This document shows positions 1 to 35,707 of a stretch of 35,707 nt of DNA, piece by piece. The position numbers and the translations under genes are program-made. Origin of the DNA: Ilumatobacteraceae bacterium (GTDB taxonomy: Bacteria; Actinomycetota; Acidimicrobiia; Acidimicrobiales; Ilumatobacteraceae); contig JAFMNE010000002.1 in the NCBI GenBank assembly GCA_017859395.1, forward strand, positions 82,804 to 118,510, in the 5' to 3' direction. Every line of letters starts with the position of its first letter. The stretch's first letter is position 1. The notes under the pieces were generated by a model. That model ran no database searches. It was not told the origin of the DNA and saw nothing but the letters and a program-made list of their open reading frames with translations.

Positions 1-2601
1 GATCGCGACTACATGGAGAGCGTGATGTGGGCGTTCCGCACCCTGTGGGATCGCGGTTTGATCTATGAGGGCTATCGGGTGCTGGCCTACTGCTGGCGGT
101 GCGAGACCCCCCTGTCGAACACCGAGACCCGGATGGACGATGTGTACCGCGATCGTCAAGATCCCGCAGTCACCGTCTGGTTCGAACTCGACGATGGGCG
201 CCGGATCATGGCGTGGACGACGACTCCGTGGACGCTGCCGTCGAATCTCGCGCTGGCCGTCGGCAACGACATCGACTACGCCGAGGTGGAGATCGACGGG
301 CACATCTACTTGTTGGCCGACGCCCGGGTGGATTCCTACGAGGCGCAGATCGGTGACGGCACCCGCGTGGGCACAGTCCGTGGAGCCGATCTTGTGGGTC
401 GCAGATATCGGCCATTGTTCGACTACTTGGCCGATACCGAGCACGCATTCCAGGTGCTTGCGGGCGACTTCGTGACCACCGAGGACGGTACGGGCGTTGT
501 CCATATGGCCCCTGGCTTTGGTGAGGACGACCAGACGGTCTGCAACGCGGCCGGTATCCCCACGCTGTGCCCGATGGATGAACGGGGCTGTTACACAGCC
601 GAAATCACCGACTTCGTCGGCCGGCATGTGTTCGAGGCGAACCCTGACATCATCAAGCGGTTGAAGGCCGAGGGGCGCGTGGTGCGTCATGATTCATACG
701 ATCACGCCTATCCCCACTGCTGGCGGTGCGCCGAACCATTGGTGTACCGAGCGATCTCGTCCTGGTTTGTGGAGGTCACGCGCATCCGTGATCGCATGGT
801 GGAGTTGAACGAGCGCATCAACTGGGTGCCATCGCACGTGAAAGACGGCAGTTTCGGCAAGTGGTTGTCGAACGCACGTGACTGGTCGATCAGCCGCAAC
901 CGGTTCTGGGGGTCGCCAATCCCGGTGTGGGTCAGTGACGACCCGGCATATCCACGCACTGATGTCTACGGCTCGATTGCCGAACTCGAGGCCGATTTCG
1001 GAGTTGAGGTCACCGATCTTCACCGCCCGGCCATCGATGACCTCGTGCGCCCTAACCCCGATGATCCCACCGGCCAGTCGATGATGCGGCGGGTGCCTGA
1101 AGTTCTCGACTGCTGGTTTGAGTCAGGGTCGATGCCGTTCGCACAGGTGCATTACCCATTCGAGAACGCAGAGTGGTTCGAGCATCACTATCCGGGTGAC
1201 TTCATCGTGGAGTACATCGGGCAGACGCGGGGCTGGTTCTACACGATGCATGTTCTGGCGACCGCGCTGTTCGACCGTCCGGCGTTTTCCAACTGTGTGA
1301 GCCACGGCATCGTCCTCGGTGACGACGGCGCGAAGATGTCGAAGTCGCTGCGCAACTATCCAGACCCGAATGCGATGTTCGACGTCTACGGGGCGGATGC
1401 CATGCGCTGGTATCTGCTGTCGTCCCCGATTCTGCGTGGCGCTGATTTCTCCGTGACCGAGGAGGGCATGCGCGACACGGTCCGCCAGGTGGTGTTGCCA
1501 TTGTGGAACGCCTACTACTTCTTGACGCTGTACGCGGGTGCAGCCGACATGGTGGGAACGGTGCGTACCGATCAGAGCGACGTACTCGATCGGTACCTGC
1601 TCGGTGAGGTTCGTCATCTCATCGACGGTGTGGCCGAGTCGATGGATGCCTACGACCTGTTTGGGGCCTGTGGGCAGGTCGAGCGTTTCCTCGACACCTT
1701 GACCAACTGGTACATCCGCCGTAGCCGCGACCGCTTCTGGGACGGCGATCGCGATGCCATCGACACCTTGCACACCGCGTTGGTGATGGTGTGCCGTGTG
1801 GCGGCGCCGTTGCTGCCGATGATCACCGAGAACATTCATCGCGGTCTGACAGGTGGAACCAGCGTGCACCTGTGTGACTGGCCCGACGCAGCCGTTCTGC
1901 CCGACGATGCAGAGTTGCGCCAAGGCATGGCATTGGTGCGCGATGCCTGTTCTACCTTGTTGTCGTTGCGGAAGCAGGCGGGGCTGCGGGTGCGTTTGCC
2001 TCTCGCGGGTGCCGTCGTGGCCACCCCTGATGCGGAGGCGGTTGTGGCACACGCTGCGGTGATCGCTGACGAACTCAACCTGAAAGACGTCACGGTGACC
2101 ACCGATGTTGCCGCCTACGGCACCGAATCACTGGTGCTGCATCCCAAGGCGCTCGGCCCTCGGCTCGGTGGTTCCACCCAGCAGGTCATCGCCGCTCACA
2201 AGGCCGGTAATTGGTCGGTTGACGATGATCGTGTTGTCGTAGGCGGTGTGGAACTGATGGATGGTGAGTACGAATTTGTGCTCGTGTCAGCAGCCGACGG
2301 TGCGGCCGCCACCCTTCCCCGCGGAGGAGGCATCGTGGTGCTCGACACTGTTGTCACCCCAGAGCTTGAGGCCGAAGGCGTGGCCCGCGACGTGATCCGT
2401 CTGATTCAGGGTGCCCGACGTGATGCTGATCTTCATGTCAGCGATCGAATTGAGGTTGTTCTTGTGACCAGCGACGAGATGGCCGCAGCAGTGCGGGACC
2501 ATAGCGACATGGTTGCGCGCGAAACCCTTGCCGTGGACGTGCGCATCACCAGTGGTGGCGGCGATGAACCGCAGATCACGGTCGCCAAAGTTGAGGTCTG
2601 A
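1..2601 (+). CDS. ileS: isoleucyl-tRNA synthetase, 5' truncated by window edge
   Basis: Class I aminoacyl-tRNA synthetase that charges tRNA-Ile in the cytoplasm. The frame is open from base 1, so the gene starts upstream; 866 residues are present and roughly 175 are missing if it has the usual length of about 1040. The missing part includes the HIGH signature. Visible are the CP1 editing domain (GTGVVHMAPGFGEDD, bases about 490-530), two CWRC cysteine pairs, the KMSKS loop (bases 1333-1347, followed by LRNYPDP) and the C-terminal anticodon-binding region ending at a TGA. The NYPDP context after KMSKS and the long C-terminal domain fit the eukaryote-like IleS clade common in actinobacteria; known members of that clade are often insensitive to mupirocin, but this cannot be read from the sequence. 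An upstream T-box or other leader would lie outside the window. Confidence 0.96.
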   Translation, partial: DRDYMESVMWAFRTLWDRGLIYEGYRVLAYCWRCETPLSNTETRMDDVYRDRQDPAVTVWFELDDGRRIMAWTTTPWTLPSNLALAVGNDIDYAEVEIDGHIYLLADARVDSYEAQIGDGTRVGTVRGADLVGRRYRPLFDYLADTEHAFQVLAGDFVTTEDGTGVVHMAPGFGEDDQTVCNAAGIPTLCPMDERGCYTAEITDFVGRHVFEANPDIIKRLKAEGRVVRHDSYDHAYPHCWRCAEPLVYRAISSWFVEVTRIRDRMVELNERINWVPSHVKDGSFGKWLSNARDWSISRNRFWGSPIPVWVSDDPAYPRTDVYGSIAELEADFGVEVTDLHRPAIDDLVRPNPDDPTGQSMMRRVPEVLDCWFESGSMPFAQVHYPFENAEWFEHHYPGDFIVEYIGQTRGWFYTMHVLATALFDRPAFSNCVSHGIVLGDDGAKMSKSLRNYPDPNAMFDVYGADAMRWYLLSSPILRGADFSVTEEGMRDTVRQVVLPLWNAYYFLTLYAGAADMVGTVRTDQSDVLDRYLLGEVRHLIDGVAESMDAYDLFGACGQVERFLDTLTNWYIRRSRDRFWDGDRDAIDTLHTALVMVCRVAAPLLPMITENIHRGLTGGTSVHLCDWPDAAVLPDDAELRQGMALVRDACSTLLSLRKQAGLRVRLPLAGAVVATPDAEAVVAHAAVIADELNLKDVTVTTDVAAYGTESLVLHPKALGPRLGGSTQQVIAAHKAGNWSVDDDRVVVGGVELMDGEYEFVLVSAADGAAATLPRGGGIVVLDTVVTPELEAEGVARDVIRLIQGARRDADLHVSDRIEVVLVTSDEMAAAVRDHSDMVARETLAVDVRITSGGGDEPQITVAKVEV

Positions 2602-2611
2602 GGAGCCAGAA

Positions 2612-2625
2612 CGCACATTTGTGCG
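2612..2625. repeat. 14-bp palindrome between ileS and the dksA-like gene
   Basis: CGCACA-TT-TGTGCG is a perfect six-base inverted repeat starting ten bases after the ileS stop. It has no following T tract, so it is a poor terminator. It lies about 55 bases upstream of a possible -10 (TATCGT, 2668-2673) for the next gene and could be a protein-binding site. Its function is unknown. Confidence 0.35.
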
Positions 2626-2696
2626 CTAATGCTCGAGAAAGGTCACGATTTGGCCATGTGGAGCGGGTATCGTGCTCCGCCGATCAGGAGGTGGTG

Positions 2697-3422
2697 ATGG
2701 CCGCCAAGAAGACCGCATCCAAGAAGGCATCTGCAGCCCGCACGACGCCGAAAAAATCTGCACCTGCAAAGAAATCTGCGGCCGAGAAAGCTGCGCCCGC
2801 AAAGAAGACCGCAACCAAGAAAGTTGCGCCCGCGAAGAAGGCAGCGCCAGCAAAGAAGGCAGCTGGGAAAAAGGCCGTCCCGGCACAGAAGGCGGCGTCT
2901 GCCAAGACAACTGTCAAGGAAAAAAAGGCGACTGCGAAGAAGGTCCAGCCCACAAAGGGAAAGGCCTCATCAGCCCCAACCGCGAAGGAACAGTCCAGCG
3001 GTCTGCCAAAGGCTCGCTTCACCAAGGATGGCATCGGCTACACCAAAGATTTCGATGTCAAATTTGTGAAGGGCCAGCGCGATCTTCTTCTTGAAGAACG
3101 GCAGCGACTGCTGGGGCAGGCCGAGCAACTCACTGCCGAGGCTAACCAACTCATCGAAGAAGCGGAGATGGGCGACGTGCAGTTCGACGACGAGGGCGGC
3201 GAGGGCGACACGATGGCTGTGGAGCGCGAGCGTGACCTCGCGTTGTCGGCCCAGGCTCGAGAAGCGGTCACCGCGATTGATGAGGCACTCGAGCGAATGG
3301 CAGCTGGTACGTATGGGTATTCCGTCGTGTCGGGTCGCCCAATCCCTCGGGAACGCCTCGAGGCCATTCCGTGGTCGACTGAACTCGTCGAGGAGAAGGT
3401 CGGCGGGATCGGACGCCGATGA
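2697..3422 (+). CDS. DksA/TraR-family protein with lysine-rich tail and no zinc ligands
   Basis: A 241-residue protein in two parts. Residues 1 to about 100 are low-complexity Lys/Ala/Pro repeats (AAKK, PAKK) like a histone H1 tail, probably binding DNA or RNA. Residues about 105-241 match the DksA/TraR family: a coiled-coil hairpin (about 125-205), then the zinc-finger fold. Aligned without gaps to the DksA finger (CxxCG...RLEAxP...CxxC), the four cysteine positions are Ser209, Ser212, Leu230 and Glu233, while RLEA and the following Pro are kept, so zinc binding is lost. I chose ATG 2697 over in-frame upstream starts because AGGAGG (2686-2691) sits five bases before it. A -10-like TATCGT lies at 2668-2673. 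DksA proteins bind RNA polymerase through the secondary channel; whether this one does is inference. It overlaps lspA by four bases. Confidence 0.85.
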   Translation: MAAKKTASKKASAARTTPKKSAPAKKSAAEKAAPAKKTATKKVAPAKKAAPAKKAAGKKAVPAQKAASAKTTVKEKKATAKKVQPTKGKASSAPTAKEQSSGLPKARFTKDGIGYTKDFDVKFVKGQRDLLLEERQRLLGQAEQLTAEANQLIEEAEMGDVQFDDEGGEGDTMAVERERDLALSAQAREAVTAIDEALERMAAGTYGYSVVSGRPIPRERLEAIPWSTELVEEKVGGIGRR

Positions 3423-3934
3423 CCGCGATCCGGAGGGCAGTCGGCTCTCCGGCAACATTTCCGGTAGCCGTTGCGGCTGCAGTGATCGCTTGTGATCAGA
3501 TCACGAAGCAGTGGGCGTTGTGGGCGCTCGACACGGGCCCGATCGACCTGGTGTGGACCCTTCGGCTCCGGCTCACCTTCAATTCGGGTATGGCTTTTGG
3601 GGCCGGCTCAGGAATCGGGCCGCTTATCGGCGTTGCTGCGCTCGCGGTGGTGGTGATTCTTGTGCGGCACACATTGCAGGGCGAATCCCGTCGGGCGCGG
3701 CTCGCCTCGGGGATACTCCTTGGCGGCGCGGTTGGCAATCTCATCGATCGGTTGCTGCGCGATGAGGCATGGCTGCGGGGCAGCGTGGTCGATTTCATCG
3801 ATCTGCAGTGGTTCCCGGTGTTCAACGTGGCCGACATGGCCATCAACCTTGGTGCAGTGCTGCTGGTGATCGCCATGTGGTTGGAGTCGCGGCAACAACC
3901 TGCCGCTGGGCCCAACGGGGATGACGCTGCATGA
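3419..3934 (+). CDS. lspA: lipoprotein signal peptidase (signal peptidase II)
   Basis: Integral membrane aspartic peptidase that cleaves the signal peptide of prolipoproteins just before the lipid-modified cysteine. The 171 residues have the family length and four hydrophobic segments (about 12-30, 62-83, 94-112, 135-155). The catalytic aspartates are Asp110 in GNLIDR and Asp139 in FNVADM; the conserved ACDQITK and FNSGMAFG motifs are also present. The ATG overlaps the stop of the DksA-like gene (ATGA), implying translational coupling. rluD follows after 39 bases, a common partner of lspA. The LivK lipoprotein encoded later in the window is a plausible substrate. Confidence 0.96.
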   Translation: MTAIRRAVGSPATFPVAVAAAVIACDQITKQWALWALDTGPIDLVWTLRLRLTFNSGMAFGAGSGIGPLIGVAALAVVVILVRHTLQGESRRARLASGILLGGAVGNLIDRLLRDEAWLRGSVVDFIDLQWFPVFNVADMAINLGAVLLVIAMWLESRQQPAAGPNGDDAA

Positions 3935-3973
3935 GCGTCGTGTGTGCGTGGACGTTACGCAGTGGGGAGCGCG

Positions 3974-4948
3974 ATGAGCGAGGTGGTTGAGGTTGTTCCT
4001 GCGGTCATGGATGGCGAGCGACTGGACCGTTTTGTTGCGCTGATGACTGGGCTCTCACGTTCGGTCGTCAGCGAAATGATCGCCGCCGGTGGGGTGTGTT
4101 GCGATGGCGAGACCATGGCGGTTGGTCGTGTGCGTCTCGTCGAGGGACAAACCGTGGCCGTGGATCTCGCGACCGCACCGGTTGCGGGATTACCGCAACC
4201 GGATCCGAATATCACGATCGATGTGGTGCATGTCGACGACCACATCATTGTCGTCGACAAAGCCCCTGGGGTCGTGGTCCACCCGGGCGCAGGTCACCCT
4301 GATGCAACGTTGGTGAATGGGCTGCTACACGCCTTTCCCGAGATCGTCGATGTGGGTCAGGCCGAGCGGCCGGGCATTGTTCACCGTCTGGACGCGGGCT
4401 CCAGCGGACTGCTGGTTGTTGCCCGCACGGCCGAGGCCTACGAGGTCCTGATCGAGCAGTTTGCCGACCATAGTGCGGGGCGTCGGTATCGGGCATTGGT
4501 CTGGGGCACGCCCACCTCGCCGCATGGCGTGATTGATGCGCCCATCGGCCGGTCGCGGCGCGACCCGACGCGTATGGCGGTTGCGGCCGATGGGCGTCCG
4601 TCGCGGACGCGATATCGAGTGGTGGAGCATTTCGACGAGCCAGCACAACTCGCTGTTTTGGAATGTTCGCTGGAGACGGGTCGCACCCATCAGATCAGGG
4701 TGCATCTCTCATCGATCGGGCATCCCCTCGTCGGTGATCCGGTATACGGCCAGCGGCGCCCGGTATTGACGATGACGCGCCCATTCCTTCACGCAGAGCA
4801 TCTCGAATTGCGTCATCCAGGCACGGGCGAGGTGGTGGAGTTCCACAGCCCGCTACCGACTGATCTCCGCGAGATGCTGGCTCGGTGTGCTCGTCGCCGA
4901 GATGATCCGCTGGATGATCCAGCTCAGGGGATGACCGAGGGCCACTGA
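3974..4948 (+). CDS. rluD: RluA/RluD-family 23S rRNA pseudouridine synthase
   Basis: Converts specific uridines in 23S rRNA to pseudouridine. The 324-residue protein has an N-terminal S4 RNA-binding domain (about 1-65) and an RluA-type catalytic domain. The catalytic aspartate is Asp140 in RPGIVHRLDAGSSG, and the family TGRTHQIRVHL motif follows near residue 240. I prefer ATG 3974 to an in-frame GTG at 3944 because GGGGAG (3964-3969) lies four bases before it and the S4 domain begins soon after. Which subfamily member (RluD or another RluA type) is less certain than the enzyme class. The 3' end overlaps the convergent Rrf2 gene by 25 bases. Confidence 0.93.
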   Translation: MSEVVEVVPAVMDGERLDRFVALMTGLSRSVVSEMIAAGGVCCDGETMAVGRVRLVEGQTVAVDLATAPVAGLPQPDPNITIDVVHVDDHIIVVDKAPGVVVHPGAGHPDATLVNGLLHAFPEIVDVGQAERPGIVHRLDAGSSGLLVVARTAEAYEVLIEQFADHSAGRRYRALVWGTPTSPHGVIDAPIGRSRRDPTRMAVAADGRPSRTRYRVVEHFDEPAQLAVLECSLETGRTHQIRVHLSSIGHPLVGDPVYGQRRPVLTMTRPFLHAEHLELRHPGTGEVVEFHSPLPTDLREMLARCARRRDDPLDDPAQGMTEGH

Positions 4949-5370
4949 CGTTCACCGCGGGCCATCTCGACGATGGTTGCCAAGGTGTACGCGTCGAGGT
5001 GGGCGCGCATCGTTTCCCCAGCGACTTTCCAGATGTCCAGCAGGACGCATTGACCCTCATGATCGCAGGCGCCGTCGGCGTGCGGGTCGCCGAAGTCGCC
5101 GAGGGTGATGGGGCCGTCCACCGCAGACAGGATCTCGGATAATCCAATATCGGACGGGTCGCGGGCCAACACATAGCCGCCGCCCACGCCTCGTTTCGAC
5201 CGTACGAGCCCCGCGCCTTTCAGCGCGAGAAGGATCTGCTCGAGGTATGGCTGGGGCAGTCCGGTGCGTTCGGCGATATCACGCACCGACGTGGGCCCGG
5301 TCTCGGGTGCGCGCAAGGCCAATGACAGCAGGGCTCGGCAGGCATAGTCACCCCGGGTCGACACGCGCAT
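4924..5370 (-). CDS. Rrf2-family transcriptional regulator
   Basis: A 148-residue winged-helix regulator: MRVSTRGDYACRALL at the N-terminus, helix-turn-helix about 28-50 (SVRDIAERTGLPQPYLEQIL) and wing GVGGGYVLAR (61-70) are typical of Rrf2/IscR/NsrR proteins. In the sensor region Cys102 and Cys108 have the C-x5-C spacing of IscR and NsrR, but the third ligand position (114) is Trp. It may bind an iron-sulfur cluster with a different ligand set or sense another signal. The start at 5370 is set by the family N-terminus and by TACGCT six bases upstream, so the mRNA is probably leaderless. It is divergent from the phosphodiesterase gene and may control that gene and itself; this is inference from layout. 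Confidence 0.92.
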   Translation of the reverse strand: MRVSTRGDYACRALLSLALRAPETGPTSVRDIAERTGLPQPYLEQILLALKGAGLVRSKRGVGGGYVLARDPSDIGLSEILSAVDGPITLGDFGDPHADGACDHEGQCVLLDIWKVAGETMRAHLDAYTLATIVEMARGERQWPSVIP

Positions 5371-5376
5371 GTGCAC

Positions 5377-5382
5377 AGCGTA
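5377..5382 (-). promoter_or_regulatory. -10 box of the leaderless Rrf2 gene
   Basis: Read on the minus strand, TACGCT is followed by exactly six bases and then the ATG at 5370. This TANNNT-N6-start layout recurs across the window and implies transcription beginning at the start codon. No Shine-Dalgarno sequence precedes the gene. Confidence 0.6.
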
Positions 5383-5454
5383 GGTGCTGGAGCTCGGCTG
5401 CGGTGCCCCAGTGGCGTTGCCGAACACGAAGTGGCGTGGTGGACTATAGGGGTC

Positions 5455-6567
5455 ATGGCCTCCCCACCTCCCGAACCGATGCTCCCGGACTATGACGGTG
5501 GTGGACTGACCGCCATCTTTCCGGCGTTGCTCGGGCATCGCGAGATGGTTGCCATGCCGTCGGCAGTGAACGATGCACGCGCGGTCGTACTGTTGGTGCT
5601 CGACGGCCTGGGCTGGAATCAACTTCAGCAGCGTCGCGACCTGACACCAGAACTGTCGTCGCTGCAGGGCGCTGCAATTACGTCGGTTGCACCGAGCACG
5701 ACTGCCACCGCGTTGACGAGCATTGCCACCGGCTGCACCCCGGGCGAGCACGGCGTGGTCGGATACCGCACTCTTCTCGGTGGCGAGGTCACCAACATGT
5801 TGCGCTGGTGGGGCGACGACACCGGTGATCGGCGGCGGCGCGTGCTGCCGGCCGAAGTCCAAAGTGTGCCGCCATTCCTCGGCCAGCGGATTCCATATGT
5901 CACGGCGAACGAGCTGATCGGCAGCGCGTTTTCCGAAGCGCACCTGCGCGGTGGGGATCCCCACGGCTATCGGGCGTTGTCATCGATGCCCGTGATCGTG
6001 GCCGAACTCATCGCGTCGGGCCACCAGACGGTGCACGCGTACTACGCCGGTGTCGACAAAGTTGCCCACGAACGAGGTTTTGGCGATTACTACGACGCCG
6101 AACTGCGCACCGCCGATCGGCTGGTCGGCGATCTGCTCGATGTGCTCGACAGCGACTGTGCTCTGGTGGTCACCGCCGATCACGGCCAGGTCGACGTGGG
6201 CGATGCGATCGTTCACCCGAGCGCCGACCTGTTGTCGTTGACAGCCGAGCAGTCGGGGGAGGGTCGGATGAGGTGGTTCCATGCGCGGCCGGGTGCCGAG
6301 AGCGAACTTCTCGCCGCGGCCCGTGAAGAATTTGCGGCGACTGGCTGGGTGCACTCGAGGGCCGAGGTCATCGCCCATGGGTGGTTTGGGCCAACGATGA
6401 TCGATGCGGTAGCGGCACGGCTTGGCGATGTTGTTGTCGCCGCACACAGCCCGGTGTCGTACGACGATCCCGACGACAGCGGGCCGTTCGATCTGATCTG
6501 CCGCCATGGTTCACTGACGCCCGACGAGATGTTGGTGCCACTGGTGGGGGCCCGAGGTCGTCGATGA
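5455..6567 (+). CDS. alkaline-phosphatase-superfamily phosphodiesterase / nucleotide pyrophosphatase
   Basis: A 370-residue protein of the type I phosphodiesterase/nucleotide pyrophosphatase family, metal-dependent hydrolases of phosphodiester or pyrophosphate bonds. Metal and catalytic residues are recognisable: Asp50 in VLLVLDGLGW, the nucleophile region SVAPSTTATALTS (Thr82 or Thr83), GVDKVAHERG, VVTADHGQVDVGD and a late HG. There is no signal peptide, so it is probably cytoplasmic. I prefer ATG 5455 to an in-frame GTG at 5371, because the latter would begin right beside the divergent Rrf2 start. A possible -10 (GACTAT, 5442-5447) lies seven bases upstream, suggesting a leaderless message. 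The substrate cannot be told from the sequence. Confidence 0.88.
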   Translation: MASPPPEPMLPDYDGGGLTAIFPALLGHREMVAMPSAVNDARAVVLLVLDGLGWNQLQQRRDLTPELSSLQGAAITSVAPSTTATALTSIATGCTPGEHGVVGYRTLLGGEVTNMLRWWGDDTGDRRRRVLPAEVQSVPPFLGQRIPYVTANELIGSAFSEAHLRGGDPHGYRALSSMPVIVAELIASGHQTVHAYYAGVDKVAHERGFGDYYDAELRTADRLVGDLLDVLDSDCALVVTADHGQVDVGDAIVHPSADLLSLTAEQSGEGRMRWFHARPGAESELLAAAREEFAATGWVHSRAEVIAHGWFGPTMIDAVAARLGDVVVAAHSPVSYDDPDDSGPFDLICRHGSLTPDEMLVPLVGARGRR

Positions 6568-6604
6568 GACCACACCCCGCGATCCATAGACGAAGGAGCA
6601 CGCA

Positions 6605-7105
6605 ATGAACGAGATGAACCCCCCTGATGCAACCTCCGGAACCGGCGCGATGGTTGGTGGGAGTGAACTCGAGCACCCCGAGTTGCTGTCACAGGACTCC
6701 GAGGGTGCTCAACCGGCCGTCGTCGAACCAGCCAAGGTTCTGCGCATCGGTTCGATGGTGAAACAGCTGCTCGAGGAGGTGCGTCAGGCCCCGCTCGACG
6801 ACGCGAGTCGTGAGCGACTCGTCGAGGTGTACGAGCGGTCGGTGGTGGAACTCTCCGACGCTCTGTCGCCCGAACTGCAGCACGAACTCCACAGCCTGGC
6901 GCTGCCCTTCAGCGACGATGCCGTTCCCTCCGATGCCGAGCTGCGCGTTGCCCAAGCGCAACTTGTTGGATGGCTCGAAGGCTTGTTCCACGGCATTCAA
7001 GCCACCCTGTTTGCCCAGCAGGTCGCGGCCCGACAGCAGATTGAACAGATGCGGCAACTCCCGTCGCGCGAGACCCCGGGGGAGCGACCGGGCACCTATC
7101 TCTGA
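6605..7105 (+). CDS. bpa: bacterial proteasome activator (Bpa/PafE, DUF2587)
   Basis: A 166-residue ATP-independent activator of the actinobacterial 20S proteasome. Residues about 40-145 form the helical core seen in Mycobacterium Bpa/PafE (VLRIGSMVKQLLEEVRQAPLD, then helices with FHGIQATLFAQQVAARQQ). In that family twelve subunits form a ring whose C-terminal Gly-Gln-Tyr-Leu tails dock on the proteasome alpha ring and open its gate. Here the tail is Gly-Thr-Tyr-Leu (codons 7091-7102), keeping Gly, Tyr and Leu. The acidic N-terminus (1-40) looks disordered. GAAGGAGC lies seven bases before the ATG, so unlike many neighbours it has a normal ribosome binding site. Its presence implies a proteasome encoded elsewhere in the genome. 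Confidence 0.93.
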   Translation: MNEMNPPDATSGTGAMVGGSELEHPELLSQDSEGAQPAVVEPAKVLRIGSMVKQLLEEVRQAPLDDASRERLVEVYERSVVELSDALSPELQHELHSLALPFSDDAVPSDAELRVAQAQLVGWLEGLFHGIQATLFAQQVAARQQIEQMRQLPSRETPGERPGTYL

Positions 7106-7133
7106 CCCCGATCCATCATCGCGGGGGGTCTGG

Positions 7134-7164
7134 TACATTCAACGAATCACGCCGCTGTGATTCG
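7134..7164 (+). promoter_or_regulatory. dnaE promoter -10 with inverted repeat at the likely start site
   Basis: TACATT (7134-7139) is a -10-like box that would place transcription start near 7146. That point lies inside a perfect eight-base inverted repeat, CGAATCAC (7143-7150), six-base spacer, GTGATTCG (7157-7164). Its position suits a repressor operator or a hairpin at the mRNA 5' end. It does not match the actinobacterial LexA box (CGAAC-N4-GTTCG). Confidence 0.5.
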
Positions 7165-7211
7165 ACCGGTTCCCCGGTGGTCGGTGGCACCAACTGTCGA
7201 CAAATCCACCG

Positions 7212-10200
7212 ATGCCTGATTCGTTCACCCACCTGCATGTCCACACCGAGTTCTCGATGCTCGATGGTGCTGCACGACTCGACGAACTGGTGGAACGCGC
7301 CCATGCCGATGGCCAACCCGCGATCGGGATCACCGATCACGGGAACATGTACGGCACGCTCGAGTTCTACAAAGAGTGCCGTGCCCGAGGAATCAAGCCG
7401 ATCCTCGGCACCGAGGCCTACATGGCGCATGAACACCGCAGCGAGCGACCGACCCGCCGCGGGCGCATGGACGACTCCGGAGGCGAAACCGAGGGCGGCC
7501 ACAAGATCTACTACCACCTCACGTTGCTCGCCGAGAATCAAGCCGGGTATCGCAACCTGATTCAGTTGTCGAGCCTCGCGTTCCTCGAGGGGTACTACTA
7601 CAAGCCGCGAATCGACTGGGAACTCCTCGAGCGTTATTCCGACGGCCTCATCGCCACCACCGGCTGCCTCGGTGGGCACGTTCTGCAATCACTTCTGCGT
7701 GACGATGTGGAGGGCGCAACCGCCAAGGCCGCTCGATTGCAAGACATCTTCGGTCGCGACAACCTCTTCGTCGAGGTTCAAGATCACGGCATTCCCGATC
7801 AGAAGCGCACGAATCCGCAGCTGCTCGAGATCGCTCGCCGCATCGGGGCGCCGCTGTTGGCGACCAACGACTCGCACTACACGCACCAACACGACCACGT
7901 CGCCCACGACGCATTGCTGTGCGTGCAGACCGGGTCGATGCTGAGCGACCCGGATCGTTTCAAGTTCGATGGCGACCAGCACTACCTGAAGACCGCGCAA
8001 GAGATGCGGTATCTGTTCCGCGAGATACCCGAGGCCTGCGATAACACGCTGTGGATCGCCGAGCGCGCCAATGTCGACATCACATTCGGCGAGGCCGTGC
8101 TGCCCGATTTCCCTCTGCCGGAAGGATTCGCGGATGACCGCGCTTACCTGGAACATCTCACCTGGGAGGGTGCACGTCGCCGATGGGGCAATGAATTGGC
8201 CCCCGATGTGGTCGAGCGGGTGTCATACGAACTCGAGGTCATCGCCTCGATGGGGTTCTCCTCCTACTTCTTGATCGTCTGGGATCTCATCCGCTATGCC
8301 CGCGATGCCGGTATCCGAGTTGGTCCGGGTCGTGGCTCTGCCGCCGGCTGCGCTGTTGCGTACTGCTTGTGGATCACCGATCTCGACCCGATCCGCTACG
8401 ACCTACTCTTCGAGCGGTTCTTGAACCCGTCGCGCGTCTCGATGCCCGATATCGATATGGATTTCGACTCGCGGTACCGCGACGAGATGATCCGCTACGC
8501 CGCAGAGAAGTACGGCCGCGACCATGTGGCGCAAATCATCACCTTCGGCACGATCAAGGCGCGCAATGCCGTGCGTGATGCCGCTCGTGTGCTGGGCCAC
8601 CCCTACGGCCTTGGCGACCGGGTTGCGAAAGCGATGCCACCACTTGTGATGGGTCGTGACACTCCGTTGCGCTATTGCCTGGAAGAGGACCCCAAGTACA
8701 TCGACGGCTACCGGGCAGCGGCAGAACTTCGTTCGATGTACGAGTCCGAAGCCGAGGTCAAAGAAGTTATCGACGTGGCGCTCGGCCTCGAGGGGCTGAA
8801 GCGCTCCGATGGCATCCACGCCGCAGCGGTGGTGATCACCAAGGAACCCGTCACCGAGTATCTGCCGATTCAACGCAAACCCGAGTCGGGTAAAGATCCC
8901 GCCGACGCACCCATCGTCACCCAGTACGAGATGCACGGGGTTGAAGAACTCGGGCTGCTCAAGATGGATTTCTTGGGTCTGCGCAACCTCGACGTGATCA
9001 GCGATAGCCAAGAATTGATTCGTCGCCGAGTGCCCGATTTCGACATTGACTCGATCCCGCTTGATGACACGCCCACGTTCGAACTGCTGTCGCGGGGCGA
9101 CACCGTGGGTGTGTTCCAGTTGGAGTCACCGCCCATGCGGCAGTTGCTACGTCGCATGGCGCCGAGCTCATTCGAAGACGTATCTGCTGTGCTCGCGCTC
9201 TATCGGCCGGGTCCGATGAGCGTGAACATGCACAACGACTACGCCGACCGCAAGAACGGTCGCCAAGACGTCGCGTTCTTCCATCCAGATGCCCAGCCGG
9301 TTCTCGATGACACCTTCGGCTTGATGATCTATCAAGAGAGCGTCATGCGGGTGGCGCAGAAGTTCGCCGGGTACTCGCTTGCCCAAGCCGACAACCTCCG
9401 CAAGGCGTGCGGCAAGAAGCAGCGTGAATTGATGGAGGCCGAGCGATCCAAATTCGAAGACGGATGTGATACCACCGGGTACGGACGCGAGCTCGGTTCG
9501 CAACTGTTCGACACCATCGAGAAGTTCGCCGACTACGCCTTCAACAAGAGCCACACCTTCGGATACGGGTTGGTGACCTATCAGACCGCGTATCTCAAGG
9601 CCCATTACCCAGTCGAGTACTTGGCGTGTCTGCTGACCAGCGTCAAAGACAAGCTGGAGAAGGCGGCCGTGTACCTTGCTGATTGCCGGGCGGCTGGCAT
9701 TCGGGTGCTCACCCCTGACATCAACCGGTCGGAGACCGACTTCGCAACCCTGCAGCCCAATGAGTTGCCCGATGACATCGAGCTGCCGGTCGGGTCCCCG
9801 GGTGCGATCACATTCGGGTTGTCGGCTGTGCGTAACGTGGGCGAGGGTCTGGTGCGGCAGCTAGTGGCCGAGCGACATGAGAACGGCCCCTATAACTCGT
9901 TCCACGAGTTTGCCGACCGTGCACCCGAGCAGGTTCTCAACAAGCGTGCCGTGGAGTCGTTGATCAAGGCGGGTGCCTTTGATCTCTGCGGCCACAGCCG
10001 TCTTGGATTGCTCAGCGTGTACGAGGAGATCATCGATCGGGCGGTGCGTGCGCGCCGTGAGCGCGAGCAGGGCATCATGACCTTGTTCGGTGACGCGCCG
10101 GCCGATGACGACGCGGATGCGTTCGATGATCGGGTGGTGATTCCCGCCGACGAGTGGGACAAGCCAACCCTTCTGCGCAACGAGAAAGAGATGTTGGGGC

Positions 10201-10775
10201 TATACGTCTCGGACCATCCGCTGTTCGGCCTCGAGGCAGCGTTGCGGCGGCGCACCGAACATGCTGTGGCCGACCTGGCTGACCTCGACGATGGCAGCTC
10301 AGTAGTGGTCGGTGGCGTGGTCACCGGGCTCGCGCGCAAATACACCAAAAAGGGCGACCCCATGGCGGTATTCATGCTGGAAGACCTCGTGGATGCCGTT
10401 GAGGTGACCCTGTTTCCCCGTACCTATGCCTCGATTGGGTCCCGTATCGAAGACGACCGCATCGTCGCCGTGCACGCCCGACTCGATCGTCGCGACGACC
10501 GAGTGGCGCTCATTGCCCAAGATGTTGTGATGCTCAGCGGACTGGAAGAAGGACCAGCACCGTTATTGCGCATGCGGCTGCCATCAGGAGGCACCGATCG
10601 TGAATCGCTGATGCGGTTGCGGTCGATCATCGTGGAGTACCCGGGGTCATCAGCTGTTGAAATCGATCTTGGTGGTGGGCGAGCACTTCGACTGTCCGAC
10701 GATTTTCGTGTGGATCTCGATCGTGCAGTCGGCGAACTTCGAGTGGCGTTTGGCCACGAGTCGGTGCTGCTCTGA
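7212..10775 (+). CDS. dnaE: DNA polymerase III alpha subunit
   Basis: Replicative DNA polymerase, 1187 residues, a normal length for actinobacterial DnaE1. The N-terminal PHP domain keeps the metal-site residues of proofreading-type PHP domains: HLHVH (7-11), Asp18, TDHGN, GTEAYM, CLGGH, QDHG and NDSHY. This suggests, from what is known of mycobacterial DnaE1, that proofreading may reside in this subunit. The C-family catalytic aspartates are Asp415 and Asp417 in PDIDMDF. GPGRGSAAG, the helix-hairpin-helix region and the OB-fold (about 1000-1080) follow. There is no clear Shine-Dalgarno before the ATG. A 20-codon GTG-initiated frame (7157-7219) overlaps the start by eight bases; I see no proof that it is translated. 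Confidence 0.97.
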   Translation: MPDSFTHLHVHTEFSMLDGAARLDELVERAHADGQPAIGITDHGNMYGTLEFYKECRARGIKPILGTEAYMAHEHRSERPTRRGRMDDSGGETEGGHKIYYHLTLLAENQAGYRNLIQLSSLAFLEGYYYKPRIDWELLERYSDGLIATTGCLGGHVLQSLLRDDVEGATAKAARLQDIFGRDNLFVEVQDHGIPDQKRTNPQLLEIARRIGAPLLATNDSHYTHQHDHVAHDALLCVQTGSMLSDPDRFKFDGDQHYLKTAQEMRYLFREIPEACDNTLWIAERANVDITFGEAVLPDFPLPEGFADDRAYLEHLTWEGARRRWGNELAPDVVERVSYELEVIASMGFSSYFLIVWDLIRYARDAGIRVGPGRGSAAGCAVAYCLWITDLDPIRYDLLFERFLNPSRVSMPDIDMDFDSRYRDEMIRYAAEKYGRDHVAQIITFGTIKARNAVRDAARVLGHPYGLGDRVAKAMPPLVMGRDTPLRYCLEEDPKYIDGYRAAAELRSMYESEAEVKEVIDVALGLEGLKRSDGIHAAAVVITKEPVTEYLPIQRKPESGKDPADAPIVTQYEMHGVEELGLLKMDFLGLRNLDVISDSQELIRRRVPDFDIDSIPLDDTPTFELLSRGDTVGVFQLESPPMRQLLRRMAPSSFEDVSAVLALYRPGPMSVNMHNDYADRKNGRQDVAFFHPDAQPVLDDTFGLMIYQESVMRVAQKFAGYSLAQADNLRKACGKKQRELMEAERSKFEDGCDTTGYGRELGSQLFDTIEKFADYAFNKSHTFGYGLVTYQTAYLKAHYPVEYLACLLTSVKDKLEKAAVYLADCRAAGIRVLTPDINRSETDFATLQPNELPDDIELPVGSPGAITFGLSAVRNVGEGLVRQLVAERHENGPYNSFHEFADRAPEQVLNKRAVESLIKAGAFDLCGHSRLGLLSVYEEIIDRAVRARREREQGIMTLFGDAPADDDADAFDDRVVIPADEWDKPTLLRNEKEMLGLYVSDHPLFGLEAALRRRTEHAVADLADLDDGSSVVVGGVVTGLARKYTKKGDPMAVFMLEDLVDAVEVTLFPRTYASIGSRIEDDRIVAVHARLDRRDDRVALIAQDVVMLSGLEEGPAPLLRMRLPSGGTDRESLMRLRSIIVEYPGSSAVEIDLGGGRALRLSDDFRVDLDRAVGELRVAFGHESVLL

Positions 10776-10841
10776 GCCGTCGCTTCTCATTCTGGTGGCC
10801 GCGGGTGGCACAATGGTGTCTGACGACAGGGGAGAAGGGGT

Positions 10842-11498
10842 ATGGCGTTCGACGTTGTCACCAATGATGCAAGCGCGCTGAGCGAAGAGGATCTGGCAGA
10901 GATGGCCGCGATGGGCGGCGCATTCGACGCCGAACAACTCACTGCGGCCGCCGAGGACTGGGTACTGGCGACCACGGCACGCAGTGGCTCGGCTCTGCAC
11001 GGATACTGCTTTTCTACGTTGGAGCGCATCGGGGGAACACCCTGTGTGTTGCTGGGAGTGCTGAGCGTGAAGCGCACCTCTCGTCGTGACACCGCGCTGC
11101 GTGGATTGATGCGGGAGGCATTTCATCGGGCCCTCATGGCCTTTCCCGACGAGGATGTTGTCGTGGGAGCGCGGTTCTGCAATGCCGACGGAATGGTCAT
11201 CTTGAAAGATCTTGATGATGTCACCCCGACGCCTGGAACGCGCGCTGTAGGCGAGGAACGCGCCTGGGGCCGGCGTTTGGCCAAGCGCTTCGCTGTCGAC
11301 GTCAATTACGACGCCGAATCATTCAGCGTGGCCAAAGGATCGTCGGGCGGTTTCATCGACGTGGAAGCGGCGAAGCCAAGCGATGTCGACCCAGCCCGGG
11401 TCGCTCTCTTCGACGGTGTCGACGCCTCGATCGGCGGTGTTGTGATCGCGTACGGATGGTCGATGGCCGAGGACTTGGCGCGCCTCGGCGCGCGCTGA
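10842..11498 (+). CDS. uncharacterised 218-residue protein, possibly GNAT-like
   Basis: I do not recognise a specific family. The protein has an acidic, helical N-terminus (1-45), then a mixed alpha/beta region with a strand, GTPCVLLGVLSVKRTS and RRDTALRGLMREAFHRALMAF. The order resembles the strand-then-helix core of a GNAT acyltransferase, but no acetyl-CoA loop is clear enough to claim. There is no signal peptide or membrane segment. It starts at an ATG preceded by GGAGAAGGGG. It lies 66 bases after dnaE and 21 bases before the nitroreductase gene, which may be co-transcribed. Codon use matches its neighbours, so recent transfer is not indicated. Confidence 0.75.
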   Translation: MAFDVVTNDASALSEEDLAEMAAMGGAFDAEQLTAAAEDWVLATTARSGSALHGYCFSTLERIGGTPCVLLGVLSVKRTSRRDTALRGLMREAFHRALMAFPDEDVVVGARFCNADGMVILKDLDDVTPTPGTRAVGEERAWGRRLAKRFAVDVNYDAESFSVAKGSSGGFIDVEAAKPSDVDPARVALFDGVDASIGGVVIAYGWSMAEDLARLGAR

Positions 11499-11519
11499 CC
11501 GGTTCTGTTCGACGCCACC

Positions 11520-12158
11520 GTGGATCGCGAATATCCGGTCGCCGATCTCGCGCGGGGGCGCCGCATGTGTCGTTCCTATGAGGACAGGCCAATAGAACGG
11601 AGCGTGCTGCTTGACATCGTCGACGTGGCATCGCGATCACCGAGTGCGGGGAAAACACAGGGACTGCACGTACTGGAACTGACCGGGACGGATCGTGACC
11701 GTTACTGGGACATCACCTTGCCCGCAGAACGCCGAGAGGGATTTGCCTGGCCCGGCCTATTGCGTGCCCCAACGCTGTTGATTCCCTTTGCAGATCCGCG
11801 GGCCTATGTCGAGCGCTACAGCGAGCCCGATAAGTCCCGCACCGGCCTTGGTGTCGGGCTGGAGGTGTGGACCACCCCGTACTGGCTTGTCGACGCGTCA
11901 ATGGCGACGATGGCACTGCTGCTGGCAGCCACCGAGCATGGCCTCGGGACGTTGCTCTTCGGCATGTTCTCCCACGAAGGAGCGGTGCGTGTCGCGTTTT
12001 CGGTGCCAGAGCATTTTGTTGCCGTCGGTGTGGTGGCTATTGGATACCCGGATGAGGCAACGCCGCGTCGCGGCCGCAGCGCCGATCGTCCTCGTCGTCG
12101 GGCCGACGACATCTTGGTGACCCCCGATCAGTGGTCTCACGACGCGACTGGTGACTAG
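11520..12158 (+). CDS. nitroreductase-family FMN oxidoreductase
   Basis: A 212-residue protein of the nitroreductase superfamily, flavin enzymes that use NAD(P)H to reduce diverse substrates. Typical features are the N-terminal arginine-rich FMN-phosphate site RRMCRSYEDRPIE (14-26), SRSPSAGKTQGLHVLEL (about 39-55), a central helix VDASMATMALLLAATEHGLGT and a final VAVGVVAIGYPDE strand. The GTG start at 11520 is chosen because it keeps the conserved region intact; an in-frame ATG at 11565 would cut into it. No good ribosome binding site is visible, so it may depend on coupling to the upstream gene 21 bases away. The C-terminus is rich in arginine. The physiological substrate is unknown. Confidence 0.85.
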   Translation: MDREYPVADLARGRRMCRSYEDRPIERSVLLDIVDVASRSPSAGKTQGLHVLELTGTDRDRYWDITLPAERREGFAWPGLLRAPTLLIPFADPRAYVERYSEPDKSRTGLGVGLEVWTTPYWLVDASMATMALLLAATEHGLGTLLFGMFSHEGAVRVAFSVPEHFVAVGVVAIGYPDEATPRRGRSADRPRRRADDILVTPDQWSHDATGD

Positions 12159-12171
12159 GCGACATGGTGGC

Positions 12172-12211
12172 GATCACGTGAGCGCACCACTGCTGGGGCG
12201 CCTCCGTGATC
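12172..12211. terminator. hairpin between convergent genes
   Basis: GATCACG (12172-12178) pairs with CGTGATC (12205-12211), with an inner GCGC/GCGC pairing. It fills the gap between the nitroreductase stop and the stop of the convergent DUF255 gene and could end transcription from both sides. There is no T tract, so this is a weak call. Confidence 0.35.
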
Positions 12212-14194
12212 TCAGGCGTTGCTCAGTCGTCGTATGACGTCGGCGGCAGTCGTTACCGGTAGATCGCACACGCCGCCGTGGCAGATATGCACCGCGTTGG
12301 GGCCGTTGGCGCGGTAATCCCACAGCGGAGTGGGCCATGGCTCCCCCCAGAGATGCACCAGATCTGGGCGGTCGATGCGATGCGCGGCGCGTTGCAGGTC
12401 AGTATCGTCGCCGACGACCACTACCTCGGTGACACCGCGGTACCGAGTGTCGATAACGGCCACGCCGGCGGCGACCGAGGTGGGGTTGTCGACTGCCCGG
12501 GCCGTGATCTGAGCAAGGATGCGGTCCGCCATATGTGCCCAGCGCTGCTCGTCGTGTAGCGAGGCCATACGCACCATGGTGAGGGCCGCAAGTGAGTTCG
12601 TCGACATATCGGCATCGTCGATGAACTCGCAACGGTTGATGACGGGGCCAACGGTGTCGGCGGGACGTGTGAACACTCCGCCGTTGTCGGCATCCCAGAA
12701 ATGATCGAGTGTGTATTCGAGGACGTGACGGGCGCGTTGATGCCAGTGGCCACCACCTGCCATCTCGCCTGTGCGTGTGAAGGCATCAGCAAGCGCGATG
12801 AGGTCATGAGCGGTTGCGTCGAGCGCGGGGGTATCGCCACGTCGCAGGCGGAACCAGTGGTCCCCATAGCGGTGGGTGGTGTCGAGCGTGGTCGCGAGTT
12901 CGTGCGCGGCCTCGGCCCAATCGGAGCGCCCTGATAGTCGTGCGGCATCGGCCAGGGTTGCGCACCATCGCGCATTGGTGGCGGTGACCACGGTGTGGTC
13001 CCGGCGCGGTTGCGGCCACTGTTGTCGCATGGTGAGCACTGCGCGACGTGCCCGCCTGACACGGTCGTCGTCGAGGTGGTCGGCATCGCTCAACACCGGT
13101 GCCCAGCGCTGATCGATCTCGCGGCGGGGATCACCGAGTCCCAACAGGTTCATCACGTCATCGGCATCCGCCCCACAGGCTGTATGAACGTCATCGCGGC
13201 TAAGTGTCAAATGGCCGCCCTCGCGGACGATGCCGTCACCACTAGGTCCATCGGCATCGATGCCGGCGATATAGCCACCACCGTTGGCGCGCCACGTGGT
13301 GAGCAGCGCATCGATGGCTGCTGTTGCCACGAGGCCGTACCGGCGATGGCCAAGAGCGGACCAGGCACGGAGGTGGGTGCGGATCAGCGCGGCCTGGTCG
13401 CCGAGGCCACGCTCGAAATGGGGTCGTTGCCATTCTCGGTCGGTGCAGTACCTCGCCCACGTGCAGGTCATCGGGTCAAACAGGGCACCGGTATCGATGG
13501 CATCGAGAGTGGTGGTGACGACCTCGGCTGCATCGCCGCCCCCGCTCGCCATGTGGGCGCGCAACACAAGGTCGATTAGCGGAGTGGCAGGAAATTTTGC
13601 GCCGCGGCCGAAACCGCCGTAGTCACGGTCATAGCCGGTGGCGATGGCGGCAAGGGTGTTGTCGACAACTGTCAGGTCTGCAGCGGCGGGTGATGGCGCA
13701 GCGGTCGATGCTGGCGAGTTCGAGATGATGGCGTCGCGCACGCTGGCACTGTTCGCTGCAACCTCGTCACGTCGATCTCGCCACACACCGACCACGGCGT
13801 CGAGTAGGCCCAGGATGCGGTCGTGGTCGTAGTAGGTGCCCGCCCAGAACACGGCGCCGTCGGCGTCGCACATCGTCGTGAGTGGCCATCCACCACCACC
13901 GGTAAGGGCAACAACTGCAGCCATGTGGGTGGCGTCAACGTCGGGGTGTTCTTCGCGGTCCACCTTGATCGCTACGAAGTCACGTCGGAGAGCGTCGCCG
14001 ACGTCGGCGTGAACAAAGGTGTCCTCGTGCATCCGGTGGCACCAGTGGCATGAGTCGTAACCGATGCTGACCATGACGGGTAGATCACGGCGCCGGGCCT
14101 CGTCGAAGGCCTCGGCGCACCAGGGCCACCAGTCGATCGGATCGTCGGCATGTGCCAACAGATACGGCGATGTGCACTCGCCCAGGCGATTCAT
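12212..14194 (-). CDS. DUF255 thioredoxin-fold protein (YyaL/SPATA20 family)
   Basis: A 660-residue protein of the YyaL/spermatogenesis-associated protein 20 family. The N-terminal domain (about 1-120) is thioredoxin-like: [24 protein letters not shown], then Cys49-His-Trp-Cys52-His, [12 protein letters not shown] and [10 protein letters not shown]. The remainder resembles an (alpha/alpha)6 barrel such as those of N-acylglucosamine 2-epimerases, with [26 protein letters not shown] near residue 520. Its biochemical role is not established in bacteria; the CxxC motif suggests redox or thiol chemistry. There is no signal peptide. The ATG overlaps the stop of the upstream alpha/beta hydrolase (ATGA), so the two are co-translated from one message. 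Confidence 0.9.
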
Positions 14195-14793
14195 GTCGTT
14201 CGTTCGGTGGTGATGTGGTCGACTACACGCTCGGCGATATGGGCGATGTGGCCATGTAGGAAATGATCGGCGCCGTCGATGACCGCGAGGTCATGATCAG
14301 GTGCCCAAGCACGCAATGTGGCCGGTGAAACGACGGTGTCGTGCGCGCCGACGACAATCAAACAGCCGTCGGGTGGCTCAGGGAGATGCATCATGTCGGC
14401 TGGTGGGGCGACAAATGCGCACGCTGCGGCCCACGTACCTGTTGCGTGATGGGCCATGAGACCCGCTCCGAAGGAGTACCCGACCAGTGCGGGTGGGTCC
14501 GGAGTCGTGTCGTGCACACAGTTGATGGCGGCCTGCAGGTCCAACAGAGGTCCACTCGGTGGCGTGTCACCGGCTCCCTCTGGTCGCAGGGCAGGGGCGA
14601 TCGCCCACCCGCCCTGACCTGCCACCTGTTCGCCGATCGCGTGTAGGAGCGGGTGGTTGCGGTTGCCGCCAAAGAGGGGATGTGGATGAGCGAGCACCAC
14701 GGCCCACCCGGCGCGGTCGCCGATCACCGAGCAGGGCACTGCACGGCCGTCGGCGGCGACCAACTCGTCTGAGATCCACTGCGCAGGTGCCAT
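14191..14793 (-). CDS. alpha/beta-hydrolase-fold protein
   Basis: A 200-residue small alpha/beta hydrolase of the dienelactone-hydrolase/KANL3-like type. Visible are an early [19 protein letters not shown] (oxyanion-type HPHP motif), the nucleophile elbow GYSFGAG with Ser, [12 protein letters not shown] carrying the acid Asp, and GADHFLHGH with the catalytic His. HPHPxxGG is typical of small hydrolases acting on short acyl substrates, but the substrate is unknown. Longer in-frame upstream starts exist, but I place the start at ATG 14793 because TACCGT lies exactly six bases upstream, on the same site that drives groES in the other direction. The longer version would begin inside the divergent gene. 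Confidence 0.87.
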
Positions 14794-14799
14794 CAGGCC

Positions 14800-14809
14800 A
14801 CGGTACCCT
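14800..14809. promoter_or_regulatory. bidirectional promoter with overlapping -10 boxes
   Basis: On the plus strand TACCCT (14804-14809) is followed by six bases and GTG 14816 (groES-like). On the minus strand TACCGT (14805-14800) is followed by six bases and ATG 14793 (hydrolase). The boxes share the TA at 14804-14805. Both messages would be leaderless, and each gene's -35 region must lie inside the other gene. Confidence 0.65.
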
Positions 14810-14815
14810 CGCCGC

Positions 14816-15142
14816 GTGAGCTCCGATCGCGACAAGCTGCCGATCAAAATGCTGAACGACCGGCTGTTGGTGCGCGTTGGTCGAGATGACGGTGAACGCC
14901 GATCGAACGGTGGCATCTTGATTCCGGCGACCGCGCAGATGGCCAAACGCCTGGTGTGGGCTGAGGTGGTAGCCGTTGGGCCGAACGTTCGCGCCGCAGA
15001 AGCAGAGGACCGCGTTCTGTTCAGCCCCGACGATCGCTACGAGGTGGAGGTCCAGGGCGAGGACCTCATCATGCTGCGCGAGCGGGATATCCATGCCGTA
15101 GCCGCCGAACGCATCGAGGCCTCCACCGGTCTGTATTTGTGA
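14816..15142 (+). CDS. GroES-like co-chaperonin with a Gly-Leu-Tyr-Leu tail
   Basis: A 108-residue GroES-fold protein. MLNDRLLVRV (12-21), the mobile-loop region GERRSNGGILIPAT (26-39, with the hydrophobic Ile-Leu-Ile triplet that contacts GroEL in GroES), WAEVVAVGPN, DRVLFSPDDRYEVEVQGEDLIMLRERDIHAV complete the fold. It is not next to a groEL gene, so it is probably a second copy rather than the main co-chaperonin. E. coli GroES ends where this protein reads DIHAVAAE; here about ten residues follow, ending Thr-Gly-Leu-Tyr-Leu. That resembles the proteasome-docking tail of actinobacterial Mpa and Bpa/PafE. The GTG start is set by the -10 box six bases upstream. A role with the proteasome is a hypothesis. 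Confidence 0.88.
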   Translation: MSSDRDKLPIKMLNDRLLVRVGRDDGERRSNGGILIPATAQMAKRLVWAEVVAVGPNVRAAEAEDRVLFSPDDRYEVEVQGEDLIMLRERDIHAVAAERIEASTGLYL

Positions 15143-15179
15143 CCGCGCCCTGCACTGCCGACCTCGGCATGCGGTTCCC

Positions 15180-15185
15180 TAGGCT
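15180..15185 (+). promoter_or_regulatory. -10 box of leaderless hisI
   Basis: TAGGCT followed by exactly six bases and the GTG start of hisI at 15192. No ribosome binding site is present. It lies 37 bases after the groES-like stop and probably drives hisI, trpE and ygfZ together. Confidence 0.6.
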
Positions 15186-15191
15186 GGTCTC

Positions 15192-15542
15192 GTGACCTAC
15201 GAGCGAATTGAACCCACCGCCGATCAGCTCGACGCCGTGCGTTTCAATGCGGACGGACTGGTACCGGCGATTGCCCAAGATGTGACCACCAAAGAGGTGT
15301 TGATGATGGCGTGGATGAACGCCGAGTCGCTCCAGCGCACATTCGACGAGGGGAGAATGGTCTATTGGTCGCGCAGTCGTTCGGAACTGTGGCGCAAGGG
15401 TGACACCAGCGGTGACCATCAAGATGTCCACGAGGCCTACTACGACTGTGACGGTGACACCTTGTTGTTCATGGTGCATCAACACGGTCGTGGTGCCTGC
15501 CACACAGGTGAGCGGACCTGTTTCTTCCGCGCGTTCGGATGA
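15192..15542 (+). CDS. hisI: phosphoribosyl-AMP cyclohydrolase
   Basis: Third step of histidine biosynthesis: opens the adenine ring of phosphoribosyl-AMP. The 116-residue, single-domain form is normal for actinobacteria, which encode the PR-ATP pyrophosphatase (HisE) separately. The magnesium-site motif DCDGD is at 85-89, and the zinc ligands are Cys86, Cys103 and Cys110 (GACHTGERTC). YWSRSRSELWRKGDTSG (about 58-74) is the family substrate-binding stretch. The GTG start follows a TANNNT box by six bases. The stop overlaps an ATG (15539-15541) of a five-codon frame that ends on the trpE start codon. Confidence 0.96.
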   Translation: MTYERIEPTADQLDAVRFNADGLVPAIAQDVTTKEVLMMAWMNAESLQRTFDEGRMVYWSRSRSELWRKGDTSGDHQDVHEAYYDCDGDTLLFMVHQHGRGACHTGERTCFFRAFG

Positions 15543-15556
15543 CCACAGCCCAATGA
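15539..15556 (+). other. five-codon mini-ORF linking hisI to trpE
   Basis: ATG overlapping the hisI stop (ATGA) opens a frame encoding MTTAQ, whose TGA (15554-15556) overlaps the trpE ATG (15553-15555). It could carry ribosomes from hisI to trpE by re-initiation. It has no tryptophan codons, so it is not a trp attenuator leader. Translation is unproven. Confidence 0.3.
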
Positions 15557-17073
15557 GGGTCGAGTTGCACCCCGACCGCGACGAGTTCCACCGCCTCGCC
15601 GCAACCCACACGGTTGTGCCCGTGTGGTCTGAAGTCGTTGCCGATACCGAGACGCCGGTGTCCGCCTACCTGAAACTGGTCGGGGATGGCGTCGGCTTTC
15701 TGCTCGAGTCCGTCGAGCATGGCGAGCGATGGAGCAGGTTCTCCTTCGTTGGTCGCGACCCGGTGGCCACGCTCATCGCCCGCGGCAACGAGGTAACGAT
15801 CGACGGCGACCCCGGGGTGGCGGTTCCCACCGACCGCGGAATGCTGGCCGCACTCGAAGCGCTTGTCGAGGGCCACAGCACGCCGCAGTTTGATGATCTC
15901 CCGCCGATGTACGGCGGCGTCATGGGGTATCTCGGTTACGACGTTGTGCGTGAAGTTGAGCACCTGCCTCATGTGCCAACTGACGACCATCACATGCCCG
16001 ATGCGGTGATGAGTATCATCGGATCGCTGGCAGCCTTTGACCACTGGCGTCAACGGGTGTACCTCATCGAGTCGGTACTCACCACCTCAGCCGATGGTGC
16101 ACGGGCGGATTCTGCGGCACTCGACGCGGCCTATGACCGCGCAGCGGCGTCGGTTGCTGTCGCGGTGGAACGTCTGTCGACACCGTTGGACTTGGACCCA
16201 ATCGCGCCACCTCGTCCTGATGCTGAACGCCCCGCGGCGGTGTCGTCGCTGCCCGATGGCCGGTACCGCGATGCGGTGGCGGTGGCCAAGGAGTACGTGC
16301 ATGCTGGCGATGTCTTCCAGGTCGTGTTGTCGCAGCGCTTCGATATCGAACTCGATGTCGCTCCCTTCGACGTGTATCGAGTGTTACGGCAGTTGAACCC
16401 GAGTCCGTACATGTATTACCTCCGGGAGGAGCACTGCACGCTGGTGGGGTCGTCGCCCGAGCCGATGGTCCAGTTGCGTGGCCGCACCGTGATCTCTCGG
16501 CCGATCGCTGGCACTCGGCGCCGCGGAATCGATGACGAGCACGATCGCCGCCTCGCCGCCGAACTCATCGAACATCCCAAAGAACGTGCCGAGCATGTGA
16601 TGTTGGTGGATCTCGCTCGGAACGATGTTGGACGGGTTGCCGAGTACGGCACCGTGCATCCAGATGAGTTGATGACCCTCGAGCGGTACAGCCATGTGAT
16701 GCACCTCACCTCGCAGGTCTCGGGAACGTTGCGCGAGGGTCTCGGTCCAATCGATGTTCTGCGCGCCACCATGCCAGCCGGCACGGTAAGCGGGGCGCCG
16801 AAGGTGCGCGCCATGGAGATCATCGACGAACTCGAACCGGTGAAACGCGGTCCCTACGCCGGCGTGGTTGGGTACCTCGACTGGTCGGGCAATCTCGATA
16901 CCGCCATCTGTATCCGCACCATGTTCGTGCGAGATGACGACCGGGCGGCATCGCTGCACGCAGGCGCAGGAATCGTTGCGGACTCGGTACCTGAGGATGA
17001 AGACCTCGAATGTCACAACAAAGCGGCGGCCCTCCTCGCCGCGGTGGCTGCAGCCAAGGAGATGCGTCGATGA
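15553..17073 (+). CDS. trpE: anthranilate synthase component I
   Basis: Makes anthranilate from chorismate with the TrpG glutamine amidotransferase, which is not in this window. The 506 residues have the usual length. The tryptophan feedback site LLES is intact at 50-53, so allosteric inhibition is expected. The chorismate-binding domain shows PSPYMYYL, SSPEPMVQL, RPIAGTRRRG, ERAEHVMLVDLARNDVGRV, TMPAGTVSGAPKVRAMEIID and GAGIVADSVPEDE. ATG 15553 is chosen because family members begin shortly before the first conserved block; an in-frame start at 15400 lies inside hisI. The stop overlaps the ygfZ ATG (ATGA). Confidence 0.96.
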   Translation: MRVELHPDRDEFHRLAATHTVVPVWSEVVADTETPVSAYLKLVGDGVGFLLESVEHGERWSRFSFVGRDPVATLIARGNEVTIDGDPGVAVPTDRGMLAALEALVEGHSTPQFDDLPPMYGGVMGYLGYDVVREVEHLPHVPTDDHHMPDAVMSIIGSLAAFDHWRQRVYLIESVLTTSADGARADSAALDAAYDRAAASVAVAVERLSTPLDLDPIAPPRPDAERPAAVSSLPDGRYRDAVAVAKEYVHAGDVFQVVLSQRFDIELDVAPFDVYRVLRQLNPSPYMYYLREEHCTLVGSSPEPMVQLRGRTVISRPIAGTRRRGIDDEHDRRLAAELIEHPKERAEHVMLVDLARNDVGRVAEYGTVHPDELMTLERYSHVMHLTSQVSGTLREGLGPIDVLRATMPAGTVSGAPKVRAMEIIDELEPVKRGPYAGVVGYLDWSGNLDTAICIRTMFVRDDDRAASLHAGAGIVADSVPEDEDLECHNKAAALLAAVAAAKEMRR

Positions 17074-17765
17074 GTTGTGACCTTGACGCGGTTCGTTGGG
17101 AGGTGCCCGAGCCGGCAGCTCGCCTCGAGGCCGCAGATACCTGGAGCACCAGGTCGAGGGATGTAGTGCGTGTCAGCGGCCCAGACGCGCTGAGTTACCT
17201 CCACTCGCAGTGCAGTCAGCGCCTCGATGATCTCGCCGTCGGTGAGCGACGTTGGTCCCTCGTGCTCGAGCCAACCGGCCATGTGATCGCGGTCGTTGGG
17301 GTGTCGCGCAGCGATGACGCGGTTGTCGACATCGACGTCGACCCGGGTGCTGCCGAGGCGGTGGTAGCACGTTTGCAGCGATTCTTATTACGCACTGCCG
17401 CAGTTATCGAACATCTTGCCGAGGCCGGCGAAGTAGATCCTGAGGTCGAACGAGCCCGAGTGGCCGGCGGGTGGCCGCGCCATGGCGCAGAGATTGTTGT
17501 GGGTTCCACACTGCCCGCCGAACTCGGTGTGGCCGACCTTGCGGTGTCGTTCACCAAAGGGTGTTATCCCGGCCAAGAACTCGTCGAGCGAATGGATTCG
17601 CGCGGCGCGTCGGCACCGTGGCGTCTCATTGTGGTGATGGCACCCGCGCAGGTTGGCGATGTGGTGACGGCCGCCGGTGAGGATGTGGGAGTTATCACCT
17701 CGGCTGCAGGGGATGTGTGTATCGCCCGCGTGAAGCGTGCGGTGCTCGCCAGCGACCCGCACTAG
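17070..17765 (+). CDS. ygfZ: YgfZ/GcvT-like folate-binding protein
   Basis: A 231-residue protein of the YgfZ/IBA57 family, tetrahydrofolate-dependent factors that help assemble or repair iron-sulfur clusters. The family signature KGCYPGQE is complete at 163-170, including Cys165, and is followed by RMDSRGA. The N-terminus VVRVSGPDALSYLHSQCSQRLDDL (about 32-55) is the matching GcvT-like start. At 231 residues it is shorter than E. coli YgfZ (about 325), with a reduced C-terminal domain. The ATG overlaps the trpE stop, and AAGGAG lies eight bases upstream, so it is translated from the hisI-trpE message. Confidence 0.92.
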   Translation: MSCDLDAVRWEVPEPAARLEAADTWSTRSRDVVRVSGPDALSYLHSQCSQRLDDLAVGERRWSLVLEPTGHVIAVVGVSRSDDAVVDIDVDPGAAEAVVARLQRFLLRTAAVIEHLAEAGEVDPEVERARVAGGWPRHGAEIVVGSTLPAELGVADLAVSFTKGCYPGQELVERMDSRGASAPWRLIVVMAPAQVGDVVTAAGEDVGVITSAAGDVCIARVKRAVLASDPH

Positions 17766-17797
17766 ACGTTCCGCTCGCGCGCCAACAGGCCGGCTCC

Positions 17798-17803
17798 TAG
17801 ACT
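17798..17803 (+). promoter_or_regulatory. -10 box of ppdK
   Basis: TAGACT followed by eight bases and GTG 17812. The layout matches the other leaderless genes, with two more bases in the gap. No ribosome binding site precedes the GTG. Confidence 0.5.
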
Positions 17804-17811
17804 GCTCCGCC

Positions 17812-20454
17812 GTGCCGTACGTCTATGCATTCGACCACTCACATCGCAAGCCCCCCATGTCCTACAAGGATCTACTCGGGGGCAAGGGGGCCAACCTCGC
17901 CGAGATGACCACCGTGCTCGGCCTGCCGGTGCCACCCGGATTTACCGTGTCCACCGATGCGTGCCGGGCGTACATGCACGACGGTTGGCCCGCAGGGCTC
18001 GATGACGAGATCACCCGACACGTCCGCAAACTTGAACGCACGATGGGCCGCCGTCTTGGTGATGCCGATGATCCGCTGCTCGTTAGCGTGCGGTCGGGCG
18101 CGAAATTCTCGATGCCCGGAATGATGGACACCGTGTTGAACCTCGGTCTCAACGACCAGAGCGTGAAGGGTCTGGCCGCTGTAACCGGTGACGAGCGGTT
18201 CGCCTACGACTCATATCGGCGATTCATCGCCATGTACGGACGCATCGTCATGGGAGTCGAGGGAGAAGTCTTCGAGGCGCCCCTCGAAGCCGCCAAGGAA
18301 GCGGCGGGCACCTCAAATGACGCTGACCTCGATGCGGCAACGCTGAAGAAGTTGGCCACGAAGTACCTGAGTGCGGCCAAACGCCACGCGGGCGTGGCGT
18401 TCCCGCAGGATCCGCGCGAGCAGTTGAACGGCGCGATCGAGGCGGTGTTCCGTTCGTGGAATGGGGCTCGAGCTGTGGCGTACCGGGTGCGGGAGAAGAT
18501 CTCTCACGACCTTGGAACCGCGGTGAATGTCCAGACGATGGTGTTCGGCAATCGCGACGACACATCGGGTACCGGCGTTGGGTTCACCCGCAACGCAGCC
18601 ACCGGCGATAACCGTCCCTATGGCGATTTTCTCGTGAATGCGCAGGGCGAGGACGTGGTGGCCGGCATCCGCAACACGCAGACACTCGACGACATGGCGC
18701 AGATCTTCCCGTCCATTCACGCCGAACTTCTCAACATTTTCGTCCGGCTCGAAGAGCACTATCACGACATGTGCGACACCGAGTTCACCATCGAGCAGGG
18801 CCGCTTGTGGATGCTGCAGACTCGGGTGGGCAAGCGCACCGGCGCCGCCGCATTGAAGATGGCGGTCGACATGACCAAGGGCACCAAGGGCTCCGGCGGG
18901 TCGAAGTGGACCATTTCACGTGAAGAAGCGGTGATGCGCGTCACCGCAGATCACCTCGACTCGGTGCTCCACCCGCAGTTCCGGACCCGCACGGCGGCCA
19001 TCGCCAAGGGGTTGGGTGCGTCGCCAGGCGCCGCGGTCGGCCGTGTGTACTTCACCGCTGATGAGGCCGAGTCAGCGGCCAGACGCGGCGAGGCCGTGGT
19101 GCTCGTGCGCAATGAAACAAGCCCCGAGGACGTGCACGGCATGATGGTTGCTGAGGGCATCTTGACGGCGCGTGGCGGCCTTGTGAGCCACGCGGCCGTT
19201 GTTGCTCGCGGGTGGGGAACCCCTGCCGTGGTCGGCGCCGATGCGGTACGTATCGACGGTCGCGAGTTCCGTGTGGGCAGCACCGTGGTCCGCCAAGGTG
19301 ATGTGATCTCTCTCGATGGCACCACCGGAGAGGTCATGCTGGGGGCCCTCGAGTTATCGGCCGCTGAACCACCGGCGGAGTACCACACGATCCTGTCGTG
19401 GGCTGACCGGATTCGAAAGGGAAAGATGGCGGTTCGTGCGAACGCCGACACGGGTGCTGATGCGACCGTGGCGCGCAGCAACGGCGCAGAAGGCATTGGC
19501 CTATGCCGAACCGAGCACATGTTCTTGGCCCCTGATCGCCTGCCGATCGTGCGGGAGATGATCCTTGCCGACACCCCACGCAAAGAGGCGGCGGCCCTCG
19601 AGAAGTTGCGTGCGGCCCAGCAGGCCGACTTCGAAGACATTTTGTTGGCCATGGATGGCTTGCCGGTGACGGTGCGCTTGCTCGACCCGCCATTGCACGA
19701 GTTCTTGCCGTCGGTCGAGGAGCTGAAGGTCAAACAAGCACGCCGTGGGCTGTCGGCTCGCGACACGAAATTGTTGGCCGCTGCAGAATCGTGGGCTGAG
19801 CACAATCCGATGATCGGCACCCGTGGGGTACGTCTTGGCGTGATCAAGCCCGGTCTCTACGCCATGCAGGTACGGGCGCTGCTCGACGCGGCCGCCATGC
19901 TGCGCGACGCCGGAAAGAACCCAATCGTCGAGATCATGATCCCGCTCACCGTGACCCGCGAAGAACTCGCACTGGCGCGGTCGTGGGTGCAAGAAGAGAT
20001 CGATCGTGCATTGGCCGGTATGCGGCGCAAACCGAAGATCACCATTGGGACGATGATTGAAACCCCGCGAGCTGCGGTGCGAGCCGATGAAATTGCCGAG
20101 GCGGCAGATTTCTTCTCATTCGGTACGAACGACTTGACCCAGCTCACATTCGGATTCAGCCGCGATGATGTGGAGAGCCGGATGATGCCGGCCTATCTCG
20201 AGCAGGGGCTGTTGAAGCGCAATCCGTTCGACACAATTGACCAGAGCGGCGTGGGCGATCTAGTTGCCCTCGGTGCGGAGCGGGGTCGTTCCACCCGGGC
20301 TGACCTCAAACTGGGCGTGTGCGGAGAGCATGGTGGCGATCCGGAGTCGATCGATCTGTTCTGGCGTGTCGGCCTTGACTACGTCAGTTGCTCGCCGTTC
20401 CGGGTGCCGATCGCACGTCTGGCGGCTGCGCAGGCAATCATTACGAACGGCTGA
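17812..20454 (+). CDS. ppdK: pyruvate, phosphate dikinase
   Basis: Interconverts pyruvate, ATP and phosphate with phosphoenolpyruvate, AMP and pyrophosphate. The 880-residue length is standard. The order is: N-terminal ATP-grasp nucleotide domain (LLGGKGANLAEM, RSGAKFSMPGMMDTVLNLG, TRNAATGDN), the swivelling phosphohistidine domain with His460 (GGLVSHAAVVARG), and the PEP/pyruvate barrel ending in KLGVCGEHGGDPESI with catalytic Cys837. Position 458, two before the histidine, is Val. In plant and many bacterial enzymes it is the Thr phosphorylated by the PDRP regulatory protein, so that control should be absent. Start GTG 17812 follows the -10 box by eight bases and matches the family N-terminus; a longer in-frame start lies inside ygfZ. 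Confidence 0.96.
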   Translation: MPYVYAFDHSHRKPPMSYKDLLGGKGANLAEMTTVLGLPVPPGFTVSTDACRAYMHDGWPAGLDDEITRHVRKLERTMGRRLGDADDPLLVSVRSGAKFSMPGMMDTVLNLGLNDQSVKGLAAVTGDERFAYDSYRRFIAMYGRIVMGVEGEVFEAPLEAAKEAAGTSNDADLDAATLKKLATKYLSAAKRHAGVAFPQDPREQLNGAIEAVFRSWNGARAVAYRVREKISHDLGTAVNVQTMVFGNRDDTSGTGVGFTRNAATGDNRPYGDFLVNAQGEDVVAGIRNTQTLDDMAQIFPSIHAELLNIFVRLEEHYHDMCDTEFTIEQGRLWMLQTRVGKRTGAAALKMAVDMTKGTKGSGGSKWTISREEAVMRVTADHLDSVLHPQFRTRTAAIAKGLGASPGAAVGRVYFTADEAESAARRGEAVVLVRNETSPEDVHGMMVAEGILTARGGLVSHAAVVARGWGTPAVVGADAVRIDGREFRVGSTVVRQGDVISLDGTTGEVMLGALELSAAEPPAEYHTILSWADRIRKGKMAVRANADTGADATVARSNGAEGIGLCRTEHMFLAPDRLPIVREMILADTPRKEAAALEKLRAAQQADFEDILLAMDGLPVTVRLLDPPLHEFLPSVEELKVKQARRGLSARDTKLLAAAESWAEHNPMIGTRGVRLGVIKPGLYAMQVRALLDAAAMLRDAGKNPIVEIMIPLTVTREELALARSWVQEEIDRALAGMRRKPKITIGTMIETPRAAVRADEIAEAADFFSFGTNDLTQLTFGFSRDDVESRMMPAYLEQGLLKRNPFDTIDQSGVGDLVALGAERGRSTRADLKLGVCGEHGGDPESIDLFWRVGLDYVSCSPFRVPIARLAAAQAIITNG

Positions 20455-20481
20455 CCGCTAACCGGGTGCAACCCACCGATG

Positions 20482-20487
20482 TAGATT
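20482..20487 (+). promoter_or_regulatory. -10 box of leaderless dnaG
   Basis: TAGATT followed by exactly six bases and GTG 20494. It lies 27 bases after the ppdK stop and probably drives the dnaG-rpoD pair. Confidence 0.6.
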
Positions 20488-20493
20488 TCATCT

Positions 20494-22248
20494 GTGGCGA
20501 TCTCCGACGACGACATCGAGCGCATCCGCTCTTCGGTGTCGATCGTCGATGTGATCTCTCAACACGTGCAATTGCGCCGCACGGGACGTAACTGGGTTGG
20601 TCTGTGTCCATTCCACGGCGAGAAGACTCCGTCATTCAACGTGCGCGAAGAGACCGGTCGCTACAAATGCTTTGGCTGTGATGCCGCAGGCGACATCTTC
20701 ACCTTTGTGCAGCAGATGCAGCACACCGACTTCGTCGGTGCCGTGGAGGCCCTCGCATCGCGGGCCGGAATCGAACTCACTTACACCTCGGGTGGCCAAC
20801 AGCGTGACCGCGCACGACGCGGTCGTCTGGTCGCGGCAATGGATGCCGCGGTCGAGTGGTACCACCAGCGTCTGCTCACTGGTGACGACGCTGGTCCGGC
20901 GCGGTCGTATCTCCGCGCGCGAGGCCTCACCGGCGACGATGTCCGCACGTTTCGCATCGGATGGGCTCCCGATGGGTGGGACGCGTTGGCAACGGCGGGT
21001 ATCGCGTCGGCGGACGACCTCACCGCAGCAGGCCTGGTGTTCACAAACCGCCGAGGTCGTCTGCAAGATGCTTTCCGCGCACGCGTGCTATTTCCGATCT
21101 TCACCGCCGATGGCGAGCCGGTCGCGCTTGGTGGTCGCATCCTGCCCGGCTCCGACGACCCCGCAAAATACAAAAACTCGACAGAGACACCGATCTACAC
21201 AAAGTCGCGGACGCTATATGGGCTGAACTGGGCGAAGGCCGACATTGTGCGACGCGGAGTTGCCGTGGTGTGTGAGGGCTATACCGATGTGATCGGGTTT
21301 CATCGCAGTGGGGTGCCGCTGGCGGTAGCCACCTGCGGTACGGCGTTCACCGAAGACCACGTGAAACTTTTGAAGCGCTACACCTCGAAAGTGGTGTTGG
21401 CCTTTGATGCCGATGCTGCTGGCCAAGGGGCAGCCGAACGTTTCTACGAGTGGGAGCGCGCCTACGACATCGAGGTCGCCGTGGCGCGGTTACCCGATGG
21501 GCGCGACCCTGGTGATCTCGCACAGTCAGACCCTGAGGCATTGAGCACTGCTGTCGACACGGCCGAACCGTTCTTGGGGTTCCGCCTTCGCCGCTTAATG
21601 GCCGGGGTTCCAGCCGACACTCCCGAGGCCCGGGCACGTCTCGGCGAACGGGCCATAGCGATGATCGCCGAACATCCCAATGCCAATGTGCGGCGTCTTT
21701 ATGCCGGCGAGGTAGCTGCTCAACTTGGTTTGCCGGCCGCCGAGATCGTTGCCGCTGCGGACCGTCGTGATCGCTCCGCCCGTGTGCGTGTGCCATCACG
21801 AGCAGTTCGTCATGATCGCGAGTCGGCAGAGTTCGTTGCGTTGTGTTTGCTCGTCACCGATTGGGATGCGATCGCGCCGTGGTTGATCGCCGAGGTGTTT
21901 TCTGATGCGATCATTCGAGAGGTCTTTGATCTGCTCGTCAACGCTCAGGGCGATGTGTCCGCAGCGATAACTGCAGCACCAGATCATCTGCGGGAGCTAC
22001 TTGATCGGGTTGCTGTTACCGATGTGGAGGCTGATCCCGAGGCAGAGGCGCGCAATTTGATCGCCGCTGCGGTGCGTCGAGAGTTGCGTGCGGTGCCGAG
22101 TGCCGCCGACGCCGACCGGATCGGGCGCGATGCGGAGGCACGGCGGCGATTGGAGGGCATCGCTGATCCAGCGGCTGCCGCGGAGACGGCTGAATGGCTA
22201 CTCGGTTGGTTGGCCGATCGCGCAGAGGAGCGTGTCGGTGGTGGATGA
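20494..22248 (+). CDS. dnaG: DNA primase
   Basis: Makes RNA primers at the replication fork. The 584 residues hold three domains. The CHC2 zinc finger has Cys38, His41, Cys59 and Cys62 (LCPFHGEKTPSF, YKCFGCDAAGD). The RNA-polymerase core has NRRGRLQDAFRARVLFPIF and the TOPRIM motifs CEGYTDV with Glu261 and AFDADAAGQ (303-311). The C-terminal helical region from about 430 is the probable helicase-binding domain. The GTG start follows a TANNNT box by six bases with no ribosome binding site. Its 3' end overlaps the sigma factor gene by 11 bases. Confidence 0.96.
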   Translation: MAISDDDIERIRSSVSIVDVISQHVQLRRTGRNWVGLCPFHGEKTPSFNVREETGRYKCFGCDAAGDIFTFVQQMQHTDFVGAVEALASRAGIELTYTSGGQQRDRARRGRLVAAMDAAVEWYHQRLLTGDDAGPARSYLRARGLTGDDVRTFRIGWAPDGWDALATAGIASADDLTAAGLVFTNRRGRLQDAFRARVLFPIFTADGEPVALGGRILPGSDDPAKYKNSTETPIYTKSRTLYGLNWAKADIVRRGVAVVCEGYTDVIGFHRSGVPLAVATCGTAFTEDHVKLLKRYTSKVVLAFDADAAGQGAAERFYEWERAYDIEVAVARLPDGRDPGDLAQSDPEALSTAVDTAEPFLGFRLRRLMAGVPADTPEARARLGERAIAMIAEHPNANVRRLYAGEVAAQLGLPAAEIVAAADRRDRSARVRVPSRAVRHDRESAEFVALCLLVTDWDAIAPWLIAEVFSDAIIREVFDLLVNAQGDVSAAITAAPDHLRELLDRVAVTDVEADPEAEARNLIAAAVRRELRAVPSAADADRIGRDAEARRRLEGIADPAAAAETAEWLLGWLADRAEERVGGG

Positions 22249-23485
22249 CCGGCCATTGCCAGCCGCACCACTCGGTGCTGTTGACCCTGAGGAGTGGAAC
22301 GCCCTTGTGGCGGTCGGGCGTGGTGGTGGGGTGGTGACGGCCGAGCACCTCGCGCATGTGCTGCGCGCGGTGGAACTCACGCCCGACATCTTGACCAACG
22401 TCACCGACGTTCTGGCTGGTGACGGGATCGCCATCGATGAGCGCGTGGATGATGTGGATGCTGACGTCACGCCGCCGGAGGGGCGTCGTCGTCGCCGTTC
22501 AAGCGATGACGATGGTGATGATGCGCGTCCATCGGTGCGTCGGGCGCGGCGCTCCCGTCACGGAGCTACCGACGCCGGCGCCGGCGACAGCGTGCGGATG
22601 TATCTCGATGAAATCGGGCGTGTTGACCTTCTGGCTGCTGATGAGGAACGGCATCTTGCGGCGGCCATTCACGATGGCATCGAGGCTGCAGCACAGATCG
22701 ATGCCGGTGGCATCGACGAGGGGGAGAGACGACGCCTTCTCCGCCGTGTGCGAATGGGGGAGCGGGCACGCTCGGAGTTGACGCAGGCGAATCTGCGTCT
22801 CGTGGTCAGTATCGCCAAGCGATACACGAACCGTGGGGTGATGCTGCAAGATCTCATCCAGGAGGGAAACCTGGGCCTGATGCGGGCCGTCGAGAAGTTC
22901 GACCATACGAAGGGCTTCAAGTTCTCGACCTACGCCACGTGGTGGATACGCCAGGCGATTACCCGATCGCTGGCGGATCAGTCGCGGACGATTCGTATCC
23001 CGGTGCATATGGTGGAGCACCTCAATCGGCTGCTGCGCGTGCGTCGCGAACTCGCGCAGGAGTTCCATCGCGAGCCCACAGTGGGTGAGCTTGCCGAGCG
23101 GTTACACATGGAACCCGAGCGCGTGACGGAACTGCTGCGATGGTCGCAAGACCCGCTGTCACTGGATACACCGGTTGGTGACGAGGATGATGCCGAACTC
23201 GGGGATTTTGTTCCCGATGTCGACCCGGGGCCCGACTCCCAGATCGTGGCGCGTGACCGCGAACACGAGATCGCGAGGGTGCTGGCGACCTTGGGGGAGC
23301 GCGAACGAGAGATCCTGCGATTGCGATTTGGCATCGGCGAAGAACGACCACGGACGCTGGAAGAAGTGGGAGCGGCCCTGGGGGTGACCCGAGAGCGGAT
23401 CCGCCAGATCGAGGCGCGCACTTTGGCTCGCTTGCGGAACACCCAAGCACGAGATCAGCTACAAGAGTTCCTCGACGGCAGCTGA
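22238..23485 (+). CDS. rpoD: primary RNA polymerase sigma factor (sigma-70, HrdB/SigA type)
   Basis: A 415-residue group 1 sigma factor. An acidic, low-complexity N-terminus with an arginine-rich patch (about 70-115) precedes region 1.2 (DSVRMYLDEIGRVDLLAADEE), region 2 (RYTNRGVMLQDLIQEGNLGLMRAVEKF, then KFSTYATWWIRQAITR, which melts and reads the -10), region 3 (HMVEHLNRLLRVRREL) and region 4 (LRFGIGEERPRTLEEVGAALGVTRERIRQIEARTLARL) for the -35. GTG 22238 is chosen because AGGAG (22226-22230) lies seven bases before it; GTG 22241 is nearly as good. Overlap with dnaG implies coupled translation. No rpsU precedes dnaG, so this is a two-gene version of the macromolecular-synthesis operon. Confidence 0.95.
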   Translation: MVDDRPLPAAPLGAVDPEEWNALVAVGRGGGVVTAEHLAHVLRAVELTPDILTNVTDVLAGDGIAIDERVDDVDADVTPPEGRRRRRSSDDDGDDARPSVRRARRSRHGATDAGAGDSVRMYLDEIGRVDLLAADEERHLAAAIHDGIEAAAQIDAGGIDEGERRRLLRRVRMGERARSELTQANLRLVVSIAKRYTNRGVMLQDLIQEGNLGLMRAVEKFDHTKGFKFSTYATWWIRQAITRSLADQSRTIRIPVHMVEHLNRLLRVRRELAQEFHREPTVGELAERLHMEPERVTELLRWSQDPLSLDTPVGDEDDAELGDFVPDVDPGPDSQIVARDREHEIARVLATLGEREREILRLRFGIGEERPRTLEEVGAALGVTRERIRQIEARTLARLRNTQARDQLQEFLDGS

Positions 23486-23492
23486 TCCGCCG

Positions 23493-23521
23493 GTGACGTC
23501 AGAGTCCGTCGGCGATAGCAT
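23493..23521 (+). promoter_or_regulatory. promoter of the tRNA-Asn gene
   Basis: A -35-like GTGACG (23493-23498) and -10 TAGCAT (23516-23521) are 17 bases apart. Transcription would start near 23528, about six bases before the mature tRNA 5' end. Confidence 0.5.
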
Positions 23522-23533
23522 GCGGGTCGCCGT

Positions 23534-23609
23534 TCCGGGATAGCTCAGTTGGCAGAGCAGCTGACTGTTAATCAGCGGGTCGCAGGTTCGAGCCCTGCTC
23601 CCGGAGCCA
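23534..23609 (+). tRNA. tRNA-Asn (GTT anticodon)
   Basis: A full cloverleaf of 76 bases. The acceptor stem TCCGGGA pairs with TCCCGGA; D stem GCTC/GAGC; anticodon stem GCTGA/TCAGC with loop CTGTTAA (anticodon GTT); T stem GCAGG/CCTGC with TTCGAGC loop. Discriminator G and an encoded CCA end follow. Confidence 0.97.
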
Positions 23610-23611
23610 CC

Positions 23612-23635
23612 AGCGGGGCCCTTCGGGGCCCCGCT
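23612..23635 (+). terminator. TTCG-tetraloop hairpin between the two tRNA genes
   Basis: A perfect ten-base stem (AGCGGGGCCC with GGGCCCCGCT) closes on a TTCG loop three bases after the tRNA-Asn CCA end. It is followed only by CCCTTT, so it could be a terminator without a proper T tract or a processing signal separating the two tRNAs. Confidence 0.55.
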
Positions 23636-23641
23636 CCCTTT

Positions 23642-23714
23642 GGGGCGGTAGCTCAGTGGTCAGAGCAAGGGACTCATAATCCCCGGGTCGTGGGTTCGAT
23701 CCCCACCCGCCCCA
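23642..23714 (+). tRNA. tRNA with CAT anticodon (elongator Met, or Ile2)
   Basis: A 73-base cloverleaf: acceptor GGGGCGG/CCGCCCC, D stem GCTC/GAGC, anticodon loop CTCATAA (CAT), T stem GTGGG/CCCAC, discriminator A; CCA is not encoded, unlike the tRNA-Asn beside it. Base pair 1-72 is G-C, which argues against initiator tRNA. The anticodon stem is AGGGA/TCCCC with an A-C mismatch at 27-43. Elongator Met is most likely; tRNA-Ile2, where C34 becomes lysidine, cannot be excluded by eye. Confidence 0.93.
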
Positions 23715-23774
23715 CGCGTCGGGTCATACGTACCCCCGGAAGGCCCGAGATCTGCCCGCAGGAATGGGCTCGGG

Positions 23775-23780
23775 TACCGT
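23775..23780 (+). promoter_or_regulatory. -10 box of the leaderless acyl-CoA synthetase gene
   Basis: TACCGT followed by exactly six bases and ATG 23787. No Shine-Dalgarno sequence is present. Confidence 0.6.
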
Positions 23781-23786
23781 GCGGCT

Positions 23787-25349
23787 ATGGCTGAACTGCG
23801 TGACCCCGTGACCTTCTGCGACCTCGTTCTCACCGCACTGCGCCGCCATCGAGACAGAGAAGCTTTCCGGGCCGATGGCATCACCCTCACCAATGCCGAG
23901 GTTGAAGATGCTCTCTCGCGTTTCGTGGCGATGCTGTGGGATCGCGGTTTCGCATCGGGAGATGGCGTTGGTGTGCTGTCACCGAACAGGCCCGAGGTGT
24001 TCTGGGTGCAGACCGCGCCACTGTTCGCGGGCGGGCGGTACACGGCCCTGCACCCGCTGGGCTCGCTTGACGATCACCGTTATGCCTGCAACGAAGCTGA
24101 ACTGCGCTATCTCTTCGTTGACCCGGCATATGCAGAGCGTGGCCGCGAACTCCTCGACATTTGCCCGAGTGTGGAGGCCGTCTTCTCGTTCGGGGAGGCC
24201 GAGGGTTTGGTCGATCTTGGCGAGGTACTCGCCGATGTCGACCCGGTCGAGTTGCGCTACGGCATGCGCGACCCCGGCGATCTGGCCTGGCTGTTGTACA
24301 CCGGTGGCACCACCGGCGTACCGAAAGCCGCGATGCTGCCCGAACGTGCTGTGGCCCAAACAGTGTTCTCGGTGTCGCTCGGATGGGACCTTCCACTTGA
24401 TCGCCGCTATCTCGCTGTCGCGCCTATCTCTCATGCCGCCGGCATGCTGATCGTGCCGAGCCTGATCACCGGTGGGTCGGTGACGTTGCTGCGCGGGTTC
24501 GACCCGGCGGCGTGGCTTGCGGCGATCCCGCGGGACAAGATCACTCTGTCGTTGCTGGTGCCGACGATGATCTACGCCGTGCTCGATCATCCAGATCTGG
24601 CCACGACCGACCTGTCGAGCCTTGAGACCATCATGTACGGCGCATCGCCGATGTCACCGACTCGCCTCGCCGAGGGCATTGGCCGGATTGGCCCGGTCTT
24701 CGCCCAGCTCTACGGCCAGACCGAGTGTGCGGGGTTGACCACGTCGATGTCACGTGCAGATCACCATGCCGGCGATCCGGTGCGCCTGGCATCATGCGGA
24801 TTAGCGATGCCGGGGGTCCGAGTTGCCATCCTCGATGATGACGGCAATGACTGCGCAGTGGGCGAGCCGGGCGAGGTCTGTGTGCAGGGTGCGTCGGTGA
24901 TGGACGGATATTGGCGTCAGCCCGAACTGACGGCAGAGACCATCGTCGACGGCTGGTTACGCACCGGCGATATCGGTGTGTGTGGTGACGACGGGTTCAT
25001 CACCTTGGTCGATCGGAAGAAAGACATGATCGTGTCCGGCGGTTTCAACGTCTTCCCTCGAGAGATTGAAGATGTATTGAGCACCCATGCCGCGGTGTCA
25101 TCGGTGGCGGTCATCGGCGTACCCGACGAGAAATGGGGTGAGGCGGTGACTGCCCTGGTGGTGTTGCGGCCCGGAGCAACGGTGGAGGCGGATGAGCTAC
25201 GAGAGCTGGTCCGCGATCGCAAGGGGGCGATTTACACGCCAAAGACGGTCGAGTTCGTCGAGGCGTTGCCGTTGACCGCGGTCGGCAAGCCCGACAAGAA
25301 GGTGCTGCGCGCGGCGTACTGGGCGGACGCCGGGCGGGCGGTGAACTGA
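23787..25349 (+). CDS. AMP-dependent acyl-CoA synthetase/ligase
   Basis: A 520-residue member of the ANL superfamily, which activates a carboxylic acid to acyl-AMP and then acyl-CoA. Core motifs are complete: LLYTGGTTGVPKAAML (about 168-183, ATP phosphate loop), YGQTECAG (about 311), GWLRTGDIGVCGDDGFITLVDRKKDMIVSGGFNVFPREIE (about 390-430, including the hinge) and the C-terminal catalytic lysine in AVGKPDKKVLR. The size and the FNVFPREIE sequence resemble medium/long-chain or aromatic acyl-CoA ligases; the substrate cannot be told. It has its own TANNNT promoter. It precedes the liv operon by 106 bases with a separate promoter between them, so a functional link is not implied. Confidence 0.93.
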   Translation: MAELRDPVTFCDLVLTALRRHRDREAFRADGITLTNAEVEDALSRFVAMLWDRGFASGDGVGVLSPNRPEVFWVQTAPLFAGGRYTALHPLGSLDDHRYACNEAELRYLFVDPAYAERGRELLDICPSVEAVFSFGEAEGLVDLGEVLADVDPVELRYGMRDPGDLAWLLYTGGTTGVPKAAMLPERAVAQTVFSVSLGWDLPLDRRYLAVAPISHAAGMLIVPSLITGGSVTLLRGFDPAAWLAAIPRDKITLSLLVPTMIYAVLDHPDLATTDLSSLETIMYGASPMSPTRLAEGIGRIGPVFAQLYGQTECAGLTTSMSRADHHAGDPVRLASCGLAMPGVRVAILDDDGNDCAVGEPGEVCVQGASVMDGYWRQPELTAETIVDGWLRTGDIGVCGDDGFITLVDRKKDMIVSGGFNVFPREIEDVLSTHAAVSSVAVIGVPDEKWGEAVTALVVLRPGATVEADELRELVRDRKGAIYTPKTVEFVEALPLTAVGKPDKKVLRAAYWADAGRAVN

Positions 25350-25400
25350 TTCGACTGCGAATGTCGTTGGTCAAATTTCGTATCAGCGTTATCGAGCGTG

Positions 25401-25430
25401 TAATAATGGTCACAGCCGGCGCAAGCCGGC
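25401..25430 (+). promoter_or_regulatory. liv operon -10 region and GNRA-loop hairpin
   Basis: TAATAAT (25401-25407) is the most AT-rich -10 candidate in the area and lies about 50 bases before livG. Just after it, GCCGGC (25415-25420), GCAA, GCCGGC (25425-25430) forms a six-base stem with a GNRA-type tetraloop near the mRNA 5' end, which could stabilise the transcript. The -35 is weak. Confidence 0.5.
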
Positions 25431-25455
25431 GTTTCCACAGGGGGGGAGGAAACGA

Positions 25456-26223
25456 ATGTCACTTCTTGAAGTTTCCGACATCGTCGTCCGGTTCGGCGGT
25501 GTCACGGCGCTGGACGAGGCGTCGTTCACGATCGACGAGGGGCAAATCTGTGGGCTCATCGGCCCGAACGGCGCGGGCAAGACGACCCTGTTCAACGTGA
25601 TCAGCCGTCTGTACACCGCCGACAGTGGCTCCGTTCGCTTTGGTGAACACGATGTGTTGGCCACACCGCCGCACAAGATCGCTGGTATCGGTATCGCTCG
25701 TACATTCCAGAATCTCGGTCTCTTCCCGACCAACACCGTGTTGCAGAACGTGATGATCGGCGCCCATCACCGCACGAAGACCGAGTTCCTCCAAGCCATG
25801 TTCCGCACCCCGGCCGCGCGTCGAGAAGAGCGTGAAACCCGCGAACTCGCGATCGAGATCCTGAACGATCTGAATTTGGCGCATGTGGCGAACTCGCCGG
25901 CTGCGGGTCTGCCCTACGGCACGCTGAAACGGATTGAGCTCGCCCGTGCAGTCGCCGCCGATTCCAAACTGCTCATGCTCGACGAGCCCGCCAGCGGGTT
26001 GACGCACTCCGAGGTGGAAGAACTCGGTGAGACGATCCGGCTGTTGCGTGACCGCTACGACCTCACCGTGCTCCTCGTCGAACACCACATGGCGATGGTT
26101 ATGAGCGTCTCCGACAAGGTCGTGGCCCTCGACTTCGGGCGCAAGATCGCCGAGGGCACGCCGTCGGAAGTGCAGAACGACCCGGCCGTCATCGAGGCCT
26201 ACCTGGGGGTGGAGGCATCATGA
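25456..26223 (+). CDS. livG: branched-chain amino acid ABC transporter, ATPase LivG
   Basis: One of two cytoplasmic ATPases of a HAAT-family importer, 255 residues. Walker A is GPNGAGKT (36-43), the signature region is LPYGTLKRIELARAVA (a form typical of LivG), Walker B is LLMLDEP (about 172-178), and the switch histidine is in LLVEHHM. The C-terminus GTPSEVQNDPAVIEAYLG is characteristic of LivG. GGAGGA (25445-25450) lies five bases before the ATG. It is the first gene of a five-gene operon in the order G, F, H, M, K. The stop overlaps livF (ATGA). Substrates of this family include leucine, isoleucine, valine, and in other members amides or urea. Confidence 0.95.
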   Translation: MSLLEVSDIVVRFGGVTALDEASFTIDEGQICGLIGPNGAGKTTLFNVISRLYTADSGSVRFGEHDVLATPPHKIAGIGIARTFQNLGLFPTNTVLQNVMIGAHHRTKTEFLQAMFRTPAARREERETRELAIEILNDLNLAHVANSPAAGLPYGTLKRIELARAVAADSKLLMLDEPASGLTHSEVEELGETIRLLRDRYDLTVLLVEHHMAMVMSVSDKVVALDFGRKIAEGTPSEVQNDPAVIEAYLGVEAS

Positions 26224-26930
26224 GTCTTCTCGAAGTCAACAACCTCGTCGCCGGCTACGGCATGGTCCAGGTGCTGAACGGCATCTCACTGTCGGTGGAG
26301 GACGGCGAAGTTGCCGTCGTGCTGGGAGCCAATGGCGCCGGCAAGACCACCACGCTGCGAGCGCTCACCGGCATGATCAAGACGTCGGGGAGTGTGCTGT
26401 TCGAGGGTGAAGAGATGGTCGGCAAGAAGACCGACCAGATTGTGCGGCGTCGAATCGCACACGTCCCACAGGGTCGCGGCACCGTTGCCCAGATGGACGT
26501 CGACGAAAACCTGGACCTCGGTGCGTACATCCGCACCGACAAAGCAGGGATTGCAGCCGACAAGCAGAAGATGTTCGAGCTGTTTCCCCGGCTCGCCGAG
26601 CGGCGCAAGCAGTCGGCCGGCAGCTTGTCTGGCGGCGAACAGCAGATGCTCGCGATCGCCCGCGCGCTGATGATGTCACCACGACTGCTACTGCTCGACG
26701 AACCGTCGCTCGGCTTGGCACCGTTAATCATCCGCAGCGTGTTCGACACATTGCGGCAGATCAACACTGAGTTCGGCACCACGATGCTCGTCGTGGAACA
26801 GAATGCGAACTTGGCACTGAGCATTGCCAAGACTGCGTTCGTGCTCGAGACCGGCGACATCGTCGCTGGCGGATCGGCAGAGCAGATCGCTGCCGACGAC
26901 ACCATTCGCAAGGCCTATCTGGGAATCTGA
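26220..26930 (+). CDS. livF: branched-chain amino acid ABC transporter, ATPase LivF
   Basis: Second ATPase of the importer, 236 residues. Walker A GANGAGKT (36-43), signature LSGGEQQMLAIARALM, Walker B LLLLDEPSLGLAP and switch VVEQNANLAL are all intact. PQGRGTVAQMDVDENL matches the LivF Q-loop (usually PEGR). It overlaps livG by four bases and is followed by livH after ten bases. It should pair with LivG at the inner face of the membrane to drive import. Confidence 0.95.
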   Translation: MSLLEVNNLVAGYGMVQVLNGISLSVEDGEVAVVLGANGAGKTTTLRALTGMIKTSGSVLFEGEEMVGKKTDQIVRRRIAHVPQGRGTVAQMDVDENLDLGAYIRTDKAGIAADKQKMFELFPRLAERRKQSAGSLSGGEQQMLAIARALMMSPRLLLLDEPSLGLAPLIIRSVFDTLRQINTEFGTTMLVVEQNANLALSIAKTAFVLETGDIVAGGSAEQIAADDTIRKAYLGI

Positions 26931-26940
26931 GGGGGCACCC

Positions 26941-27822
26941 ATGACCAAGTTCTTCCAACTCGTCATTGCCGGTATCGAAATCGGTTCCATCTACGCGCTC
27001 GTCGCTTTGGCGATCGTGATCATCTACGCATCCACCGGGCTCAAGAACCTTGCACAGGGTGAGATGGCCATGTTCTCGGCCTTCATCGCATACCAGTTCC
27101 ACGCCTGGGGGCTCGGCATCTGGCTCGCGCTGATCTTGGCGATCCTCACCACCTTCGTACTTGGTATGGGGGTTCAGCAGGTCGTCCTTAAACCGGTGCA
27201 GGACTCATCACTGCTCACCGTGGTCATCGTGACGCTCGGGCTGTTCCTCGGGCTGAATAGTGTTGCAGGGTTCATCTGGGGGTACATGATGCTGGCCTTC
27301 CCGGCCATCTTCCCGGAGGGGGCCCTTGAAATCGGGTCCGTCGACATCAGCTATGCAGCAATTGGTGTATTCGCTGTGCTGCTGGCCTGCGCGGGTGCCC
27401 TCTTCGCGCTGTTCCAGTTCACGAAAATTGGTCTTGCCATGCGCGCCGTGGCCTACAACAAAGAGACGTCGATGCTCGTCGGGGTGCAGGTGAACCGCGT
27501 CATCATGGTGGGCTTCGGCCTCGCTGCCTCGCTGGGAGCTGTGGGGGGCATCTTCGCCGCGCCAAAGTTGTTCCTCGACCCGTTCATGATGCTGACCGTG
27601 CTGATCTATGCCCTAGCGTCTGCTGCTTTCGGCGGTCTTGACTCGCCGTTGGGTGCCGTGATCGCAGGGCTGTTCATCGGGGTTATTGAGAACCTGGCCG
27701 GTGGCTACATCGGCTTCATCGGGTCCGACCTGAAGATTGTGGTGCCGCTGGTGATCATCCTTGGCACGTTGCTGTTCCGTCCGCAAGGCCTGCTCGGCCG
27801 CAAGTACATCCCGCGGGTGTGA
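26941..27822 (+). CDS. livH: branched-chain amino acid ABC transporter, permease LivH
   Basis: Integral membrane permease of 293 residues with about eight hydrophobic segments. The N-terminus GIEIGSIYALVALAIVIIY, GLKNLAQGEMAMFSAF, MRAVAYNKETSMLVGVQVNRV (the cytoplasmic coupling loop) and LDSPLGAVIAGLFIGVIENL are typical of LivH. I prefer ATG 26941 to longer in-frame starts inside livF because the family begins here and a G-rich stretch precedes it. Together with LivM it forms the channel. Confidence 0.94.
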   Translation: MTKFFQLVIAGIEIGSIYALVALAIVIIYASTGLKNLAQGEMAMFSAFIAYQFHAWGLGIWLALILAILTTFVLGMGVQQVVLKPVQDSSLLTVVIVTLGLFLGLNSVAGFIWGYMMLAFPAIFPEGALEIGSVDISYAAIGVFAVLLACAGALFALFQFTKIGLAMRAVAYNKETSMLVGVQVNRVIMVGFGLAASLGAVGGIFAAPKLFLDPFMMLTVLIYALASAAFGGLDSPLGAVIAGLFIGVIENLAGGYIGFIGSDLKIVVPLVIILGTLLFRPQGLLGRKYIPRV

Positions 27823-27824
27823 TC

Positions 27825-27884
27825 ATGAATCGCACACCACAGAACGTCACTATCGCGACATCGGCTGAAGGGGGAGTCATCTGA
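27825..27884 (+). other. possible 19-residue ORF bridging livH and livM
   Basis: An ATG two bases after the livH stop opens a frame encoding MNRTPQNVTIATSAEGGVI that fills the 61-base gap and ends in a TGA overlapping the livM ATG (TGATG, one shared base). The livM ribosome binding site GGGGGAG lies inside it. It may serve only to carry ribosomes across the gap. I see no family match. Confidence 0.35.
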
Positions 27885-28888
27885 TGGCAAATACAACGAT
27901 TACTCGTGGAACATCGCAGTACCGCTCAATTGTGACCGTGGGGTTCGCCTTACTAGGGCTCGTGGTCATCCTTTTACCATTCGTCCTGTCGGGATTCCGG
28001 ACATTTCAGTTCACCATGGCTCTGCTGTGGGCACTCGGCGTGCTGTCGTTGAACATGCTGACCGGATGGAGCGGACAAATCTCGCTCGGGCACAGCGCTC
28101 TGTTCGGCCTTGGTTCTTATACCACGTGCATTCTGGTGGGGACGTACGACTGGAATCCGTTACTCACAATTCCCGTAGCCGCATTGGTGACGTTCATCTT
28201 CGGCATCATGATCGGTATCCCCGCACTGCGACTCGCGGGTCTGTATCTGGCTCTGATGACGTTGGCGATTGGGGTGGCCTTCACCCCCGTGATTCGGCGC
28301 TTTAAGGAGCACACCGGCGGGTCGATGGGTATCAGCATCAAGAAAAAGGTGTTCCCGGAAGAAATCTTGGGACTCAACCTTGACCAGTACTTGTATTTCC
28401 TGGTGGTCATTTTCGCGGTGGTCATGTTCGCCCTGGCACGCAACCTGCTCAAGAGTCGCGTCGGGCGGGCCATTACGGCCATGCGTGATAACGAGATCCC
28501 AGCCCAGACCATGGGAATCTACCCAGCGCGCTACAAGACGTTGATCTTTGCCACCAGTTCGATGTTCGCCGGTATTGCGGGGGCGTTGTACGCGTTCGTC
28601 ATCCGGTTCTCGGCACCGTACTCATTCACCCTCACCTTGGCGATCTTCTTCCTTGCTGGGTTGGTCGTGGGGGGTATCGGCACGCTCGCCGGCGCAGTCC
28701 TCGGTGGATTGTTCATTCAGTTCGTGCCGTACTACGCCGAGGAAATCAACCAGGGCTTGGCGGGCATGGTGTTCGGCATCATCATCATCATCATCATGGT
28801 GTCCGCCCCAACCGGGGTGCTGGGACTCATCAAGAAGTTGCGTGCACGCGTTGTGACCGTTACTGATCCATCGGTTGTGCGACACTAG
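27884..28888 (+). CDS. livM: branched-chain amino acid ABC transporter, permease LivM
   Basis: Second permease, 334 residues with eight or more hydrophobic segments. LNMLTGWSGQISLGHSALFGLGSYT (about 48-72) and GLYLALMTLAIGVAF are family hallmarks, and the coupling loop GRAITAMRDNEIPAQTMGIYPARYK (about 193-217) matches LivM. GGGGGAG (27870-27876) lies seven bases before the ATG. Near the C-terminus six ATC codons in a row (28778-28795) encode part of a hydrophobic helix, a small repeat that could slip in replication but is in frame. Confidence 0.94.
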   Translation: MANTTITRGTSQYRSIVTVGFALLGLVVILLPFVLSGFRTFQFTMALLWALGVLSLNMLTGWSGQISLGHSALFGLGSYTTCILVGTYDWNPLLTIPVAALVTFIFGIMIGIPALRLAGLYLALMTLAIGVAFTPVIRRFKEHTGGSMGISIKKKVFPEEILGLNLDQYLYFLVVIFAVVMFALARNLLKSRVGRAITAMRDNEIPAQTMGIYPARYKTLIFATSSMFAGIAGALYAFVIRFSAPYSFTLTLAIFFLAGLVVGGIGTLAGAVLGGLFIQFVPYYAEEINQGLAGMVFGIIIIIIMVSAPTGVLGLIKKLRARVVTVTDPSVVRH

Positions 28889-28939
28889 GAGTGTGAGGCG
28901 GTGCCGATGGCGTCGTCGCAGCAGCGAGAATTAAGTTCT

Positions 28940-28976
28940 TCGCCGAATGTCTCGGCGAGATATGCCCCTCGGGGCA
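28940..28976 (+). repeat. two hairpins between livM and livK
   Basis: TCGCCGA (28940-28946) pairs with TCGGCGA (28952-28958) across five bases, and TGCCC (28963-28967) pairs with GGGCA (28972-28976) across CTCG. Neither has a T tract. Placed before the binding-protein gene, they may protect the livK message or attenuate read-through, giving different amounts of LivK and the membrane parts. TAAGTT (28932-28937) could alternatively be a separate livK -10. Confidence 0.5.
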
Positions 28977-29004
28977 CCCGACAACAACAGGGGGAAGGAA
29001 CCAC

Positions 29005-30342
29005 ATGAGGAAGACCACCACACGGCGTTTCGGCGCTGCGGCGCTGGCACTCTCACTCGTGGCCGCAGCTTGCGGTGGCGACGATGAGGCAGACGCTCCA
29101 GCACCGGCACCAGCAGAGGAGCCAGCAGAGGCTCCAGCAGAGGAGACCGGTCCCGGCGGTTATGTCTGGGACGGCACCACTGATGACGGAATCACCGACG
29201 ACACACTCCTGATCGGCAGCAGCGGCCCGCTGTCAGGCCCGGCCTCGGCCTACAGCCCGATCACCCAGGGTGTCGGCGTCTGTGCCGACTACATCAATGG
29301 CGAGTTCGGTGGTGTCACCATGCTCGACGGCAAGACCCGCCAGATCGAGGTCGAAATCCTCGACGACGGCTACTCGCCCGAGCAGACGGTGGAGAACATT
29401 CGTCGCCTCCACGAGCAGGTCGGCGTGTTCGCCACCGTGAACGTGCTGGGTACGCCCACCAATACCGCGATCGTCGACATCGTCGAGGACAACGAGGTGC
29501 CGAACATCTTGGTGGCCACGGGCGCCACGCGCTGGGGTCGTGACTTCGCCTCCGGCGATTACGCCTACACCATGGGCTGGCAGCCTGCCTACCAGACCGA
29601 GGGCAAGATCTACGCCGCCTACATCGCGGACAACTTCCCAGGTTCGACTGTGGCGATTCTGCAGCAGAACGACGACTACGGCGACGACTACGTCTCTGGT
29701 TTCGAGATGGGCATTGAGGGTACCGACATCGAGATTATTGCTGTCGAAACCTACGCCTCTGGCGACCCTGATGTGTCACAGCAGATGATCTCGCTGGCTG
29801 ACTCCGGTGCCGACATCTTCTTCAACGTGACAACGCCGAAGTATGCCGCTCAGGCCATGGTGTCCATTGGCAGCCTCGACTGGGATCCGATCCAGTTCCT
29901 GAACAGCGTCTCCAACTCGACCGGCACGGTGCTCATCCCGGCCGCCGAGGGTGGTGGCGCCGTTGAAGGCGTGTACACCGCGAAGTGGGCAGCCGATCCG
30001 ACCGACCCGGCGCTTGCCGACGATCCGGCCATGATTGAGTACCGCGATATGTGGGCCAAGTACAGCGACCTGAACACCGACGACGCGTTCGCGTTCTTCG
30101 CGTGGAACAGCTGCATGGCGCAGAAGGAGATCTTCAACAACATCTACCCGACGCGTGCCAGCTTGCTGGCCACTGTCGGCAACATGGACGAGATCAACAT
30201 CGAAGTGCCACTCGTGTACGCCGAGAACGTGTCCACCAGCATCGGCACCGGTGACGGCTGGCCTCTCGAGGCCATGCAGGTTGAGCAGTACAACGGTGGT
30301 GTCTGGGAGAAGCAGGGCGCCGTCGTCGACGTCGACTTCTGA
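29005..30342 (+). CDS. livK: branched-chain amino acid ABC transporter, substrate-binding lipoprotein
   Basis: Extracytoplasmic receptor of the importer, 445 residues. The N-terminus is a lipoprotein signal: positively charged MRKTTTRRFG, hydrophobic AAALALSLVAAA, and lipidation Cys23. An acidic Ala/Pro/Glu linker (about 25-50) would lift the domain from the membrane. The rest is a periplasmic-binding-protein type 1 (Leu/Ile/Val) fold: DDTLLIGSSGPLSGPASAY (about 65-85), ILDDGYSPEQTVENIRRL, and ILQQNDDYGDDYVSGFEMG in the second lobe. It is longer than E. coli LivK, as is usual in actinobacteria. GGGGGAAGGA lies just before the ATG. It is last in the operon and followed by a terminator. Confidence 0.94.
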   Translation: MRKTTTRRFGAAALALSLVAAACGGDDEADAPAPAPAEEPAEAPAEETGPGGYVWDGTTDDGITDDTLLIGSSGPLSGPASAYSPITQGVGVCADYINGEFGGVTMLDGKTRQIEVEILDDGYSPEQTVENIRRLHEQVGVFATVNVLGTPTNTAIVDIVEDNEVPNILVATGATRWGRDFASGDYAYTMGWQPAYQTEGKIYAAYIADNFPGSTVAILQQNDDYGDDYVSGFEMGIEGTDIEIIAVETYASGDPDVSQQMISLADSGADIFFNVTTPKYAAQAMVSIGSLDWDPIQFLNSVSNSTGTVLIPAAEGGGAVEGVYTAKWAADPTDPALADDPAMIEYRDMWAKYSDLNTDDAFAFFAWNSCMAQKEIFNNIYPTRASLLATVGNMDEINIEVPLVYAENVSTSIGTGDGWPLEAMQVEQYNGGVWEKQGAVVDVDF

Positions 30343-30372
30343 TCCACTAACGATCAACGTCTGACCTGAACG

Positions 30373-30415
30373 AACGGGTCGGGCCCTCACCTATGGGTGT
30401 GGGGCTCGGCCCGTT
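30373..30415 (+). terminator. intrinsic terminator of the liv operon
   Basis: AACGGG at 30373-30378 pairs with CCCGTT at 30410-30415. The stem continues inward through GGGCCC/GGGGCT-type pairs with wobbles and one bulge to a CACC/GGTG tip, and TTGTC follows. It lies 30 bases after livK in a 164-base gap before the convergent galE. Nothing else is recognised in that gap. Confidence 0.75.
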
Positions 30416-30506
30416 TGTCATGTGCCGGCCCGAATATCGAGGACAGGGCTAGTTACGTGACCACGTCTCACAGGTCACCTGCCGCGCACGTCGGCGAATA
30501 GGTGGT

Positions 30507-31475
30507 TCAGACAGTGGAGGAGTGCCAGGCGTACGCAGAGGTGATGATCTCGTCGAGGCTGCGAGTTGCGCGCCAACCGAGTCGTTCGGCAGCGAGGCGC
30601 ACATCGGCATAGACCGCGGCCGGATCTCCAGCCCGACGTCCCACCACATCATGGGGAACGGGGCGCCCGGCCACCGCTTCGGTCAGCGTCAATATCTCGC
30701 GCACCGATGAACCGATGCCGGTGCCCAAATTGACGCACAGGCTTCCGCGGTCGGCAAGTAGGTGCTCGACGGCGGCGACATGGGCCACAGCGAGGTCCTC
30801 GACGTGGATGTAGTCGCGCACTCCCGTGCCGTCTGGTGTTGGGTAATCGTCGCCAAACACCTGTACCGGTCCAGACGCGCCAAGGGCAGCTTTCATGACC
30901 AATGGCACAAGGTTTGTGGTCACCGACCAGTCCTCGCCGATCACCCTGTCGCTGCTGGCTCCCGCGGCATTGAAATACCGCAGGCTCACCGATGAGATGT
31001 CATGAGTGACCCCGTACCAGGAGATGATCTTCTCCATCTGAGCTTTGGACTCGGCGTACACATTCTCGGGATGCAACGGAGCGGACTCGGTGACCGGGAC
31101 GACATCTGGTGTGCCATAGACCGAGGCCGATGATGAGAACACGATGCGCGACACGTCGGCCGCAGCCATTGCCTCCACCAGGTGTACCGTCCCCGCCACG
31201 TTGTTGTCCCAGTAGAGGCCCGGGGACGTCATCGATTCACCCACGCTCTTGTAGGCCGCGAAGTGGACGACCGCCTGCACGTTGTAGTTACGGCACGTGG
31301 CGATGACGAGGTCACGGTCGGCAATCGATCCGACGACGAGGTCGGCGCCGAGCAGGGCATCGGCGCGACCACGCTCGAGTGAATCGAGCACCACCACATT
31401 GTGGCCGGCACCGCGCAGAGCCCTCACCGTGTGCGATCCGATATACCCCGCACCTCCGGTGACCAGAATCGTCAT
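30507..31475 (-). CDS. galE: UDP-glucose 4-epimerase
   Basis: A 322-residue extended short-chain dehydrogenase that interconverts UDP-glucose and UDP-galactose, or the N-acetyl forms. The NAD site GGAGYIGSH is at 7-15, the catalytic Tyr-x3-Lys is in YAESKAQMEKI (about 148-158) after FSSSASVYGTPD, and RYFNAAGASSD, DYPTPDGTGVRDYIHVEDLA and RAGDPAAVYAD are GalE hallmarks. ATG 31475 is chosen because TACCGT lies seven bases upstream and family proteins begin MxxLVTGGAGYIG; a GTG at 31484 would fall within the promoter box. It is divergent from the glycosyltransferase cluster, for which it probably supplies UDP-galactose. Confidence 0.95.
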   Translation of the reverse strand: MTILVTGGAGYIGSHTVRALRGAGHNVVVLDSLERGRADALLGADLVVGSIADRDLVIATCRNYNVQAVVHFAAYKSVGESMTSPGLYWDNNVAGTVHLVEAMAAADVSRIVFSSSASVYGTPDVVPVTESAPLHPENVYAESKAQMEKIISWYGVTHDISSVSLRYFNAAGASSDRVIGEDWSVTTNLVPLVMKAALGASGPVQVFGDDYPTPDGTGVRDYIHVEDLAVAHVAAVEHLLADRGSLCVNLGTGIGSSVREILTLTEAVAGRPVPHDVVGRRAGDPAAVYADVRLAAERLGWRATRSLDEIITSAYAWHSSTV

Positions 31476-31482
31476 GGCCAAC

Positions 31483-31488
31483 ACGGTA
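31483..31488 (-). promoter_or_regulatory. -10 box of leaderless galE
   Basis: Read on the minus strand, TACCGT is followed by seven bases and ATG 31475. On the plus strand TACGCT (31501-31506) could serve the divergent glycosyltransferase gene with a 25-base leader. Confidence 0.55.
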
Positions 31489-31537
31489 TCTGTCGGGGCG
31501 TACGCTGAGGGAGTGGCACAGGGGGGATCGCGTCAGC

Positions 31538-32269
31538 ATGTGGGATGACATGAGCGTTGCAGTTGTCCTGCCGACGTACAACGAGGCGGGGTCCATCGCG
31601 GACTGCATTCGTCGGTTCGAGGCAACCGGTTGGGTCGATGAGGTCGTGGTGGTGAACAACAATGCGCATCCGGACACCTCACCTGCGGTCGCAACGACCG
31701 GCGCGCGCGAGGTCTTCGAATCGGTGCAGGGCTACGGCGCGGCAATTCGTCGAGGCCTGAAAGAAACCGCTACCGCTGATCTCGTCTGCATCTGTGAGCC
31801 TGACGGCACATTCGACCCGGAGGACATCGCGAAGCTGTTGCCGTATATCGCCGATGTCGATGTGGTCTTCGGCACCCGCACCGTGCACGAGTTCATCTTG
31901 ACCGGAGCCAACATGGGATGGTGGCTGCGGTGGGGCAATTGGGCGGTCGCGAAGCTCACCGAACTGCTCTTCAACACCGGGTGGTTGTCCGATGTCGGTT
32001 GCACGTTCCGCGTCTTGCGCCGGTCGGCAATCGATCGGCTCGGTGACGACTACGCCGGGAATGGCTCCTCGTTCGGATACGAGATGATGCTGAGAGTGAT
32101 CGAGGCCAACCTCCGGTTCGTGCAGGTTCCAGTGAACTACCGTGAACGGGTCGGTACCAGCTCGGTCACAGGCAGCACCTGGACCGCGGTTGGTCTGGGA
32201 GCAGAGATGGCCGGCATGTGCCTGACCGCACGGGTGCGTGGCACGAATGCGCTCCGGCCGCGCGACTAG
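31538..32269 (+). CDS. family 2 glycosyltransferase (polyprenol-phosphate sugar transferase type)
   Basis: A 243-residue GT2 with a GT-A fold, close to dolichyl/polyprenyl-phosphate sugar transferases. AVVLPTYNEAGSIADCI begins the nucleotide site, VDEVVVVNNN forms the second strand, GYGAAIRRGL follows, and the metal-binding DxD region reads CEPDGTFDPEDI. GTRTVHEFI and GCTFRVLRRSAID are typical of undecaprenyl-phosphate type enzymes. There is no C-terminal membrane pair, so it is probably a peripheral cytoplasmic enzyme. The start is uncertain between ATG 31538 and ATG 31550; a GGGGGG run lies 11 bases before the first. Its stop TAG forms part of the promoter of the next gene. Confidence 0.88.
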   Translation: MWDDMSVAVVLPTYNEAGSIADCIRRFEATGWVDEVVVVNNNAHPDTSPAVATTGAREVFESVQGYGAAIRRGLKETATADLVCICEPDGTFDPEDIAKLLPYIADVDVVFGTRTVHEFILTGANMGWWLRWGNWAVAKLTELLFNTGWLSDVGCTFRVLRRSAIDRLGDDYAGNGSSFGYEMMLRVIEANLRFVQVPVNYRERVGTSSVTGSTWTAVGLGAEMAGMCLTARVRGTNALRPRD

Positions 32270-32272
32270 TCT
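32267..32272 (+). promoter_or_regulatory. -10 box overlapping the upstream stop codon
   Basis: TAGTCT begins at the TAG stop of the GT2 gene and is followed by exactly six bases and GTG 32279. It would let the downstream genes be transcribed separately and leaderlessly. Confidence 0.5.
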
Positions 32273-32278
32273 TCGATC

Positions 32279-32560
32279 GTGCGCATCCTGCGAGCCCTCT
32301 TCCGGCGCCTGTCGGGTGGTGAGGTGCGCGCCTTGCGTGCCGAGGTAGCGGCAATGCGCGCAGACGTCGCGGAAATGCATCGCGTCCTGATGGATCTGAA
32401 TCACGAAGTACGTACCGGGTCAGAGTCGGCGCTTCCGCTGTTTTTGGGTCACGCTGAGCGGCTGCGACTCGATGCCGATGCGGCCGTGGCAGCCACCATG
32501 GTGATCGAACGGCATCTGGCGCGTCTCGACGGCGACGCCGGGGCCGACCGCACCGCATGA
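32279..32560 (+). CDS. small coiled-coil protein in the glycosyltransferase cluster
   Basis: A 93-residue protein I cannot assign to a family. The first 14 residues (MRILRALFRRLSGG) are basic and amphipathic, as in peripheral membrane anchors. Residues about 15-45 carry a heptad pattern of Ala, Met, Leu and Val (coiled coil), and a second helical, Ala-rich stretch runs to the end. Codon use matches its neighbours. The GTG start follows a TANNNT box by six bases, and the stop overlaps the next glycosyltransferase gene (ATGA). That overlap makes it likely to be a real gene and suggests it works with that enzyme, perhaps as a membrane adaptor; this is inference. Confidence 0.72.
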   Translation: MRILRALFRRLSGGEVRALRAEVAAMRADVAEMHRVLMDLNHEVRTGSESALPLFLGHAERLRLDADAAVAATMVIERHLARLDGDAGADRTA

Positions 32561-34893
32561 CCTCTGGCCAGTCCGCCCCGGTCCCGCCGCGTCTGTTCGT
32601 CGACGGGCGTGTGGTGACGCACCCGACCGCGGCCGGCAGAGGGGTGGCTCGCTACACGGTGGGCATCGTGCGCGCTGCCGCGCACGCTGGAGCCGAGGTG
32701 ATGGTGCTGTGCGGCACCGGCGACGATCACGATGAATGGTCCCGCGTCGCCCCCGAGATCACGCGCCGCCCATTGCTGCCCTCGGCCGTGGCCGATGCGC
32801 CTCGAGATCGCACGTGGTTTGTCTGCACCCAGTTGATGCTCCACCCGCCGTGTCTCGATGTCATTCCGCGGTTCATCACCCACATGCGGATGCCGGTTGT
32901 CGGCGTACTGCACGATGTAATTCCGCAGCGGTTCCCTGAGCGATATCTGACCGATCCGGCCGCGCGAATCCAGACAAAGCTACGCGAGTCACTATGCCGC
33001 ACTATCGACGTGTTCTGGACAAACTCGGAGTTCACGGCCGATACCGGTGCTGTCGAGTTGGGAGTTGCACGCTCACGACTCCATCACGTCGGTGCCGTCA
33101 TCGACCCGATTTTCTGCCCCGGCGACCCGGGTCCGTTACCAGTGGGCGTTCGCCCTGGCGCAGTGGTCGCGGTCACCGGTGCCGATGACCGCAAGAACAC
33201 CGAACGACTGATTCGGGCGTGGTCACGGGTGCCGGACACAGCGCGGGGCGACCGCCAGCTGGTCATCGTCTGCGCTGTCGATGCCGACACTCGTAGCCGA
33301 TGGCACCATACGGCTCATCATGCTGGCGTCGCCGACTCCGTGGTGATCACGGGTGCGATTGACGACACCGAACTTGTGTCGCTGTATCGCAGTGCCACCA
33401 TCGGTGTGATGCCATCGCTGGAGGAGGGTTTCGGGCTGCCAGTGGCGGAATCGATTGCGTGTGGCACCCCGTGCCTGTGCTCGAACGTCTCATCGCTACC
33501 GGAGGTCGCGGGCACCTCCGAGGGGCTGTTCGATCCATATGACGTCATGTCTATGGCGGGTGCCATCTCGGCCTACCTCACCGACGCGTCGTTGCGAACT
33601 CGGCTACTGAGCGAGCAAGAAGCCGGTGGCGCACGTTGGCATCCATCTCGTGTGGGGGCCCAGATGTTGGCGGCCCTGCCCGATGCCACACCAGCCAATC
33701 GCGTGGAGTCCGACATGGCCACCCATCGCCCGTCGGTCGTGTTCGCTGGCCCGCATCCCTGTGCCGACAGCGGCATCGTTGCCTACTCGGACATGGTGCT
33801 GGCTGAATGGCCCGGCGACGCGCCGCAGCGCATGGACGACGTGCAGTTGTCGCCAGCAGAGACCAGCGGTGGCCGCTTTGCTGGTGATGATGCCTCGGGT
33901 GCCAGGGGGCTGATCGGGCATCTTGGTCGTCACGCCCACGTGCACGATCATGATCATGTAGTGATGGTGCTGGGGTCGTCAGAGCACCATGCCTTTGGCG
34001 CCGACCGGGCACGCGATGGCCGCTGCCACGTGTGGTTGCACGAACCCACACTGGTGGGTGCCGTCGTCGGGTCGTACCACTACGGCGGTGGCCGGGTCTG
34101 GATGGAGAGCCACCTTCGCGACTGGTTCGGCGCTGATGCCGCTACCGACGCGGTCAGGGCTGCCCAAGAGGGCGATGCGCAGGCGCTGCACGCACAGGGG
34201 CACGATGCGTGCTCTGCTGTCGTGGCGGCGGCGCGCTCGGTGATCGTGTCAAGTGACGACGCAGCGCAGGTCATTCGGCAGTACACGAGCGCTCCCATTT
34301 TGGTGTTGCCACTCGGCCACCCGCAGCGAGCGTCCACATCGCCGCAGTTCGGCCATGTGGTGGCACTCGGCCGTGTGGACGATGGCAAACATCCGGAGGT
34401 TCTGGTGGACCTGGCTGCTGCAGATCCGCGGCTGATCATCACCGCTATTGGGCGACTATCCGATGAGGACCGGCAGCGCTGTATGGAACGCGCCCATGCG
34501 TTGGGCTGTGCCCAGCGCATTCGGTTTACCGGAGCTATCTCCGATGCCGAACGCGACGCGGTACTTGCGACGGCCTGGGTGGGAGTGCAGCTGCGCAGTG
34601 GCCATCCAGGGCAGATGTCGGCCTCCATCACCGAGCTTCTCGCACGGGCGATTCCCGTGGTGACCACCATGACGACCCACGGGGCCGATGCCGCAGGATT
34701 ACGAGTGATTTCGGCCCCAGATGCCGTGGCGGTGATCAATGCGATGGACCCATGGTGGTCCGCGCAGGACTGGGCGGTGGCATCGCAGTGGGCAGCGGAC
34801 ACGGCTGCCTCGCACACAGCGAACGAGGTGGCTCGCCGGCTGGCGACTTGGCTCGATGAGGTCGACCGCCTTCCCTCGGGGGTGTATCGATGA
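32557..34893 (+). CDS. tandem GT-B glycosyltransferase (two GT4-like modules fused)
   Basis: A 778-residue protein with two GT-B glycosyltransferase modules. Module one (about 1-375) starts RLFVDGRVVTHPTAAGRGVARYTVGI and carries the sugar-nucleotide motif MPSLEEGFGLPVAES (about 285-299, the E-x7-E site) and CGTPCLCSNVSSLPEVAG. Module two (about 385-778) starts VVFAGPHPCADSGIVAYSDMVLAEW and has VVALGRVDDGKHPEVLVDLAA and HPGQMSASITELLARAIPVVTT, in which the first Glu of E-x7-E is not evident. One module may therefore be catalytic and the other altered. It is probably cytoplasmic, adding sugars to a lipid-linked surface glycan. It overlaps both neighbours by four bases (ATGA each side). Confidence 0.9.
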   Translation: MTSGQSAPVPPRLFVDGRVVTHPTAAGRGVARYTVGIVRAAAHAGAEVMVLCGTGDDHDEWSRVAPEITRRPLLPSAVADAPRDRTWFVCTQLMLHPPCLDVIPRFITHMRMPVVGVLHDVIPQRFPERYLTDPAARIQTKLRESLCRTIDVFWTNSEFTADTGAVELGVARSRLHHVGAVIDPIFCPGDPGPLPVGVRPGAVVAVTGADDRKNTERLIRAWSRVPDTARGDRQLVIVCAVDADTRSRWHHTAHHAGVADSVVITGAIDDTELVSLYRSATIGVMPSLEEGFGLPVAESIACGTPCLCSNVSSLPEVAGTSEGLFDPYDVMSMAGAISAYLTDASLRTRLLSEQEAGGARWHPSRVGAQMLAALPDATPANRVESDMATHRPSVVFAGPHPCADSGIVAYSDMVLAEWPGDAPQRMDDVQLSPAETSGGRFAGDDASGARGLIGHLGRHAHVHDHDHVVMVLGSSEHHAFGADRARDGRCHVWLHEPTLVGAVVGSYHYGGGRVWMESHLRDWFGADAATDAVRAAQEGDAQALHAQGHDACSAVVAAARSVIVSSDDAAQVIRQYTSAPILVLPLGHPQRASTSPQFGHVVALGRVDDGKHPEVLVDLAAADPRLIITAIGRLSDEDRQRCMERAHALGCAQRIRFTGAISDAERDAVLATAWVGVQLRSGHPGQMSASITELLARAIPVVTTMTTHGADAAGLRVISAPDAVAVINAMDPWWSAQDWAVASQWAADTAASHTANEVARRLATWLDEVDRLPSGVYR

Positions 34894-35707
34894 CCTCAAC
34901 AGCGCCGATGGTCCGCATTGTCGTGCTCACCTTTGATGGGGGCGAACTGACCCTCGACTGTTTGGCCTCGATCGACGCCCTCGACTGGCCACGCGACCGG
35001 TTGGAGGTTGTGCTCGTCGACAACGGTTCTCTCGACGATGTCGCCGAGCGGGTCCGCGCGACAATGCCCTGGGTCACGGTGGTGGAGCCGTTGCGCAATC
35101 TTGGCTTCGCTGGGGGCTGCAATCTTGGGATCACACACGAGGTCGGTGGCACGTTGTCCAGCCGATTCGACTACGTCGCGCTCGTCAACAACGATGCAAC
35201 GCTCCATCCCACATGGCTGCACGCTGTCATAGCGCAGGCAGGACCCGATATCGGAGGGGTGGCCTCAAAGATGCTGTTCCACGAGCGATACCAGCGGGTA
35301 CGCCTCGAGGTGCTCGATGCAATCGAGGGGTCGCGGCGCGACCAACTCGGTGTCTGCGTGAGTGCGGTACGCCTCGATGGGGAGCGCTGCGATGATCGGC
35401 TGCTGTTCGATGAGGGCTTCCATGGCCCCGTTGCCCCCGACATCGCGCGTGATGAGGAGATCGCGGTGTGGTCTCGCGCCGACGGTGAACTTCGGATTGT
35501 GGCCGGTGATGAGCCAGCACGCCACGTCCAACTGCGGTGTAATGCCAAGCATCCGCTCCGGGTCCGTGTTGATGGGGGTGCGGGCGCTGTCGAATGCGGC
35601 ATTGGCGCTGATGGTGAGACTGCATATTCCGAGATTGATCTCGATGTGGCCCCCGACGTGGTGGATCTCGTGAACAACGTCGGGTCAGAGCTCTACGAAT
35701 GGGGATT
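34890..35707 (+). CDS. family 2 glycosyltransferase with beta-rich insertion, 3' truncated by window edge
   Basis: The frame is open to the last base, giving 272 residues. The N-terminal GT-A half is clear: VRIVVLTFDGGELTLDCLASI (8-28), VEVVLVDNGS-type strand (about 44-53), PLRNLGFAGGCNLGI (about 70-84, rhamnosyltransferase type) and VALVNNDATLHPTWL (about 99-113, metal site NND). After SKMLF (bases 35265-35279) about 127 residues with alternating hydrophobic pattern intervene before DLVNNVGSELYEWG, which resembles the motif that in related enzymes follows closely. I read this as an inserted beta-rich domain, not a frameshift, because codon bias is unbroken. The ATG overlaps the previous stop. 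Confidence 0.87.
   Translation, partial: MTSTAPMVRIVVLTFDGGELTLDCLASIDALDWPRDRLEVVLVDNGSLDDVAERVRATMPWVTVVEPLRNLGFAGGCNLGITHEVGGTLSSRFDYVALVNNDATLHPTWLHAVIAQAGPDIGGVASKMLFHERYQRVRLEVLDAIEGSRRDQLGVCVSAVRLDGERCDDRLLFDEGFHGPVAPDIARDEEIAVWSRADGELRIVAGDEPARHVQLRCNAKHPLRVRVDGGAGAVECGIGADGETAYSEIDLDVAPDVVDLVNNVGSELYEWG

Follow-up and report, generated by a model that had tools for sequence, protein, structure and literature searches.

The window analyzed here, a stretch of 35,707 nucleotides from an Ilumatobacteraceae genome, encodes a small GroES-like protein ending in Gly-Leu-Tyr-Leu that is probably an unrecognized proteasome cap or adaptor. A link to the proteasome had been proposed in the initial annotation of the gene, and it is supported by the tail being present in 199 of 199 family loci and by the near-confinement of the family to genomes with a proteasome. 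Because of the letters of the tail and this co-occurrence, we consider it highly probable that the protein docks on the alpha ring of the 20S proteasome. If so, it would represent a new fold among bacterial proteasome partners, with a seven-fold symmetry matching that of the alpha ring, and could provide a connection between the chaperonin and proteasome systems; two or three purified proteins would suffice for a direct test of how actinobacteria triage between folding and degradation. The actinobacterial proteasome regulators presented in PMC8223512 are Mpa/ARC, Bpa/PafE and Cpa, and no description of a GroES-like proteasome partner is found among the matches listed in a search of the PMC literature (titles and the starts of abstracts, with subscription papers and preprints outside its range).

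The GroES-like protein and its C-terminal tail

The 108-residue product (Table 1) reads VSSDRDKLPIKMLNDRLLVRV...ERIEASTGLYL, and its translated C-terminus is ...HAVAAERIEASTGLYL. The only Pfam match is to Cpn10 (PF00166; 60 bits, cut-off 21.1), and the NCBIfam GroES models score at most 42 bits, against cut-offs of 96–136. The AlphaFold model of the single chain (mean pLDDT 76, pTM 0.66) is made of strands, except for 3-residue helical turns, with a beta core at pLDDT 84–95 (residues 11–20 and 51–100) and two parts below 50, the mobile loop (residues 26–35) and the tail (residues 105–108); the model thus presents the tail as a free, flexible end. The best matches among solved folds are GroES proteins, with a Z of 10.2 to M. 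tuberculosis Cpn10 (1p3h; rmsd 2.9 over 88 residues), and further matches are the Cpn20 chain of 7EKQ (Z 9.0) and phage T4 gp31 (Z 8.4), a divergent Cpn10-fold co-chaperonin with no proteasome and, to our knowledge, no G-x-Y-L tail. A BPA domain, which is a four-helix bundle, was found neither by Pfam nor in the predicted structure.

Table 1. Positions of the GroES-like gene, its features and related elements in the window.
Feature	Position	Strand	Details and evidence
CDS of the GroES-like protein with proteasome-type tail	14816..15142	+	108 aa, GTG start; translation, Pfam Cpn10 60 bits, AlphaFold model, fold search, orthologues
Gly-Leu-Tyr-Leu C-terminus (predicted G-x-Y-L docking motif)	15128..15139	+	codons GGT CTG TAT TTG, stop codon at 15140-15142; alignment, locus reading, pLDDT under 50
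Mobile-loop hydrophobic tripeptide Ile-Leu-Ile, then Pro-Ala-Thr	14915..14923	+	kept in 199/199 loci; residues 26-35 pLDDT under 50
Shortened roof region, G55 to V67	14978..15016	+	63-row alignment; alignments to solved GroES
Bpa/PafE (bacterial proteasome activator), C-terminus RPGTYL	6605..7105	+	Pfam BPA 212 bits; translation
TACCCT, -10-like box	14804..14809	+	6 nt upstream of the GTG start; possibly leaderless mRNA

The protein shares with GroES/Cpn10 the fold, the Pfam profile and a mobile loop with a hydrophobic tripeptide (I34-L35-I36), although there are departures. First, the chain runs 10 residues beyond the C-terminus of the canonical GroES of the source genome (...RDVLAIVAK), as an arm that carries G-x-Y-L. 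Second, the roof is short: eleven residues lie between G55 and V67 in all 63 rows of an alignment of the family, about 8–10 fewer than in canonical GroES from this phylum (whose span could be measured for 17 of the 21 proteins, the family span being taken from alignment columns). Third, the tripeptide is followed by PAT, where GroES has PDT, and the gene stands apart from canonical groES/groEL. As a member of Cpn10 the protein therefore has the profile, the beta-barrel fold and the mobile loop and lacks the full-length roof hairpin. The tripeptide and PAT are kept in all 199 loci, and G33, P37, A38 and T39 are invariant in the 63 rows. The initial annotation had described a GroES fold, Ile-Leu-Ile in the mobile loop, an extension of about ten residues, a Thr-Gly-Leu-Tyr-Leu end at the codons in Table 1, and a Gly-Thr-Tyr-Leu end on the activator encoded in the window, and this description of the sequence holds in all details checked.

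Conservation of the tail among homologs had been put forward as a check on the proposal, and all 199 family loci end G-x-Y-[LI], with GLYL in 186, GQYL in 12 and GLYI in one; the 167 distinct sequences among them have 154, 12 and one, respectively. A scan for relatives (best 80 of 211 kept) and an order-wide search yielded 110 of these loci, every one ending GLYL. The others come from a phylum-wide profile search of 396 Actinomycetota genomes (completeness threshold 90%), with GLYL in 76, GQYL in 12 and GLYI in one of the 89 loci read; together with four of the former loci, tail letters are available for 92 of the 110 carriers in the phylum. In the 63-row alignment the G, Y and final L of the motif are invariant, its second position is L in 53 rows and Q in 10, and T directly precedes it in 49. 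Between the motif and a conserved RERD..A lies a linker of 10 to 15 residues that varies in its letters, and in columns 98–109 the commonest letter occurs in no more than 39 of the 63 rows (gap columns excepted). On a tree built with the last four residues left out, the second position has undergone three or more switches between L and Q. Docking peptides have this pattern, with a constant terminal G-x-Y-L on a drifting linker.

The ending goes beyond chance. None of 1,685 distinct flanking ORFs of at least 250 aa ends G-x-Y-[LI] (a set including antisense ORFs and some cut by the locus end), nor does any of the 21 canonical GroES read, a set with 15 members from carrier genomes. Among stop-to-stop frames of at least 60 aa in the window, only Bpa and the GroES-like protein end G-x-[YF]-[LIVMF]. 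We also considered that the family might be canonical GroES with a random extension, and rejected this; in one profile search of the 396 genomes there is a clean gap between the carriers (E ≤2.1e-26) and canonical GroES (E ≥7.7e-14), and the tail is absent from the canonical proteins as noted above.

The tail might alternatively be a degradation signal, making the GroES-like protein a proteasome substrate and not a partner. The free, flexible C-terminus of the model would suit this, but the invariant G, Y and L on a variable linker fit docking motifs, the tail is kept across distant families of the phylum, and the substrate signals for the proteasome are Pup or hydrophobic segments, unlike docking motifs; we regard this explanation as very improbable.

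The motif GQYL is that by which Mpa and Bpa dock (PMC4254994, PMC8223512), and the 12 GQYL loci of the GroES-like family match it letter for letter. In the source genome, Mpa ends ...TGQYL, Bpa ...PGTYL and the GroES-like protein ...TGLYL. Bpa is described as contacting R26 and K52 of the proteasome alpha subunit through its Tyr and Leu (PMC11953334), and the PrcA of the source genome (L206:10107-10802) has both when its residues are counted; alignments of solved PrcA chains begin at residue 1. Bpa tails include GQYL, GTYL, GPYL, GAYL and GNYL, with GTYI in one genome, as read in 16 of 19 Bpa regions (L226-L244; no frame was found in L234, L236 and L243). The second motif position of Bpa varies clade by clade. 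A known docking tail thus tolerates different residues at this position, and so does the GroES-like family. In one family (f76) the ending is GQYL everywhere it was read, in Mpa (five genomes and G245), Bpa (six) and the GroES-like protein (nine).

Co-occurrence with the proteasome

Among the 396 Actinomycetota genomes, 108 have both the GroES-like family and prcA, two have the GroES-like family alone, 63 have prcA alone and 223 have neither (Fisher p 6.5e-49, ancestry ignored). A hand count at family rank gives a similar picture, with 31 of 79 families having both, none having the GroES-like protein without prcA, 13 having prcA only and 35 having neither (Fisher p 6e-12, ancestry ignored). 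Within carrier families, members that do not have prcA likewise do not have the GroES-like protein, in f78 (G171, G207, G337), f93 (G185) and f99 (G273, G391, G480). Bpa, for comparison, occurs in 158 of these 396 genomes.

The five prcA-less genomes that were read and that also have no GroES-like family member encode an Mpa/ARC without a C-terminal GxYL (L246, L247, L249, L252, L253). The Mpa motif seems to erode after proteasome loss, and because of its loss in all five, an intact Mpa tail can be used as a witness of the proteasome. Both phylum carriers without a prcA match have such traces. In G245, PrcB is present and its match ends 164 bases from the contig end, and in G153 Mpa keeps GQYL near a contig end, with neither PrcA nor PrcB found. 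The expectation that the tail would be confined to genomes with prcA/prcB is thus borne out in 108 of 110 carriers, with the remaining two having PrcB or a GQYL-ending Mpa. In a sample of the order (148 genomes, with a prcA match in 145 and over the cut-off in 143) there are 127 carriers by hand count, of which three have no prcA match. One of these (G141) has PrcB and an Mpa ending GQYL; a second (G086, 91% complete) has, as its only proteasome evidence, an Mpa ending GQYL; and in the third (G103, 74% complete) neither PrcB nor a GQYL-bearing Mpa was found. It is plausible that G086 is missing a contig with the proteasome genes. Its Mpa stands apart (L282), and in its genus-mate G039 (L284) the cluster from PafA to Dop has no adjoining Mpa, unlike the contiguous source locus L206.

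The reverse dependence does not hold. Of 171 genomes with prcA, 63 have no member of the GroES-like family, including all 20 prcA genomes of f92, and the protein is therefore not a core part. The dependence seems, from these distributions, to be one-sided, with the GroES-like protein needing the proteasome and the proteasome not needing it. The PrcA of one f92 genome (G283) is nearly identical to PDB 3h6f, which we take to be the M. tuberculosis protein, and we thus treat f92 as mycobacteria and their relatives. Bpa was found in a screen of M. tuberculosis for proteins with a C-terminal HbYX motif that are conserved in, and restricted to, actinobacteria with proteasomes, with corynebacteria and bifidobacteria excluded by name (PMC4254994). 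As far as its sequences indicate, the GroES-like family shows both the motif and the co-occurrence that this screen selected for, and its not being found in the sampled f92 would explain why the screen missed it.

These distributions also bear on the possibility that the protein is an ordinary second co-chaperonin for one GroEL paralogue, its tail having some other use and its association with the proteasome reflecting shared ancestry. The lineages of carriers and of proteasomes do overlap by descent, and the GroES fold and mobile loop are retained. However, prcA is present in all 31 carrier families and the two are absent together within f78, f93 and f99; moreover, the tail has the letters of Mpa and Bpa, with GQYL arising repeatedly, and no such tail occurs in the canonical GroES proteins that were read. 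We therefore think that a second co-chaperonin of this kind is improbable.

Possible roles at the 20S proteasome

The role we favor, and think reasonably likely, is that a Cpn10/GroES-fold ring became a dedicated 20S partner, acting as a predicted heptamer that forms a symmetric 7:7 gate-opening cap. GroES-fold rings are heptamers, and a symmetric 7:7 cap would therefore be the simplest geometry. The ring would assemble as GroES does, and each of its seven arms would place its Tyr and Leu at an interface of two PrcA subunits, filling all seven pockets (at R26 and K52) and giving a symmetric cap with no need for ATP. Docking would open the gate, as the tails of Bpa and Mpa do, and the short roof would leave a wide orifice for unfolded chains. 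We favor gate opening on account of the short roof and of a tail that belongs to the gate-opening kind, with the adaptor and plug readings below staying live beside it.

The fold of the eukaryotic 11S/PA28 caps is helical, and they have no homology to the GroES-like protein. They do resemble the proposed cap in being ATP-independent, mainly heptameric and docked via C-terminal motifs (PMC4254994). Bpa/PafE also has a C-terminal G-x-Y-L on a flexible linker, is confined to proteasome-containing actinobacteria and is reported to have no synteny with the proteasome locus (PMC4254994), but its fold is unrelated, a four-helix-bundle dodecamer (PMC11953334), whereas the GroES-like protein would be a heptamer. 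Mpa/ARC has nearly equal last residues (TGQYL in the source Mpa, TGLYL in the GroES-like protein), but is an AAA+ ATPase serving Pup-tagged proteins (PMC8223512) and has no domain in common with it.

That the mobile loop is conserved suggests that the ring has retained a second binding partner, with GroEL as the most likely one, and such a loop would fit an ordinary GroEL lid too. The protein could accordingly be an adaptor, binding GroEL through the mobile loops and the proteasome through the tails, simultaneously or in turn, and delivering misfolded chains, or chains held by the chaperonin, to the 20S core. The invariant loop positions and the tripeptide with PAT kept throughout the family would agree with this, and the source genome encodes one canonical GroES alongside two GroEL proteins. 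However, canonical GroES in the same genomes already serves GroEL, no conserved neighbor, groEL included, is found within flanks of 3–5 kb, and the mobile loop may serve the proteasome face or substrates instead; we see the adaptor as a possibility of less than even chance. A tentative version, which we do not expect to be the case, is a co-chaperonin with two functions, in which a heptamer of the GroES fold would lid GroEL through its mobile loops and dock on 20S through seven G-x-Y-L arms for direct, ATP-independent hand-over; among bacterial proteasome caps it would be the first with a symmetric 7:7 geometry.

The Chlamydomonas co-chaperonins Cpn11, Cpn20 and Cpn23 (7EKQ) are also Cpn10-family proteins, bound to the axial face of a barrel protease, but the protease is chloroplast ClpP rather than 20S and they form a hetero-oligomer. 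We know of no HbYX or G-x-Y-L tail in them. Their position on one axial side of the ClpP core (PMC8889267) provides a precedent for barrel proteases with a bound protein of the Cpn10 type, and the role suggested there for the complex, in coordinating folding and degradation (PMC8889267), would be in keeping with an adaptor. The title of a preprint cited in PMC8889267 states that the co-chaperonin complex inhibits Chlamydomonas ClpP, and this nearest structural precedent raises a further alternative, in which the GroES-like protein docks by the same tail and acts as an inhibitory plug that blocks or stores 20S, or as an assembly factor that aids maturation of half-proteasomes. HbYX-dependent assembly factors are described in eukaryotes and archaea (PMC4254994). 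A plug would sit poorly with a tail resembling the one by which Bpa opens the gate, and the shortened roof speaks against a closed lid, and we find this alternative doubtful.

Source genome and gene surroundings

The source genome (2.25 Mb in 95 contigs, 95% complete) has its canonical GroES gene (L207:2824-3198) adjoining groEL on contig C30, with a second groEL on C37. The Pup-proteasome locus is on contig C49 and encodes Mpa (ending GQYL), Dop, Pup, PrcB, PrcA and PafA, of which Mpa, Dop, Pup and PafA were recognized by eye. Clustering of 370 ORFs from 73 loci (flanks 3–5 kb) revealed no neighbor conserved across the phylum, groEL and the proteasome locus included, and synteny therefore gives no hint of function. 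The broadest neighbor cluster spans eight family labels with sides and strands mixed, and an example resembles an ABC ATPase by eye. Genes of the his and trp pathways lie beside the gene in several Acidimicrobiia loci (by eye), and in the window hisI and trpE are downstream.

In at least eleven genomes of the order, the source included, bpa and the GroES-like gene are on one contig, about 7–50 kb apart and not in an operon (the others are G064, G260, G054, G053, G095, G127, G061, G023, G011 and G019). A TANNNT sequence is located 4–9 nt upstream of an in-frame ATG or GTG in 135 of 199 loci (a raw count), which suggests that the mRNA may be leaderless in much of the GroES-like family. Elsewhere in the window, the segment at 2619-3422 encodes a lysine/alanine-rich histone-like N-terminus (a weak HC2 match, below the cut-off) joined to a region that by eye resembles the DksA/TraR type.
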